Source: Sphaerochaeta sp. (GTDB lineage: Bacteria; Spirochaetota; Spirochaetia; Sphaerochaetales; Sphaerochaetaceae). Taken from it: DNA of 57,120 nucleotides. The DNA is taken from assembly GCA_004294855.1 (NCBI GenBank), contig SHOI01000002.1, forward strand, positions 9,850 to 66,969. The letters run 5' to 3'. How positions within the stretch are numbered: position 1 is the stretch's first letter; every line of letters starts with the position of its first letter. The position numbers were made by a program, and so were the translations under genes. Under the pieces are notes generated by a model that worked only from the letters and a program-made list of their open reading frames with translations, was not told where the DNA came from and ran no database searches. Shown piece by piece: positions 1 through 57,120 of this stretch.

Positions 1-582
1 TCGCAGGTGTTGTTCACCGAGAGAATCATAGCGATGTGAATCCACAGGGGAATCGTTATCAAAAAGTTCGCCAAGGAAAGCTCAAACCCCTGGACAAAAA
101 GCACAATCAAAAAGAGAACCGTACCTAAAAACCCGCCTGCAAACAATTCACCGAAAGGGGTTCGGGAGATCGGAAACGGACCTCCCGTGTATACGAATCC
201 GACAAACATGCAGATGCCGCCCACCGGAATGAGATACCAACTCGTCATCGAGGCAAGATACAAGCCCAACACGGCGGCGATGAGAAAGAGACTTGCCGAA
301 ATAAGCAAGGCGGAGTTGGGCGAAACCCCATCATGCACAAGAACCTTCCCGCTCTCCTTGGTGTACTCAATGCTGTCCGTACCTCGGCGGAAATCAAAGT
401 AGGTATTGAAACCGGTCGTCCCCATGTCAAAATCCAAGGTAGCGAAGAGCATGATGAAAAAAGATCGGCCAATGAACGGTCCCGGAAAGGTAATATCCAT
501 AGACGCTTGCCATGAAAAACGTGCCCATGCTGATGATCTTCGTTCACATTTCAACGATTCCAAAAAACTGAGTGCTCGTCAT
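1..582 (-). pseudogene. menA: menA-like UbiA prenyltransferase, broken (C-terminus beyond window)
   Basis: Read on the minus strand this gives a MenA-like 1,4-dihydroxy-2-naphthoate prenyltransferase, a membrane enzyme of menaquinone synthesis. From the ATG at 582 the protein begins MTSTQFFGIVEM and then meets an in-frame TGA at 546-544, where MenA relatives usually have a residue in a VEIRTK-like motif. The following TKIISMGTFFMASVYGYYLSG still fits MenA. A second lesion, one extra base in the six-A run at 457-462 (plus strand), shifts the frame. After it the conserved DMGTTGFNTYFDFRRGTD segment, containing the Asp-rich prenyl-diphosphate site, and several membrane segments read cleanly to the window edge. 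Two independent lesions argue for a real pseudogene rather than one sequencing error. A single CGA-to-TGA change would explain the stop. The family call is from recognition of the motif only. Confidence 0.72.
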
Positions 583-676
583 ATGGCAATCATAAATAAT
601 GCGCATAAATATGCCTAGAGGGATGACTTCAACCCTTGACAATCTCCTGCCCATTATCACATTCTACCCCTATGTC

Positions 677-713
677 TTGTAATCCATCGGATAGATTTGG
701 TATAAATATACAT
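677..713 (+). promoter_or_regulatory. promoter and palindromic operator of the TRAP operon
   Basis: A TTGTAA -35 (677-682) and a TATAAA -10 (701-706), 18 nt apart, precede the TRAP operon by about 95 nt. The -10 lies inside the perfect palindrome GTATA-AA-TATAC (700-711). The 16-nt string GTATAAATATACATTT (700-715) recurs exactly upstream of the KDG-type permease (5475-5490). An operator overlapping the -10 suggests repression by a dimeric regulator, whose gene I cannot identify in the window. Confidence 0.55.
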
Positions 714-801
714 TTAAACGTATGTGAGCCATCAGCCGCATGCAACGACACATACAGGAGAAACCGCTATGTTTCCCTGATATACAAGGAGGAACTTCCT
801 T

Positions 802-1791
802 ATGAAAAAATCACTCGTTTTTGCAATCATCCTTGCATTCGCACTGCTTGCAACGCCCGTATTCGCTGCAGGACAGGGGGAAGCGGCCAAAAGCACCGGC
901 TTTGATAAGAGCAAGTATTTTGTCACGGTCGCGACCGGACCGACCAGCGGTCTGTATTACCCGATCGGAGGAGCATTCAGCGCCCTCTATCAAAACCGGC
1001 TCGGGTATAAGTCTTCCGCCCAGGCAACCGGAGCATCCGCGGAAAACCTCACCCTACTGAAAGACGGCCGGGCCGAGGTCGCCATTCTGATGAGTGACGC
1101 TGTCGCCCAGGCGTATGAGGCGTACGGTCCCTATGAAGGCCAAAAACCGTTCAGTGAACTGAGAGCCCTTCTCGGCCTCTATCCGAACTACGTTCAGCTG
1201 GTCACCACCGACAAGACCGGGATCAAATCGTTCTATGATTTGAAAAACAAGCGCGTCGGCGTTGGAGCCCCCAACAGCGGCGTCGAGCTGAACGCCCGGC
1301 TGATGTACGAAGCGCACGGAATGACCTATGCCGACAGCAGGATCGATTATCTCAACTATGGAGAGGCGATCAATCAGCTGAAGAACAACCAGATGGATGC
1401 GGTGTTCGTCACCAGCGGCATACCGAACGCCACGATCATGGAACTCGGGACGGTCTCGAAGATCGTATTGATCCCCATCGACGGTGAAGGATTGGCAAAC
1501 CTGATGGCAAAGTACCCGTTCTTCACTCCCGAGATCATTCCCGCCGATACATATGACATGTATGGTGATGTCGCCACCGTTACCGTTCGGAACATTCTTG
1601 CAACCACCACGGCGATGCCTGAAGAGGCGGCGTATGAGTTGACGAAAGGCGTTTTTGAACACATTGCCGATATCCAGGCCTCCCACGCCACCGCGAAGAA
1701 GCACATCTCCTTTGAAAACAGTCATATCGGTGTCGGCATTCCTTTCCACGAAGGAGCCGAACGCTACTATCGTGAGATGGGCTGGAAATAA
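802..1791 (+). CDS. TAXI-family TRAP transporter substrate-binding protein
   Basis: This 329-residue exported protein is the periplasmic receptor of a TRAP transporter of the TAXI class. It opens with a signal peptide (MKKSLVFAIILAFALLATPVFA) followed by mature sequence starting near AAGQGE. The segment TVATGPTSGLYYPIGGAFS near residues 40-60 is the hallmark TAXI glycine-rich motif, and KRVGVGAPNSGVE around residue 150 is also typical. A strong AAGGAGG ribosome site at about 786-792 supports the start at 802. It is the first gene of a three-gene operon whose stop codon abuts the DUF1850 start. TAXI receptors usually bind organic acids such as glutamate or other carboxylates; the ligand here is unknown. 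A promoter with a palindromic operator lies upstream. Confidence 0.92.
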   Translation: MKKSLVFAIILAFALLATPVFAAGQGEAAKSTGFDKSKYFVTVATGPTSGLYYPIGGAFSALYQNRLGYKSSAQATGASAENLTLLKDGRAEVAILMSDAVAQAYEAYGPYEGQKPFSELRALLGLYPNYVQLVTTDKTGIKSFYDLKNKRVGVGAPNSGVELNARLMYEAHGMTYADSRIDYLNYGEAINQLKNNQMDAVFVTSGIPNATIMELGTVSKIVLIPIDGEGLANLMAKYPFFTPEIIPADTYDMYGDVATVTVRNILATTTAMPEEAAYELTKGVFEHIADIQASHATAKKHISFENSHIGVGIPFHEGAERYYREMGWK

Positions 1792-2298
1792 ATGAAGATA
1801 AGAGTGGCATTGTTGCTGCTCGTTCCGGTGCTGCTTCTTCTTGGAGGAGCAGCATGCCGAATTCGGATGAGCGAGGATCCGGTGATTCGGGTCCGTGATC
1901 AGGAGCACGGCACCGTCCTCGCTTCGATGCCGGTGAAGGCAGGAGACGATCTCGTGTTCGAATGGATTCATTCCTATGAACATATTCCGTGGATTGAAGA
2001 GTATACGATCACCGAAGATCTTGCCTTCCGCCTTGATGCGATCCGGGTCGCCGGCTTTGGAGCGGGAATCCCCAACGACAAAGGGGAGACTACCGTTGAA
2101 AACGGCATGGTGGTCATGCGGAATATCAATGAAACGTTTCCCTCTTTCGCTTGGATCCACTCAGAGACCGCGTTGGTTTCGATAACGGTTGGAGGCAAAA
2201 CCCTGATTGAAGGAGGGGACCTCCCCCACCACAAAGCGGTCACGTTGACATTGGAAGGAATACAGCGCCTATGGACAAAATCTCCCTCAACAATTTGA
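1792..2298 (+). CDS. DUF1850 protein of TAXI-TRAP operon
   Basis: This 168-residue protein matches the DUF1850 family, which is routinely encoded between a TAXI binding protein and the fused TRAP permease. An N-terminal hydrophobic stretch (residues 5-20) ends in GGAAC, which could be a loose spirochaetal lipobox, so the protein may be a lipoprotein or a membrane-anchored periplasmic protein. The family signature FEWIHSYEHIPWIEEY (about residues 44-60) corresponds to the usual WxHSVExxPWxE motif. The ATG follows the previous stop codon without a gap, so translational coupling is likely, and its 3' end overlaps the permease start by 28 nt. The family's molecular role is not established; an accessory role in TAXI-TRAP transport is inferred from context. 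Confidence 0.85.
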   Translation: MKIRVALLLLVPVLLLLGGAACRIRMSEDPVIRVRDQEHGTVLASMPVKAGDDLVFEWIHSYEHIPWIEEYTITEDLAFRLDAIRVAGFGAGIPNDKGETTVENGMVVMRNINETFPSFAWIHSETALVSITVGGKTLIEGGDLPHHKAVTLTLEGIQRLWTKSPSTI

Positions 2299-4220
2299 AT
2301 CAAGAGCAGGAATTGAAACAACAAGAGATTCTCGAGCAGTTTGAGAAGGAATCGACAACGCGCAAATTCGATTCATACGCCCTCGTCAACGGAATCTACT
2401 GGATCTCGATCGCAATCGCTCTCTATCACTTCATTACCGCAGCCGTCGGCTATCCGGCGACCCACCTCCACCGAAGTCTCCACGTCGCAATGATGCTGTT
2501 CATGACGTTTTTTCTTTATCCCATTGGAAAAAAATCCAGTCGAAAAACGATTCCCTGGTATGATATCGCCTTAGCCCTCGCTTCAATCGCGGTGGCGGTG
2601 TATGTATGGGTCGATTACGTCGGGTTCATCAACCGGATGGGCTCTCCGAACCTCATCGATGTGATCTTCGGTACGATGCTCATTATTCTCGTTCTTGAGG
2701 CATCCAGAAGAATCAGCGGGTGGCCGCTGGTGATTCTTTCCCTGATCTTCATCCTGTACGGACTTGTCGGCCGAAGCCTTCCGGGAATCTTCATGCACCG
2801 GGGATACGATTGGAGGGCGATCGTCAACCACGCCTTCATCAACACCGAAGGAATCTACGGAACCAGCGTCGATGTCGCCGCTTCCTATATCTTCCTCTTC
2901 ATCCTCTTCGGTACGATTATGAACAAATGCGGAATGGGGCGGTTCTTCAACGACCTCGCCCTCGCCTTCGCCGGCTCCACCAAAGGTGGCCCCGCCAAGG
3001 TTGCGGTCATCGCCAGCGGTCTGCTCGGTTCGATCAACGGCAGTGCAGTGGCCAACGTGGTAACCACCGGTACTTTCACGATTCCGCTGATGAAGAAGAG
3101 CGGCTACTCCAAAGAGTTCGCCGGAGCGGTCGAATCCTCGGCGAGTGTGGGCGGTCAGCTGTTGCCTCCGATCATGGGCGCCGCCGCCTTCATCATGGCG
3201 GAGATGCTCGGTGTAAAATATGGAACAATCGTCATCAGTGCTGCGATTCCCGCCCTGCTCTACTACCTCGGGATCATGGTTCAAGTCCAGCTTCGGGCAA
3301 ACAGGCGCGATTTAAAAGGACTTCCGAAGGAACAATTACCGAAAGTCCGTGACGTGCTGAAGGATCGGGGACATCTCCTCATTCCGATCGTTGTTCTTTT
3401 GTATCTGTTGCTGTTCAGCGGTCTTACCGTGATTTATTCGGCATTCTGGTCGATCGTGGCGACCATCGTCGTTTCCCAAACCCGCAAATCAACGCGAATG
3501 ACGATCAGGCAAATACTTGATGCATTTGCCGAGGGGACGACCGCCACGGTCTCCGTTGCTATCGCCTGTGCGGTCGTGGGCATCATCATTGCGATCGTGA
3601 GTCTTACGGGCTTTGGTTTGAACATGGCCAACGCGATCATCCAGCTCGGTCGGGCGAACCTGATGCTTACCTTGGTTCTCACGATGGTGACTTGCATGGT
3701 TCTGGGTATGGGCCTGCCTTCCATTCCCGCCTATCTCATCACCGCGAGCATGGCTGCTCCCGCGTTGATCAAGCTCGGCATTCCGGCTCTTGCAGCCCAC
3801 CTGTTCGTCTTCTACTTCGCGATGTTCGCCAACATCACTCCTCCGGTGGCTCTTGCATCCTTCGCTGCAGCGGGAATAAGCGGGGGCGACCCGATGAAGA
3901 CCGGTCTGCAGTCGGTCCGTCTTTCCTTGGCGGGATTCATCGTTCCCTACATCTTCGTGTACAATACCGCTCTCCTCTTGTTGGACACCACGCCTCTTGT
4001 CGCTCTGAGAGTCACAATCACCGCTATCATAGGGGTATCGATGATCGGCATGGCTACGGAGGGATTCGCCCTCACGGGCATGAAATGGATTGAACGCATC
4101 CTTGTCTTTGTCGGAGCGCTGCTCCTCATCACGGCGGATCCGATCCAGGACGCAGTTGGGTTTGTCATCCTGATTGTCATTCTCTTTTTTCAATTCAGGA
4201 AAAAACGAAGAACTGCCTGA
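2271..4220 (+). CDS. TRAP transporter fused permease (4TM/12TM)
   Basis: This 649-residue inner-membrane protein fuses the small (DctQ-like) and large (DctM-like) TRAP permease subunits, as is normal in TAXI systems. A charged cytoplasmic N-terminus of about 50 residues precedes some 16-18 hydrophobic segments. The GSINGSAVANVVTTGTFTIPLMKKSGYS block (around residues 255-280) and the GMGLPSIPAYLITASMAAPAL block (around 480-500) are the conserved DctM substrate and sodium-site regions. It should use a sodium gradient to import the acid delivered by the receptor encoded at 802. The start overlaps the DUF1850 gene by 28 nt; a slightly later start is possible, since the first ~30 residues are not conserved in appearance. 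A strong hairpin terminator follows at 4228. Confidence 0.93.
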   Translation: MDKISLNNLNQEQELKQQEILEQFEKESTTRKFDSYALVNGIYWISIAIALYHFITAAVGYPATHLHRSLHVAMMLFMTFFLYPIGKKSSRKTIPWYDIALALASIAVAVYVWVDYVGFINRMGSPNLIDVIFGTMLIILVLEASRRISGWPLVILSLIFILYGLVGRSLPGIFMHRGYDWRAIVNHAFINTEGIYGTSVDVAASYIFLFILFGTIMNKCGMGRFFNDLALAFAGSTKGGPAKVAVIASGLLGSINGSAVANVVTTGTFTIPLMKKSGYSKEFAGAVESSASVGGQLLPPIMGAAAFIMAEMLGVKYGTIVISAAIPALLYYLGIMVQVQLRANRRDLKGLPKEQLPKVRDVLKDRGHLLIPIVVLLYLLLFSGLTVIYSAFWSIVATIVVSQTRKSTRMTIRQILDAFAEGTTATVSVAIACAVVGIIIAIVSLTGFGLNMANAIIQLGRANLMLTLVLTMVTCMVLGMGLPSIPAYLITASMAAPALIKLGIPALAAHLFVFYFAMFANITPPVALASFAAAGISGGDPMKTGLQSVRLSLAGFIVPYIFVYNTALLLLDTTPLVALRVTITAIIGVSMIGMATEGFALTGMKWIERILVFVGALLLITADPIQDAVGFVILIVILFFQFRKKRRTA

Positions 4221-4227
4221 ATATACG

Positions 4228-4253
4228 AAACCCCCTCGCTTTTGAGGGGGTTT
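4228..4253 (+). terminator. rho-independent terminator of TRAP operon
   Basis: AAACCCCCTC pairs perfectly with GAGGGGGTTT around a GCTTTT loop, eight nt after the permease stop codon. The flanking A and T runs make it usable from both strands, so it may also serve the convergent minus-strand gene at 4270. Confidence 0.85.
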
Positions 4254-4269
4254 ACTTGGCTGATCCATG

Positions 4270-4794
4270 TTATTTGGAAAGTGTCCAAATCGCCGAGTGT
4301 CCTTTTCCATCTCCGCGGCACGGTGGGAATCTTTTTCCTACAACCATTTCAACGGTTCGATCGGGGTGTTCGGAACAATGGTACGTCCCATCCTCCACGC
4401 AGTAGCGTCCGGTTCGGGTTGTGATACCGTCATCCGGCGCAGCCGCTTTTTTAGCTTTTGGTTTTTTAGCTGCTTCGGTTTTCTTAGCCTCTTCAGCTTT
4501 CTTTGCTTCTTCCGCCTTTTTAGCTTCTTCAGCTTTTCGTTTGGTTTCTTCCGGCTTCTGTTTTTCGACTGATGCTTTTGCTGCTTGTCTTGCATCATCT
4601 TTTTTGGATGTAACGTCGTCTTTTTTTAACCATTCAACAATTGCCAAAACAGCAAATGCGATGATTGTAAGGATAATCAAGATTACTTTAGCCGTTACAT
4701 TGGGGATAAAAAGTGCAAAGAGAATGATGAGGATTGCAGCACCAAGGACATAAAGTCGAGCTCGTTTGTGAAAGTGCTCTAACTGTGTTCGCAT
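4270..4794 (-). CDS. two-TM protein with Lys/Glu/Ala-rich linker and Cys/His tail
   Basis: I do not recognise a named family for this 174-residue protein. The start at 4794 is chosen because AGGAG lies seven nt upstream; a longer reading frame to 4863 has no such site. After a short basic N-terminus there are two closely spaced membrane segments (about residues 12-55). A low-complexity linker follows with repeated AEEAKK units (about residues 85-125, encoded by imperfect 15-nt repeats). The C-terminal ~45 residues contain RYCVEDGTYHCSEHPDRT and KRFPPCRGDGKGHSAIW. This resembles the GxYxC...G..FPPC knuckle of small zinc-binding tails, but the usual second CxxC is absent. The tail probably faces the cytoplasm on a flexible stalk. 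Function unknown. Confidence 0.6.
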   Translation of the reverse strand: MRTQLEHFHKRARLYVLGAAILIILFALFIPNVTAKVILIILTIIAFAVLAIVEWLKKDDVTSKKDDARQAAKASVEKQKPEETKRKAEEAKKAEEAKKAEEAKKTEAAKKPKAKKAAAPDDGITTRTGRYCVEDGTYHCSEHPDRTVEMVVGKRFPPCRGDGKGHSAIWTLSK

Positions 4795-4954
4795 TTTTAT
4801 TCTCCTATTTCTTGCTTTGTGCCCTAATCGATATAGTACACTCCTTAAACATAACCAATTCACACCGGAATCTCAAGGCAACTACTCCAAATTGAGTCTC
4901 TTTTGAAAAAAGCGGAGAATGATATGTCGTGCAGGAGTTGAAGGTTCCTGGATG

Positions 4955-5377
4955 TCATTCCGAAATAGACAAGGAAAGCAGGAATGGATCGCCTTCATCA
5001 TTTTCTACCCAGACGAGAAGACCGATAAGCGGCTTTGGGGAAAACATTCTAAAGGGGATTTCTACAAGTGCGCCAATTTTTACCGGCTTACCGATTTGCA
5101 GCTCCTCAGAAGGAAGATAGCTGGAGAGAAGATGGTCGTAGGTATGAACAAACCCCTGTCTCATTCCCTCGGGGATATAGGTTTCAACCCAGGCCGGAGT
5201 ATAGGGTTCTTTCAACGCTTCGAGGCTCTGCTCCTCGATACTGTTTTCTGCGGGCTCGATGATTTGACCGATGTAAAAATCCACCGGAAGCTTATAGGAA
5301 AACGCCTCTTCCAATGAAGCGGCTCCTATGCCCGGTGCGGACACTGCCAGTATGAGAAACAAAAGCACCCGTTTCAT
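4955..5377 (-). CDS. small secreted protein of unknown function
   Basis: This 140-residue protein begins MKRVLLFLILAVSAPGIGA, a clear signal peptide, and a GGAGGG site five nt upstream supports the start at 5377 over the longer frame beginning at 5488. The mature part contains YKLPVDFYIGQIIEPAENS and PFRMFSPKPLIGLLVWVEN with no cysteine and no recognisable domain. It is transcribed away from the KDG-type permease; the 134-nt divergent region carries the palindromes listed for that promoter, so shared control is possible. Likely periplasmic. I cannot assign a function. Confidence 0.6.
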   Translation of the reverse strand: MKRVLLFLILAVSAPGIGAASLEEAFSYKLPVDFYIGQIIEPAENSIEEQSLEALKEPYTPAWVETYIPEGMRQGFVHTYDHLLSSYLPSEELQIGKPVKIGALVEIPFRMFSPKPLIGLLVWVENDEGDPFLLSLSISE

Positions 5378-5451
5378 CCACCCTCCATCAAGTAAACAAT
5401 CATCTTTTGTGTTGGTTACATTCCTCGGGTTTCCTATCTCAATATTTCTGG

Positions 5452-5490
5452 ACATTCTCAAGGAATGTGATAATGTATAAATATACATTT
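5452..5490 (+). promoter_or_regulatory. promoter and two inverted repeats upstream of KDG-type permease
   Basis: An extended -10 (TGT-GATAAT, 5466-5474) is followed directly by a perfect 16-bp palindrome, ATGTATA-AA-TATACAT (5473-5488), sharing GTATAAATATACATTT with the TRAP operon promoter. Just upstream lies a second inverted repeat, ACATTC-TCAAG-GAATGT (5452-5468). A strong ribosome site AAGGAGG (5498-5504) follows. The layout suggests repression at the transcription start, perhaps with a second regulator upstream. Confidence 0.55.
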
Positions 5491-5511
5491 TTCCTTCAAG
5501 GAGGTGGACCT

Positions 5512-6540
5512 ATGAAAATGGGAAAGGTTCCAATTCTCGACACGATCAACAAAATCCCGGGTGGATTGATGGTTGTCCCGCTGGTATTAGGCGTTCTCAC
5601 AAACACATTCTTTCCCGAAGTCTTGAACATTGGTAGTTTCACGACTGCCTTCTTCAAGAACGGCGCGTTGACGTTGATCGCATTGCTCTTCCTCTGCAGC
5701 GGAGCCCAGATCAACCTGAAAACCGCCGGTGTTGCGGTATACAAGGGTGTCGTCCTCAACACAAGCAAGGTGCTCTTCGGTGTTTTTCTTGGTGTCATTT
5801 TCGCAAAGGTCGCCGGTCCTCAGGCTGCCTTCCTCGGTGTCACTCCTCTGGCGATGATCAGCGCGATGTCCAACTCAAACGGAGGACTCTACACCGCTCT
5901 TGCCTCGAAGTACGGAGATGAATCCGACGTTGGTGCGATTGCAATCATCTCTTCCAATGACGGACCGTTCTTCGAGATGATGTTCATGGGAATCGCCGGT
6001 GTCGCAAATATTCCGATCGTCGCCCTGATCGCCGTCATCGTTCCGATCATCGTCGGCATGATTCTGGGCAATCTGGACGAAAAGTTCCGCGAATTCCTGA
6101 AACCCGGTATGTTCATCGCGATCTTCACCTTCTCCTTCCCCCTTGGTGCCGGATTGAGTCTGCAGACCCTCGGACAGGCGGGATTGCCGGGTATTCTCCT
6201 GGGTCTTTTAACCCTGTTGATTACCGGAGTGCCCTCCTACTTTGTCTATCGGCTCCTGATCCCCAAGAGGATGCGAGTAACCAGCGCTGTCGGAGCCGGT
6301 GTCGGAACCACGGCGGGAAACGCTCTGGCGACCCCCGCGGCGATCGCCCTTGTCGACCCCGCATGGGCTCCCTATGTCGATAAAGCGACGATTCAGGTGG
6401 CCGCTTCGATCGTTGTAACGGCGATTCTGGTTCCCTTCCTCGTCGACTTCTTCTACAAGTATGAGCTCAAGCGAGGTCTTGTGACCCGTCCCATCGCCGA
6501 TGTCGGTGGAAAGATCGAAGACCTCGGTGAGCAACTCTAG
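5512..6540 (+). CDS. kdgT: 2-keto-3-deoxygluconate permease family transporter
   Basis: This 342-residue inner-membrane protein matches the KdgT family of 2-keto-3-deoxygluconate:cation symporters. Around ten hydrophobic segments are visible. Family-like blocks are the opening VPILDTINKIPGGLMVVPL, the AMSNSNGGLYTALASKYG block near residue 120, and GVGTTAGNALATPAAIALVDP near residue 265. The start at 5512 is chosen over an upstream ATG at 5407 because AAGGAGG lies seven nt before it. A hairpin terminator separates it from the LarA-like gene 77 nt downstream on the same strand. Beside a LarA-type racemase and the PdxA2/DUF1537 pair, it could import a sugar acid other than 2-keto-3-deoxygluconate; the substrate is inference. 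The symbol marks the family, not a proven substrate. Confidence 0.85.
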   Translation: MKMGKVPILDTINKIPGGLMVVPLVLGVLTNTFFPEVLNIGSFTTAFFKNGALTLIALLFLCSGAQINLKTAGVAVYKGVVLNTSKVLFGVFLGVIFAKVAGPQAAFLGVTPLAMISAMSNSNGGLYTALASKYGDESDVGAIAIISSNDGPFFEMMFMGIAGVANIPIVALIAVIVPIIVGMILGNLDEKFREFLKPGMFIAIFTFSFPLGAGLSLQTLGQAGLPGILLGLLTLLITGVPSYFVYRLLIPKRMRVTSAVGAGVGTTAGNALATPAAIALVDPAWAPYVDKATIQVAASIVVTAILVPFLVDFFYKYELKRGLVTRPIADVGGKIEDLGEQL

Positions 6541-6570
6541 GATGTTCACTGAACCATGAGTATACTTTGG

Positions 6571-6597
6571 GAAGGCGGGCATAAGCTCGCCTTCTTT
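6571..6597 (+). terminator. hairpin terminator between permease and LarA-like gene
   Basis: GAAGGCGGGC pairs with GCTCGCCTTC (one G-U) around ATAA and is followed by TTT. Because it lies between two same-strand genes with no obvious promoter after it, it may be leaky or act as an attenuator setting the ratio of permease to racemase. Confidence 0.7.
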
Positions 6598-6617
6598 ACC
6601 TTGTCAAGGAGATGCCT

Positions 6618-7967
6618 ATGAAGGTGATTAACCCGATCGATCCCATGAAGAAGGAATTAATTCTTCCTGATACAACGGCTGTGTATGCCATGAAAGCCCC
6701 GCCGGCGCTGGTAAACGCTGACAAGGCGATCATGGATGCGCTCAACAATCCGATTGAAAGCGAAAGTCTGGCTGCAATAGCCAAAGCCAAACTTGCTGTC
6801 AACAAGGATGCGACCGCCGTCATCGTCATCAGTGACAACACCCGTCCGGTTCCCTATAAAGGTGAAGGAAATATTTTGACACCGATTATTCAAGTGCTCT
6901 TTGATGCCGGATTCAAGGCGGACAGGGTCACAGCCCTCGTATCGACGGGAACCCACCGACCGATGACCGATGAAGAGCTGGAGGCGGTTATCGACCCATG
7001 GGTCTATGAACAAGGGGTCCGAGTGGTCAACCATGACTGTTTGGACGATGATGGATTGACCTACCTTGGAAAGACCGAGCGCGGAAGTGAAGTGTGGATC
7101 AGCTCCCTGTATCTTCAAAGCGACTTGAAGATCCTCACCGGCCTGGTGGAAAGCCACTTCATGGCGGGAGTGAGCGGAGGACGAAAATCCATTTGTCCGG
7201 GTTTGATCAGTGAAATGGGTACGTTCCTGTTCCATGGAGCCCCGATGATGGGTCATCCCGATTCCCGTGATCTCCTTCTGGAAGGAAACCCGGTCCACGA
7301 AGAATCCCTTGCCTTTGCAAAAATGGCGGGATCGGATTTCATCGTGAATGTTACGTTGGATCATGCGTTCAAGATCACGGGAATCTATGCCGGAGACATG
7401 GAAGCCGCTCACCTGGCCGCTTTTGAAATGATTCGCGGGTATGCAAAAATTCCCATCGAATCTGAAGCCGATATCGTCGTAACCCATGCGGGGTTCGTCG
7501 GCATCAACCATTATCAGAGCGCCAAAGCTGCGTTCGCCGCGATTGGGGCAATGAAGGAAAACGGATATCTCATCAGTATCGCCAATTATACCGACAAGAA
7601 AGATATTGTCGGATCGGTAAACTACAAAACGGTCCTGGCGATCCTGGCGAACCATGGGTCGAAGGCGCTGGTGAAGCTTCTTCACTCCCCGGATTGGCCT
7701 TTCACCCCCGACCAGTGGCAGGTGCAGAAGTGGGCTGCCGCCTTTGACAAGATTCCACTGGACCACTACTACCACTATGCTCCTCAAATTGAGGCGGGCA
7801 GGGAAGCGGGTCTTCCGGGCATCAATGCCGCCAAACTTACCGACAAGCGGGATTACACCAGTGTCGTCAAAGCGGCAATCGAGGATATCTACAGGCGCGA
7901 AGGAACCCGCGATCTGACGATTCTTTATCTCAGCGATGGTCCATACGCCATACCGTATGTGAAGTGA
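6618..7967 (+). CDS. larA: LarA-type nickel-pincer hydroxyacid racemase/epimerase
   Basis: This 449-residue cytoplasmic protein belongs to the LarA (DUF2088) superfamily, which uses a covalently bound nickel-pincer nucleotide for hydride-transfer racemisation or epimerisation at the alpha carbon of hydroxyacids. Expected active-site blocks are present: SDNTRPVP (substrate Arg), STGTHRPMTDEE (His), VESHFMAGVSGGRKSICPG (His and the cofactor-bearing Lys) and FHGAPMMGHPDSR (His/Arg). AAGGAG is immediately before ATG 6612 but six nt before ATG 6618, so 6618 is preferred. The cofactor genes larB, larC and larE are not in this window. Context (KdgT-type permease upstream, PdxA2/DUF1537 convergent) suggests a sugar acid such as a tetronate rather than lactate, but LarA homologues vary widely in substrate. 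The symbol denotes the family. Confidence 0.87.
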   Translation: MKVINPIDPMKKELILPDTTAVYAMKAPPALVNADKAIMDALNNPIESESLAAIAKAKLAVNKDATAVIVISDNTRPVPYKGEGNILTPIIQVLFDAGFKADRVTALVSTGTHRPMTDEELEAVIDPWVYEQGVRVVNHDCLDDDGLTYLGKTERGSEVWISSLYLQSDLKILTGLVESHFMAGVSGGRKSICPGLISEMGTFLFHGAPMMGHPDSRDLLLEGNPVHEESLAFAKMAGSDFIVNVTLDHAFKITGIYAGDMEAAHLAAFEMIRGYAKIPIESEADIVVTHAGFVGINHYQSAKAAFAAIGAMKENGYLISIANYTDKKDIVGSVNYKTVLAILANHGSKALVKLLHSPDWPFTPDQWQVQKWAAAFDKIPLDHYYHYAPQIEAGREAGLPGINAAKLTDKRDYTSVVKAAIEDIYRREGTRDLTILYLSDGPYAIPYVK

Positions 7968-7980
7968 TCGTTTATAACCG

Positions 7981-8002
7981 CAGGGGGCCGAACGGCCCCC
8001 TG
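7981..8002. terminator. strong hairpin between convergent LarA-like and PdxA2 genes
   Basis: CAGGGGGCCG pairs perfectly with CGGCCCCCTG around AA. No T run follows immediately, but a pyrimidine-rich stretch (TCTCTTTTTCTTC) starts about 15 nt later. It sits between converging genes and may serve both. Confidence 0.7.
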
Positions 8003-8033
8003 ATCTCTGTTATCTCTTTTTCTTCTTTTTCCT

Positions 8034-8999
8034 TTAGAGCTTCTTTCCCAACTCAATCGCCTTGAGCATGCTCTGTTCACTGGCGATCAGCTTGTCGGCG
8101 ATGTCGAACGCCGTGCCATGATCGACACTGGTCCGCACCACGTCAAGACCGACGGTGATGTTCACCCCGTCATCAAACGCCAGGAGTTTGAGGGGGATGT
8201 GCCCTTGGTCATGGTACATCACCACCACGATATCCCAATCCCCTTTGATCGCCCGGAGAAACACGGTATCGGGAGCGATCGGGCCGGTTACATCATGGCC
8301 TTCTTTTTTTGCCGCCTCGATCGCCGGAATGATCTGTCGAATCTCCTCATCGCCGAAGAGCCCGTTCTCCCCTGCATGGGGATTGAGGCCCGCCACGGCG
8401 ATCCTCGGATGAGGGTATCCGAACTTCTTCATCGTCTCCGCACCAAGCCGGATGACCTCCAGAACGCGCTTCTTCGTCACAGCGTCGCACGCGCTTCTCA
8501 GGCTTTGATGGGTTGAAACGTGGATGACCGTCAGCTTGGGACTGGAGAGGAGCATTGCGTAGGAATCCCCTTTGGCGTAGTGGGCGAAGATTTCCGTGTG
8601 GCCGGCAAACCGGTGTCCCGCCAGATGAAGCGCTTCCTTGTTCAAGGGAGCGGTGATTACGCTGCTGATCTCCTTTCTCCGGGCAAACTCGATCGCCGTT
8701 CGCACCGCTTCAAAGGCGACTTCCCCGCCCAACGCGCTCACCTTTCCGATAAGGACGTCCTCAAGCTTGACCGGATGGGGATCCACGACATTGATCATCC
8801 CCATTTTGAACTCTTCGATTGTTTCGATCACGTTGAAGGTGAAGTTCGCTTTCAATCGTTTGTTGTAATACTCCAGCACTGAAAGGGGACCGAAGAGGAG
8901 CGCTTCCCTTTGATAGGAAGGTTCCTTCAGCAACGCTTTTATGGTGACTTCGATGCCGATCCCACAGGGATCGCCCAAGGTAATGCCAAAGATTTTCAT
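8034..8999 (-). CDS. pdxA2: PdxA2-type 4-phospho-threonate/erythronate dehydrogenase
   Basis: This 321-residue protein is a PdxA-family NAD-dependent, metal-dependent oxidative decarboxylase. The opening GITLGDPCGIGIEV and the metal-ligand histidines in AGHTEIF, VSTH and MYHDQGHIPLK are all present, with the substrate-binding LNPHAGENGLFGDEE block. Classical PdxA makes pyridoxal phosphate precursor, but the gene overlaps by 4 nt a DUF1537 kinase. That pairing defines PdxA2, which oxidises 4-phospho-D-threonate or 4-phospho-D-erythronate; decarboxylation then gives dihydroxyacetone phosphate. It is translationally coupled to the kinase (ATGA overlap) as the second gene of a two-gene minus-strand operon. 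A role in vitamin B6 synthesis cannot be excluded because no pdxJ is in view. Confidence 0.85.
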   Translation of the reverse strand: MKIFGITLGDPCGIGIEVTIKALLKEPSYQREALLFGPLSVLEYYNKRLKANFTFNVIETIEEFKMGMINVVDPHPVKLEDVLIGKVSALGGEVAFEAVRTAIEFARRKEISSVITAPLNKEALHLAGHRFAGHTEIFAHYAKGDSYAMLLSSPKLTVIHVSTHQSLRSACDAVTKKRVLEVIRLGAETMKKFGYPHPRIAVAGLNPHAGENGLFGDEEIRQIIPAIEAAKKEGHDVTGPIAPDTVFLRAIKGDWDIVVVMYHDQGHIPLKLLAFDDGVNITVGLDVVRTSVDHGTAFDIADKLIASEQSMLKAIELGKKL

Positions 9000-10210
9000 A
9001 ATTGCCGTTCCTCCAAACGTCTCAGGCTATAGGTCAGTGCATCTTCCTTCCCGAAGCCCCCGGCCTTTGTAACGATTTTCATCCCCTGATAGGGTCCGTC
9101 AAGCACGAGAGTGATGGGAATTCCGATATCCACCTCTCCGATGATCTTCACTTCATTGATTCCCATCATCTGCATCAGCCCGAATGCGGTCTCACCGCCA
9201 CTGAGAAAGAGGTTTTTCACCCCGCTTGCTTTAATGATTTCCAAGGACACCTTCGAGAGGCAATCCTTTATCATCGTTCCGACAACAGCGTCCTTCAAGC
9301 CCAACGCTTTTCCCACCTCGATCGATTGTTGGAATACGGACCGATCCAGAGCTGAAGAGAGGGTGAGGATCAGATCCTCTCCCCCTTGGAGGATTTGTAC
9401 TCCTTGATCGATGATTGGAGTAAAGTCTCCCCCTTTGAGGATCGAAAGGACATCCACAGCAAGGATGGCGACCCCTCGACTCTTGGCGTAGTCAAGCTGC
9501 GCACGGCTTGCTTTGCTCAAGCTTGCGAGAATTGCAAGGGCCGGCTGTTTCGGACGGTCGTATTGGATCAGCGCTCCTGCCAAGCCGGCACTGCCGACAT
9601 ACAAAATTCGTTTATCAAGACCCCTCGCCCATTTGACCGTTTCAAAGAGATCGGCTTCATGCTCCGCGTCGCAGACGATGACCTGTACATCCTTGATGAG
9701 GGGAAATGCTTTGCTTCGGATCTCATCCACCGAGAGGTGAATGGTCGAATACTCGGAAGCAAAGAGGGTGATAAGATTATCCTCCGTTACCGGTTTGAGC
9801 GGATCGTGGGCAAACTCCGTATCCAAGAGCTTTACCGAGTTCACGAATACGGTTCCTCCGACGCAGGTTCGTCCCATCTGGCTGAACGCCGGGGCGACGA
9901 GAATAAGATCACTGTTCATTTTTTCGTCAATCGCCCGGATCTCTTCCAGAATATTCCCTCGAAGGGTCGAATCAATTTTTTTCAGGACGATGTCGTATGA
10001 GTCGATATCAAGGTCTTTGATGAGAGCCTTGGTCATCCTGTACGCCTCATCACCTTCTCTGTTTCGGGACTCCGTATCCAGGACATACGAGTCTACCGTC
10101 CCTTTCGGCGAAGAGAAGCCGATGATCGTGGAGAGCCCCCGATGAGCCAATTCAAGAGCACTGTCATTGGAACCCGTAAAATCGTCTGCGATAATCAGGT
10201 AGGTATTCAT
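8996..10210 (-). CDS. dtnK: four-carbon acid sugar kinase (DUF1537, D-threonate/erythronate kinase)
   Basis: This 404-residue protein belongs to the four-carbon acid sugar kinase family (former DUF1537), whose members phosphorylate D-threonate, D-erythronate or related acids at C4 using ATP. It opens with NTYLIIADDFTGSNDSAL, the family signature; the C-terminal nucleotide-binding domain has LFLSGGETAFGLM and DGPYQGMKIVTKAGGFG. The start at 10210 is set by that signature. There is no ribosome site, and a good promoter ends its -10 seven nt before the ATG, so the message is predicted to be leaderless. The 3' end overlaps pdxA2. Together they should convert a tetronate to dihydroxyacetone phosphate and CO2. 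The precise substrate stereochemistry is not readable from sequence. Confidence 0.85.
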   Translation of the reverse strand: MNTYLIIADDFTGSNDSALELAHRGLSTIIGFSSPKGTVDSYVLDTESRNREGDEAYRMTKALIKDLDIDSYDIVLKKIDSTLRGNILEEIRAIDEKMNSDLILVAPAFSQMGRTCVGGTVFVNSVKLLDTEFAHDPLKPVTEDNLITLFASEYSTIHLSVDEIRSKAFPLIKDVQVIVCDAEHEADLFETVKWARGLDKRILYVGSAGLAGALIQYDRPKQPALAILASLSKASRAQLDYAKSRGVAILAVDVLSILKGGDFTPIIDQGVQILQGGEDLILTLSSALDRSVFQQSIEVGKALGLKDAVVGTMIKDCLSKVSLEIIKASGVKNLFLSGGETAFGLMQMMGINEVKIIGEVDIGIPITLVLDGPYQGMKIVTKAGGFGKEDALTYSLRRLEERQL

Positions 10211-10217
10211 TTGATAC

Positions 10218-10246
10218 AGTATACTCCGTGACAGAGGTTTACACAA
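10218..10246 (-). promoter_or_regulatory. leaderless promoter of the tetronate kinase operon
   Basis: On the minus strand TTGTGT (10246-10241) and TATACT (10223-10218) are 17 nt apart, and the ATG begins seven nt after the -10, so transcription should start at or next to the start codon. No Shine-Dalgarno is present. It overlaps the promoter of the divergent HD gene. Confidence 0.6.
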
Positions 10247-10267
10247 ACTCATTTCATCAAGTACAGT
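10238..10267 (+). promoter_or_regulatory. probable leaderless promoter of the HD-domain gene
   Basis: TTTACA (10238-10243) and TACAGT (10262-10267), 18 nt apart, place the -10 eight nt before the ATG at 10276. The -35 shares bases with the divergent -35 on the other strand, so the two promoters probably compete. Confidence 0.45.
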
Positions 10268-10275
10268 GGCGGTAT

Positions 10276-11532
10276 ATGAGTCTTACGTACACTCGGTTTC
10301 TCACCGATTCGAGCTTCACCCACGCTCAGACCTTCCGCGATCCGCTGTGGAAGGATATTTCGATTCCAACCTATATGGCTGAGGTGGTTCAAAGCCCGAG
10401 CTTCATCAAACTGGGGAGAATCAAACAGCTCGGCGTTGCGTTTCACCTGTACCCCGGAGCGGTGCATACCCGGCTCAACCACAGTCTCGGAGTGTTTCAT
10501 CTCTCTCGGCAGATCATCGGCAGTCTGCTGAGGCGAAAGGCGGATGAAGGGTTTCTCACGATCGACGGTGTCCGGCATTTCCTTGCCGCCACCCTCCTCC
10601 ATGATATCGGACACTTCCCGTTCACTCACAGCCTCAAAGAACTGCCGCTCAAATCGCACGAACAATTGGCGACAGAACTGCTTGAAAACGACCGAATCCT
10701 CCGTACTGCACTGAAAGATGCCGCTCTGGATACAAAAATCATCGGTGACATCATCGATGAAGAGCGGCCGACGAACAATGAAGAAGTGCTCCTGTATCGC
10801 TCGATCTTAAGCGGTGCGCTTGATCCCGACAAGCTCGACTACCTCAACCGGGATGCGTACTTTGCCGGCGTTCCCTATGGAATTCAGGACGTTTCCTACA
10901 TTACCGATCACCTCTACCTCCACGAAGGAGCGCTTGCGATCGGCTTTGAGGCGCTCGGATCGATTGAACATCTTCTGTTTTCAAAGTACCTGATGTACCG
11001 GAACGTGTACTGGCACACATCCGTTCGGAGCGCAACGGCGATGATCAAGCGCTGCCTCTATGAAAACCTCAAACGGGGGACCCTTGACGAAGACGGGCTC
11101 TATGGCCTTGATGACGAGAGCTTCTTCCTGCTCAGCCAAACCGAAAGGCCATTGGTGAATCTCCTGACCCGGGTTCGGGAAAACAGGTTTTTCCAACCGG
11201 TGGTCGAAGAGCTCTTCGATGAAAAGAATCCGATCCACACCAATGCCCTCAGCCTCAGGCAACGCAGTGAGTATGAAGAACGGATTGAAAAAGACCTGAC
11301 CCTCATAGGCGGATCGATCGTCATCGATATCCCTGAACGGGTTTCCTTTGAATCCGATATCCCGGTTGTCAATCATCAAACGTTCCTGGGGAGGTTCGAG
11401 GATGTCGATCCCCTCTTCACCCGAAGCCGGGCAATGGAGTTCACCTCATCGCTGAGGACCGTTCGCCTCTTTGCCGATCCTTCCATCGATCCGACGGTGC
11501 TCCGCCATGCTTGGGAGCATATCCATGAGTGA
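10276..11532 (+). CDS. HD-domain phosphohydrolase (SAMHD1/dGTPase-like)
   Basis: This 418-residue protein is an HD-superfamily metal-dependent phosphohydrolase of the type related to SAMHD1 and bacterial dNTP triphosphohydrolases. Motif residues appear in order: HTRLNHSLGVFHLS (first His), LLHDIGHFPFTHSL (HD pair) and SGALDPDKLDYLNRDAY (final Asp, with the family's LDxDxxDYLxRD signature). The likely substrate is a nucleotide, possibly a dNTP. The start at 10276 is inferred from the family-like N-terminus (RIKQLG and HTR follow at usual spacing); the message may be leaderless. The C-terminus overlaps the TtcA-like gene by 8 nt, so the two are probably co-transcribed. Substrate cannot be assigned. 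Confidence 0.82.
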   Translation: MSLTYTRFLTDSSFTHAQTFRDPLWKDISIPTYMAEVVQSPSFIKLGRIKQLGVAFHLYPGAVHTRLNHSLGVFHLSRQIIGSLLRRKADEGFLTIDGVRHFLAATLLHDIGHFPFTHSLKELPLKSHEQLATELLENDRILRTALKDAALDTKIIGDIIDEERPTNNEEVLLYRSILSGALDPDKLDYLNRDAYFAGVPYGIQDVSYITDHLYLHEGALAIGFEALGSIEHLLFSKYLMYRNVYWHTSVRSATAMIKRCLYENLKRGTLDEDGLYGLDDESFFLLSQTERPLVNLLTRVRENRFFQPVVEELFDEKNPIHTNALSLRQRSEYEERIEKDLTLIGGSIVIDIPERVSFESDIPVVNHQTFLGRFEDVDPLFTRSRAMEFTSSLRTVRLFADPSIDPTVLRHAWEHIHE

Positions 11533-12274
11533 GAAACTCCCCTATCAAACGCTTCTTGAGGGAGATCTTCCCCCGTGGGTGATGCGCCTGGTGAAGGCAA
11601 CGGGGAGGGCGATCAACCGGTACTCGATGATCAGGGATGGAGATACGATTCTGCTTGGTACCAGCGGCGGGAAGGACAGCCTTGCCCTCGCCTTGGCGCT
11701 TTCGCTGCGGAAGAAGTGGCTGCCGATCGACTATACCCTCAAGGCGGTGATGATCAACTGGAAGGAGCATCCGATTCCCGAAGAGTTTCGGGAAAAGCTT
11801 GCTGTGTTCTTTACCGAGCTTGGGTATGCCTTTCATATTGTTGACGAAGAACAGCGCCCTCCCTCCTTTAAAGGGGAATTCAACTGCTATTTGTGCAGTC
11901 GGAACCGCCGGCGGATCCTCTTCGATTGGGCGGAGAACGAAGGGATCGTCAAGATCGCGCTGGGACATCACCTCGACGACCTTGTCGAAACATCCCTGAT
12001 CAACCTGTGTTTTCGGGGATCATTTGACACGATGAAACCCGTTCAACCGTTTTTCAACGGGAAGATTCAAGTGATCCGTCCAATGATCGAAATCCATGAA
12101 CGCCAGATCCAACGCCTTTCTGAAATATACGATCTTCCGGTCATCAAACCGGTGTGTCCCTATGACCGGACCAATATCCGCTCCAAGCTGAAGCCGATCG
12201 TCAGGAGCCTGGTGAAGATCGACCCGTTGACCCGGGAACACATCTATAAAGCCCATCATTTCTTGGATGACTAG
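11525..12274 (+). CDS. ttcA: TtcA-like tRNA 2-thiocytidine synthetase
   Basis: This 249-residue PP-loop ATPase resembles TtcA, which thiolates cytidine 32 of tRNA using an iron-sulfur cluster. The ATP loop LLGTSGGKDSLALALAL lies near residues 42-57. FNCYLCSRNRRRILF gives the CxxC pair of the cluster, GHHLDDLVETSL is the TtcA-type HxxDD motif, and KPVCPYDRTNIR supplies the third cysteine. The ATG overlaps the end of the HD gene by 8 nt, which fixes the start. It is not LarE, the sacrificial sulfur transferase of the LarA system, because the CxxC-RRR block and length are those of TtcA. Coupling to an HD nucleotidase is of unclear meaning. Confidence 0.85.
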   Translation: MSEKLPYQTLLEGDLPPWVMRLVKATGRAINRYSMIRDGDTILLGTSGGKDSLALALALSLRKKWLPIDYTLKAVMINWKEHPIPEEFREKLAVFFTELGYAFHIVDEEQRPPSFKGEFNCYLCSRNRRRILFDWAENEGIVKIALGHHLDDLVETSLINLCFRGSFDTMKPVQPFFNGKIQVIRPMIEIHERQIQRLSEIYDLPVIKPVCPYDRTNIRSKLKPIVRSLVKIDPLTREHIYKAHHFLDD

Positions 12275-12745
12275 AGATCCAGACTGTCCGGATTGAGCAA
12301 GAAGTCAAACAGATTGATGATCGGAATTTCTTCTTCATTCATCCATGCAGGAGAATTTCCACCTACAACGATTATTTTTTGAACGAGTCGGGAATCTGTA
12401 GCATTGAGATATACATTTCGCTCAATGATTCCTCTATTTTAAATATTTGCACATTGTGCAATAATTTTAAATACCATGCCTTGCTCTTGGTGTTTTCTCA
12501 ATAGCTGTCTTATATTTTTGCATATGTGACTTTTTTTTAAACTGGAAACCGGTTTTGACTGCAACCTTGCAGGTTCTCAACATATGAACATTCATATCTT
12601 TGTCAACCACCAACAATGCTCTGCAGCGGATCGCCGGCCATAGGTGTTTCGTTGCCCACCCAAATGCAACAATAGGATAGTGACATGAGACGGACTGCAG
12701 CTGTAATCGACTTTCCGGAAAGTGTGTAACACCTGTCCAATTCAT
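12271..12745 (-). pseudogene. decayed gene, family not identified
   Basis: On the minus strand a protein-like reading runs from MNWTGVTHFPESRL (ATG at 12745), through HYPIVAFGWATKHLWPAIRC and VVDKDMNVHMLRTCK, to an eight-base A run (plus-strand T run 12531-12538). A one-base shift there continues the sense reading (KNIRQLLRKHQEQGMVFKI). A TAA at 12441-12439 then interrupts it. Beyond the stop the frame reads NATDSRLVQKIIVVGGNSP and ends NLFDFLLNPDSLDL at a TAG at 12271. The ending is reminiscent of C-termini of some AAA-type ATP-binding proteins, but I cannot name the family. The 5' part may already be lost under the neighbouring plus-strand gene. This accounts for most of the 495-nt gap between ttcA and the next gene. 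Confidence 0.5.
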
Positions 12746-12769
12746 CGGTTTAATGATATGGTACACGTA

Positions 12770-14167
12770 ATGTTCGGACGATGGAAAAAGCACTCAGTTA
12801 TATTGCTTTTCATGCTCCTCCTCTTTCCCTTTTCGGCGGGAGCGGAAGAGGTCGCTCAGCCTCCTCAAAAGGAGGGTGATTTCCGGGTACATAATCATTC
12901 CACCTCAATCACGATCCTCAATCCCCTCGATGGTTTGGGCGAGGAATCCACCGATGACGGCTTGATTCAGGCCGTCGCCCTCTCTGACGGATCCTTCGGG
13001 GTGATCATCAAGCCCGCCTTGAGCTATGGCCCTTTCTCGACCAGGCTTTCATTTCCCCTGAAAGGAAGATTCACCTTCGACCCCTTTGACTTCCAGTTTG
13101 ATTTCTCCGATTGGATTCCCCCCGAACGGGGTGCGGAAGAGTCGGCTTTGGAGTATGCCCTTCAACTCCTTCATCACTACTCTCGGTTCATCCAAGCCCT
13201 TCAATTCGGAAACCCCTATGACCCGATCTACATCCGCTACGGCAAGCTTCTCGGTCCTACCCTCGGGGACGGAGCTCTGATCAACGGATATGTCGATCGC
13301 TCCGTGGGCCTCTTGACCTCCAAGCCCGGACTGAACCTCATGATCGATGCTTCATCCTTGACCGGTGTCCAAAGCGGATTTCATTTTCTTGTCGATGATC
13401 TGTTTGATCCTGCGATGAAAGCATGGCGAATCTACTCCAATCCCTTTTATGAAAAAGCTTTTCTCTCATCCCTGCAACTCGGTTTTTCCTATGCTCATGG
13501 GATGAGAGTCATCGATGAGCGAACGATTGAACGGCACTTCTTCAGTCTGGATTTCGCCCATCCCCTTGTTGAGAAAAAAAACATCAAAAGCGATCTTTTT
13601 ATTGATGTTCTCTTTCAAGGGTTCGATATCTCGATCCCGCAGGAGGCCATCGGGATTCGGGGCGGAATCAACGGTCGGCTCGGAAGGTTGTTCACCTATA
13701 ACTTTGCACTCACCGCTCCGGTGTACGGCAACTATTACGCAAGCTTTTTCTCCAATGAATGGGCGATCGAACACGAACAGCAGATGATCCTTCCACCGGG
13801 ATCTTCTCGATTTGAATCGTTGATTTCTTTCACCTGGCCCAAACAGGAAATCTTCTTCGGCGCGAAAATTGCCAGCGATCTTACCGACGGAGTGTTTGAA
13901 AACACCCGATTGTTCGCAAATCTTCGTTTTGACCGCTTTCTCTTCAACATTCTTTCTCTGGACTTGAGGTATGAAAAGCTTTATCCTAACGAAAGAGATG
14001 GAAGCTTTTTTGATGAACTGATGGCGTTGCGCATGGTTGATATTCAAGCATTGGCCATCATCAAAGTAAAGCCATATGTGATTTCACTTGGAGTCAGTTT
14101 GGCATACGATGAAAACACTCATCTGACATCGACTATCGACGCTGTGGTGAGGATCGTCCTCCTCTAA
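12770..14167 (+). CDS. putative outer-membrane beta-barrel protein
   Basis: This 465-residue protein has a signal peptide (MFGRWKKHSVILLFMLLLFPFSAGA) and a long mature region of alternating aromatic and polar residues, with no cytoplasmic-enzyme motif. It ends with alternating hydrophobic residues (IDAVVRIVLL) as barrels do. Blocks such as SFGVIIKPALSYGPFSTRLSFPLKGRFTF and NIKSDLFIDVLFQGFDISI read as amphipathic strands. I do not recognise a specific family; similar proteins are common in spirochaetes. The start at 12770 has no ribosome site, and a weak TATGGT -10 ends seven nt before it, so this may be another leaderless gene. It is 21 nt upstream of the FecR-like barrel gene and probably forms an operon with it and mutL. 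Confidence 0.6.
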   Translation: MFGRWKKHSVILLFMLLLFPFSAGAEEVAQPPQKEGDFRVHNHSTSITILNPLDGLGEESTDDGLIQAVALSDGSFGVIIKPALSYGPFSTRLSFPLKGRFTFDPFDFQFDFSDWIPPERGAEESALEYALQLLHHYSRFIQALQFGNPYDPIYIRYGKLLGPTLGDGALINGYVDRSVGLLTSKPGLNLMIDASSLTGVQSGFHFLVDDLFDPAMKAWRIYSNPFYEKAFLSSLQLGFSYAHGMRVIDERTIERHFFSLDFAHPLVEKKNIKSDLFIDVLFQGFDISIPQEAIGIRGGINGRLGRLFTYNFALTAPVYGNYYASFFSNEWAIEHEQQMILPPGSSRFESLISFTWPKQEIFFGAKIASDLTDGVFENTRLFANLRFDRFLFNILSLDLRYEKLYPNERDGSFFDELMALRMVDIQALAIIKVKPYVISLGVSLAYDENTHLTSTIDAVVRIVLL

Positions 14168-14188
14168 CCGGAGCGTTTAGGAGAGACT

Positions 14189-16222
14189 ATGAAACGACTA
14201 GAGACCTTTATCCTCGTAATCTTACTCACCCTCATTGCGCCGTTAAGCATCTTTGGTCAAGAGTACGTGAGCGTCATCGAAGGAGATCTTGCCTCCTTGC
14301 GCCTCTATGAACCCAACGGTAAACCCATCTCAATCGAAACAATCGATATCAACGATCTTCAGCTTGGAACGATCCTCGTCAGCGGCGACGAGCCGATCAT
14401 CTTGGAAACCAGCCGAGGAGATATCAGGCTTTTCCCTGACTCCATTCTGATTCTGGATGAGGTCAGTGCGACAAGCACTACCCTTTTGTTGATCGATGGA
14501 TCGGTAACGGCGAAAACGACCCAGGGTACCTTGTCAATCATCACCCCGGCGACCTTGTATGAACTTGACCGCGCCGGTGAAGTGTTTGTCACTTCGACCC
14601 GGAATGAGGAACGAGTCCAATCGTTTGACGTCGCAGTACGCGCCACGAACTTGATCACCCATAAGACAACGACGATCGAAGCGCTCCAGGAGCTTGAACT
14701 CTCCAATCCCAAATTGGCGAAACGAACCCTCGCTCCGGCCGAAGCCGCCGCAGGGCGAATTGTCAGACCGGCCCGGATTCCGGCACAACCCGGTGCCATC
14801 CAATGGACTGTGGGATTGGAATTCGTCGAAGAAGCTGAAGAAATCAAAGAGCTTGTCCGCTCTCTTCCTGAAAAACCGGTTGTGTTGTCCCCCAGTGTCA
14901 AAGCAATGCCGGTCGTCAAGGAAGCTGTCGCCAAACCCCGGACAACCCTTCGGGACAGTGCGCCTGCTCTCATCCAGTCCAAAGGAACCTATGGCATTGA
15001 AGCCGGATACACCCTCACCTTCCCGATAAAAAGCGCTTCCTATTGGCCGGGCCACCGCCTTGAAGTGAAGCCGTTCATCTCCTACAACTCCCTTGCCCTT
15101 CGGCTGAATGTACATGTTGAAACGGATTCCTTCACCGCATTCGATACGAACTTCCTGAACCTTGATCCATCCGCTCTTGGGATTGTTTCCTTTGTCTTCG
15201 GCATCGTCGATCATGTGAAAGTCGGTTATTCGACAAGCCCCTTCTACCTGCTGATTGAAGAGGGCGGGTATCCGGGAACGCAGCTCGCCCCCTTTATCGC
15301 TTCCACCTTCCCCTCGGGAAAGATGGCGTTGTATAACTCGATCACGATCGGCGGCTTCAAGCTTACTACCAGCTTTGACGATTTGAGATTCACGAACATC
15401 ATCAATGACAGCGGAAGTCAACTCGGTTCGACCGTGTTGGAGTACACCTTTGGCGGATCGTATCCCATGGGCATCGCATTGGGAACCTTGGCGATCTTGG
15501 ATTCACAAAGCTCCCGGATCTCCAAAGCCGAGCTCTATCCGGTGCTTGAGCTCTCCTTCCCGATCATCAATACTCGCCTGACACAGTTTTCCGCTCTCCT
15601 CTTGGCAAGCGGCTATCTGCCGGTTTACCCAAGTGTAAAGTTCGAAGAGTTCTTTGACATGAACTCCACCTATTTCTTCCCGAACCACCAGCTTGGTGTC
15701 GGACTGACGGTAAATCATAAGCCGTTCAACGGTCAGATCATGGCTTCTTTAGCGAAAGGAAAAAATCATTTGCTGCTCTTTAACGACATTGCCGAAGCCC
15801 ATGACCACATCGATCATAATGGATTTATCGATGTATATGCTTCAGGAACCTGGAAGAGCAAAAACCTCACCGCCAATGCGATTCTCAATGTTCCGTTCAC
15901 CAAGGAGTTCGCTCTCGCTACGGTGAAAGGTGAAACTCAGGACGCCGACTTCAGTCAAATCGGCCTCACCTATACCGCGGATGTGTTTCATCTCAGCTTG
16001 GGAGCGAGTCGGGTCGGATTCCTGCGTACGCTGAAAACAGCCTTTGAAGGCGGTTCGCTCAAACCCCTCTTCTACGGCAAGTGGGCCTCCACGTTTCTTG
16101 AAGCTTCCTACACCTATAAAATCTTCACCTTTACCACGCGCTTGAACGTACCGATTATTCTGAACAACCAAAAACCTTCTGTTGATATCAGTGTGAAGGT
16201 ACGATTCGATGGTGTCTTCTAG
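14189..16222 (+). CDS. FecR-like domain protein with C-terminal barrel-like region
   Basis: This 677-residue protein has a signal peptide ending near FGQEYVSV. Residues about 30-160 look like a FecR fold, with repeated short strands (GTILVSGDEPIILETSRGDIRLFPDS and LLIDGSVTAKTTQGTLSIITPA). A charged, proline-rich hinge (about 165-260) leads into some 400 residues of alternating beta pattern ending ISVKVRFDGVF, a terminal-Phe barrel signature. FecR domains usually sense or bind in the periplasm, and a fusion to a barrel would tether one to the outer membrane. AGGAGA eight nt upstream supports the start. Its end overlaps the longer reading of mutL by 14 nt. Family assignment by pattern only. Confidence 0.6.
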   Translation: MKRLETFILVILLTLIAPLSIFGQEYVSVIEGDLASLRLYEPNGKPISIETIDINDLQLGTILVSGDEPIILETSRGDIRLFPDSILILDEVSATSTTLLLIDGSVTAKTTQGTLSIITPATLYELDRAGEVFVTSTRNEERVQSFDVAVRATNLITHKTTTIEALQELELSNPKLAKRTLAPAEAAAGRIVRPARIPAQPGAIQWTVGLEFVEEAEEIKELVRSLPEKPVVLSPSVKAMPVVKEAVAKPRTTLRDSAPALIQSKGTYGIEAGYTLTFPIKSASYWPGHRLEVKPFISYNSLALRLNVHVETDSFTAFDTNFLNLDPSALGIVSFVFGIVDHVKVGYSTSPFYLLIEEGGYPGTQLAPFIASTFPSGKMALYNSITIGGFKLTTSFDDLRFTNIINDSGSQLGSTVLEYTFGGSYPMGIALGTLAILDSQSSRISKAELYPVLELSFPIINTRLTQFSALLLASGYLPVYPSVKFEEFFDMNSTYFFPNHQLGVGLTVNHKPFNGQIMASLAKGKNHLLLFNDIAEAHDHIDHNGFIDVYASGTWKSKNLTANAILNVPFTKEFALATVKGETQDADFSQIGLTYTADVFHLSLGASRVGFLRTLKTAFEGGSLKPLFYGKWASTFLEASYTYKIFTFTTRLNVPIILNNQKPSVDISVKVRFDGVF

Positions 16223-16223
16223 G

Positions 16224-17963
16224 ATGCCCATTGCCCGCCTGAATCCGCTGGTGGCGCAACGCATCGCCGCCGGCGAGGTCATTGAACGTCCATCATCGGT
16301 CATCCGGGAGTTGATCGACAACAGTCTTGATGCAGGGTCCACCGCGATCACCGTCTCGGTGACCGAGGGGGGAATCGAAGAGATGCGAGTCCTCGATGAT
16401 GGGAGCGGAATCGCCAAGGACGATCTTCCCTTGCTCGGCGAAAGCCATGCAACGAGCAAAATCAGAGATTTGGATGACCTGTATCACATCACCAGCATGG
16501 GCTTCCGCGGTGAAGCCCTTTACTCGATCGCTGCGGTCAGCTCGATCACAATCGCCTCCAACGGATATGAGATAACGATCGATAATGGTAAACGTGGAGA
16601 GATTCTTTCATCAACGACCGCTTCAGGCACGCTCGTCATCGTGAAAGACCTTTTTGGCGAACTTCCCGCCCGCCGACAATTTCTTAAACGGGCGGCTACG
16701 GAAGCCGCGATGGTTCGAACGGTTTTACAGGAGAAAGCCCTTGCGTACCCGAACGTTGCGTTCAAGCTCATCGTCGATGGTTCTCTTCGCCTCAATCTGC
16801 CGGTCACCACGGCGAAAGATCGGGTTGTCGACGTGCTGACAATCAGTCAACGGGTCGTCAAGGAAGAGCTGATCGAACTATTGGATGACCACGGGCGGTT
16901 CAGCCTCTATGCCGTAGCTTCCTCCGCCGCCTTGTGGAGAAGCGACCGCTCCCACATCAAGATCTTCGTAAATAAGCGACCGGTTGATGAGTATGCCCTT
17001 GTTCAAGCGGTAACCTACGGCTATTCCAATCTCCTGCCCGGTGGATCGTTTCCCTACTGCTATCTCTTTATCACGATCGATCCGAGCCTGGTCGATTTCA
17101 ATATCCATCCAACCAAACGGGAGGTACGCCTTCGCAACAAGGCGGAGATCCACCACCGGGTGGTCCGGATGATCTCCTCTCAGGTCAGACGGCCCATTCC
17201 CCGGCTCCAGGAAAAAAAAGAGAGCCCCTCCCCCACGCTCTTTGAAGAGAAAAATGATCATCTTCGAACCCGTTCAACGGTCGGTGAACGCTCATTCACC
17301 TATACGCCGAAGGAACAAATCGATCCTTCCTGGTTCGCCAAAGCACGGGAAGCATTGAAAGAGCCCGCCTTCGAGACGAAGCGAACCGATGAAGAGGCGG
17401 ATATCTGGACCCTCCGGCAAAGCGATGAGACCTTCACCTACCTCGGTCAGGCGTTCAACCTCTTTTTAATCGCACAAAAGGGCGACGATCTTTTTCTGGT
17501 CGATCAACACGCCGCCCACGAGCGAATCCTGTATGATCAGGTACGAGCAAAACAGCCAATTCAAAACCTGATGATTCCCATCGTCTTCGAGGTGGAGCGG
17601 TCGATCGACGAGTACCTGATGTCAAACCTCGACAGCTATCTCAATCTGGGAATCAAACTCAGGAAGGTCGAAGACCTTGTCTGGGAACTGCTCGGCGTTC
17701 CCGCCCTTTATCGGACGATCGAGCATGAAGTCATCGCCTTTCTGCAGACGATGCGGGGGGAACCGAGCGAGATTGAAAAAGGGCTTTATTCGGTCGTTGC
17801 ATGCCATGCTGCGATTAAAGCGGGAGATCGCATCGACTCCACCGCCGCGACGGAGCTTCTGAAAAGCGTCTTTGCCCTTGAAGAGCCGATCTGCCCCCAT
17901 GGCCGAACCTTCGTCATTCGCTTGAATAAGGATGATTTGATGACCTCGGTCGGTCGAACCTAA
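16224..17963 (+). CDS. mutL: DNA mismatch repair protein MutL
   Basis: MutL links mismatch recognition by MutS to strand incision. The N-terminal GHKL ATPase is complete: RIAAGEVIERPSSVIRELID, NSLDAG (Mg-binding Asn), DDGSGI and GFRGEALYSIAAV. The C-terminal domain has the endonuclease motif region DQHAAHERILYDQ, then ACHAAIKAGD and CPHGRTF, so this is the nicking type found in bacteria without MutH. In the DQHA(x)2E(x)4E motif the last Glu is Asp. ATG 16224 matches the usual MutL N-terminus (MPIxxL), giving 579 residues; an ATG at 16209 with a better ribosome site would add five. The gene is tightly packed after the FecR-like gene, so it is probably co-transcribed with envelope genes. Confidence 0.95.
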   Translation: MPIARLNPLVAQRIAAGEVIERPSSVIRELIDNSLDAGSTAITVSVTEGGIEEMRVLDDGSGIAKDDLPLLGESHATSKIRDLDDLYHITSMGFRGEALYSIAAVSSITIASNGYEITIDNGKRGEILSSTTASGTLVIVKDLFGELPARRQFLKRAATEAAMVRTVLQEKALAYPNVAFKLIVDGSLRLNLPVTTAKDRVVDVLTISQRVVKEELIELLDDHGRFSLYAVASSAALWRSDRSHIKIFVNKRPVDEYALVQAVTYGYSNLLPGGSFPYCYLFITIDPSLVDFNIHPTKREVRLRNKAEIHHRVVRMISSQVRRPIPRLQEKKESPSPTLFEEKNDHLRTRSTVGERSFTYTPKEQIDPSWFAKAREALKEPAFETKRTDEEADIWTLRQSDETFTYLGQAFNLFLIAQKGDDLFLVDQHAAHERILYDQVRAKQPIQNLMIPIVFEVERSIDEYLMSNLDSYLNLGIKLRKVEDLVWELLGVPALYRTIEHEVIAFLQTMRGEPSEIEKGLYSVVACHAAIKAGDRIDSTAATELLKSVFALEEPICPHGRTFVIRLNKDDLMTSVGRT

Positions 17964-18580
17964 AGAGTGACCCGAACGATCGTCGCCCCCTGATCGAAGG
18001 CAAGGTAAAACTCATGATCGTCGGGAGCGAAGATGTAACTCTCCCCTTCCGCAAGATCAACATGGTCATTCCCCACTTGAAGCGTTGCACTCCGGTTCAT
18101 CACCAGTGTCCGGGCATCACTGTCAAATGACCCCCATTGGAGGGGATCGACGGTGGTGTTCGGTGAGCGGACCGGAAAGGAATAATCGATCGTCTTTCCC
18201 TGTTCATTGAGAATCACCATTGAATACATCCCTTCGGTGAGGGTGTTTCCCTTCCCCATCGATAGCGGTCCGACGGTGAACCGTCCCTGTTTATCGCGCT
18301 TTACCGAGACGACCCAGCGGGAAGTCTTATCGGGGGTGGAGACTTGCACCTCCAACACGGAATCATCGCTTGTTACTTCAAAGCTCACTGTAAGGATTGA
18401 GGCACTCGCTCCTTCAGGGAGAAAGTACAGCGCCGAGAGAGACGATTCGACATTCAAAACGTCGAACTCCTCCCCTTTGCACCCGCCAACACTGAAAACA
18501 ACGAAGAAGATCAGAAAAAGACAGAACAGTTTATGAGAGACGAGCTTGCTGAGATAAGAATGATCTGACCGGGTTTGCAT
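17960..18580 (-). CDS. putative lipoprotein of unknown function
   Basis: This protein of about 206 residues carries a hydrophobic leader ending FVVFSVGGC, a lipobox, so the mature protein should start at that Cys as a lipoprotein. The mature part is beta-rich with an opening CKGEEFDVLNVESSLSALYFLPEG and an internal GGAS-free, Ser/Thr-rich region; no family is recognised. The start is uncertain: ATG 18580 (or 18586) lies 50 nt inside the end of the upstream acyltransferase gene and lacks a clear ribosome site, but no later ATG precedes the leader. It converges on mutL with a 4-nt overlap of the stop codons. Probably the last gene of the minus-strand run beginning with the PyrD-like gene. Confidence 0.6.
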   Translation of the reverse strand: MQTRSDHSYLSKLVSHKLFCLFLIFFVVFSVGGCKGEEFDVLNVESSLSALYFLPEGASASILTVSFEVTSDDSVLEVQVSTPDKTSRWVVSVKRDKQGRFTVGPLSMGKGNTLTEGMYSMVILNEQGKTIDYSFPVRSPNTTVDPLQWGSFDSDARTLVMNRSATLQVGNDHVDLAEGESYIFAPDDHEFYLAFDQGATIVRVTL

Positions 18581-19664
18581 ATGCATTAAGGGCAAAGTCT
18601 CGAACCTCCTCTCGACGGAATGCAAAGCGACGCAAGAATGTCTCATGATTGAAATCACGATACTGTTCGGCGAATGTCGTGGTGTTGTTTACATGATCAT
18701 ACGCGAAATAATTGGTTGGCCAAAGCTTGTAGTTGAGATGAATCTGTCGATCGATTTCATTGGCCACTTCCTCGGGTGTGTGATACTCAGCCTCGGTCAA
18801 CGGTGTGCCGAAGGCGATATGAATTCGACCCTTGAACCCTTTCAAGCCTTTATTCATCGAAATCACATCCTCATACGGACGTTTATCGCTTTGTTTGCGG
18901 AGTTGTTCCGCTGCTTTATTCACATCCAGAGGATCGTACTCATAGCTGACCGCTACCGGAACGATGCGCGACAGCTTGATCACTTCACTGAAACTGACGC
19001 CTTTCCTTTTCTGGGACAGATGAAGCATCTTGATGATGGCGGGGTTTGTTTCATCGATTCCGTCCTTGCTCCTCCCGCTTTTTTGGGCGACCCAGATCGA
19101 TTGGTTTCGCTCGCTGATCGATTCGACGAAGTATGCGGAAAGGCGTAATGACTCAAGGTATTTCTCCCTCAGCGGAAGGGTACGTTTGACGACGATCCCC
19201 CCGTTCAGCTTGAAGAGATCGGTGACAAACTGGTTCGTCAGCAGGTTGTCGCCAATCGCCATCTCCATCAACATTTGATCCGCTTGGGCGAGCGCAAGAT
19301 CGATCAAGGCGCAATCGAGAATGATGTCGCGGTGGTTGGAGACGTACAAGTATGCTTGATCATTCGCAAGCTTCTCTGTCCCGCTGTGGGTAAATGCCGT
19401 TACCGATTTTTCCACGATCTTCGGAAGAAAGAATCCGGCGGTGATCGTGCGTTGAAACTCCTCGTACGTGGTGACGTGATCAAGCAGGGAGACGATGTGT
19501 TTCACCGACTCCTGAAGGGCAAGGCGTTCATCATTCGTCCGCGGCGGATCCAGCATAGCGATAAACTGGGCAATTGCCTTCTCATGAGCTTTGACCCGCT
19601 CTACCGCATCCAACACGTCTTGGCCGCGATAGGGGGCAATATCACGATAGGAATTGATATCCAT
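18531..19664 (-). CDS. PlsC-like glycerol-phosphate acyltransferase family protein
   Basis: This 377-residue cytoplasmic or peripheral membrane protein contains an acyltransferase core. YVSNHRDIILDCALID (around residues 107-122) holds the catalytic His with an Asp five residues further on, one more than in the usual HxxxxD. GGIVVKRTLP and IWVAQKSGRSKDG correspond to the downstream substrate-binding blocks (the latter replacing PEGTRS). Such long variants are annotated as 1-acylglycerol-3-phosphate acyltransferases, but their substrates are not well defined. The ATG lies four nt from the stop of the upstream PyrD-like gene (AGGA present), so the two are an operon. One of three acyltransferase-fold proteins in the window. 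Confidence 0.75.
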   Translation of the reverse strand: MDINSYRDIAPYRGQDVLDAVERVKAHEKAIAQFIAMLDPPRTNDERLALQESVKHIVSLLDHVTTYEEFQRTITAGFFLPKIVEKSVTAFTHSGTEKLANDQAYLYVSNHRDIILDCALIDLALAQADQMLMEMAIGDNLLTNQFVTDLFKLNGGIVVKRTLPLREKYLESLRLSAYFVESISERNQSIWVAQKSGRSKDGIDETNPAIIKMLHLSQKRKGVSFSEVIKLSRIVPVAVSYEYDPLDVNKAAEQLRKQSDKRPYEDVISMNKGLKGFKGRIHIAFGTPLTEAEYHTPEEVANEIDRQIHLNYKLWPTNYFAYDHVNNTTTFAEQYRDFNHETFLRRFAFRREEVRDFALNAYANPVRSFLSQQARLS

Positions 19665-19667
19665 CTT

Positions 19668-20660
19668 TTACATCCTTTGGGCCTCGAGCATCGTTTTGAG
19701 GTATTGAACTCGAATCCACTCGGAACCGTCCGCCTTGTACTTCTTGGCAAGCTTCCCGCGGAACGCCTCGATATCCTTAAATCCATGCTTCTTCATCCAC
19801 ACTTCAAGATCCCCGAGCATCTTCGCGACACTGTCCACCCCCTCCTTCATGAGGACGGAGCACAGTTGAACCGCTTTCGCACCTGCGAGAAGCAGTTTGA
19901 CGGCGGTGTCGGCGCTGTGGATTCCCGTCGCGCCGATGAGGTCGTACCGAACCTCTTCACTCATCAAGCCGACCCACCTGAGGGTAAGGGCATATTCATC
20001 TTTGCTACTGATCATCTGCGCTTGGGTTATCTTCATGTGCTCAATATCGATGTCGGGACTGTAGAAGCGGTTGAACAGAACGACCCCGTCCACCTCCTCT
20101 TCATCGAAGCGACGAAGCAGATTCGCCAATGAGGAATAGGCGCACCCGATCTTCAGACTGAGCGGGACATCAATCGACTTCCGGGCGGAGCGGACCAGTT
20201 GGAGAAACTCCTTTTCCATCTCCCTGCCCTCTGTTTCAGGATCGGCAGCAACCACATAGTAGTTCAATTCAATCGCATCCGCTCCGAGATCGATGAAGCG
20301 TTTTGCATATTCCAGCCATGTTCCATCCCGGTAGCAGTTGATCGAAGCGATGACCGGGATGGCAAGGCTCTTCTTGGCCCCTTCAAGCAAGCCCAGGTAT
20401 GCATCGATCTGTTGTTCCATCGAGGTGGCTTTCACGAACTCATAGCCATCGGTATGGCCAAGGTAGCTTTCGGCATCTTTGAGGGCGGTCATACCGTCAA
20501 GCTCGATCTGCTCTTCGAAGATCGATTTCAGGACAACGGCGCCAAGGCCGGCATCTTCCAATCGTTTCAGGGAATCCAGTGATGCGGTCAACGGGCCTGA
20601 AGCTGCTACGAAGGGGTTCCTGATCGGTAATCCAAGGTAAGTACTGGACAAATCTGCCAT
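19668..20660 (-). CDS. dihydroorotate dehydrogenase-like flavoprotein
   Basis: This 330-residue TIM-barrel protein resembles class 1 dihydroorotate dehydrogenase: LSSTYLGLPIRNPFVAASGPLT at the start, SLKIGC near residue 180, and GATGIHSADTAVKLLLAGAKAVQLCS near residue 265 for FMN phosphate binding. At the usual catalytic loop (NxSCPN in class 1A) the sequence reads ELNYYVVAADPETEG, with no Cys or Ser at the expected place. It may therefore not use dihydroorotate. Similar 'PyrD-like' proteins occur in spirochaetes and Bacteroidetes. GAGGAG upstream of ATG 20660 sets the start. It leads a minus-strand run into the acyltransferase and lipoprotein genes, and a palindromic promoter region lies upstream. 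Confidence 0.75.
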   Translation of the reverse strand: MADLSSTYLGLPIRNPFVAASGPLTASLDSLKRLEDAGLGAVVLKSIFEEQIELDGMTALKDAESYLGHTDGYEFVKATSMEQQIDAYLGLLEGAKKSLAIPVIASINCYRDGTWLEYAKRFIDLGADAIELNYYVVAADPETEGREMEKEFLQLVRSARKSIDVPLSLKIGCAYSSLANLLRRFDEEEVDGVVLFNRFYSPDIDIEHMKITQAQMISSKDEYALTLRWVGLMSEEVRYDLIGATGIHSADTAVKLLLAGAKAVQLCSVLMKEGVDSVAKMLGDLEVWMKKHGFKDIEAFRGKLAKKYKADGSEWIRVQYLKTMLEAQRM

Positions 20661-20704
20661 CGGGTATCTTCTCCTCAATCCAAAGGTATTCATCAAACCA
20701 AGAC

Positions 20705-20729
20705 GGGGCAAGTATACCATACCTGCCCC
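20705..20729 (-). terminator. hairpin after lrp overlapping a -10 for the PyrD-like gene
   Basis: On the minus strand GGGGCAGGTAT pairs with ATACTTGCCCC (one G-U) around GGT, just after the Lrp gene. No T run follows, so it is a poor terminator. The same bases include TGG-TATACT (minus 20716-20711), an extended -10 for the PyrD-like gene, so it may be an operator palindrome instead. Confidence 0.45.
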
Positions 20730-20750
20730 GATTCCTCTACCCGGTTTCGC

Positions 20751-21218
20751 TCAGAGCACGTATGGAATTCGGTAGTTTGCCGATTGATAGACTACGAATG
20801 TTTCGACTTCCAGAACCTCGCTCATCTTGGAAAGCTCTTCTTTGAAAAAATCGAGCAGACTCAGATCCTCTTCTTCGCTGAGAACCAGTTGGACGATAAG
20901 ATCGTAACGCCCCGTCACCACAACGGAAGAGATGACACCGCGCAACGTGCAAAACTCCTTTGCTTTTCGTTCCAGATCGAGCGTTGACAGTTTCACTCCC
21001 ATGAAGACGACTTGGAGACCGGGAATCATTTCGGAGCGGATCAGACCGGAGATCTGGAGGACTTCTTCATCAATCAGCTTGTTGACGCGCGAACGAACGG
21101 TGTTCTCGGTGATGCTCAACTCATCGGCGATTGCACTGAAGGGCTTCCGTCCGTCGATGAGTTGCCGAAGAATCGCTTTGTTCGTCTCATCCATTTTTAT
21201 TTTCATAAGCTTATCCAT
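20751..21218 (-). CDS. Lrp/AsnC-family transcriptional regulator
   Basis: This 155-residue protein has the Lrp/AsnC layout. An N-terminal helix-turn-helix (about residues 10-60: ILRQLIDGRKPFSAIADELSITENTVRSRVNKLIDEEVL) is followed by a ligand-binding RAM domain with the GRYDLIVQLVLSEEEDLSLLDFF block. These regulators sense amino acids and form octamers. The ATG overlaps the end of serC by 8 nt, so it belongs to the serine-synthesis operon. That makes control of serine or related amino-acid genes, including its own operon, a reasonable inference. The specific effector is unknown. Confidence 0.88.
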   Translation of the reverse strand: MDKLMKIKMDETNKAILRQLIDGRKPFSAIADELSITENTVRSRVNKLIDEEVLQISGLIRSEMIPGLQVVFMGVKLSTLDLERKAKEFCTLRGVISSVVVTGRYDLIVQLVLSEEEDLSLLDFFKEELSKMSEVLEVETFVVYQSANYRIPYVL

Positions 21219-22293
21219 GACGCGTCTCAAACTCACGCATAAATTGGGCGAGCGCTTCAACGGCGGCAGGCTCAAGCGAGTTGTACAGGCTTGCCCGCAG
21301 TCCGCCCACCGAACGGTGTCCTTTCAGGCCGAGCATCCCCTCTTTCTTCGATTCCTTGATGAACAGCTCCTCCAATTCCTCGCCGGGAAGGCGGAACACC
21401 ACGTTCATCGTCGAGCGATAGCTCGGGTCGACGGGGCTGCGATAGAAGGAAGAGGAGTCGATCACATCATAGATGAGGCTGCTCTTTGTTTCAGCCCGCT
21501 TGGCCATTCCCTCGATTCCGCCGTGGCTCTCGATCCATTTAAGTACAAGGTTCACCACCCAGATGGCGAAGACCGGCGGGGTATTCGCCAGCCCCTTGTT
21601 CTTTCCATGGAGAGCGTAATCAAGATAGGACGGAAGATTGGGATTCTGCTTTTCCAGGAGTTCTTTCTTATAGAGCACGAAGGCGGCTCCGGCCGGACCA
21701 AGGTTCTTTTGAACTCCGCCGAAAATCATTCCAAATTGATTAACGTCGAAAGGACGGCTGAAGATGTCGCTGGACATATCGGCAATCAGGGGAACCGAAT
21801 CGGTTTTGGGAAACTCTTTATATTCAATACCCCCGATCGTCTCGTTGGAACAAAGATAGAGATAGCTCAAACTCGGATCGACCCTAAGAGTCTCCATCTT
21901 CGGAAGAGTCGTATAGCCGCTCTCTTTCCCGTCCCACACGACATCGATATCTCCAAGTTTCTTTGCGTCGATCAGCGCTTTTTCCGACCACGATCCGCTG
22001 TTGATATACCCCGCCTTTCCACCCTGAGGCAGAAAGTTTATCGGTACCATGGAGAATTGCAGGGTTGCTCCACCTCCGAGAAAGTAGAAATCGAACTCAT
22101 CACCCGCCCCGATGAGGCGTTTGAAGAGCGCGAGCGTTTCATCGTACATCTCTTCAAACATCCCGCCGCGGTGGCTGGTTTCAATCATCGACAGTCCGTT
22201 GCCCTTGTAGTCGACCAACTCCTCCTGTACCTGCTTCAGCACCTCAAGCGGCAATACACTCGGGCCGGCAAAAAAGTTTTTCTTGCGCTCCAT
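21211..22293 (-). CDS. serC: phosphoserine aminotransferase
   Basis: This 360-residue PLP enzyme converts 3-phosphohydroxypyruvate and glutamate to phosphoserine, the second step of serine synthesis; the family also serves pyridoxal phosphate synthesis. It begins RKKNFFAGPSVLPLEVLKQVQEE, and the segment GMIFGGVQKNLGPAGAAFVL carries the PLP-binding Lys. The C-terminal GLKGHRSVGGLRASLYNSL matches SerC phosphate-binding residues. Its ATG overlaps the stop of the upstream SerA-like gene (TGATG), and its stop overlaps the Lrp gene, giving an operon SerA-like, SerC, Lrp. No serB is seen in the window. Confidence 0.95.
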   Translation of the reverse strand: MERKKNFFAGPSVLPLEVLKQVQEELVDYKGNGLSMIETSHRGGMFEEMYDETLALFKRLIGAGDEFDFYFLGGGATLQFSMVPINFLPQGGKAGYINSGSWSEKALIDAKKLGDIDVVWDGKESGYTTLPKMETLRVDPSLSYLYLCSNETIGGIEYKEFPKTDSVPLIADMSSDIFSRPFDVNQFGMIFGGVQKNLGPAGAAFVLYKKELLEKQNPNLPSYLDYALHGKNKGLANTPPVFAIWVVNLVLKWIESHGGIEGMAKRAETKSSLIYDVIDSSSFYRSPVDPSYRSTMNVVFRLPGEELEELFIKESKKEGMLGLKGHRSVGGLRASLYNSLEPAAVEALAQFMREFETRHG

Positions 22294-23177
22294 CAGATAA
22301 TTCCTCCTTCCAGCAGTTCTTTGATGATATTGAATGTTTCCTGACCGATTCGTCCCAGATTCTCCACGCTGTTCGCCCCGACATGAGGAGTGAAGGTAAC
22401 CCGCTCGCAATCAAGAAGCGGATAATCGCCCGCCGGGGGATCGGTTGGGTAGACATCGGTGCAGTACCAGGATACCGAACCGCCTTTCAAGGCTTTGGCC
22501 ATATAGTCGGCATCCACGCAGAGCGCCCGTCCGGTGTTGATGACCACCGGCTTTTTCTTGCAGTGGCTGAGCAGCTCTTCGTTGACAAGGTTCGTCGTTT
22601 CATTGGTCAGCGGAAGGTGCAGAGAGATATAATCGGCGTTCTCAACCGCGATTTCGGCACTCGGAAGCATCTTTGCAAACTGATGGGTAGTTACATACTT
22701 ATCGTATGCAACGACGTTCATTCCGAATGCCTGAGCCCGCTCGGCGACTTTGCAGGCGATATTCCCCATACCGAGGAGGCAGAGGGTTTTCCCGTACAGC
22801 TCGGTGCGTTTGAGATTCTTCAGCCAATTACCCCCTTTCATCCCCTGGTGGTATTCGATCAGGTTGCAGGGAACACTGATCATCAACGCCATCGTCAATT
22901 CGGCCACGGCGATCGAGGAGGAGGTTGGAGTATTTCGTACCACGATGCCTTTACTGAGCGCATATTCGGTGTCGATGTTGTCCACACCCACTCCGCCGCG
23001 GATGATCACCTTCAGGTTCGGGGCGCCGTCGATGTACTCTTTGGTACATTTCGTTTTCGAGCGGACCAGAACGACATTCGCTTCGGAAAGACGATTGTGG
23101 TCGGTGGTGACTTCTCCAAAAACGGAGAGCCTGCCGGGCAGGGAAGCATCGAAGGCGTCCGCGACAAGTATCAGCAT
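22293..23177 (-). CDS. serA: D-3-phosphoglycerate dehydrogenase-like protein
   Basis: This 294-residue member of the D-2-hydroxyacid dehydrogenase family probably oxidises 3-phosphoglycerate for serine synthesis, given its place directly before serC. The NAD motif is GMGNIA, the catalytic Arg sits in NTGRALCVDAD, and the catalytic His in TPHVGANS. At the position of the catalytic Glu (DVFPTEP in typical enzymes) this protein has DVYPTDPP, an Asp. It lacks a C-terminal ACT domain, so serine feedback of the usual type is not expected. AAGGAG before ATG 23177 supports that start; a GTG three codons earlier is possible. Another 2-hydroxyacid substrate remains possible. Confidence 0.82.
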   Translation of the reverse strand: MLILVADAFDASLPGRLSVFGEVTTDHNRLSEANVVLVRSKTKCTKEYIDGAPNLKVIIRGGVGVDNIDTEYALSKGIVVRNTPTSSSIAVAELTMALMISVPCNLIEYHQGMKGGNWLKNLKRTELYGKTLCLLGMGNIACKVAERAQAFGMNVVAYDKYVTTHQFAKMLPSAEIAVENADYISLHLPLTNETTNLVNEELLSHCKKKPVVINTGRALCVDADYMAKALKGGSVSWYCTDVYPTDPPAGDYPLLDCERVTFTPHVGANSVENLGRIGQETFNIIKELLEGGII

Positions 23178-23282
23178 AAGAAACACTCCTTACAGGATAT
23201 TTCCGGCACGATCCGGATTGGATGCCATTCTAGCGCATTTTGGGAATTTGTTCAAAGCCTTTAGAGAAATATTTATTGATTA

Positions 23283-23300
23283 ACCGTAAAAATATACGGT
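23283..23300 (-). promoter_or_regulatory. inverted repeat upstream of the serine operon
   Basis: ACCGT and ACGGT flank eight A/T bases (23288-23295) about 105 nt upstream of the SerA-like start. The A/T spacer could hold a -10 (minus strand TATATT). An operator for the operon's own Lrp is a guess. Confidence 0.35.
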
Positions 23301-23340
23301 ATTTTTGTTATTTACCTAACAAATTGCGCTATATAATGAG

Positions 23341-23367
23341 AAAACCGGCAACTTTTAAAGCTGCCGG
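23341..23367 (-). terminator. terminator of rpsU
   Basis: On the minus strand CCGGCA...TGCCGG with an inner CTTT/AAAG forms a hairpin followed by TTTTCTC, 20 nt after the S21 stop codon. Confidence 0.8.
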
Positions 23368-23386
23368 CGGTAACACCAACTTGGTA

Positions 23387-23596
23387 TCAGTAGCCTTTGG
23401 AGCTGTATTGCTTCCGGGCTTTTTTCATCTGCTTGCGAGCAAGTGCTTTCTTTTTCCTGTTCAGGAGGGTGGAGGGCTTTTCAAAGTATTCACGACGTTT
23501 GTATTCGCGAATGATCCCCTCTTTCTCGACCATGCGCTTAAATCGCTTGATTGATTTTTCGAGCGGCTCGTTTTCGTCTACTCGGACGTATGCCAT
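23387..23596 (-). CDS. rpsU: 30S ribosomal protein S21
   Basis: This 69-residue basic protein is ribosomal protein S21, a small-subunit protein near the anti-Shine-Dalgarno region of 16S rRNA. The opening [20 protein letters not shown] and the [20 protein letters not shown] block are diagnostic, and the Lys/Arg-rich tail is normal. It is a single-gene unit: a TTGACA -35 lies upstream (minus 23675-23670), though the matching -10 is poor, and a terminator follows. S21 matters for initiation on messages with Shine-Dalgarno sites, worth noting because this window also shows many apparently leaderless genes. Confidence 0.96.
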
Positions 23597-23687
23597 GTTT
23601 TCGTATCACCACCTTTCCCGATTACTGGGTTCGTCTTATGGATGAAGATTGCAATAAATCCGCTCATCGTGTCAAGGAGCAAAGGAA

Positions 23688-24260
23688 TCACCGGATATCG
23701 GAACTGAACCTCACCACCATGTGAACCACCGCTTCCTTGCCGCTTTGATTGGAAATCGAATGTTCGATGTCGGCGTGGTACATCAGGAAGTCTCCCGGTT
23801 TGAGGTGAGCGGAGTTCTCCCCTGCCCGGACATCGACCGAGCCTTTGAAGACCGTCAGATACTCCTGGCTACCGGCGACATGAGGCTCGCTTGCAAGGGT
23901 CGAGTTCGGCTCGAAGGTAAGGAGGTACATCTCCAGTTCTTCCACGGAAGACAGGGGGCTGAGGATTTTGATCGTGATCCCGTCCTTCCGCTTCTCGAGT
24001 TTCGATCCGTCATCGGAAGCGGGATTGAGCGAAAACACCCTTGTCGGTTCATCAACTCCTTCCAAAAGGTCGTTCAATTCGACATTCAGCCCTTTGGCGA
24101 TCTTCCATACCGTGGCAACGGTGGGATTCACCTTGTCGCTTTCGATTTGACTGAGCATCGCTTTGGAAACGCCGCTTCGCTCACTCAAGACATTGAGGGT
24201 AAGCTTGCGAGCCGTTCGAATTCGCTGAATGTTTTTACCGATCATCGGAGGGGTTTGCAT
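23688..24260 (-). CDS. XRE-family regulator with cupin domain
   Basis: This 190-residue protein joins an XRE helix-turn-helix (about residues 8-62: RKLTLNVLSERSGVSKAMLSQIESDK, then PTVATVWKIAKGL) to a C-terminal cupin sensor domain. The cupin's EPHVAGSQEYLTVFKGSVDVRAG and PGDFLMYHADIEHSI blocks hold likely ligand or metal residues. Such regulators control amino-acid or polyamine catabolism in response to a small ligand. It is divergent from the threonine dehydrogenase/Kbl operon, and two matched 16-bp sites lie on the promoter between them, so it most likely regulates that operon and itself. AAGGAG seven nt upstream supports the start. Confidence 0.88.
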   Translation of the reverse strand: MQTPPMIGKNIQRIRTARKLTLNVLSERSGVSKAMLSQIESDKVNPTVATVWKIAKGLNVELNDLLEGVDEPTRVFSLNPASDDGSKLEKRKDGITIKILSPLSSVEELEMYLLTFEPNSTLASEPHVAGSQEYLTVFKGSVDVRAGENSAHLKPGDFLMYHADIEHSISNQSGKEAVVHMVVRFSSDIR

Positions 24261-24277
24261 CGGGAACTCCTTATAAA

Positions 24278-24312
24278 GTTTGACATACTAAACCCTGTTC
24301 AATATACTGAAC
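24278..24312 (+). promoter_or_regulatory. consensus promoter with paired operators before tdh-kbl
   Basis: TTGACA (24280-24285) and TATACT (24303-24308) are 17 nt apart, a near-ideal promoter toward tdh. Two 16-bp sites fit GTTNNANATACTNAAC: 24278-24293 over the -35 and 24297-24312 over the -10, 19 bp apart centre to centre, so on the same helix face within two bases. This is the likely operator of the divergent XRE-cupin regulator, acting as a repressor. Confidence 0.7.
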
Positions 24313-24374
24313 CTGCTTACAGATTGTAAAAGCACGCTCCGTTCCTGTCAAGAAACAAGCGGAAGGGAGGAGAA

Positions 24375-25328
24375 ATGAAGCGCATATTGATCATCGGTGC
24401 ACTCGGTCAGCTCGGCAGTGAAATCGCTCTCGAATGTCGCCGTCGCTATGGAACCGACAACGTCGTATTGGCTGATATCAGGAGCGACGTGAATCGCCCT
24501 CTGATTGAAGATGGTCCGTTTTATCTTCTTGATGCCCGCGACGGGAAACGGATCGACGAGGTCGTCCGCACCCACCGGATCGATACGATCTACCATTTGG
24601 CAGCCCTGCTCTCCGCCCGTGCCGAACAGGACCCCATGGAAGCGTGGAATCTCAATATCAACGGCCTGATCGCCGTGCTGGAGGTCGCCCGACAGAGGTC
24701 GTGCGCCGTCTTTGTTCCCTCTTCGATCGGCGCGTTCGGGCCGACGACCCCAAAAAAATTCACCCCTCAGGATACAATTCAACGCCCTACTTCGATCTAC
24801 GGTGTCACCAAGGTGACCGGCGAACTGCTTTGCGACTATTACCACCACCGCTGGGATGTCGATACCCGGGGAATCCGCTTTCCGGGGATCATCAGCAGCT
24901 TGACGCCCCCGGGAGGCGGAACCACCGATTATGCGGTGGAGATCTACTACGAAGCGATCCGGAATCAGCACTATACCTGCTTCCTCCGCGGGGATACCTA
25001 CCTTGATATGATCTACATGCCGGATGCCGTGGAAGCTGCAATCAAGATCATGGAGGCGGATCCGGCGAGGCTTCGCCACCGGAATGCGTTCAATATCGCC
25101 GCGATGAGCTTCTGTCCCGAGGAGCAGGCGGCGTATATCCGTACCCACATTCCAACCTTCACGATCAGCTATGCGATCGATCCGGTTCGCCAGGCGATCG
25201 CCGATTCCTGGCCGGATTATATGGAAGACTATGCGGCTCGGGTCGAATGGGATTTCAAACCCCGCTACACCCTCGCCTCGATGACGGAAGACATGATTGA
25301 GAAAATAAGGGAACGGGAGGGACTATGA
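24375..25328 (+). CDS. tdh: L-threonine 3-dehydrogenase, SDR type
   Basis: This 317-residue extended short-chain dehydrogenase oxidises L-threonine to 2-amino-3-ketobutyrate with NAD. The Rossmann motif GALGQLGSE is at residues 8-16, the active-site YGVTK near residue 143, and the characteristic RGIRFPGIISSLTPPGGG and TDYAVEIYYEA blocks follow. It is the SDR class rather than the zinc-dependent class of E. coli. AGGGAGGAG just before ATG 24375 sets the start. The stop overlaps the Kbl start by 4 nt, so both steps of threonine-to-glycine breakdown are translationally coupled. The upstream promoter carries two operator copies. Confidence 0.9.
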   Translation: MKRILIIGALGQLGSEIALECRRRYGTDNVVLADIRSDVNRPLIEDGPFYLLDARDGKRIDEVVRTHRIDTIYHLAALLSARAEQDPMEAWNLNINGLIAVLEVARQRSCAVFVPSSIGAFGPTTPKKFTPQDTIQRPTSIYGVTKVTGELLCDYYHHRWDVDTRGIRFPGIISSLTPPGGGTTDYAVEIYYEAIRNQHYTCFLRGDTYLDMIYMPDAVEAAIKIMEADPARLRHRNAFNIAAMSFCPEEQAAYIRTHIPTFTISYAIDPVRQAIADSWPDYMEDYAARVEWDFKPRYTLASMTEDMIEKIREREGL

Positions 25329-26518
25329 ACAGCCGATTGGAACGGGAACTGACCGAATTCCTCACTTCATTGAAGGAAGAAGGGCTCTATAAGGAGGAGC
25401 GGATCATCGAGAGCTCCCAAGGCAGGAAGATCCTTGTCGGCGGCAAAACGGTTCTGAACTTCTGTGCAAACAACTACCTTGGCCTCAGCGATGACAAACG
25501 AGTCATCCGAGCGGCAGCGGACGCGATGGAGACCTTCGGCTTCGGCCTTTCGTCGGTCCGATTCATCTGCGGAACCCAAACGCTCCACAAGCAGCTTGAA
25601 CAAGCGATTTCATCGTTTCTTCGAACCGAGGACACGATCCTCTTTTCATCATGCTACGATGCGAACGCCGCGCTGTTTGAACCGCTTCTGGGGGAAGAGG
25701 ATGCCGTCATCAGCGATGAATTGAACCACGCCTCGATCATCGACGGAATCCGGCTTTCAAAAGCCGGGCGCTTCCGCTACAAGCACAGCGATATGAACGC
25801 CCTTGAACAGGCGCTCAAAGCGAGCGCTTCCGCTCGCCGCCGGTTGATCATTACCGACGGGGTCTTTTCAATGGATGGCGATGTTGCAAAGCTGAAGGAG
25901 ATCTGCGCCCTGGCGGAGACTTACGACGCTCTTGTCGCAGTCGATGACAGCCATGCAACCGGATATCTCGGCGAAACAGGCCGGGGAAGCGTTGAATTAT
26001 GCGGTGTTGAAGGAAAGGTCGATATTATCACCACGACGTTCGGCAAAGCGTGCGGAGGGGCAAGCGGCGGATGCATCAGCGGACGAAAGCCGCTCATCGA
26101 CCTGTATCGCCAGCGGGCCCGCCCCTATCTCTTCTCCAACACCCTGGCTCCGGCGATCTGCGGAGGAACGCTGAAGGTGCTCTCCATTCTCCAGGAAGAT
26201 CACTCCTTGCGCAAGCGAACTCTGGCAAACGCCGATCACTTCAGGAACTTGTTGAAAACGGCGGGGTTCGATCTGATCGACGCGACTACGGCCATTGTTG
26301 CCGTCATGGTGTATAAAGAGGCGAAAGCCGTTGAATTTGCCGAGAAGCTGCTGAATGAAGGAATCTATGTGATCGGCTTTTCCTATCCGGTAGTTCCCAA
26401 GGGAAAAGCACGCATCCGCGTTCAACTGTCGGCATCCCATACGACCGAGGATATCGAACGAGCCGCGAAGGCATTTATCTCGGTGGGAAAAACGATAGGG
26501 ATCATCACAGAGCTTTAG
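25325..26518 (+). CDS. kbl: glycine C-acetyltransferase (2-amino-3-ketobutyrate CoA ligase)
   Basis: This 397-residue PLP enzyme of the alpha-oxoamine synthase family cleaves 2-amino-3-ketobutyrate with CoA into glycine and acetyl-CoA. The VLNFCANNYLGLSDD opening, SSVRFICGTQTLHKQLE, VAVDDSHATGYLGETGRGS, and the PLP-Lys motif TTTFGKACGGASGG are all in place. Its ATG overlaps the tdh stop by 4 nt, giving the classic Tdh-Kbl pair. The acetyl-CoA formed could feed substrate-level ATP synthesis through phosphotransacetylase and the acetate kinase at 44353. Its last 14 nt overlap the end of convergent recJ. Confidence 0.93.
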   Translation: MNSRLERELTEFLTSLKEEGLYKEERIIESSQGRKILVGGKTVLNFCANNYLGLSDDKRVIRAAADAMETFGFGLSSVRFICGTQTLHKQLEQAISSFLRTEDTILFSSCYDANAALFEPLLGEEDAVISDELNHASIIDGIRLSKAGRFRYKHSDMNALEQALKASASARRRLIITDGVFSMDGDVAKLKEICALAETYDALVAVDDSHATGYLGETGRGSVELCGVEGKVDIITTTFGKACGGASGGCISGRKPLIDLYRQRARPYLFSNTLAPAICGGTLKVLSILQEDHSLRKRTLANADHFRNLLKTAGFDLIDATTAIVAVMVYKEAKAVEFAEKLLNEGIYVIGFSYPVVPKGKARIRVQLSASHTTEDIERAAKAFISVGKTIGIITEL

Positions 26519-28661
26519 TCGGCTTCACATCCACGATGTTCAGCTGCAGCGTCTCATTTCCCATCCAGTAGTTTCGGGCAAGTCGAAAGAGGATGTCCAG
26601 CACACTGCCCCGGTCGAACACCTTTCCTACAAGCGGAGCGGCGAACCAATAGACCGCCGGCCAGCGGTAGTGACCGTATCCTATCGTCAACTTGACGTGG
26701 CGGTCCCCGCCTTGGCTGTTGTTCAGATAGCCGATCTCTTCGACGACCGCTCCCTGGATTTCAAATACGAGGGGTCGATTCCCTTCTCCGTACGGCTCGA
26801 AGAATTCTACCAACCGGATCAACTCGGGGTGCATCTCCTCTTCGCTGATCGTTGCATCGATGAAATACTCTTTCACTCGTTCCTCGGGACAATCGATCGT
26901 ATCCACGTATTCGTGGAGCGCCTTCATCAATTCTTCAAGCCGGTCCGATTCCATCGTGAATCCCGAGGCGTTTGCATGCCCGCCATAGTAGAGGAAATAG
27001 GAACCTTGCCGATCGAAATGCTCCAGAAAGTTTCGGGTATGGATCGTCGAGTCATTGGCGCGCATCGAACCCTTTATCCGTCCGCTACGGCTCGAGGAAA
27101 GCACCAGAGCGGGAGCATTATACGCTTTCACCAAGCGCGAAGCGAGGGAACTGGCGACGCCCATCTCGATCTGTTCATCCTGAAGGATGACCATCTTGGA
27201 GCCGGTCCGCTCAAAGCTCTCCTGAGCTTTTCCCCGGACGACGTTCCAGATCTCATCACTGAGGCGTTTGCGCTCCGTATTCATCGCAAGCACCTCGCTC
27301 GTCAGCCGTTCAATCTCGTTCGGGTCGGTGCTGAGCAGCATCTCCAAGGCGACCGCCGGAGTTCCCAGCCGGCCGGTGGAGTTGATCGGCGGGGCGATCC
27401 GCCAGGAGATCTCCGTCGATGAAATCCGTCTGTTCAAAAGCCCCAGGGAAGCAAGAAAGGGAACCAGGCTTGGCCGAGGAGCGGTGGACAGGACTTTGAG
27501 ACCCCGTCTTACCATCAGGAGGTTTTCATTTTTAAGCTCCATCAGGTCGGCGACCGTCCCGATGGCAACCAGATCCAAGAGCCGTTCATACTCGTCGTCC
27601 AATGCGGGGTGCTTCTTCAGCACATAGGCGATGAAAAGGGAGTAGAGCGTAGTAAGCTCATCCCTTCCCCCCTTGACGTAGCGAGCCGCCCGACTCAGCT
27701 GGGTCAGAGCGAAGAGGCCCCGGTTTCTTACCGCCGGAAGCACCTTTTCCAGCTCGTTTCGCAGATCAAGCAGGTGGATATCGACGCTTTTACCAAACGC
27801 TTTGCTCAATTGAGCGTGTTCAACGGCGGCATCCAGAACTAGAATCGGCACGTTGCAGGAGAGAAACGCGAGGGCTTTGCTCCGTTCGGTTTTCAGTACC
27901 CCGGGATTGATCTCCTCGATGATTCGATCGGTGACCAGCAGGTTGTTCACCTTCATCGCCTGGATGATCACTGTGTCGTTCCCCGGCTGGGCGTGGAGTA
28001 GAATGAGTTCTTGGCGATACAGATCCGTCCGGGCGAACCTCAGCGCCCAGATCGTTTTGGCGGCGACACCGACTCCGGCCAGATGGACGAAGGGATACTC
28101 CGATCCGCTCATCTTCGGATTGATGATCGCAAGAGCCGGGGGAAGCTCCTCCCCCTCGATGTGGTGATCGAGGACGATGACATCGATGCCGAGAGAGTTC
28201 GCCAGGACGATCTCCTCGATATTGCTGATTCCGCAGTCTACCGTGATCAGAAGGGTAACGCCATCGGATGCCGCCTGTTCGACGCCGCTTTGAAGCAGTC
28301 CATAGGGCTCATCCCCTGTTGGCAGTGAATAGGAAACATCAACGTTCAATCTTCTCAGCTCTTCAACAAGCAGGGCGGTTGCGGTAATTCCGTCGACATC
28401 CCGATCACCGAAGATTCTCACCTTCTCCTCTTCCTGCACTGCGTCAAGAATCCGATCTACCACATCCTCCATCTCGTCGAAGAGAAAGGGGTTGTGCAAA
28501 TAGGAAAGCTCCTGTTCCAGGAAATACTTCACATCATCCGCTTCGGTGATTCCACGGCGACTTAAGATCGTCGCCTGAAGGGTGCTGAATTGATATTCTT
28601 CCAGAAGGCGCTTTATCGCCTCACTTTCAACAGGTTCCTTCACCCACACTCTATCATCCAT
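26505..28661 (-). CDS. recJ: single-stranded-DNA-specific exonuclease RecJ
   Basis: RecJ is a 5'-3' single-strand DNA exonuclease used in recombination and mismatch repair. This 718-residue copy has the DHH phosphoesterase motifs IFGDRDVDGITATALL, ITVDCGISN and VLDHHIEGEELPPA, then the DHHA1 region with RIKGSMRAN and YYGGHANASGFTM and a C-terminal OB-like domain. In the first motif the common DGDxDG reads DRDVDG. The start at 28661 is set by GAGGAA eight nt upstream; the open frame runs further but overlaps recO. It follows recO by 20 nt on the minus strand, so the two repair genes are probably co-transcribed. Confidence 0.93.
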   Translation of the reverse strand: MDDRVWVKEPVESEAIKRLLEEYQFSTLQATILSRRGITEADDVKYFLEQELSYLHNPFLFDEMEDVVDRILDAVQEEEKVRIFGDRDVDGITATALLVEELRRLNVDVSYSLPTGDEPYGLLQSGVEQAASDGVTLLITVDCGISNIEEIVLANSLGIDVIVLDHHIEGEELPPALAIINPKMSGSEYPFVHLAGVGVAAKTIWALRFARTDLYRQELILLHAQPGNDTVIIQAMKVNNLLVTDRIIEEINPGVLKTERSKALAFLSCNVPILVLDAAVEHAQLSKAFGKSVDIHLLDLRNELEKVLPAVRNRGLFALTQLSRAARYVKGGRDELTTLYSLFIAYVLKKHPALDDEYERLLDLVAIGTVADLMELKNENLLMVRRGLKVLSTAPRPSLVPFLASLGLLNRRISSTEISWRIAPPINSTGRLGTPAVALEMLLSTDPNEIERLTSEVLAMNTERKRLSDEIWNVVRGKAQESFERTGSKMVILQDEQIEMGVASSLASRLVKAYNAPALVLSSSRSGRIKGSMRANDSTIHTRNFLEHFDRQGSYFLYYGGHANASGFTMESDRLEELMKALHEYVDTIDCPEERVKEYFIDATISEEEMHPELIRLVEFFEPYGEGNRPLVFEIQGAVVEEIGYLNNSQGGDRHVKLTIGYGHYRWPAVYWFAAPLVGKVFDRGSVLDILFRLARNYWMGNETLQLNIVDVKPTKAL

Positions 28662-28681
28662 CGTCATTTCCTCATCACGTG

Positions 28682-29407
28682 TTACAAAAGACCGCTCTGC
28701 AGCGTCTTCAGCGGTCCCTGGGCCAGCAGCTTGGCGTATGAAAGGGCATAGCCTTTGATTCTGGCGGTAGCCGTCTCGCTGAGCGGAACGTTCAGGCTTT
28801 CCCCATATTCGAGGGTAGAAGTCAGCTTCACATAGCGGCGAGCGCCCGGAGGCAACGAAAGATCGGCGCTTCCGCACTCCGAACAGCAGGGACTGAGCAG
28901 GTCGGTGGTGAACCGAAGCGTTTCATCATCACGGTATTTCCTGGAGCATACCGGACACGCTTCATAATCGGCATGCACCCCGAGAATCCGGGCAAGGCGC
29001 AGAACGAATTGGATCAGCACCCGATCGGCAACACCGCTCTGTAAGAGTCTCAAGCTCTGGCTTAACAGTTCATATTCGAGCTCGCTTTCCCCTCCATGGG
29101 TTTTCATGATCAATTCCGCCATAAAAAGTCCCCGATAGGTCAGCGTGATCTCCGAGCGCAGATGTTCGTTGCTCTCAATGATCGCCACATCTTTGAGCGT
29201 ATAGTGATCGCGAACCGGATTATAGTACAGATAGACGGTAGCGTTGGCAAAGACATTTGCTTTTGGCGCCCGCATCGATTTGGCCGATCCGTAGCTTATT
29301 GCTTCGATCAATCCGAAATCAACGCTCAACAACGTCAATCTTCGGTTCATCTGACTTTGTTTTTGGCTGTGCACCACGATTGCCCGGGAGGAAACATTGC
29401 GCTCCAT
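28682..29407 (-). CDS. recO: DNA repair protein RecO
   Basis: RecO loads RecA onto SSB-coated DNA with RecR. This 241-residue protein opens ERNVSSRAIVVHSQKQSQMNRRLTLLSVDFG, the usual OB-fold start, and has a four-cysteine zinc finger (CPVCSRKY ... CCSECG) at about residues 150-185. ATG 29407 fits the family length. No ribosome site is present and a promoter with its -10 six nt before the ATG predicts a leaderless message. It leads into recJ. It is divergent from the DUF4105 gene across 75 nt, and that gene's promoter has the same layout. Confidence 0.85.
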   Translation of the reverse strand: MERNVSSRAIVVHSQKQSQMNRRLTLLSVDFGLIEAISYGSAKSMRAPKANVFANATVYLYYNPVRDHYTLKDVAIIESNEHLRSEITLTYRGLFMAELIMKTHGGESELEYELLSQSLRLLQSGVADRVLIQFVLRLARILGVHADYEACPVCSRKYRDDETLRFTTDLLSPCCSECGSADLSLPPGARRYVKLTSTLEYGESLNVPLSETATARIKGYALSYAKLLAQGPLKTLQSGLL

Positions 29408-29413
29408 GTCATC

Positions 29414-29442
29414 AGGGTAAAGAGCGGGAAAGAAAAAATCAA
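29414..29442 (-). promoter_or_regulatory. leaderless promoter of recO
   Basis: On the minus strand TTGATT (29442-29437), 17 nt, TACCCT (29419-29414), then six nt to the ATG. No Shine-Dalgarno lies in the remaining bases. Confidence 0.5.
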
Positions 29443-29446
29443 CCAG

Positions 29447-29475
29447 TTGGAAGATGGGCATTCATCTGGTATACT
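29447..29475 (+). promoter_or_regulatory. leaderless promoter of the DUF4105 gene
   Basis: TTGGAA (29447-29452), 17 nt, then an extended -10 TGG-TATACT (29470-29475). Seven nt remain before the ATG, with no ribosome site. Confidence 0.6.
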
Positions 29476-29482
29476 GCGAATC

Positions 29483-30721
29483 ATGAAACGATTGATTGGC
29501 GTAACAACACTCCTCCTGCTTTCTTTCGCTCTTTTTTCTCTCTCAGTAGTCCCGTTGGAGATTGAGCAGCCCTATGACAGCATCGAGTCGCTTTACTACG
29601 CAAACTTCGGTCCGTCGCTTGCCCAAAACCAAGAGGATTGGGTCGCCAAGACCCGCATCCAGCTCTTGACGGTAGGACCCGGGGAGGATCTCTATGCGTG
29701 GTTCGGCCACACCGCCTTGATCGTGACCCAAACCAACGGTCGAAAGATCATGTATGACTGGGGAATCTTCGATGACACGAAAGAAGGGTTCTATCGGGAC
29801 TTTGCCTTTGGAAAGATGTACTATCGAGTGAGCGTCAGTGATGCTCTCTGGCGGATCGAGGATTCGATCGCCGAAGGAAGAGATGTTCGGATCGTCGACC
29901 TGAACCTCGATCCAAGCGCTCAATTCGCATTGATCGATTTTCTGTACCATGAAATCGGCCCCACCGGGCGAACGTATCTGTATCATTTCTACGATGACAA
30001 CTGTGCGACCCGCGTCCGTGACATCCTGGACAAAGCAACCGGTGGACAATTCAAAGCATGGGCTAAAAGCCGGGAGGGCACATCACTGAGAAGTACCGCT
30101 CTTCCTTACATGGCTCATGATCCCCTTCTCGGACTCGGACTGAACCTCCTGCAAAGCTGGCGGATCGACAAACCGACGACGCTGTGGGATGAGATGTATC
30201 TCCCCGAGACACTCCATCAGGCGGTTCTCGATTTTACATTGGCTGACGGTCAGCATTTCGGCATAAACAATACGGTCTTGAATGAAGGCTCGCTTTCTCC
30301 TCCAAAACACGATTTCCTTACGATCGACGCCCTCTTTTTCGTCGGCCTGATCGCCTCGATGGTTCTGATCATCCTCGGCTTGTACCTTCCCCGCTTCACC
30401 TCGCTGCTCTATGGACTACTCTTTATCGCCCTTGCTCTGGTGGGTACCCTGCTCTTCGTGTTGATGGTTGGAACCAACATGAACGTGACCTATTGGAACT
30501 TGAACATCCTGTTCATCAACCCTCTTCTCTTCTGCGTCGCGTTCCGTCCCAAAAAACAGGGCAAGGTTCTCCTCTTCGGTCTCGGGTCGATGATCGTCCT
30601 GCTTGCGTTGGAGCTTTTAAACGCTCCGTTCCATCAGGATGCGACCCTTCTCATCGCGCTTCTGCTGCCGATCTATCTTTCACGGGCGGCCTTTCAGGGA
30701 AGAACCGAAATCAAACAGTAG
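29483..30721 (+). CDS. DUF4105 membrane protein
   Basis: This 412-residue protein has a signal-anchor, a periplasmic domain of about 240 residues and four to five C-terminal membrane segments. The periplasmic part matches DUF4105: LLTVGPGEDLYAWFGHTALIV (with the conserved His), MYDWGIFDD, FAFGKMYYRVS, and YHFYDDNCATRVRDILD with the conserved NC pair. The fold is thought to be a papain-like Cys/His arrangement, so a hydrolase or transferase acting on envelope lipid or protein is possible, but the family function is not established. The start is fixed by the leader and by the promoter just upstream. Its end overlaps the convergent LemA-like gene by 42 nt. Confidence 0.8.
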   Translation: MKRLIGVTTLLLLSFALFSLSVVPLEIEQPYDSIESLYYANFGPSLAQNQEDWVAKTRIQLLTVGPGEDLYAWFGHTALIVTQTNGRKIMYDWGIFDDTKEGFYRDFAFGKMYYRVSVSDALWRIEDSIAEGRDVRIVDLNLDPSAQFALIDFLYHEIGPTGRTYLYHFYDDNCATRVRDILDKATGGQFKAWAKSREGTSLRSTALPYMAHDPLLGLGLNLLQSWRIDKPTTLWDEMYLPETLHQAVLDFTLADGQHFGINNTVLNEGSLSPPKHDFLTIDALFFVGLIASMVLIILGLYLPRFTSLLYGLLFIALALVGTLLFVLMVGTNMNVTYWNLNILFINPLLFCVAFRPKKQGKVLLFGLGSMIVLLALELLNAPFHQDATLLIALLLPIYLSRAAFQGRTEIKQ

Positions 30722-31240
30722 AAGATCTTCGAGATCGAGACGTCTTGCGGCCAAGCGTGCCGGAAATCCCCCCTTCTGCGCATTAAAAAATTCAGCGCGT
30801 TCCTGATAGTGGGCCGAAGTCTTTGTCAACTCCATCTCTATCAGATACATCCGGTCAAAGTACGGTGACCAGGCGCGGTATGATGCATGTTCGACCGCCT
30901 TTCGTTGAAGAAGGGCAAGCTCATCGTCGAGGGTTTTGTAAAGAACGCTTGCTTCATCTACGGAAGCAGCTGCATCCCATCGACCGATCACTTCTTCCAC
31001 TCTGTCGGTATCCACTTGATTATCAATGATGCGAACGAGCGCCTTGGCATAGCCGAGGCGCTGTTCGATCAGTGAATAGCACGCTTCTTTAGCCGCTTCC
31101 GCTTCCCACAGATAGCGATGAAGGCGCCGGACGTTGTTGTGGTCGGTAACAACGACGGCAAAAATCAGAAGAAGAAGGATGACGACCGTTGAGACGATGA
31201 GGGATTTCAGATCGGGAAAAAATCTTTTAGCCTTTGACAA
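30680..31240 (-). CDS. LemA-like membrane-anchored protein
   Basis: This 186-residue protein has one N-terminal membrane helix (about residues 12-32) and a long helical domain. The pattern LIEQRLGYAKALVRIIDNQ in the first helix and HYQERAEFFNAQKGGFPARLAARRLDLEDL at the end matches the LemA layout (helical bundle, then YN...FP..l.A). LemA proteins are envelope proteins of uncertain role, implicated in signalling and stress. The start is a TTG at 31240 overlapping the carbamate kinase end by 14 nt, with weak ribosome-site support. So it is probably translated from the arcC message. Assignment is by pattern, and sequence identity to LemA looks low. Confidence 0.55.
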   Translation of the reverse strand: MSKAKRFFPDLKSLIVSTVVILLLLIFAVVVTDHNNVRRLHRYLWEAEAAKEACYSLIEQRLGYAKALVRIIDNQVDTDRVEEVIGRWDAAASVDEASVLYKTLDDELALLQRKAVEHASYRAWSPYFDRMYLIEMELTKTSAHYQERAEFFNAQKGGFPARLAARRLDLEDLLLFDFGSSLKGRP

Positions 31241-32174
31241 TCTTCGTCCCTTTGTCCCGATAGAGCGCTCCGTGGATGTTTGCCGGGTCGGTGATCAAGC
31301 CCGTGTTGTTCGTAACTTCGACGAAATCAACGATTGCCTCGACTTTCGGAAGCATCGATCCGGGGGCGAAGTGTCCTTCTTTGATATACTGTTTCGCCTC
31401 GGTGGAGGTTATCAGGTCCAAGCTCTTTTGCGTGGGCTTGCCCCAGTTGAGAAACACTTTTTCCACCGCCGTGGAGATGACAAACAGATCGGCGTTCAGT
31501 TCCTTGGCCAGCAGGGCTGCTGCAAGATCCTTGTCGATGACCGCTTCCTTCCCTCGGAGCATTCCGTCTTCATCCCTGATCACCGGAATCCCCCCCCCCC
31601 CCGCAGCGATGACGATCGAGCCGTTTTCCAAAAGGGAACGGATCGAATCCAGCTCGACGATCCGTTTGGGCTTGGGCGAAGGAACCACCCGGCGATAGCC
31701 GCGTCCGGCATCTTCGACTACGTTCCATCCATCCTTGGTTTTCCGCTCTTCAGCCTCCTTCCGGGTCAGGAAAGAACCGATCGGTTTGGTGGGATTGTAA
31801 AAAGACGGATCATTCGCATCGACCTCGACCTGCGTTACCACCGTCACGACCGGACGGGTCACTCCGATCTCGGCAAGCTCATTGTGCAGAGCCATTTGAA
31901 GCTGATAGCCGATCGCTCCCTGCGTGTCCGCCACGCAGCTGTCAAGCGGCACCTGGTGCAGAACATCTTTGGCGATATCGCTTCGAAGCAGGACGTATCC
32001 GACTTGGGGACCGTTGCCGTGTGCGATGAGCACCCGGTGACCGGCTTGGACCAGACGGGCGATGTGGCCGGCGGTTTTACGGGCCGCTTCATATTGGCTT
32101 TGAACCGTAACGTGCTTTGGGTCCTCGATCAGCGAGTTTCCCCCGATGGCGATGACGATGAGTTTGCTTTCCAT
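31227..32174 (-). CDS. arcC: carbamate kinase
   Basis: This 315-residue cytoplasmic enzyme makes ATP from ADP and carbamoyl phosphate, the last step of arginine deiminase or similar fermentations. It opens VIAIGGNSLIEDP and contains AHGNGPQVGYVLL, QGAIGYQLQMAL, VVEDAGRGYRRVVPSPKP and VIAAGGGGIPVIRD, all typical. The four consecutive glycines are each encoded by GGG, producing 13 G residues in a row. AAGGAA seven nt upstream of ATG 32174 supports the start. No arginine deiminase or ornithine transcarbamylase is adjacent, so the carbamoyl phosphate source lies elsewhere. The LemA-like gene overlaps its end. Confidence 0.95.
   Translation of the reverse strand: MESKLIVIAIGGNSLIEDPKHVTVQSQYEAARKTAGHIARLVQAGHRVLIAHGNGPQVGYVLLRSDIAKDVLHQVPLDSCVADTQGAIGYQLQMALHNELAEIGVTRPVVTVVTQVEVDANDPSFYNPTKPIGSFLTRKEAEERKTKDGWNVVEDAGRGYRRVVPSPKPKRIVELDSIRSLLENGSIVIAAGGGGIPVIRDEDGMLRGKEAVIDKDLAAALLAKELNADLFVISTAVEKVFLNWGKPTQKSLDLITSTEAKQYIKEGHFAPGSMLPKVEAIVDFVEVTNNTGLITDPANIHGALYRDKGTKIVKG
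31590..31602. repeat. 13-nt homopolymer (C on plus, G in arcC)
   Basis: Thirteen consecutive C on the plus strand lie inside arcC at the codons for its conserved AGGGGIPV motif. Tracts this long slip readily during replication in many bacteria, and any change not divisible by three would truncate the kinase. Confidence 0.9.
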
Positions 32175-32282
32175 GGTTGTTTCCTTATGTGCAGGTATTC
32201 TATCACAAGATACCCCTTCATGGGGATGTGTATTTGACCATTACCATAACTTTGTATAGACTCAGCGCAAGTGAGGAACGCA

Positions 32283-32909
32283 ATGGAAACGTGGACAAAG
32301 AAGGATCTTTTCTTGTTTTCCCTGTATATCACGGGAATGGTGCTGGTAAATACGGTCGGCAGCAAAATAATCAGCCTTTTCGGTGTCCGGGTTTCCGTCG
32401 GAATTTTTTTCATGCCGGTGCTCTTTCTGATCACCGACATCGTCGGAGAAGTGCGCGGACGGAAGCAGGTTACACATTTCGTCCGCTTCAGCACGATCAT
32501 GCTTGCGCTCATGCTTGTTGTCACGGCGATCTTCGTTTCGGTAAAGCCCCACCCAACCTGGGATTTACAGCAACCATACCAACAGGTTTTTGGAATGAGT
32601 ATGAGAATGAGTCTGGCAAGCCTGATCAGTTTCGGAATCGGCCAGTATGTCGACGTTGTGATTTTTATGACCCTTAAGGAGCTTACAAAGAGCAAGATGC
32701 TTTGGCTGAGAAACAACGTCGGGACGATAACCAGCCAGTTCATCGATACGGTAATCTTCATGTTTATCGCCTTTTACAAGCTTACTCCCACCTTCACGGT
32801 AAGCTATCTCTTTTCCCTTATCATCCCCTACTGGCTCTTCAAGGTGGTTTTCGCCCTCATTGATACCCCGTTCTGCTACCTTGGCGTGAAGTGGCTGTCC
32901 AAGGAGTAG
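32283..32909 (+). CDS. yhhQ: queuosine precursor transporter (YhhQ/Vut_1 family)
   Basis: This 208-residue inner-membrane protein with about six membrane segments belongs to the Vut_1/YhhQ family that takes up queuosine precursors. YITGMVLVNTVGSKII, FFMPVLFLITDIVGEVRGRKQ and FIDTVIFMFIAFY are family blocks with the conserved acidic and polar residues in the helices. ATG 32283 is preceded by GAGG at seven nt, so it is chosen over ATG 32271. With TtcA and a TrhP-like protein it makes three tRNA-modification-related genes in the window. A hairpin follows the stop. Substrate (preQ0, preQ1 or queuine) is not readable. Confidence 0.88.
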   Translation: METWTKKDLFLFSLYITGMVLVNTVGSKIISLFGVRVSVGIFFMPVLFLITDIVGEVRGRKQVTHFVRFSTIMLALMLVVTAIFVSVKPHPTWDLQQPYQQVFGMSMRMSLASLISFGIGQYVDVVIFMTLKELTKSKMLWLRNNVGTITSQFIDTVIFMFIAFYKLTPTFTVSYLFSLIIPYWLFKVVFALIDTPFCYLGVKWLSKE

Positions 32910-32915
32910 CCGTGC

Positions 32916-32933
32916 CTTTCCTTTACAGGAAAG
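32916..32933 (+). terminator. weak terminator after the queuosine transporter
   Basis: CTTTCCT pairs with AGGAAAG around TTAC and is followed by TTTGAG, six nt after the stop codon. Confidence 0.5.
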
Positions 32934-32993
32934 TTTGAGTACCTTTGATGCAGGCGGGCAACTCGGTTCGCCGCATGATCATTTGGAGGCGCC

Positions 32994-35462
32994 ATGAGCG
33001 AACAGGAACTGATGCCGATCGAGCAACTGCTTCCCAACAACTTGTTTATTCTACCGGTAAGCGGAAACCCCGTGTTTCCCGGCTTGTTCACGCCGTTGAT
33101 GATTACCGATAAAAGCGATGTCGAAATCGTCAACCAGGCGGTAAAGCATGGTGGATTTTTAGGGTTGCTGTTAGTCAAAGAGGACGTTGAAACGGAAACG
33201 GTCGGAGCGGAAGATCTCTATACGGTGGGAACGGTATCCAAGATTGTTAAAAAAATCAAACTCCCCGATGGGGGAATGAGCATATTCATCTCGACCCTCA
33301 AACGATTTGAGATCAAGCAGTTTTATCCCGGCGGCAAATACATCATCGCCGAAGTCACCTATCTCGAAGATATCGAAGACGACCGCGAGGAGCTCAGAGC
33401 ATGGACGCGCCTGTTGCTCAACGAGATGAAGAGCCTGACGAAGAACAACCAGCTCATCAGCGAAGAGATGCGGTTGAACATGGTCAACATCGATCATCCG
33501 GGCAAACTTGCCGACTTCATTGCATCGATTCTCAATGTCGACCGCACCGATCAGCAGGATATTCTTGAAACGCTCGTAGTGCGGAGCCGCATCGAAAAAG
33601 TGCTGGTCTTTATCAAAAACGAACAAAATATCGCCCAGGTCCAGGCGAAGATCCAGGCTCGGGTAAACAAGAAGCTTGAAAAGAACCAGCGCGATTACTT
33701 TCTCCGTGAGGAGCTCAAGTCGATTCAGCAGGAGCTTGGTCTTACCACCAACCCCAAAGCCGAATTGATCGAACGGCTTACTAAAAAGTTCAAATCGCTC
33801 CCGTTGAACGAAGAAGCCCGGGAAACGGTGGAACGGGAGTTGAGTCGCCTTGAGATGATGGAGAGCACCTCCCCGGAGTATTCACTCACCCGCACCTACC
33901 TCGAGATCATCAGCGACCTGCCTTGGAAAGATCCCAAACCGGAGACCTTTTCAATCGACAGCGCCCGAAGGATCTTGGAAAAGGACCACTACGGGATGAA
34001 GGATGTCAAAGACCGAATACTCGAGTTTCTTGCGGTTCGAAAGAAGAAACAGGACACCAAAGGCTCGATCATCTGTCTGGTCGGTCCGCCGGGAGTCGGA
34101 AAAACGAGCGTCGGAGTTTCAATCGCCCGGGCGCTGAAGAAAGAGTATTTCCGGTTCTCCGTCGGAGGGATGAACGACGAGAGCGAGATCAAGGGCCACC
34201 GCCGGACGTATATCGGTGCGATGCCCGGGAAGATCGTGCAGGGCCTGAGGATCACCAAGAGCAAGAATCCGGTGTTCCTGATCGATGAAATCGACAAGAT
34301 GGGCATCTCCTACCAGGGAGATCCTGCAAGCGCTCTTCTGGAAGTGCTCGACCCCGAGCAGAACAGCGCCTTCAGGGACACCTACCTGGATATTCCCTTT
34401 GATGTAAGCCAGGTGCTCTTCATCGTCACCGCGAACACCCTCGAAACGATTCCCCGCCCCCTTCTGGATCGGATGGAGGTGATCCGCCTCAGCGGCTACA
34501 CCAGCGATGAGAAGCTCGCGATCGGCCGGAAATACCTCGTTCCCAAGTCGTTGGAAAAACACGGCCTGAACAAGCAGGAGATCAAATACACATCCCCGAT
34601 CCTCCGAAAAATCGCCGATGAGTACGCTCGGGAAGCGGGGGTGAGAAACTTCGAGAAATCCCTTGATAAGATCAATCGGAAAGTAGCCCTGAAACTGGTG
34701 GAGCAACCCGATCTGGACACTCCGGTCGTGATCAGACAGGAGGATCTTGTCGAATACCTTGGGCAGCCGGTTTTTGTCGAAGACGAGATCCTCAAAGCGG
34801 ACAAGATAGGAATGGCGCTCGGTCTGGCATGGACGAGCATGGGTGGAGACACGTTGATCATCGAAGCGCAGAACACTCCCGGAAAAGGTGAAGTGAAACT
34901 CACCGGTCAGCTCGGGGACGTGATGCAGGAATCGGTTTCCATCGCCCACACGTACATCAAAGCCCATGCCGATCGATTCCGGATCGATCCCCTCTGGTTC
35001 GACCACAACAACGTCCACCTCCACGTGCCCGAAGGGGCGACCCCCAAGGATGGACCGTCGGCGGGAATCACGATGACCGTAGCACTGTACTCGTTGATCA
35101 CCAACCAAGTGATGGCTCCGAATCTGGCGATGACCGGCGAGCTCACCCTGAAAGGGAAAGTCATGCCGATCGGGGGATTGAAAGAGAAGATTCTGGCCGC
35201 CAAGCGGAACAAGATCAAGGAGATCATCATTCCGCAATTCAACAAGCGGGATCTGGATGAGCTGGAAGATGAGGTGAAGAAAGGGGTGGTGTTCCACAGC
35301 GTCGCCACGATCGAAGAGGTCCTCCGCCTTGCCTTCCCCGAGGATGCAAAGCGAAAGCTCAAACCGTTCCATCCTTCCCAAGAGACTTCTCAATCCCAAG
35401 CCAAGGAGGTCGTCTCAATCGCCGAAGCTGTAGCCAGAGCGGTGAAGGAAGCCCTCTCTTGA
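32994..35462 (+). CDS. lon: ATP-dependent protease Lon
   Basis: Lon degrades damaged and regulatory proteins in the cytoplasm. This 822-residue copy has the N-terminal substrate-binding domain (LPNNLFILPVSGNPVFPGL onward), a coiled-coil around residues 200-260, and the AAA+ core with Walker A GPPGVGKTSVG and Walker B VFLIDEIDKMG. The C-terminal peptidase has the catalytic Ser in DGPSAGITMTV and the catalytic Lys in GGLKEKILAAKR. TGGAGG six nt upstream supports ATG 32994. The stop overlaps the TTG start of the U32 gene, so the two are coupled. I did not find a convincing heat-shock promoter or CIRCE element upstream. Confidence 0.97.
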   Translation: MSEQELMPIEQLLPNNLFILPVSGNPVFPGLFTPLMITDKSDVEIVNQAVKHGGFLGLLLVKEDVETETVGAEDLYTVGTVSKIVKKIKLPDGGMSIFISTLKRFEIKQFYPGGKYIIAEVTYLEDIEDDREELRAWTRLLLNEMKSLTKNNQLISEEMRLNMVNIDHPGKLADFIASILNVDRTDQQDILETLVVRSRIEKVLVFIKNEQNIAQVQAKIQARVNKKLEKNQRDYFLREELKSIQQELGLTTNPKAELIERLTKKFKSLPLNEEARETVERELSRLEMMESTSPEYSLTRTYLEIISDLPWKDPKPETFSIDSARRILEKDHYGMKDVKDRILEFLAVRKKKQDTKGSIICLVGPPGVGKTSVGVSIARALKKEYFRFSVGGMNDESEIKGHRRTYIGAMPGKIVQGLRITKSKNPVFLIDEIDKMGISYQGDPASALLEVLDPEQNSAFRDTYLDIPFDVSQVLFIVTANTLETIPRPLLDRMEVIRLSGYTSDEKLAIGRKYLVPKSLEKHGLNKQEIKYTSPILRKIADEYAREAGVRNFEKSLDKINRKVALKLVEQPDLDTPVVIRQEDLVEYLGQPVFVEDEILKADKIGMALGLAWTSMGGDTLIIEAQNTPGKGEVKLTGQLGDVMQESVSIAHTYIKAHADRFRIDPLWFDHNNVHLHVPEGATPKDGPSAGITMTVALYSLITNQVMAPNLAMTGELTLKGKVMPIGGLKEKILAAKRNKIKEIIIPQFNKRDLDELEDEVKKGVVFHSVATIEEVLRLAFPEDAKRKLKPFHPSQETSQSQAKEVVSIAEAVARAVKEALS

Positions 35463-36721
35463 GCGTCGAACTTCTGAGCCCGGCCGGGAATCTCGAAAAG
35501 CTGCGCCTTGCCTTGGAGTATGGAGCCGATGCGGCGTATCTGGGTTTTTCTCCCTTTTCACTGAGAACCAACGCCGGCAACTTCACCGACGCTGACCTTG
35601 ACGAGGTCAGCGCCCTGAAGGAAAGAACGGGGAAAAAGCTGTACTGCACGGTGAACATGCTGTTTGACCAAAATCGGTTGGCATTGTTGGAAGACCAGCT
35701 GCCAAAGATGAAAGCGTGGCCGTTCGACGGGTTCATCATCAGCGACATGGGGATCGTTTCCCTGCTCCGCAAGCATCTTGGTGAAGATGTTGAACTGCAT
35801 CTTTCCACGCAGGCTTCCTGTACCAACAGTGAAAGCGCCAGGTTCTACCGCCAAGCGGGATTCAAGCGGATCATTCTTGGGCGGGAAGCGACCCTCGATG
35901 ACATCAAGGCGATCAAGGATAAAAACCCCGACTTGGAGGTGGAGGTCTTTGTTCATGGGGCGATGTGCATGGCGTACAGCGGCCGTTGCCTGCTCAGCGC
36001 CCATCTGGCCGGTCGAAGCGGTAATCACGGGGATTGCTCCCATTCCTGTCGATGGAACTACCGCATTGCGCTGGAGGAAAAAGAACGGGAAGGAATATAC
36101 TATCCGATCGAAGAATATGAGGATTACACGACGATTCTCTCCTCCAAGGACCTGTGCATGATCGATCATCTCGATGAGCTCATCGAAGCGGGGGTCTCCT
36201 CCCTGAAGATCGAAGGGCGGATGAAGAGTTCCTACTACGTCGCCGTGGTAACCCGGGCATACCGGAAAGCTCTGGACAAGGATCCCCACTGGAAAGATTA
36301 CCGGGAAGATCTCATCGATGTTTCGCACCGCGAATACTCAACCGGTTTTTTCTTCGGATCCGGTCCGATCGATCCGACAAAAGGATCGATGATTACCAAA
36401 AAAGACTATCAACAACGCACTCTGTTCTGTGGATTCATTCGTGAACAAAAAGCGGACAACCTCTACCGCTTGGAGCTGAAGAACTCAATCCGAACGGAGC
36501 ACATCCTTGAGATCATCGCCCCCGATCTTCCCAACTTCGCCTTGGATGATTTCATCCTGTTCGACGAAGAAATGAAGAAGATTCCCCAAGGGGATCACAA
36601 CAAACCGTGCTACCTTAGGACCGATGTTGCACTGAGCGACGGGTACATTATTCGTCGATCGCTGGAGGTGAAGCCGGAAACTCCAAGAAAAACGATGGGA
36701 TTTGACGGAAAATCCTCTTAA
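35459..36721 (+). CDS. U32 peptidase-family protein, TrhP-like tRNA hydroxylation protein
   Basis: This 420-residue protein belongs to the U32 family. The signature EVEVFVHGAMCMAYSGRCLLS is intact, and the Cys in GNHGDCSHSCRW together with the signature Cys probably bind an iron-sulfur cluster, as in TrhP/YegQ. TrhP uses prephenate to make 5-hydroxyuridine in tRNA, so tRNA modification is more likely than proteolysis. The sequence opens VELLSPAGNLEKLRLALEYGADAAYLG, typical of the family. The start is a TTG (35459) overlapping the Lon stop as TTGA, with GAAGGA about nine nt upstream. Whether coupling to Lon has a purpose is unknown. Confidence 0.88.
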   Translation: MSVELLSPAGNLEKLRLALEYGADAAYLGFSPFSLRTNAGNFTDADLDEVSALKERTGKKLYCTVNMLFDQNRLALLEDQLPKMKAWPFDGFIISDMGIVSLLRKHLGEDVELHLSTQASCTNSESARFYRQAGFKRIILGREATLDDIKAIKDKNPDLEVEVFVHGAMCMAYSGRCLLSAHLAGRSGNHGDCSHSCRWNYRIALEEKEREGIYYPIEEYEDYTTILSSKDLCMIDHLDELIEAGVSSLKIEGRMKSSYYVAVVTRAYRKALDKDPHWKDYREDLIDVSHREYSTGFFFGSGPIDPTKGSMITKKDYQQRTLFCGFIREQKADNLYRLELKNSIRTEHILEIIAPDLPNFALDDFILFDEEMKKIPQGDHNKPCYLRTDVALSDGYIIRRSLEVKPETPRKTMGFDGKSS

Positions 36722-36767
36722 AAACAAGCAAATCCCGCATATTTTAACGTTATTCGTATGTTTTGTG

Positions 36768-36796
36768 TTTGCGTTGGCATTAAATCGTGGTAAAAT
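36768..36796 (+). promoter_or_regulatory. promoter of the Hc1-like gene
   Basis: TTTGCG (36768-36773), 17 nt, TAAAAT (36791-36796), then AAAGGAG seven nt before the ATG at 36824. The -10 is good and the -35 weak. Confidence 0.4.
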
Positions 36797-36823
36797 AACG
36801 CAACATAGCAAAAGGAGTTTTCT

Positions 36824-36997
36824 ATGACAATCCACGAACAAATCGTTGCGCAGTATGAAGCCTATTTGGAAGAGAACCGAAAGTTCACCGAAAAAGGCGT
36901 GAAAGCTGCGGCAGCACGCGCCCGCAAAGCCCTTGCCGAGCTCGGCAAGCTTGCCAAGGATCGCCGCAAGGAAATCCAAGAGGAGAAAAACGCATAA
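36824..36997 (+). CDS. Hc1 (histone H1)-like small basic protein
   Basis: This 57-residue gene sits in the gap between the U32 gene and valS. Its product (MTIHEQIVAQYEAYLEENRK, then a Lys/Arg/Ala-rich half) has KGVKAAAARARKALAELGKL and ends KEIQEEKNA. The pattern KGNKAAxxRxRxxxxxLxKxxKxxRKE is that of Hc1-family histone-like proteins of chlamydiae and related small spirochaetal proteins, so it likely binds DNA or RNA and may compact the nucleoid. It has its own promoter, an AAAGGAG ribosome site and a following terminator, so it is a real, single-gene unit. Confidence in the coding call is high, in the family moderate. Confidence 0.7.
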   Translation: MTIHEQIVAQYEAYLEENRKFTEKGVKAAAARARKALAELGKLAKDRRKEIQEEKNA

Positions 36998-37031
36998 TGA
37001 GTGAGAGGCGCCTATTCGGCGCCTCACTCAT
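36998..37031. terminator. bidirectional hairpin between Hc1-like gene and valS
   Basis: ATGAGTGAGAGGCGCC pairs with GGCGCCTCACTCAT around TATTC, leaving a two-base bulge on the left arm. It lies directly between the two stop codons and can serve both converging genes. Confidence 0.75.
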
Positions 37032-39680
37032 TTAGACAAGAGTCTTCAACAAGGCGATGTGTTGTTCACTCTTCTGAAGTTTTTCTTCAAACTCGACGCG
37101 CTTGGCCTGTTCCTTTGCTATCGCTTCTTCCTTGGCGTTCCGTAGAAATCCTTCGTTGGCGAGCTTCTTGAGCGTCCCTTCGAGATTCTTTTTCGTCTTT
37201 TCAATCTCCCCTTCCAATTTTGAGATCTCTTTCTCAACGTCGATCGCATCGCTGACGAAGACGAAGCTTTGGTAGCCGTTGCCGGCAACGGGAAGAGCAC
37301 CATGAATCTCGACTTCCCGGTCAACTTCAACGCTCAGCGCATTGGTGAAGAGGGACAGCAGTCGCTCATGAGCTTTGAAGAACGAGGCACCGATGAATGA
37401 ATCATCGCTTTGGATCGCAACCCGCACTTTTCGATCAAGAGGAATCTGCAGTTCACTCCGCACCGCCCTGATCGAGGTAACCGCTTCCTGAAGGCGGGTA
37501 AAGACCGTATGCTCTTCAGGAAAGACCAACGATTCGTCATACTCGGGATACGGATGGTTGATCAGCAAGCCCTTCTTGTTCGGCAGCTTCGAGTAGATCT
37601 CCTCGGTGATGAAGGAAAGATAGGGATGCATCAACGCCATTGAACGCTCGAGGAGGTCCAACAGAAGGGAGATCTGCCGATTTTTAGGCTCCTCCTCTTT
37701 GGAGTACATCCCCTCTTTCGCCGCTTCCAGATACCAGTCACAGAAGTCGTTCCAGAAGAAGTCGTAGACAGCCTGACTGCCCTCATTGAACTTGAAGAGG
37801 TTCATCGCCGCATGGACTTTCCGGACCGTTTGGTTGAAACGGTGATAGATCCACTTGTCGATCGTGTTGAGCTTGATCTCCTCAATGTTCTGCAGGGTGA
37901 CGCCTCCGATGTTCAAAAGAACGAATCGGGCGGCGTTCCAGACCTTGTTGGCAAAGCGACTGCCAAGACGGAACGTATCCATGTCGATGAGGATGTCCTG
38001 GCCTTGCGTCGCCATGTAGGAAAGGGTGAAATTCATCGCATCGGCGCCGTATTGATCGATGACCTCCAAGGGATCGATCCCGTTGCCGAGCGATTTGCTC
38101 ATCTTTCGTCCTTGCTTGTCGCGAACCAGACCGGTGATGTAGATGTCTTTGAAGGGGACCTCATCAAGGAACTCCAAGCTCGCCATGATCATCCTCGCCA
38201 CCCAGAAGAAGATGATGTCGTACCCGGTGGTCAAGCTGTCGGTGGGAAAGAATCGCTTCAAGTCCGCCGTTTCTTCCGGCCAGCCGAGGGTGGAGAACGG
38301 CCAGAGCCACGAGCTGAACCAGGTATCAAGCACATCCGACTCTTGAACAAGATCCGTTTTCTTACACTTGGGGCACTCGGTGGGATCTTCCCGACTGACG
38401 ATCAGGTGGCTGCATGCTTCGCACTCCCAGACGGGAAGGCGGTGCCCCCACCAGAGCTGGCGGCTGATGCACCAGTCATGGATATTCTCAAGCCAGTGGG
38501 TGTAGGTGTTTTCCCAATGCTTCGGATGGAACACGATCTTCCCATCCTCCAGCGCTTTGAGCGCTTTCTTCGCCATCCCTTCCATCCTCACGAACCATTG
38601 ATTGGACAGATACGGCTCGACTACGTTGTGGCAGCGATAGCAGTGTCCGACTTCGTGGGTGTACGGCTCCTCACTCTTCAGATATCCGCCCGTTTTGAGG
38701 GCTTCGACCACCTTCGACCGGGCATCATCCGCTTTGAGGTTTCTGAACTCTTTGGGCACCTCGTCATTCAGCGTTCCGTCGGCATGGAGGATATTGACCT
38801 TTGGCAGATCGTGCCGAAGGGCGGCGGCATAGTCGTTGGGATCGTGAGCAGGCGTTATTTTTACGAACCCGGTCCCGAACTCGATATCGACAAAGTCATC
38901 GGCGATGATCGGAATGATTCTATCGGTAAGGGGAAGATGAACGTACTTGCCGATGAGATGGTTGTGCCGCTCGTCGTTGGGGTTCACAGCGACCGCCACG
39001 TCTCCGAACATCGTCTCCGGGCGGGTCGTGGCGACGACGATCTCCCCTTCCCGGTCGCTGAACGGATAGGCGATCCGGTAGATCGCCGCATTGCGGCTCT
39101 GGTGCTCGACCTCGTCATCGGCCAGCGCGGTCCCGCAGGAGGGGCAGTAGTTGACCAGATACTCCCCTTTGTAGATCAAACCCCGTTCATAGAGGGTGAC
39201 GAACGCCTCGCGCACTGCGTTGCTCAATCCCTCGTCGAGGGTGAAGCGCTCATGCTTCCAATCACAGGAACAGCCGATCTTCATCAGCTGCTCCTTGATG
39301 ATTCGGTGGTGTTCCTCTTTCACCTTCCAGGTTCGCTCAAGGAATTTCTCCCTTCCCAGATCGTCCCGGGTCAATCCCTCCCTGGCAAGCTGACGTTCGA
39401 CGACGTTCTGTGTCGCTATTCCCGCATGGTCGGTTCCCGGAACCCAAAGGGTCGGAATGCCCATCATCCGATGGTAGCGGATGAGGATATCCGGCAGGCT
39501 GTTGTTCAACGCATGGCCCATGTGAAGGATTCCCGTTACGTTCGGCGGAGGCATTACGACGGTATAGGCTTTTCCACTACCCTCGACCGGCTCGAAGCTT
39601 CCCGAGTCCAACCACTTTTGGTAGATTCGTTGTTCAAAATCTTTTGGGTCATATGCTTTGCTCAATTCGACAGCCTTCAT
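37032..39680 (-). CDS. valS: valyl-tRNA synthetase
   Basis: This 882-residue class I synthetase charges tRNA-Val. PNVTGILHMGHALNN carries the HIGH motif near residue 45, and GRKMSKSLGNGIDP the KMSKS motif near residue 520. The CP1 editing domain with TTRPETMFGDVAVAVNP, a CxxC pair (YCPSCG and ECPKCKK), and a C-terminal coiled-coil arm (about 800-880) are all present. GGAGG five nt upstream of ATG 39680 sets the start; a GTG one codon earlier is unlikely. No T-box leader is visible in the 85 nt to the previous gene. Confidence 0.97.
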   Translation of the reverse strand: MKAVELSKAYDPKDFEQRIYQKWLDSGSFEPVEGSGKAYTVVMPPPNVTGILHMGHALNNSLPDILIRYHRMMGIPTLWVPGTDHAGIATQNVVERQLAREGLTRDDLGREKFLERTWKVKEEHHRIIKEQLMKIGCSCDWKHERFTLDEGLSNAVREAFVTLYERGLIYKGEYLVNYCPSCGTALADDEVEHQSRNAAIYRIAYPFSDREGEIVVATTRPETMFGDVAVAVNPNDERHNHLIGKYVHLPLTDRIIPIIADDFVDIEFGTGFVKITPAHDPNDYAAALRHDLPKVNILHADGTLNDEVPKEFRNLKADDARSKVVEALKTGGYLKSEEPYTHEVGHCYRCHNVVEPYLSNQWFVRMEGMAKKALKALEDGKIVFHPKHWENTYTHWLENIHDWCISRQLWWGHRLPVWECEACSHLIVSREDPTECPKCKKTDLVQESDVLDTWFSSWLWPFSTLGWPEETADLKRFFPTDSLTTGYDIIFFWVARMIMASLEFLDEVPFKDIYITGLVRDKQGRKMSKSLGNGIDPLEVIDQYGADAMNFTLSYMATQGQDILIDMDTFRLGSRFANKVWNAARFVLLNIGGVTLQNIEEIKLNTIDKWIYHRFNQTVRKVHAAMNLFKFNEGSQAVYDFFWNDFCDWYLEAAKEGMYSKEEEPKNRQISLLLDLLERSMALMHPYLSFITEEIYSKLPNKKGLLINHPYPEYDESLVFPEEHTVFTRLQEAVTSIRAVRSELQIPLDRKVRVAIQSDDSFIGASFFKAHERLLSLFTNALSVEVDREVEIHGALPVAGNGYQSFVFVSDAIDVEKEISKLEGEIEKTKKNLEGTLKKLANEGFLRNAKEEAIAKEQAKRVEFEEKLQKSEQHIALLKTLV

Positions 39681-39719
39681 CACAACCTCCGCGTGTGAGG
39701 CTATCCTATCAAAATAGTA

Positions 39720-39745
39720 AAGGCTCTACAAGAATGTAGAGCCTT
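39720..39745 (-). terminator. terminator after the anti-sigma gene
   Basis: AAGGCTCTACA pairs perfectly with TGTAGAGCCTT around AGAA; on the minus strand TTTACTATTTT follows. It ends the CysS-sigma-anti-sigma run just upstream of valS. Confidence 0.85.
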
Positions 39746-39765
39746 CGTCCGGTATGTGCAAGGGG

Positions 39766-40302
39766 TTATTCAAGCGGGGTGATCGCCTTCAACTCAAGCT
39801 TCACCGCATAGCCAAGCTTGTCAAGGTGATTGATGATTTGCTCAAGGCTGAAGGAATCCAAGGAAGGACGCGGCGCGTCGCTGACTTGTCTGATATGTGT
39901 GGAATCGATCGGATCGGCAACACCGGGCAGAATCTCCTGACGTTGTTCGGGGTTGCTGGAAAAGAGGACGAATGAGGCGATGAAGACCACTACGAACGCC
40001 GCTGCGCTGGTAAGAATCGCCGGCATCAATTTTACCTGAACCCGTTTATGCCAAAAAAGCTGCTTGGTTGACTCTCCGCTGAACCGGTTCTTTTCAAAAT
40101 ATGTGAGAACCCGCTCTTTTGACGGAGCAATCTCATCATCGTTCAAGGTCGCCGAGGCGAGTCGGTTTTGAATCTCTTGAAGAGCGGAAAGGCGAAGCCG
40201 GCAGGCGTTGCAGTAGGAAAGATGTTCTTCGACCTGCGTTTTCCACGGTTCTTTCAGCTCTTGATCCAGGTACGTATTCAACAGTTGGTCATCTACACAC
40301 AT
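39766..40302 (-). CDS. zinc-finger anti-sigma factor
   Basis: This 178-residue protein has the anti-sigma layout: an N-terminal ZAS motif with HLSYCNACRLRL (HxxxCxxC, about residues 27-38), one membrane helix (about residues 93-115) and a short extracytoplasmic C-terminus. It follows its sigma factor by three nt with GGGAG before the ATG, so the two are co-translated in near-equal amounts. It should hold the sigma factor at the membrane until an envelope signal triggers release. The periplasmic domain is only about 60 residues and has no recognisable sensor. Confidence 0.88.
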   Translation of the reverse strand: MCVDDQLLNTYLDQELKEPWKTQVEEHLSYCNACRLRLSALQEIQNRLASATLNDDEIAPSKERVLTYFEKNRFSGESTKQLFWHKRVQVKLMPAILTSAAAFVVVFIASFVLFSSNPEQRQEILPGVADPIDSTHIRQVSDAPRPSLDSFSLEQIINHLDKLGYAVKLELKAITPLE

Positions 40303-40305
40303 GTA

Positions 40306-40824
40306 CTACTCCCGGTTGAGGATCGACTCGAGCATTTTCCGTGCCCGGTGGACCCTCACCTTCACGTTGCTTTCGGAAATACGGAGCACCTCGGCGATTT
40401 CCCGATATCCCATATCGGTATATTCCTTCATCACGATCACCAGACGGAACTTTTCGGGCAGCTGGCTGATCGCCTCCTGCACCTCCGCTCTGGTCTCCTC
40501 TCTGATCAGCACGTGCTCGCCGTCGGTGGTGTTTGCACGGGAGGTCGGCATCTGCTTGAGCTTTTCCACCATCCCCTGCTCGCGGACCTTCCGTTTGACT
40601 TGGTTGATCGCCAGATTCTTCGTAACCCGGATCAGCCAGTACTTGGCGTCGTCGCTTGAAGGAAAGAGCATTCCTTTGTCAAAAAACCGGATGAACGCCT
40701 CCTGACAGATCTCTTCAGCAAGATCCCTGTTGTTGGTAACGTGGTAGGCAACCCGCATGATGATTGGGAAGACTTCCTCGTATACACCCCTGAACGCTCG
40801 TTCATCGTTGCTCTGTATTTCCAT
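40306..40824 (-). CDS. ECF-family RNA polymerase sigma factor
   Basis: This 172-residue protein is an ECF sigma factor. Region 2 lies at residues 8-80 (YEEVFPIIMRVAYHVTNNRDLAEEICQEAFIRFF, then WLIRVTKNLAINQVKRK). Region 4 is near the C-terminus (AISQLPEKFRLVIVMKEYTDMGYREIAEVLRISESNVKVRVHRARK). Its partner anti-sigma follows immediately. The gene lies 27 nt downstream of cysS on the same strand and may be read from that message as well as from its own promoter. Its regulon is unknown, and I could not define an autoregulatory promoter in the short gap. Confidence 0.92.
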   Translation of the reverse strand: MEIQSNDERAFRGVYEEVFPIIMRVAYHVTNNRDLAEEICQEAFIRFFDKGMLFPSSDDAKYWLIRVTKNLAINQVKRKVREQGMVEKLKQMPTSRANTTDGEHVLIREETRAEVQEAISQLPEKFRLVIVMKEYTDMGYREIAEVLRISESNVKVRVHRARKMLESILNRE

Positions 40825-40851
40825 AAGATTAACAACTCATACGTACAATCG

Positions 40852-42267
40852 TTACATTTTTTCTTCGAGAACACTGCCGGAAGGCAGATCCTTGACCACA
40901 TATCCCATCTCAAGAAGCTCGGCGCGAAGCCGGTCGGCCAGGCCCCAATCCTTCGCTGCTTTCGCCTCGTTGCGCTCATCCAACAGGCGGAGCGCTTCAT
41001 CATTGGCCGCAACATCTTTCGGCTTGGTGATTTCATCAAAGCCGAGACCCAGGATCGTATTGAAGAAGAGCATAAGCGAGTATTGTTCGTCAATGGTCAA
41101 TCCGCTCCCCTTCACCACCGCCCAGAGCGTCGAGAGCGCTTTAGGAGTGTTGAGGTCGTTCTGAACGGCGCTCAAAAACGCTTCTTTATACTCAAGGGCA
41201 TCCTCGCCGGAAAGCTCAATCTCCTTGGCCCCCTCCTTGAGCAGGCCTTGGATGTATTTCACGATGTTGCCTCGGGCGTTCTTTGCAGCGGCGAGGTTAT
41301 CAAAGTTGAACCGCAATTGAGAGCGATAGTGCCCGCCGAGGGTGAAGTACCGGTAATCCATCGGATCGAAGCCTTTCTCCTTCAACAGGCTGAGCGTAAG
41401 AAACTCCCCTTTCGATTTACTCATCTTCCCCGTCTCATCGAGAAGGAACTCGCCGTGGAGCCAATAATTGACCCATTTCCTTCCGGTGGCCGCTTCGCTT
41501 TGAGCGATCTCGTTGGTGTGGTGGACCGGAATCGCATCGATTCCGCCGCAATGGATATCAAACTGATCACCGAGATAGGTCATGCTCATCGCCGAGCATT
41601 CGATGTGCCACCCGGGGAATCCCCTGCCCCAGGGCGAGGGCCACATCATCTCCTGTTCACCGAATTTGCTTTGGGTGAACCAGAGAACGAAGTCTTTGGG
41701 GTTTTTCTTGTGTTCATCCTCCTCCACCCCCTCCCGGACCGCCGTTTTCAGCCGATCGAGCTCGAGGCGGGCGAGCTTGCCGTAATCATCGATCGTGTCG
41801 ATCGAGAAGTACACGTTTCCCCCGCTTTGGTAGGTATGCCCCTTTTCTTTCAGGCGGAGAATCAGATCGATCATCTCCTGGATGTGGTCGGTCGCCTTGC
41901 AGGTCGTGCTCGGTCGAATCATCTTCAGATCGTCAAAGTCCCTGAAGAACGCATCGGTGTAATACTTTGCGATCTCCCACGCGCTCTTCTTCTTTTCCCG
42001 GGCGGCTTTTTCCAGTTTGTCCTCACCGTCATCGCCGTCCCCGCTCAAATGTCCGACATCGGTAACGTTCATCACGTGGGTCACCTCATACCCGCTGGCG
42101 ATGAGAACCCGCTTCAGGAGATCCTCGAACAGGAAGGTTCGAAGGTTTCCGATGTGGGCATAGTTATAGACGGTGGGACCGCAGCAATACATCCCCGCTT
42201 TTTTGGCGGTGATCGGGATGAACTCTTCGATCGAGCGACTCATTGTATTGTAAAGGCGAAGCGCCAT
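40852..42267 (-). CDS. cysS: cysteinyl-tRNA synthetase
   Basis: This 471-residue class I synthetase charges tRNA-Cys. It has the zinc and HIGH region MYCCGPTVYNYAHIGNLRTFLF, the GWHIECSAM zinc-binding segment, IHCGGIDAIPVHHTNEIAQS, and the KMSKS motif GKMSKSKGEFLTL. AAAGGAG six nt upstream supports ATG 42267. It is divergent from murB across 51 nt and precedes the sigma/anti-sigma pair. Confidence 0.96.
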   Translation of the reverse strand: MALRLYNTMSRSIEEFIPITAKKAGMYCCGPTVYNYAHIGNLRTFLFEDLLKRVLIASGYEVTHVMNVTDVGHLSGDGDDGEDKLEKAAREKKKSAWEIAKYYTDAFFRDFDDLKMIRPSTTCKATDHIQEMIDLILRLKEKGHTYQSGGNVYFSIDTIDDYGKLARLELDRLKTAVREGVEEDEHKKNPKDFVLWFTQSKFGEQEMMWPSPWGRGFPGWHIECSAMSMTYLGDQFDIHCGGIDAIPVHHTNEIAQSEAATGRKWVNYWLHGEFLLDETGKMSKSKGEFLTLSLLKEKGFDPMDYRYFTLGGHYRSQLRFNFDNLAAAKNARGNIVKYIQGLLKEGAKEIELSGEDALEYKEAFLSAVQNDLNTPKALSTLWAVVKGSGLTIDEQYSLMLFFNTILGLGFDEITKPKDVAANDEALRLLDERNEAKAAKDWGLADRLRAELLEMGYVVKDLPSGSVLEEKM

Positions 42268-42283
42268 GACAAGCTCCTTTGGA

Positions 42284-42312
42284 TTGCTTGACCCGATAAA
42301 TAGGGCTAAGAT
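42284..42312 (+). promoter_or_regulatory. leaderless promoter of murB
   Basis: TTGCTT (42284-42289), 17 nt, TAAGAT (42307-42312), then six nt to ATG 42319. No ribosome site is present. Confidence 0.5.
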
Positions 42313-42318
42313 GTCTTC

Positions 42319-43224
42319 ATGCCTATCAATGTAAGCAATAGGGTTGAAAAAATCAACCTTGAACAGGATGTCAACCTAGCCAAATGCTCAACAATGAAGA
42401 GTGGCGGAACGGCGGATCTGTTTTGCTATCCAACTGATATACAAGAACTTAGAGCTGCCCTTGCATTCGCTCGTGAAAGATCGATCCCCGTTACGGTTCT
42501 CGGAGGCATGAGCAACACCCTGATCAGCGACGAGGGGATCGAAGGTCTTACCATCGGAACCGCTCGATTGAACAAGGTGAAAAAGCGGGGGAACCTCCTC
42601 TCCGTTCTTGCGGGAACACGGCTGGAAAAAGCGATCGACGGTGCGATCGAAGAGGGGTTGGGAGGCCTTGAACACTTCTATGGGATTCCCGGTACGATCG
42701 GTGGGGCGCTTTGGGGAAATGCCGGAGCTCACGATCACCAGATCAGTGAAACGGTGCTGTTTGCCGATTTTCTCGATCTTCACGGCAACCTCTTTCGAAA
42801 GCAGATCATCCAAAGCGAGTTTTCCTATCGGATGAGCCCGTATAAAGGGCGGAGCGATCTCATCCTCTATGAAGTGCATCTGGCCTTGAACCCGATCAGC
42901 GATACCCACACGCTCAAAACGATTGCCTTGGGATATAAACAACGACGGATCGAACAACAGCAGTTTCGCCACCCTTCCCTCGGCTCGATCTTTAAGAACC
43001 CGCCCGGTCATAAGGCAGGGGCGTTGCTGGAGGGGTTAGGCCTCAAGGGAACACGGATCGGAGGGGCTCAGATCGCTCCCCACCACGCCAATATGATCAT
43101 CAACGTTGATGGCAGCGCCACCTCCACCGATATCCGCAACCTGATCGATATGGCAAAAGAGAAGGTCTTTCAGAAGCATGGAATCACCCTTGAAGAAGAG
43201 ATCACCTTCGTTGGCCGATGGTGA
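42319..43224 (+). CDS. murB: UDP-N-acetylenolpyruvoylglucosamine reductase
   Basis: MurB reduces UDP-GlcNAc-enolpyruvate to UDP-MurNAc in peptidoglycan synthesis, using FAD and NADPH. This 301-residue form is the shorter type: STMKSGGTADLF, VLGGMSNTLISDEG (FAD), GIPGTIGGALWGNAGA, FSYRMSPYKGR, HPSLGSIFKNPPGHKAG with the proton-donor Ser, and the C-terminal catalytic Glu region EEEITFVGRW. It shows that early cell-wall synthesis is retained. The gene appears leaderless. Its end overlaps a convergent envelope gene by 23 nt. Confidence 0.95.
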   Translation: MPINVSNRVEKINLEQDVNLAKCSTMKSGGTADLFCYPTDIQELRAALAFARERSIPVTVLGGMSNTLISDEGIEGLTIGTARLNKVKKRGNLLSVLAGTRLEKAIDGAIEEGLGGLEHFYGIPGTIGGALWGNAGAHDHQISETVLFADFLDLHGNLFRKQIIQSEFSYRMSPYKGRSDLILYEVHLALNPISDTHTLKTIALGYKQRRIEQQQFRHPSLGSIFKNPPGHKAGALLEGLGLKGTRIGGAQIAPHHANMIINVDGSATSTDIRNLIDMAKEKVFQKHGITLEEEITFVGRW

Positions 43225-44224
43225 ACCGGCTCGTGTAGGCGATGGAAAACACCCCTTTGGATGTGAGCGAAATCCGAACTTCACCCTGCTCCAAGTGAGC
43301 GGCAAACTCGTACGCAACCCCTTCTTTGGAAAGAACAAGCGATCCATTCCCGCCCTTCAGCTCGAAAGACCACCCTTCCTGTTCACGCCAGACAAGGTAT
43401 ATTCGATTCGATGCATGTTTGATTGTCGCCCGGATGCGAAGATCCGTTCGAACCATCCTGTCTTCTTTTGTTTGCAGAGTGTGAAGATAATCAAGTCCGA
43501 TGACAAAGGAGCCGATGGATATTGTTACGTTGCTTTTTTGGGAGACTCGAAGCACTTGCTCGCTTCCGCTGTAGATCGGTTCCCTACCAACGCTGAACTC
43601 ATGTGAAAGTGAAGCTTTTCCCCCTTCCAATCCGAGGGTAAGACGATAGGGAAACGCACTTGAATCAAGAACGCTCCGCATTGTGAAAGCTCCTGCATGA
43701 AGCACGACCGACCCTTGGAGCGAAAGCGGTGTGTGGGCGCTGCCTATGCAATGCACCGTGACCGGTCCTCGGGAATAGCGAAGAAACACCGTCAATCCTT
43801 GGTGTTTTCGATGAGGTAGAAACACGTTCTTCGGCTCAAGAATCGGAAGATGGATGAATATTCCCGTAAAGGCTCCCCTTTCAAATCCAAGACCGATATG
43901 CCTCCCATCCGCCCGAAAGAGGGAAAGCCTTCCCCATTGGGGGTGTTCAAGGCGAGTTTCGAACAATTCATTGGCGAAAAGAGGATGAAGTGTCGTATTC
44001 CTTACGGTGATTCGAGTCGTTTTGATTCGGAACGGGCCGAGAGCAACGGAAGGTGCAGGCATCTCCGAGGTGAAGCGGTAGGAAAGATCGAGGGACAATC
44101 CCGCAGTCTCGACCGATGCCTTGAAGGTTTTTTGCAACGGCTCAAAACACAGAAGAAGGTTCGCCTCCGCCCAAAGCGCTGCGGATGCGAAGAGAAGAAG
44201 ACAGAGAAAGGAAAAACGTCTCAT
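43202..44224 (-). CDS. exported protein of unknown function, beta-rich
   Basis: This 340-residue protein has a signal peptide (MRRFSFLCLLLFASAALWA) and then strand-like alternation throughout, with few charged clusters and no cytoplasmic motif. Segments such as TTRITVRNTTLHPLFANELF and VTISIGSFVIGLDYLHTL suggest a beta-barrel or beta-sandwich, probably at or beyond the periplasm. No family is recognised; it is likely lineage-specific. An AAGAAG just before the ATG is a weak ribosome site. It ends inside murB and lies 128 nt from the divergent acetate kinase. Confidence 0.6.
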   Translation of the reverse strand: MRRFSFLCLLLFASAALWAEANLLLCFEPLQKTFKASVETAGLSLDLSYRFTSEMPAPSVALGPFRIKTTRITVRNTTLHPLFANELFETRLEHPQWGRLSLFRADGRHIGLGFERGAFTGIFIHLPILEPKNVFLPHRKHQGLTVFLRYSRGPVTVHCIGSAHTPLSLQGSVVLHAGAFTMRSVLDSSAFPYRLTLGLEGGKASLSHEFSVGREPIYSGSEQVLRVSQKSNVTISIGSFVIGLDYLHTLQTKEDRMVRTDLRIRATIKHASNRIYLVWREQEGWSFELKGGNGSLVLSKEGVAYEFAAHLEQGEVRISLTSKGVFSIAYTSRFTIGQRR

Positions 44225-44297
44225 TTCTTCTTAAGGAAAAGAGTTTCCATCTCTACTTTATGTTGATTCTTCGTCTCAATAATGGTTTAATACTTTG

Positions 44298-44326
44298 TGG
44301 CACCCGTGCCAACCGAGCTTTATAAT
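44298..44326 (+). promoter_or_regulatory. ackA promoter with palindromic operator
   Basis: A perfect TATAAT (44321-44326) lies 17 nt after TGGCAC (44298-44303), which is the left arm of the perfect 14-bp palindrome TGGCAC-CC-GTGCCA (44298-44311). The palindrome replaces the -35, so binding there would either block or substitute for -35 contact. A GAGGAG ribosome site follows. Confidence 0.55.
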
Positions 44327-44352
44327 GTTATATCCAAAATGAGGAGTGCTTC

Positions 44353-45687
44353 ATGGTAATTTTAACCCTGAATTGTGGCAGTTCTTCTGCAAAGTACCAA
44401 GTCTATGATTGGGAAGAAAAAGAAGTGCTTGCTGTCGGCGTGGTCGAACGTATTGGCCTTGAGTATTCAACGATTGAACACAAGGCGGTCGGTAAAGAGG
44501 AGTATACCGCCGAGTTTTCTTCCCCTACCCACAAGGAAGCGATCGAGCTGATCATCCGCATGCTCTTGGACAAAGAGTATGGCGTGATCGGGGATCTGAA
44601 AGAGATCGGGGCCGTGGGACACCGGGTACTGCACGGCGGCGAAGCCTTCAAGAAATCCGCATTGATCACCGACGAGGTCATTGCCCAGCTCAAGAGCTAT
44701 ATCCATTTGGGTCCGTTGCATATGCCTGCCAACATCATGGGCATCGAAGGCGCGGTAAAAGCGATGCCGGATGTTCCTCAGGCGATCATTCTCGATACCG
44801 CCTGGCACCAGACGATGCCCGAGGATGCATTCATGTACGCAGTGCCGTACGAATGGTACACGAAGTACAACGTCCGTCGCTACGGGTTCCACGGAACCAG
44901 CCACCTCTACTGCGCCAAACGAGCGGCGGCGATTCTCGGAAAGAAGAACAAAGACACCAACGTCATCATCTGCCACATCGGAAACGGCGCATCGGTCAGT
45001 GCGGTAAAAAACGGCATCGCCGTTGATACGTCAATGGGCCTCACTCCCCTCGAAGGTCTGGTGATGGGTTCCCGCAGCGGTGACATCGATCCTGCGATCA
45101 TTCCCTACATGATGGAAAATACCGGGATGAGCGCCCGCGAGATGGATACCGTGTTGAACAAGAAAAGCGGGCTCATCGGTCTGTGCGGCAAGAGCGACCG
45201 GCGGGATGTTCAAAAATCCGCCCGGGAAGGTGATAAAAACGCTCAGCTGGCGATTGATATGGAAGGACGGCGAATCGGCAAGTATATCGGTTCCTATGCG
45301 ACGTTGCTTGGAGGCCGCCTTGATGCGATCGTCTTCACCGCCGGGGTCGGTGAAATGGGACCGCACATTCGAGAAAAGGCGTGTGAAGGACTTGAAATCA
45401 TCGGGGCAAAACTTGATTTGAAGAAAAACAAAACAAGCTTGAGCCGAAACGGCGAGTTTGAAATCTCAACCGATGATTCAAAAGTAAAGATCCTTGTCAT
45501 TCCCACCGATGAGGAGCTTGTCATGACCGAGGATGCGTTTGCTTTGATGAACGGAACATACGATGTCCACACCAACTTCACCTATTCTTTTGAGTCAAGG
45601 GAGTATGTGAACAAAGCCCGGGCCGCCGGCTTGAAACGGGATCTCGAAAAGAATCCCGCCTTGAAGGATATTCTCGCCATCAAATGA
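44353..45687 (+). CDS. ackA: acetate kinase
   Basis: This 444-residue cytoplasmic enzyme converts acetyl phosphate and ADP to acetate and ATP, the main ATP-yielding step of many fermentations. It opens [19 protein letters not shown], contains [13 protein letters not shown] and [16 protein letters not shown] with the catalytic residues, then [41 protein letters not shown], and [16 protein letters not shown]. The length is a little above the usual 400, with the extra at the C-terminus ([16 protein letters not shown]). GAGGAG before the ATG and a TATAAT promoter with a palindrome suggest strong, regulated expression. Confidence 0.97.
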
Positions 45688-45695
45688 AGATCGGA

Positions 45696-46304
45696 TCAGG
45701 TTTTGGCTTTTAAGTACCTGTACAGTCGAGCGAAAAAGGAATCCTCCTTCGGATCGGGAAGATCGATGTCTTCAACCAAAGGAGGGTTCCCGTTTTTCGG
45801 ATAGCGCGATTCGACTTCAAGACGGATCATCTCCTCTACATCGCTCGGTGTGGCGTTTCCGTTGATCAGCCGCTCCATCAACGGACCGACGGAATCGGTG
45901 AATTCGATCAATCGATCAAGCTCCTCCTGTTGCTTGGCAAACATCTCTTCCTGCTCCTTTTTTGTAAGGGCGGTATTCTTCACCCCTTGATGAAATGCCA
46001 AGAGAGCGACGAATCTCGCCATCCGCTTTCCGTTCTTGATTCCCGAGATCCGGTAGGCTTCATATCCCCTGTCGATGCTTACCGCCGCTTCCCCGAATCG
46101 ATGAACTGCGGTCGTGCTGAGCGGATCGGGGGGCATCACCACGGTTCGGCCTTCAATCAAAGAGAAGAACTTTTCCTGTCCGGAAGGCGTATCGCTTCGC
46201 CCGCTATAGTACCTTGGAGCCTTCCCCTCCTCGTTGAGGAGGCACACTACGTACCGTCGGTCGACAATATCGACTCCCGCCACTGGCTTCTTGTTGTCAC
46301 TCAT
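45696..46304 (-). CDS. unknown protein with RNase-H-like (IS110-type) N-terminus
   Basis: I cannot name this 202-residue protein. Its N-terminus, PVAGVDIVDRRYVVCLLNEE, has the GxD-strand-strand look of an RNase H or IS110-transposase start. The following VVMPPDPLSTTAVHRFGEAA, YRISGIKNGKRMARFVALLA segments loosely mimic the next IS110 blocks, but the later acidic residues and the transposase C-terminal domain are missing. The second half is helical and charged (KKEQEEMFAKQQEELDRLIE). No repeats or copies flank it, so a mobile element is unlikely. The start lacks a ribosome site, and a TACGCT -10 ends six nt upstream, with a weak TGGGTT -35. Function unknown. Confidence 0.55.
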   Translation of the reverse strand: MSDNKKPVAGVDIVDRRYVVCLLNEEGKAPRYYSGRSDTPSGQEKFFSLIEGRTVVMPPDPLSTTAVHRFGEAAVSIDRGYEAYRISGIKNGKRMARFVALLAFHQGVKNTALTKKEQEEMFAKQQEELDRLIEFTDSVGPLMERLINGNATPSDVEEMIRLEVESRYPKNGNPPLVEDIDLPDPKEDSFFARLYRYLKAKT

Positions 46305-46407
46305 GGTTCAAGCGTACCCGGGGAAAGACCTCAAACCCAGTTGTAAAAATCCGCGCTTCTTTTCTTTTTCTTCGCTTCTTAGTATTCTTACTGATAGGAG
46401 GAAACCG

Positions 46408-46932
46408 ATGAAACAGAATGAACGCCTGTTGGTCGTAGTGGATATGCAGAACGATTTCGTTACCGGCTCGCTTGGAACGGAAGAAGCAAAACAGATCATC
46501 GATGGAGCGGTGGCGAAGATCAACGCGGAAAAAGGATCGGTCGCCTACACCCTTGACACCCACTTTGAAGATTACCTCTCCACTAGTGAAGGTCTTTCCC
46601 TTCCCGTCGAGCACTGCATCAAAGGCAGTGAGGGACATAAGCTGATCCCTGAGCTTCGAAGCCCCCTCAAAGATGCCAAGAGCTTTGAAAAGCACACCTT
46701 CGGCTCCGTTGAACTTGCCGAGTACATTCGAGACAATCCCCAGATCAGGGAAGTTGAACTCTTCGGTCTTTGCACCGACATCTGCGTCGTCTCCAATGCG
46801 CTGATGATCAAGGCGATGAGACCGGAACTCGTCGTTAAGGTAGACGGACGAATCTCCGCCGGAACCACCGTTGAGAAACACAACGCCGCTTTGGACACGA
46901 TGGAGTCCTGTCAAATCGTGGTAACACGGTAA
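46408..46932 (+). CDS. isochorismatase-family cysteine hydrolase (nicotinamidase-like)
   Basis: This 174-residue protein belongs to the cysteine hydrolase family that includes nicotinamidase and isochorismatase. The catalytic Asp is in VVVDMQNDFVTGSLG, a Lys lies in the FEKHTFGS region, and the catalytic Cys in ELFGLCTDICVVSNAL. The lack of the usual pncA metal triad (DxHxxxH) is visible only in part: YTLDTHFEDYLST gives D and H. Nicotinamide, or another small amide, is a plausible substrate. AGGAGG six nt upstream of ATG 46408 sets the start against a longer open frame. Confidence 0.8.
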   Translation: MKQNERLLVVVDMQNDFVTGSLGTEEAKQIIDGAVAKINAEKGSVAYTLDTHFEDYLSTSEGLSLPVEHCIKGSEGHKLIPELRSPLKDAKSFEKHTFGSVELAEYIRDNPQIREVELFGLCTDICVVSNALMIKAMRPELVVKVDGRISAGTTVEKHNAALDTMESCQIVVTR

Positions 46933-47004
46933 TTATCAACCTTTTCATAGACAAGTTTCTTTCCTCCGAGTAGGATAGTGTATACCCTTTTGGAGGAGAT
47001 CTTG

Positions 47005-48195
47005 ATGCTGCAACCCCTATCATATGTTCTTGTTACCCCCTACACCGTTGCGAAAAGCAGAACCGGTGGTGTTTTGTCCCGCTTGCTATCCCGAATTTCA
47101 CTTGAACTGGTCGGCGCCCAAATGGTTGCCTTGGACAAAGAGACTACCGAAGCGTTCGCCCAAATTATAGAAAATCGAAATCTTGCAGCGTGCTGCGGTG
47201 CAACGCGGGACATCCTCGGTTCCTATATTCGACAAAACTTGGGCCCATCCGATGACGGTTCGCTCCACCGTTCCCTCTTTCTCGTCTTCCGCGGTGACAA
47301 CCCGACGAAGGAGCTCAGCACCGTCTGCGGCACCTTCCAGAAAGACGCTGACGACCTTGAAGCCGTCACCGGCGAATCGATTCGGGACACCTATGCGGAT
47401 CTGATCTATACCGACGAAAGCCAACAGACGCTCCGTTACTTCGAGCCGGCGGTCATCACCGCCAGTGAGCAAAAAGAAGCGGAAGCGGTCATCCGGCTGT
47501 TTGCCAAATGGCTTCCGACCCAAAACAATTTGATTCACAATCGCTTAGAGGAGTACTACAAAGGCGTTGAGCGAACCTTGGTGATCATCAAGCCGGATAA
47601 CTGGCGGTACGCTTCCTCGCGACCGGGCATGATCATCGACATGTTCAGCCGCAGCGGATTGAGAATTGTCGCAATCAAGGTCTTGAAGATGAGCGTCGCC
47701 CAGGCGGTCCGGTTTTACGGGCCGACCAAAGAAGGACTCAAAAAGCGACTCGCCCCGATCTACGGGATGCAGGCTCGCGAGCTTCTTGAGCGGGAGTTCA
47801 ATATTCCCCTGACGGAAGAGCTTGAGAAGACCCTGACGGAATCATTCGGCGACATGTACGGTGAAGAGCAGTTTGAACGGATTATTGAGTTCATGGCCGG
47901 AATCAAGACGTATGAGCGGCCCGAAGAGGAATGGGAAGAACCGGGCTTGGTAAAATCAATGATTCTCGTCTACGAAGGAAAGGATGCGATCAGCAAGATT
48001 CGAACGATCTTGGGAGCGACCGACCCGACCAAAGCCGCCGCCGGAACGATCCGACGGGAGTTCGGTTCAAATATCTGCATCAATGCGGCCCACGCTTCCG
48101 ACTCCGTCGAGAGCGCCGTCAGGGAGATGGGAATCCTCGAAGTGGAAAAAAACCACCTCGGCGGAGTTCTCCAACACTACGTGGCACATCGCTGA
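47005..48195 (+). CDS. two-domain nucleoside-diphosphate kinase-like protein
   Basis: This 396-residue protein appears to hold two NDK-type domains. The C-terminal one (about residues 185-396) starts RTLVIIKPDNWRYASSRPGM and has the catalytic His in NICINAAHASDSVESAVREMG, but a helical insertion (residues 250-330) splits it. The N-terminal half (about 1-165) opens SYVLVTPYTVAKSRTGGVL and ends near RDTYADLIYTDESQQTLRYFEPAVI without the catalytic His, so it is probably structural. The usual NDK is about 150 residues. It likely equilibrates nucleoside triphosphates. GGAGGAG before ATG 47005 supports the start over an upstream ATG at 46978. Confidence 0.8.
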   Translation: MLQPLSYVLVTPYTVAKSRTGGVLSRLLSRISLELVGAQMVALDKETTEAFAQIIENRNLAACCGATRDILGSYIRQNLGPSDDGSLHRSLFLVFRGDNPTKELSTVCGTFQKDADDLEAVTGESIRDTYADLIYTDESQQTLRYFEPAVITASEQKEAEAVIRLFAKWLPTQNNLIHNRLEEYYKGVERTLVIIKPDNWRYASSRPGMIIDMFSRSGLRIVAIKVLKMSVAQAVRFYGPTKEGLKKRLAPIYGMQARELLEREFNIPLTEELEKTLTESFGDMYGEEQFERIIEFMAGIKTYERPEEEWEEPGLVKSMILVYEGKDAISKIRTILGATDPTKAAAGTIRREFGSNICINAAHASDSVESAVREMGILEVEKNHLGGVLQHYVAHR

Positions 48196-48245
48196 GTTAT
48201 CCCCGTTCAAATGCCGCCCACAGCATCAGTCAAGCCGTTCTCCAC

Positions 48246-48275
48246 TTGTTCATCGTATAGGAAACCAAGTACAGT
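48246..48275 (+). promoter_or_regulatory. leaderless promoter of the AEC transporter
   Basis: TTGTTC (48246-48251), 18 nt, TACAGT (48270-48275), then six nt to ATG 48282. The only AGGA lies two nt from the ATG, too close to act as a ribosome site. Confidence 0.45.
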
Positions 48276-48281
48276 AGGATC

Positions 48282-49163
48282 ATGACCATAGCGCCATTCC
48301 TCCACATGCTTCCCATCCTCGTCGTGATCCTCTCCGGGTATGTGATGGGCCGCTTGTTGCCGATCGATTCAAAAACGCTTGCCACCGTGGCTGCGGATTT
48401 CTTCATGCCCGCCCTTCTGTTCATATCGATGGCGACGACGGATCTGGAGGGTTCACTCGTTTCATCCCTGATCGGCTCATCGATCTCCATCACCGCAATG
48501 CTCTTGATCGTTGCGTTCATCTGGGCGAAGCTCGCCGGGCAGGAGCCCTCGAAAACCGTTCCTTCCCTGGTCTTCATGAACTCCGGCTTTCTTGCAATCC
48601 CCCTGATGAAGCTCTATGGTGGAAACCTTGGGATGAATATGAGCGTGATCTTCGACTTCACCCAATCGTTTGCGATGTTCACGGTCGGGGTGTTCATCAT
48701 CACCGGCGGATTGAAGGCTTCTTCGGTCAAGGCGGCGTTTGCCTCCCCAATCATCTGGGCGACCGTCTCGGGTCTTCTGGTTCGCACCCTCGCCATTCCG
48801 ATACCCGAGACAATCCGAGAGATCTTCCTCTATGCCGGCGACGGTGCGCCGGCTCTTGCAAGCTTCGCCCTTGGCGTCTCCCTGAAAGACTTCAAGCTCA
48901 CCTTGAAAGTCGAGTTGATCAGCGCATTGTTCGTTCGCTTTGTCGGAGGTTTTTTGATCGGACTGTTGGCGGCGAACCTCTTCGGTCTTCAGGGAATGGC
49001 CAAAGTCGTCGTGACGGTCACAGCCGCCCTTCCCTCGGCGATCTTCACCAGCGTTCTGCCGATTCGCCACAACAAGGACGCGAACTTTGCCACCACGATG
49101 GTTCTCCTCTCCACTCTTCTGGGAGCCTTCACGATCCCCCTTTCGTTTGCCCTGATGGGATAA
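48282..49163 (+). CDS. AEC-family transporter
   Basis: This 293-residue inner-membrane protein with about ten hydrophobic segments matches the auxin efflux carrier (AEC) family, whose bacterial members move carboxylates such as malate. MLPILVVILSGYVMGRLLPIDSKTLATVAADFFMPALLF is the usual start, and the NSGFLAIPL block near residue 105 and the DGAPALASFALG block near 187 are typical. The pattern favours an organic-acid or amino-acid permease, direction unknown. The promoter places its -10 six nt before the ATG, so the message may be leaderless. Confidence 0.82.
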   Translation: MTIAPFLHMLPILVVILSGYVMGRLLPIDSKTLATVAADFFMPALLFISMATTDLEGSLVSSLIGSSISITAMLLIVAFIWAKLAGQEPSKTVPSLVFMNSGFLAIPLMKLYGGNLGMNMSVIFDFTQSFAMFTVGVFIITGGLKASSVKAAFASPIIWATVSGLLVRTLAIPIPETIREIFLYAGDGAPALASFALGVSLKDFKLTLKVELISALFVRFVGGFLIGLLAANLFGLQGMAKVVVTVTAALPSAIFTSVLPIRHNKDANFATTMVLLSTLLGAFTIPLSFALMG

Positions 49164-49213
49164 GGAAAGAGTTCCCTCCGGGGACAAATGTCCAAACACC
49201 ACCCATAATCGGC

Positions 49214-49242
49214 TTGTTTACCCCCGGTGTGTAAGCTACACT
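49214..49242 (+). promoter_or_regulatory. promoter of the GPH symporter
   Basis: TTGTTT (49214-49219), 17 nt, TACACT (49237-49242), then a short leader with GAGGAGGG before ATG 49269. This one is a conventional leadered promoter. Confidence 0.5.
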
Positions 49243-49268
49243 GGGTGGTAACGTGCAGAGGAGGGACT

Positions 49269-50570
49269 ATGCTTACACGGCGAGTAAAGTTTGGTTTTGG
49301 CATCGGTGACTTGGGGGGCAACCTTTTCTTCACGATTATCGGTTTCTATCTTCTCTTCTATTTCACCGATATCGTCGGCCTTAATCCCGCCTTGAGCGGA
49401 ACCGCAGTGATGATCGGAAAAGTGTGGGATGCGATCACCGACCCGATCACCGGCTACTACTCCGATCGAACCAAGAGCCGCTTCGGCCGAAGAAGACCGT
49501 ATATCTTCATCGGGGCGATCTTCTCCTTTTTCTTCATGATCCAGCTCTTCACCCCGGTCTCCATGAAGAACGAGATGAGCCTCTTCCTCTACTACACCTT
49601 GGTCTACTCCCTGTTGAACACCGCCTACACGCTGGTAAACATCCCCTACACGGCGCTGCTGCCGGAGCTCACCGACGACTATCACGAGCGGACGATTCTC
49701 ACCGGGTATCGGATGAGCTTTGCCGTCTTGGGCACCTTCGCCGGAGCGGCGTTGGTGATGCCGATCCTGAACGCCACCTCCTGGCCGGTGATGGGCGGGG
49801 TGATGGGGGGAATCATGCTGGCGTCGGCGATGATTACCGTCTTTGCGATCCGGGAGCCGAAGGAGCATTCCAAGCCCGGCGAGGACGGATTTCTTTCCAC
49901 CTTCGCCGAAGTGCTCAAGGAAAAGGTGTTTCTTCAAGCCCTTCTGCCGTGGACGTTCTTCATCACCGGTACGATGATGATCCAGGGAGGCCTCGTCTAC
50001 TACTTCACCTATATCTACGGCAACAAGGATCTGTTCCAGCTTGCCCTCGTCGGCCTGCTCTCCTTCAGCCTGCTCTGCATCCCCTTTTGGGTATCCGTCT
50101 CCAAAAAAATCGGCAAGAGAAAAGTGTATATGATCGGCATGTCGATCGTGAGCGTTGGCGTCCTGCTCTTCACCACCCTTGGAGCCGTGTTCGGACCGAT
50201 CTTCGGCATCGTGGTGATGAGCCTGGCGGGGATCGGTCTTTCGACCCACTACGTGATGCCCCATTCGATCCTGCCGGATGTCGTCGAGTATGATGCCCAT
50301 ACCAATAAAAAAGGTCGCCGGGAAGGAGTCTTTTCAAGTATCTGGACGTTCAGCAGCAAGATCGGCCAAGCGTTCGCCCTTGCCCTCAACGGCTGGATTT
50401 TAGCGATCTTCGGCTATCAGGGAGGATCGTTCCTGCCTCAAACAAAACCCGGCATCATCCTCATTGTCGGTCCGCTTCCGATTCTTTGGTACATCCTCGG
50501 TCTCCTGATTCTAAGGCACTACCCGATCGACCAGGCCTACTACAATGAGATGATCAAGCGTGGCGAATAA
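49269..50570 (+). CDS. GPH-family sugar:cation symporter
   Basis: This 433-residue, twelve-helix protein belongs to the glycoside-pentoside-hexuronide:cation symporter family (MelB, XynP). It has GFGIGDLGGNLFFTIIGFYLL and the cation-site block VWDAITDPITGYYSDRTKSRFGRRRPYI. Late in the protein, HYVMPHSILPDVVEYDAHTNKKGRREG matches the conserved loop. The sugar is not readable. GAGGAGGG before ATG 49269 fixes the start. Its end overlaps the acyltransferase gene by 11 nt, an odd pairing for a sugar transporter. Confidence 0.88.
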   Translation: MLTRRVKFGFGIGDLGGNLFFTIIGFYLLFYFTDIVGLNPALSGTAVMIGKVWDAITDPITGYYSDRTKSRFGRRRPYIFIGAIFSFFFMIQLFTPVSMKNEMSLFLYYTLVYSLLNTAYTLVNIPYTALLPELTDDYHERTILTGYRMSFAVLGTFAGAALVMPILNATSWPVMGGVMGGIMLASAMITVFAIREPKEHSKPGEDGFLSTFAEVLKEKVFLQALLPWTFFITGTMMIQGGLVYYFTYIYGNKDLFQLALVGLLSFSLLCIPFWVSVSKKIGKRKVYMIGMSIVSVGVLLFTTLGAVFGPIFGIVVMSLAGIGLSTHYVMPHSILPDVVEYDAHTNKKGRREGVFSSIWTFSSKIGQAFALALNGWILAIFGYQGGSFLPQTKPGIILIVGPLPILWYILGLLILRHYPIDQAYYNEMIKRGE

Positions 50571-51813
50571 GGATCGGTTTCCGGCACCCGCATACTCGCC
50601 GCTCGCCCGGATGATCGTACCGCTGTTCGGGAAGCTGTATCTCCGGCTCGCCTTGGGGGTATCGGCGATCGTGCTTCTCGAGGGGGAAATTCTTCGCAAT
50701 GAGCTGCGGCGGTTCGAAGAAAGAAGATCATCCCTCATCCTTGCCTTCCGCCATACCGCGGTCGAGGACGCTCCCACGCTTCTCGTCGGCGTGAAACACC
50801 CTCATCTCCGGTTCCTCTATGGGCGGGATGTCGTCAACTGGGCCGGTTGGCCAACCAAGATCCTCTTTCCCGCCCTCGGCTTCGTCGCCGTGGAGAACCG
50901 GGGGAACAACCGGGAAGGCGCCCAATATCTCCGCAAAGAGGTGCAAAACCCCCGTTTCCCGATCGCTCTGGCTCCGGAAGGTCAGGTAACCTATCACGCA
51001 TACACATGCGCCTCGATCGAGATGGGAGCGGCGAACATCGCCTCGTGGGCTCTTGAGGGTCCGCGGGAGGAGGTCGTCATTCTTCCGATCGGCATCGGAT
51101 ATCGATATGCAAAAGACAACAACCGTTTCCTCCTTGATCTCATCACCCGCTGGGAGAAGGAAGCGAACGTCACCGTCGATCGGAGTCTTCCACCGAATGA
51201 GCAAATCCGTGCCATCGGCTATGAGACCCTGAAGCTGGTCAACACCTTCTGGAACCTGAATCTGACCTTGAAAGGCTCCTTCATCAAGCAGCGGGACGGG
51301 TTGTGTGATGCCCTGCTCCGTTACTCGGAGTCGCTGGGCGGTCTGGAAGACTCAAGCGGCTCGATCATCGACCGGCTCTTCAGAGTCCGGTACAAGGCGG
51401 TGGAAATCCTGAACGACACCGACCGGTCCTTGTTGAGCGAGGAAGAACGGCGTCTTCATGATGAAGAGGTCACAAAGCAGAAGATCTCCGACCATGCCTC
51501 CCAGGTGGTTGATGTGCTTGAATATATCGATTTGAACTATTTGGAAGGGAAACATGCCGTTCAGCGTTCGATTGAGGTGATGCTCTCCCTTCTTGATGTG
51601 CTGAATCGGCTCCAAGGTGGAATGATCAATTCGCGCTTCAGCCCCAAGGGCAAAAAGGCGTTCATCCTTGGCGGCACCCCGATTGAAGTTCGAAAAAGCT
51701 TCGGACACATCACCGGGAGAAAAGAGCGGCTGAATGCGATCAATCAGGCCCTTGAGGAGGGCTTGAACAACGTGAGCCTCACCCTTGAAGAGATAATGTT
51801 TCAGTCAACGTAA
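50560..51813 (+). CDS. PlsC-type acyltransferase, long form
   Basis: This 417-residue protein has an acyltransferase core near the N-terminus: AFRHTAVEDAPTLL with the HxxxxD pair, then ALAPEGQVTYHAYTC in place of PEGTRS. The C-terminal 200 residues are helical and charged with no clear domain. It probably transfers an acyl chain to a glycerophosphate or glycolipid. The start is a GTG at 50560 inside the end of the symporter gene; no closer ATG keeps the N-terminal block, so this is the best choice but has little ribosome-site support. It converges with the next gene, overlapping by 35 nt. Confidence 0.72.
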   Translation: MANKDRFPAPAYSPLARMIVPLFGKLYLRLALGVSAIVLLEGEILRNELRRFEERRSSLILAFRHTAVEDAPTLLVGVKHPHLRFLYGRDVVNWAGWPTKILFPALGFVAVENRGNNREGAQYLRKEVQNPRFPIALAPEGQVTYHAYTCASIEMGAANIASWALEGPREEVVILPIGIGYRYAKDNNRFLLDLITRWEKEANVTVDRSLPPNEQIRAIGYETLKLVNTFWNLNLTLKGSFIKQRDGLCDALLRYSESLGGLEDSSGSIIDRLFRVRYKAVEILNDTDRSLLSEEERRLHDEEVTKQKISDHASQVVDVLEYIDLNYLEGKHAVQRSIEVMLSLLDVLNRLQGGMINSRFSPKGKKAFILGGTPIEVRKSFGHITGRKERLNAINQALEEGLNNVSLTLEEIMFQST

Positions 51814-52459
51814 AGGTTGGATCGAAGGTTTTGTAATATCCCTGATGGCGCTCATCCATCAACGAGGCGATGCGGACCATCATCTCATCGGCAAGAGCCT
51901 GCCGTCCTTCGGCATCCAGGCGTCCCCCATGGGCGATCGGCCGGAACACATCGCCCACCCTGATCGTGATCCTTGTCCGCCGCAATCGCAGAAGGTTCCG
52001 TCTGAAGTTTTCAAAGCCGGTTACGGCGATCGGAACCATCGGAGTCCGGTTCTTATAGGCGATGAAGGCGATTCCGCTCTTTCCCCGCTGGAGGGCGCCG
52101 TCCCTGCTTCGGGTTCCTTCGGGAGCGATCGCGAAGATCTCGCCCTTGTCAAGCACCGCAAAGATCGCATCCATCGCTTGGCGGTCGACATTGCCCCGAT
52201 CGACCGGAATCGATTCCCAAAGGTTCATCAGATACCGGATGACGGGATTCTTCCAAAGCTCCTTCTTTGCAAGGGCGTGCATCGCTCGCGGCTGGAGGAA
52301 GACATAGAGCATCGGCCCTTCGAAGACCGAGGTATGGTTGACGATCATCATCAGGGGACCTGCGAGAGGAACCTTCACCAATTCACTGCGATCTATCTTG
52401 AAAAAGAGCCTGAAATAGGTTCTCAACACGCTGTTGACGAAACGCTTGGCAAAACTCAT
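51779..52459 (-). CDS. plsC: PlsC-like 1-acylglycerol-3-phosphate acyltransferase
   Basis: This 226-residue membrane-associated protein resembles 1-acyl-sn-glycerol-3-phosphate acyltransferase. It has MMIVNHTSVFEGPMLYVFL, where the usual HxxxxD reads HTSVFE, a Glu in place of Asp. It then has the IPVDRGN block and IAPEGTRSRDGALQRGKSG, with an intact EGTRS glycerophosphate site. The Glu substitution is conservative but noteworthy. A single N-terminal hydrophobic patch anchors the protein. It converges with the long acyltransferase and is 37 nt from the threonine synthase gene, read in the same direction. Confidence 0.8.
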   Translation of the reverse strand: MSFAKRFVNSVLRTYFRLFFKIDRSELVKVPLAGPLMMIVNHTSVFEGPMLYVFLQPRAMHALAKKELWKNPVIRYLMNLWESIPVDRGNVDRQAMDAIFAVLDKGEIFAIAPEGTRSRDGALQRGKSGIAFIAYKNRTPMVPIAVTGFENFRRNLLRLRRTRITIRVGDVFRPIAHGGRLDAEGRQALADEMMVRIASLMDERHQGYYKTFDPTFTLTETLSLQG

Positions 52460-52496
52460 GGCTCATCCTACAAAAGAGGATGAAAAGAAACAAGCT

Positions 52497-53600
52497 TTAA
52501 TGAGCGCTTTTCAGCCCCGCCCCGGTAAGGGGAATCAGGGATGTTTTATCAGCCAGCATTGGATCTTCCTTCAGGGCGACCCGGTAGCCGGCGTAGTTGG
52601 CCGCTCCGGTGTACTCCACATATACGCCCTTCTTCGCAAGGTCGCCATGCGCCTTGAGGATTTCTTCCTCCGTTACCGTAACGAATCGCCCACCCAGGTC
52701 ATGAACCGCTTGCAGGATCTCCTTTCCACGAGCGGGCTCTCCCGTCGCGATTCCCTCGGCCAGCGTCGGTGAAACCAAGACTGATTGAGGGGAAAGGGAT
52801 CCTTGCCCATAGGCTTGGGCCAGAGGGGCGCAGCCGGCCGCCTGGAGGGCGATGACAAGCGGATGGGAATCGATCAGGTTCCATGCTTTAAGCTCTTGCA
52901 ACGCAAGATAAACACCCATCAGAAGGGTCCCGTTGCCGACCGGCACGATGAGAACCTCCGGCAACGACCCGAGCTGTTCGTAGAGCTCGTAGACGTAGGT
53001 CTTCGTTCCTTCCCAAAAGAATGGGTTGAAGATGTGGCTGGCGTAAAAGATCTCGGATTTGTCCACGTAGTCGATCGTCGCCCGGGCGGTTTCATCCCGC
53101 GATCCTTCGATGGCATGGATCCTCCCGCCATGCGCTTCGATCTGGGTCAGTTTCTTAGCGCTGGTCGAAGCCGGGACGAAGACTTCCGTGGCAATCCCGG
53201 CCCGGGCGGCATAGGCGGCAACGGCGGTTGCAGCATTGCCGCTGGAGTCGATCGCACAGCGCTTCACCCCGATTTCCACCATTAGCGCGGCGAGCATCAC
53301 CGCCCCCCGATCCTTGAACGAGAGGGTTGGCATCAGATAGTCCGCTTTGCCGTAGAGGTGTTCCTCCAATCGGATAACCGGAGTCCCGCCCTCGCCCATC
53401 GTGACACGCTTGATCGTCTTTTCTTCAAACGGCGGCAAGGCCGACCGATAGCGCCACAGAAAGCGGTCGCCTCCCAAAGAGCCGAAGGCCGGAGCGGTCT
53501 TGGGATACGAGAGGTGGAACAGCGAACCGCATTCGCAGGCATAGCGCTTTGTTGAAACCGGATAGGTTTTGCCGCACTGCTTGCAGATATATGTGATCAT
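52497..53600 (-). CDS. thrC: threonine synthase
   Basis: This 367-residue PLP enzyme converts O-phosphohomoserine to threonine. It begins with a zinc-ribbon-like CKQCGK ... CECGS pair, and the PLP Lys is in LMPTLSFKDRGAVMLAAL. SSGNAATAVAAYAARAG and VGNGTLLMGVYLAL are typical fold-type II blocks. The ATG overlaps the stop of the aspartate racemase-like gene by 4 nt, so the two are translationally coupled. In this genome threonine can then be broken down by the Tdh/Kbl pair, so synthesis and degradation are both present. Confidence 0.88.
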   Translation of the reverse strand: MITYICKQCGKTYPVSTKRYACECGSLFHLSYPKTAPAFGSLGGDRFLWRYRSALPPFEEKTIKRVTMGEGGTPVIRLEEHLYGKADYLMPTLSFKDRGAVMLAALMVEIGVKRCAIDSSGNAATAVAAYAARAGIATEVFVPASTSAKKLTQIEAHGGRIHAIEGSRDETARATIDYVDKSEIFYASHIFNPFFWEGTKTYVYELYEQLGSLPEVLIVPVGNGTLLMGVYLALQELKAWNLIDSHPLVIALQAAGCAPLAQAYGQGSLSPQSVLVSPTLAEGIATGEPARGKEILQAVHDLGGRFVTVTEEEILKAHGDLAKKGVYVEYTGAANYAGYRVALKEDPMLADKTSLIPLTGAGLKSAH

Positions 53601-54352
53601 TCGACTTCATCCTTCAGCTTGGCGGGCTCGGTATGCAGGATCGCCGAGCGGGCGAGCACCACGGTGGGGTCGATAAGCGGCAGCGAAATCGTCTCCCTTG
53701 TGAGCGCCAGCGGCAGTTCCGTGCACCCGAGAATCAGGGCTTCGGCTCCCTGCTTGTGCAGCTTGTACGCCTCTTCGATCAGGATCGTCAGCGCTTCCCG
53801 GCTGACCGGCGCCCGGGCCTTGATTCCATACCGTTGATTGTAAATCGCATCGTGTACCCGCTCCCTGCTCTCCCTGTCAGGTTCGATCAGAGTGATGTGC
53901 GGATACGCAAGGAGGGCGTTTGGATAGGTTTTTAAGGCATGGGTGCCCTTTGTCGCAAGCAAGCCGATCGTTGTGGGCTCGGGAAACCGCTTGGCTATGT
54001 GCTTGGCCGTCTCTTCGATCATGTGCAGCAAGGTGATGTCGGGATGGGAATCCCTGAGCTTCTTCCTAAGCGGATCGAAGATCGGAGGAGCATGGGCGGT
54101 GTTGCAGGGAACGATCAGGGTTGAAGCGCCCAGACCGATCAATTGAAGGGCGTTTTTGTACAACCCTTCAGCGGGGTTGCTTCCCCCTTCGAGAAGAAAC
54201 TTGGTGCGGTCTCCGATCGATCTCGGCGTAGAGGTGAGGTACAGGTCGATGTGCTCTTGGTCCGTTGCGGCATTGGTATTCTCAAAAATCTTTTGCGCGG
54301 CATCCGCGCCCGCCATGGGGCCTACCCCCCCGATGATTCCGATTGCGTTCAT
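53597..54352 (-). CDS. aspartate/glutamate racemase-family protein
   Basis: This 251-residue protein belongs to the Asp/Glu racemase superfamily, cofactor-independent enzymes using two cysteines. IGIIGGVGPMAGADAAQKIF is the family start, LIVPCNTAHAPPIFDPL has the first catalytic Cys, and ALILGCTELPLALTRE the second. The product is most likely D-aspartate or a broad-range racemate. Its stop overlaps thrC, an unusual partner. ATG 54352 lacks a ribosome site, and TTGTAG-17-TACTCT ends six nt upstream, so a leaderless message is likely. Confidence 0.85.
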   Translation of the reverse strand: MNAIGIIGGVGPMAGADAAQKIFENTNAATDQEHIDLYLTSTPRSIGDRTKFLLEGGSNPAEGLYKNALQLIGLGASTLIVPCNTAHAPPIFDPLRKKLRDSHPDITLLHMIEETAKHIAKRFPEPTTIGLLATKGTHALKTYPNALLAYPHITLIEPDRESRERVHDAIYNQRYGIKARAPVSREALTILIEEAYKLHKQGAEALILGCTELPLALTRETISLPLIDPTVVLARSAILHTEPAKLKDEVE

Positions 54353-54358
54353 GCATAC

Positions 54359-54387
54359 AGAGTACCGCACCATTTCCTCCGCTACAA
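54359..54387 (-). promoter_or_regulatory. leaderless promoter of the racemase-thrC operon
   Basis: On the minus strand TTGTAG (54387-54382), 17 nt, TACTCT (54364-54359), six nt to the ATG. The divergent PH-domain gene has an extended -10 TGC-TATAGT (54399-54407) overlapping the same 75-nt gap. Confidence 0.55.
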
Positions 54388-54427
54388 GAAGTGTTGTATG
54401 CTATAGTGGATTTTGGAGGAAGGAAGA

Positions 54428-54811
54428 ATGGCTTCAATCAGATCGATTCGGGAACGGATGCAGGAACTCTACGTCTATGATCTCTATGGGTTTCGAAGCG
54501 AAAACAAGGCGTTGGCCGGTGTTCTCTATCCCCATGAAAAGATCAACAGCTTCGCCGTCGGCCTCCATGAAGGGCTGAAGAAGATGCTCGTGGTTACCAC
54601 CCACCGCCTCATCATCATCCGATCCTCGTTTGGGAAAACCCCCGATGTCCAAGCGGTCAAGCGCGAACTGATCGAAGAACCATCCTATATCAAGCGGTTC
54701 TTCAATTCTTCGCTCTCTTTCAAGCTTCATGGTGAAACCTTCACCTTTACCATGGTCTCGCGCCGAGTCCTGGAGCTCTTTGTATGGGCGGTTGAACAAC
54801 CCTTGGAATAA
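54428..54811 (+). CDS. bacterial PH-domain-like protein
   Basis: This 127-residue protein resembles the bacterial PH (bPH) fold: a strand series LYPHEKINSFAVGLHEG, then KKMLVVTTHRLIIIRSSFG with the typical T-x-R/H-R-L-I-I-I strand, and a C-terminal helix. A leading helix of about 25 residues precedes it. Such domains often bind protein partners at the membrane; no partner is apparent. GGAGGAAGG before ATG 54428 sets the start. It is a single-gene unit ended by the terminator at 54817. Confidence 0.6.
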   Translation: MASIRSIRERMQELYVYDLYGFRSENKALAGVLYPHEKINSFAVGLHEGLKKMLVVTTHRLIIIRSSFGKTPDVQAVKRELIEEPSYIKRFFNSSLSFKLHGETFTFTMVSRRVLELFVWAVEQPLE

Positions 54812-54816
54812 ACAAA

Positions 54817-54833
54817 GGGGGCCCGAAGGCCCC
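54817..54833. terminator. terminator shared by the PH-domain and symporter genes
   Basis: GGGGCC and GGCCCC close a CGAA/TTCG tetraloop. On the minus strand it is followed by CTTTGTTTATT, a good T-rich tail, so it mainly ends the symporter at 54859 and may act on both converging genes. Confidence 0.75.
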
Positions 54834-54858
54834 ACATTGGTTTACACCGGATAACGGT

Positions 54859-56232
54859 TTATTCCCAAGCTTTCTGGTCCAACAGGCCCATGTTTTTGGA
54901 AACGACCGTCGTACAGACCAAGTCTCCGGTTACGTTCAGGGCGGTTCGACCCATGTCGAGGATCGCGTCGATTCCGAGAATCATCGCATATGCGCCGGCG
55001 ACTGCGGATCCTTCGACAACCGGAAGTCCGACGGATTCGAGAACCATCAGAAGCATGATCGCACCGGCTCCGGGGACACCGGCGGTTCCGATCGATGCAA
55101 GGGTCGCCGTTACGATGATCATACCCATCTGACCCAAGGTGAAGTTGGCGCCGGTTACCGTCAAGCTGATGAAGATCGCGCAGACACCTTGATAGATCGC
55201 CGTTCCGTCCATGTTGATCGTCGCTCCGAGGGGAAGGGAGAACGAATATACATCTCTGGGAATTCCAAGTCTCTTTGCCGCTTCAATCGTTACCGGCAGC
55301 GTTCCGTTGGAAGAACGGGTAACGAATGCGGTGATGAAGGGATCTTTTGCATCATTGAAAAATCGTTTGATCGAAAGTTTGTTGACCATCAACATTCCAC
55401 CGTAGACAAGAACGACGTGAATCGTATATCCAAGGAAACATGCGATCGTCACGACCGCCAATGATCCGGCCACTTTGGAGCCCTGCTTTGCAAATACTTC
55501 GGCAACAAGAGCCAATACTCCGATCGGAGCATACTGCATGATACCCGTTACCATCCTCATCATGACTTCCGCTACACCGTCAAAGACGACGATCAGCGTT
55601 TCACCGGCGGTCTTTAAGCGTTTCTCTTTGCTGATATTCAGATAGGAAATGCCGATGCCGAAGATGATCGCAAAGAAGATTACCTGAAGCACCGTTTCGT
55701 TCACGATCGCTTGAGCAACACTCGTAGGAATGATATTGAGGAGCACCGTTGAAATGGGAGTCTTCGCCGCGGCTTTTCCTGCTGCACCGGCTACAAGAGC
55801 GCCCATTTCCGCACTCGGTCGGAAGATGGAACCCATGACCAGGCCTACAAAGACCGCAAATGCTGAAGTAACGAGGTAGAAGAGGACGACTCTGAGACCT
55901 ACCTTACCCAGTTTCGCCGGGCTGATCGATGCGGCTCCGACGACCAGTGTGGAGAAGATGATCGGCATCATGATCATCTTCAGCAGTCGGACAAAGAGAC
56001 CACCAAGGGGAGCGATCCAGAGCATCTTCTCACCAAGAATGATTCCAAGCAACGCACCAAGTACGAGACCAATCAGGATCCGATAGAGCAGGTTGAAGTT
56101 GAAATACCAACTTAACACACCCTTTTTGACCGGGGCCTCCTCCTTCTTGACCGGAGCCTCCTTTTTGACCTCTGGTTCTTTTTTCACTTCAGCTTCTTTT
56201 TTGACTGGAGTTTTCTTCTTTTCGTCTGCCAT
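54859..56232 (-). CDS. dicarboxylate/amino acid:cation symporter (DAACS)
   Basis: This 457-residue protein belongs to the DAACS/GltP family of sodium- or proton-coupled carriers of glutamate, aspartate or C4-dicarboxylates. The TRSSNGTLPVT motif, the SLPLGATINMDGTAIYQG motif (residues with NMDGT) and the VPGAGAIMLLMVL block are conserved, with about eight helices plus two re-entrant hairpins. Before the first helix it carries an unusual N-terminal tail of about 38 residues built from VKKE/APVKK repeats, not seen in standard family members. AGGAGG six nt before ATG 56232 supports the start. The leader holds an inverted repeat. Confidence 0.92.
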   Translation of the reverse strand: MADEKKKTPVKKEAEVKKEPEVKKEAPVKKEEAPVKKGVLSWYFNFNLLYRILIGLVLGALLGIILGEKMLWIAPLGGLFVRLLKMIMMPIIFSTLVVGAASISPAKLGKVGLRVVLFYLVTSAFAVFVGLVMGSIFRPSAEMGALVAGAAGKAAAKTPISTVLLNIIPTSVAQAIVNETVLQVIFFAIIFGIGISYLNISKEKRLKTAGETLIVVFDGVAEVMMRMVTGIMQYAPIGVLALVAEVFAKQGSKVAGSLAVVTIACFLGYTIHVVLVYGGMLMVNKLSIKRFFNDAKDPFITAFVTRSSNGTLPVTIEAAKRLGIPRDVYSFSLPLGATINMDGTAIYQGVCAIFISLTVTGANFTLGQMGMIIVTATLASIGTAGVPGAGAIMLLMVLESVGLPVVEGSAVAGAYAMILGIDAILDMGRTALNVTGDLVCTTVVSKNMGLLDQKAWE

Positions 56233-56263
56233 ACTAACCTCCTGAGGAACATGCCAGTTTGTC

Positions 56264-56278
56264 GCTCAACAATTGAGC
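56264..56278 (-). promoter_or_regulatory. inverted repeat in the symporter leader
   Basis: GCTCAA-CAA-TTGAGC (plus strand) lies 32 nt upstream of the symporter start. Thirty nt further up is CCAAC-G-GTTGG (56303-56313). Either could be an operator; no regulator gene is nearby. Confidence 0.4.
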
Positions 56279-56451
56279 TTCTCTAATCATAACATTACAC
56301 TACCAACGGTTGGAATGAAACAAAAATCTTTGATTATGCCGATTCATTTGCTCTTTTAGAGGACATTTAGCCGTTATGTTGTGATTTTTGCTCATATTTT
56401 GAATATGTATGCTATCGTGGACTGAAGACGTTCTCCACCCTTCCGCTTCCC

Positions 56452-56480
56452 TTGTGCCATAAAAGAACGTCAGCTATACT
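56452..56480 (+). promoter_or_regulatory. promoter of the terminal outer-membrane gene
   Basis: TTGTGC (56452-56457), 17 nt, TATACT (56475-56480), then a 19-nt gap containing a GTGAGGA ribosome site before ATG 56500. The rest of the 267-nt gap (56233-56499) holds the symporter leader repeats and otherwise AT-rich sequence. Confidence 0.55.
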
Positions 56481-56499
56481 TTACGATGTGAGGAATTCT

Positions 56500-57120
56500 A
56501 TGAAGACATGGCAACCATATGCCCTTGTGATACTGGGAATCCTGCTGATATTCAGCGGTTCCCTTTTTGCTGCGATCCGCTATGACTCGACGGAGATTTC
56601 CCTCGGCGCTACGCACACATTCGTGGAAGGAGATCCCGCCTATATCAAGAGCATCGGCATCGCCGTGCAACCATCCTTTGCTTCCAAAGCCCATCCAAAT
56701 GATCTGTTTTTCGCCTCCCTCCGATACTTTTACAACTTCGATCGCTACTCCAAGCTGTTTGACCCGACTCGGACTGATTTTCTTCACACCCTTGCGTTGA
56801 GTCTGGGGATAGAGCAGAAGAGAGGAATGACCTCGATTGCCTTGGGTCTCGGCGGCGAGCTCGACCTCCTTCACAAAGCTGCCGGTAACACCGTACAACC
56901 CAGCATCTTCGTTCACATCACTCCGAAACTCCTTCTTCCGATCGGAAAAACCAACTCCTTTGTCATAGCACCGGAGCTTGTCGGCCGGTTCGTGTTCGGC
57001 AAAAATCCGGCATATGAAGTTGAAGCGCGGGTAGCAATCGGCTTCCGTTTCGGCTCAAAGCCGAAAACCGCCGTTCCCCCGCCCCCGGTCGTTTTAGTCG
57101 CATCGACCCCGCTCGTCCCG
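56500..57120 (+). CDS. outer-membrane beta-barrel protein, 3' end beyond window
   Basis: From ATG 56500 an uninterrupted frame of 207 codons runs off the window. It starts with a signal peptide (KTWQPYALVILGILLIFSGSLFAA) and continues with barrel-like strands such as RYDSTEISLGATHTFVEGD, SIGIAVQPSFAS, LFFASLRYFYNFDRYSKLF, and VEARVAIGFRFGSKPK. A proline-rich stretch (KTAVPPPPVVLVASTPLVP) follows, as expected of a linker to a further C-terminal domain, possibly an OmpA-like peptidoglycan-binding domain (inference, since it lies outside the window). It has a conventional promoter and a GAGG ribosome site. Confidence 0.65.
   Translation, partial: MKTWQPYALVILGILLIFSGSLFAAIRYDSTEISLGATHTFVEGDPAYIKSIGIAVQPSFASKAHPNDLFFASLRYFYNFDRYSKLFDPTRTDFLHTLALSLGIEQKRGMTSIALGLGGELDLLHKAAGNTVQPSIFVHITPKLLLPIGKTNSFVIAPELVGRFVFGKNPAYEVEARVAIGFRFGSKPKTAVPPPPVVLVASTPLVP

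Follow-up and report, generated by a model that had tools for sequence, protein, structure and literature searches.

Our study suggests that a palindrome shared by the promoters of two uptake operons in a 57 120-nt stretch of Sphaerochaeta DNA (hereafter the window) is an ARG box, the operator of the arginine repressor ArgR, and that both operons are under ArgR control; we put the probability of this reading at approximately 0.88. The operons encode a TAXI-TRAP transporter and a permease of the sugar-acid type, and it appears to be the arginine regulon, rather than a sugar-acid regulator, to which they are connected. The operator type and its regulator are well known, and it is the TAXI-TRAP and kdgT-larA operons that appear to be new regulon members. 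A literature search, which was not exhaustive, found no published ArgR control of TRAP transporters or of kdgT-larA, no link between LarAH enzymes and ArgR, and nothing on ArgR and TAXI proteins beyond a gene neighbourhood in Vibrio cholerae. Nor are the two operons among the targets that PMC5343134 names in its main text.

The string GTATAAATATAC was found at positions 700–711 and 5475–5486 of the window, which has a G+C content of ~52 %, and at both places it is enclosed in a shared 16-mer, GTATAAATATACATTT (700–715 and 5475–5490). An earlier, sequence-only reading of this DNA had reported the palindrome and the exact 16-nt string on both promoters; they are present and above chance, as six matches to the string were seen with at most two mismatches, compared to 0.71 expected. 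That reading had described the kdgT copy as a 16-bp palindrome, whereas it is a perfect palindrome of 18 nt (AATGTATA-AA-TATACATT). The TRAP operon has a further box of related sequence, the third in all, which lies 97 bp upstream of the 700 box and reads GCATA-AA-TATGC (603–614; listed as GCATAAATATGC when the genome was scanned). The kdgT site ends 8 nt before the Shine–Dalgarno sequence (5498) and 22 nt before the ATG (5512). The 700 copy had been proposed to overlap the −10 element of the TRAP operon, and by eye it does overlap a plausible extended −10 (TGGTATAAA; TGG-TATAAA, 701–706), 18 bp from a candidate −35 (TTGTAA, 677–682); however, neither this operon nor kdgT was given a sigma-70 promoter by a consensus scanner, so that the start point proposed for the permease at 5475 is only putative. 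The features of the window are given in Table 1.

Table 1. Predicted ARG boxes and the genes around them (positions are those of the window; bit scores of boxes are from the matrix built on arginine genes only)
Feature	Position	Strand	Evidence
Predicted ARG box 2, TAXI-TRAP operon, TGCGCATAAATATGCCTA	600..617	.	15.7 bits, third-best window match
Predicted ARG box 1, TAXI-TRAP operon, TTGGTATAAATATACATT	697..714	.	21.0 bits, second-best window match
TAXI-family TRAP solute-binding protein (TAXI1)	802..1791	+	TIGR02122, 331 bits, over cut-off
DUF1850 protein of TRAP operon	1792..2298	+	PF08905, 67 bits
Fused TRAP permease	2271..4220	+	TIGR02123, 754 bits, over cut-off
Predicted ARG box, kdgT-larA, perfect palindrome AATGTATAAATATACATT	5472..5489	.	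23.4 bits, best window match
KdgT-family permease	5512..6540	+	PF03812, 397 bits
LarA-like nickel-pincer 2-hydroxyacid racemase/epimerase	6612..7967	+	PF09861, PF21113
PdxA2-like dehydrogenase, convergent arm of sugar-acid block	8034..8999	-	TIGR00557, PRK03371
DUF1537/four-carbon-acid-sugar kinase (D-threonate-kinase-like)	8996..10252	-	PF07005/PF17042

Pattern searches of the whole genome (2.2 Mb in 270 contigs) revealed only three exact copies of GTATAAATATAC. Allowing one mismatch raised the number of places to 13, compared to one for the reversed control. The degenerate core GNATAWWTATNC was found at 17 places and its reversed control at none; when the neighbourhoods were read by hand, 14 of the 17 were upstream of genes and three within coding sequence. 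The exact copy outside the window precedes argG (argininosuccinate synthase), and one-mismatch or degenerate copies were found on argC, on argR and on two genes of a Lys/Arg/Orn-type ABC transporter, those for its solute-binding protein (SBP) and its permease. Among the matches listed in these searches were also boxes on argF (ornithine carbamoyltransferase; 17.6 bits) and on the SBP gene of a LIV-type ABC transporter (18.6 bits), and the same motif recurs genome-wide on argR, argC, argG and argF. The sequence-only reading had asked whether a one-mismatch scan would lead to sugar-acid genes and a GntR- or IclR-type regulator gene, and had held that frequent, randomly placed matches would count against an operator. 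Instead, the matches were few and mostly upstream of genes, among them arginine genes and those of the Lys/Arg/Orn-type transporter.

The genome encodes one full-length ArgR (PF01316 and PF02863; C225:7384–7581, minus strand). The earlier remark that the window holds no gene for the regulator is correct. The nearest solved homologues of this ArgR are AhrC/ArgR and the GDDT arginine-binding motif is kept, with a score slightly below the TIGR01529 cut-off (125.1 versus 130.45). In this genome, argR carries two boxes at a distance of 21 bp, through which it is predicted to control itself.

An 18-column, symmetric matrix was built only from the boxes upstream of argC, argG and argR in up to 25 Sphaerochaeta genomes, and was then used to score the window. 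The three boxes of Table 1 took the first three ranks and the next match scored 12.7 bits. Removing the window's own genome and the nearest argC/argG relative from the matrix left the ranks the same, at 23.3, 21.1 and 15.4 bits. A third-order Markov null, for which the window served as training sequence, predicts 0.27 sites of at least 21.1 bits and 0.07 sites of at least 23.3 bits per 2.2 Mb, and an AT-rich intergenic null gave ~9e-5 and ~9e-6 per 300 bp, respectively. By both matrices, the 18-bp palindrome fits the boxes that this group of organisms has on its genes for arginine biosynthesis. The proposal that one repressor controls both uptake systems thus gains in silico support, as the arginine-only matrix ranks the two sites best in the window.

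The canonical ArgR site of Escherichia coli comprises two 18-bp boxes with a 3-bp spacer, or 21 bp from centre to centre (PMC6640053). All Sphaerochaeta examined show this 21-bp spacing upstream of argR. The matrix also found pairs at 21–22 bp in front of argR in three spirochaete families outside its training set (L035, L037 and L038), which lends support to reading the motif as the ArgR box. Within the window, such pairs were not found, the kdgT box being single and the TRAP boxes 97 bp apart. This is not decisive, because the argG and argC boxes of the same genome are 63 bp apart and likewise not 21, and the binding arrangement here may differ from that of E. coli. The predicted regulon otherwise resembles that of E. 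coli (argCBH, artJ, artPIQM and hisJ) in its 18-bp imperfect palindrome with TGNAT...ATNCA arms, in boxes that overlap the promoters of arginine biosynthesis and transport, and in the autoregulation of argR (PMC6640053). Pairs at 21 bp are shared by argR, argC (21–22 bp) and several TAXI1 orthologues, in which a second box follows the first. The Sphaerochaeta half-sites differ in including ATGTATA and ATGCATA besides ATGAATA, and the boxes of the window's genome differ in their spacing of 63 or 97 bp, or in standing alone.

The matrix also picked sites without an evident arginine link, including three in coding regions, and part of its matches is false or unexplained. A 20.4-bit ARG-like palindrome, AATGAATATTTATTCGAT, lies ~46 nt upstream of the gene for an SLFN_AlbA_2/HATPase_c_4 protein (L158, G000:C47, 1413–1430), for which an arginine link is not evident, and ARG-like boxes precede operons with a ChvE-like multiple-sugar SBP (18.9 bits; L199, G000:C143, 2363–2380) and a DUF3798 SBP (12.6 bits; L166, G000:C89, 2332–2349). 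MetNI-like ABC genes adjoin argF with an 18.9-bit ARG box (L196, G000:C262, 1522–3208), which suggests that their ligand is arginine-related rather than methionine. In the window itself, an AT-rich intergenic stretch at 12436–12524 contains ARG-like matches of 12.4 and 10.3 bits and a 20-bp pair with a summed score of 17.2, and these weak matches probably reflect base composition. Elsewhere, the frames at 3474–4897 of L201 (G000:C252) translate to repeated SSPHARG/RMRGGVS segments, and these look like the translation of a CRISPR array.

The predicted control of the TRAP operon is conserved across the genus. Nineteen Sphaerochaeta TAXI1 loci had a readable start, and 18 of them offered 250 bp or more of upstream sequence. 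In 16 of the 18, an ARG box scoring 14 bits or more was found, a score expected ~0.01 times per 300 bp under the AT-rich null, although these are related genomes and the 16 cases are not independent. The exceptions were G022 (8.7 bits) and G011 (5.0 bits), the latter a close relative with a TAXI1 that is 93–95 % identical, in which only a −10-like TTGGTATAAT is left. Beyond the genus, the scan covered three further spirochaete families with six TAXI loci in all, five of which had no box of at least 12.5 bits. The sixth has a 16.4-bit ARG box ~84 nt upstream of its TAXI SBP gene (L204, G015:C59, 2592–2609), weakly hinting that ArgR control of TAXI transporters may extend outside Sphaerochaeta.

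A second TAXI-TRAP operon (TAXI2), in which the fused permease gene precedes the SBP gene, carries the predicted ARG box TTTGCATAATTATGCAAA (23.0 bits; L157, G000:C54, 287–304), which ends 14 nt before the predicted start codon of the permease. A box of 15–17 bits was found at this permease in five relatives (G022, G029, G028, G007 and G005), and none of at least 13 bits in the remaining relatives.

The kdgT-larA box has a narrower distribution. It was found in 2 of 19 kdgT orthologues, those of the window's genome (23.4 bits) and of G011 (23.8 bits), and was absent from the other 17, so that the predicted operator is lineage-specific. Between these two genomes, TGTATAAATATACAT is conserved at 15 of 15 positions, the flanks are strongly diverged and the third codon positions of kdgT are 72 % identical. 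The unchanged core can be read as a phylogenetic footprint and argues for a function in this lineage. Near the kdgT start of several other Sphaerochaeta (L054, L061, L064, L053, L063, L065 and L066), TTGTATACACAA-like or TTGTATACA strings were seen in place of the ARG box; these are possibly a GntR-type operator that has been replaced in the window's lineage.

The larA gene is in line with kdgT across a gap of 71 bp. The KdgT-family permease scored 206.9 bits with the 2-keto-3-deoxygluconate permease model TIGR00793, compared to an equivalog cut-off of 453.8 bits, and its substrate is therefore not assured. The DUF1537 kinase was likewise under the cut-off of NF047819, at 249 bits. As in the LarAH nickel-pincer racemase/epimerase systems (GntE etc.), the LarA-like gene adjoins genes for a sugar-acid permease, kinase and dehydrogenase; unlike in those systems, the LarA-like protein here falls under every LarAH equivalog cut-off. 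The scan of the window revealed no ARG box on the pdxA2-kinase arm. The earlier suggestion that the TRAP ligand is tied to the sugar-acid block finds no support in this pattern, in which the kdgT box is confined to two genomes, the pdxA2-kinase arm has no box, and the genus at large keeps the TRAP box but lacks the one at kdgT.

A GntR, IclR or other sugar-acid repressor acting on both sites, as the sequence-only reading had preferred, would co-ordinate the uptake of one sugar-acid-like ligand. The kdgT-larA and pdxA2-kinase genes do form a sugar-acid block that is conserved in most loci examined, and the palindrome-like TTGTATACACAA at the kdgT start of several Sphaerochaeta could be a GntR-type operator. 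However, the loci examined among relatives have no regulator gene next to the block, the relatives bearing TTGTATACACAA have TRAP boxes of the ARG kind, and the copies of the string in the window's own genome mark arginine genes and argR itself, which leaves this explanation very improbable. Even less credible is that both sites are AT-rich promoter (−10) sequence rather than operators. It is true that the 700 string holds TATAAA after TGG, and that G011 keeps a −10 there and has lost the palindrome, but three exact copies in 2.2 Mb, the contrast with the reversed control and the placement of the copies on arg genes led us to reject it; by chance, 0.27 sites would be expected per 2.2 Mb at the lower score.

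A different doubt concerns the kdgT site alone, which might be a fortuitous, lineage-specific match in an AT-rich start region, with no regulatory effect, beside a genuine ArgR operator at the TRAP operon. The permease is of a sugar-acid type without an evident arginine link, and its box, single rather than paired, is confined to two orthologues. Against this, the site is a perfect palindrome of 18 nt, its score is the highest in the window and would be expected ~1e-5 times per 300 bp, and its core is identical in G011 despite the divergence of flanks and synonymous sites. We consider a chance match here unlikely, and ArgR control of both operons the better reading.

Under ArgR control, arginine-bound ArgR would occupy the box over the promoter or start region when arginine is plentiful, and would lower transcription of the TAXI-TRAP operon (SBP, DUF1850 protein and fused permease) and of kdgT-larA. 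When arginine is scarce, both operons would be derepressed alongside arginine biosynthesis and arginine-type ABC uptake. As known for the family, ArgR would act as a hexamer and repress by promoter overlap. Binding by ArgR, repression as the sign of the effect and dependence on arginine are what we infer here; in other bacteria, ArgR is also an activator of some catabolic genes.

The VcGluPQM transporter of V. cholerae (VC0430-VC0429) is a glutamate-specific TAXI-TRAP with genes downstream of argR and mdh, for which the authors saw no support for co-regulation with argR, and loss of Q93 cost the most affinity among the binding residues of VcGluP (PMC11574862). Both systems combine a TAXI-type SBP with a TRAP permease, lying near argR in Vibrio and under predicted ARG boxes in Sphaerochaeta. 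The nearest solved structures to TAXI1 are 1us4/1us5, 8u79 and 4ddd. With the VcGluP numbering verified on the PDB chain sequence, TAXI1 was found to keep Y45 and S75, but Q93 is replaced by Met, in all orthologues aligned, and E125 by Asn; TAXI2 has none of the four residues (Val, Gly, Val and Asn at Y45, S75, Q93 and E125). The glutamate-type combination of Y45 and Q93 is thus found in neither protein, and with these changes a standard glutamate binder is predicted in neither case. For TAXI1, glutamate is disfavoured as the ligand by the Met at Q93 and the Asn at E125. The placement in the regulon tentatively suggests an arginine- or nitrogen-related TAXI ligand.

In summary, TAXI-TRAP transporters are widespread and few of their ligands are known. 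As a tentative proposal, the two Sphaerochaeta TAXI-TRAPs may belong to the arginine regulon and, with their non-glutamate sites, import an unrecognized arginine-related metabolite, and the ArgR of one lineage may have captured kdgT-larA, joining a 2-hydroxyacid racemase to arginine status. The conserved predicted ArgR operator offers a testable physiological handle, namely arginine or nitrogen status and ligands of the arginine pathway, for two TAXI-TRAPs in a spirochaete genus, and would redirect the search for their ligands from the adjoining sugar-acid genes, to which gene proximity alone would point.
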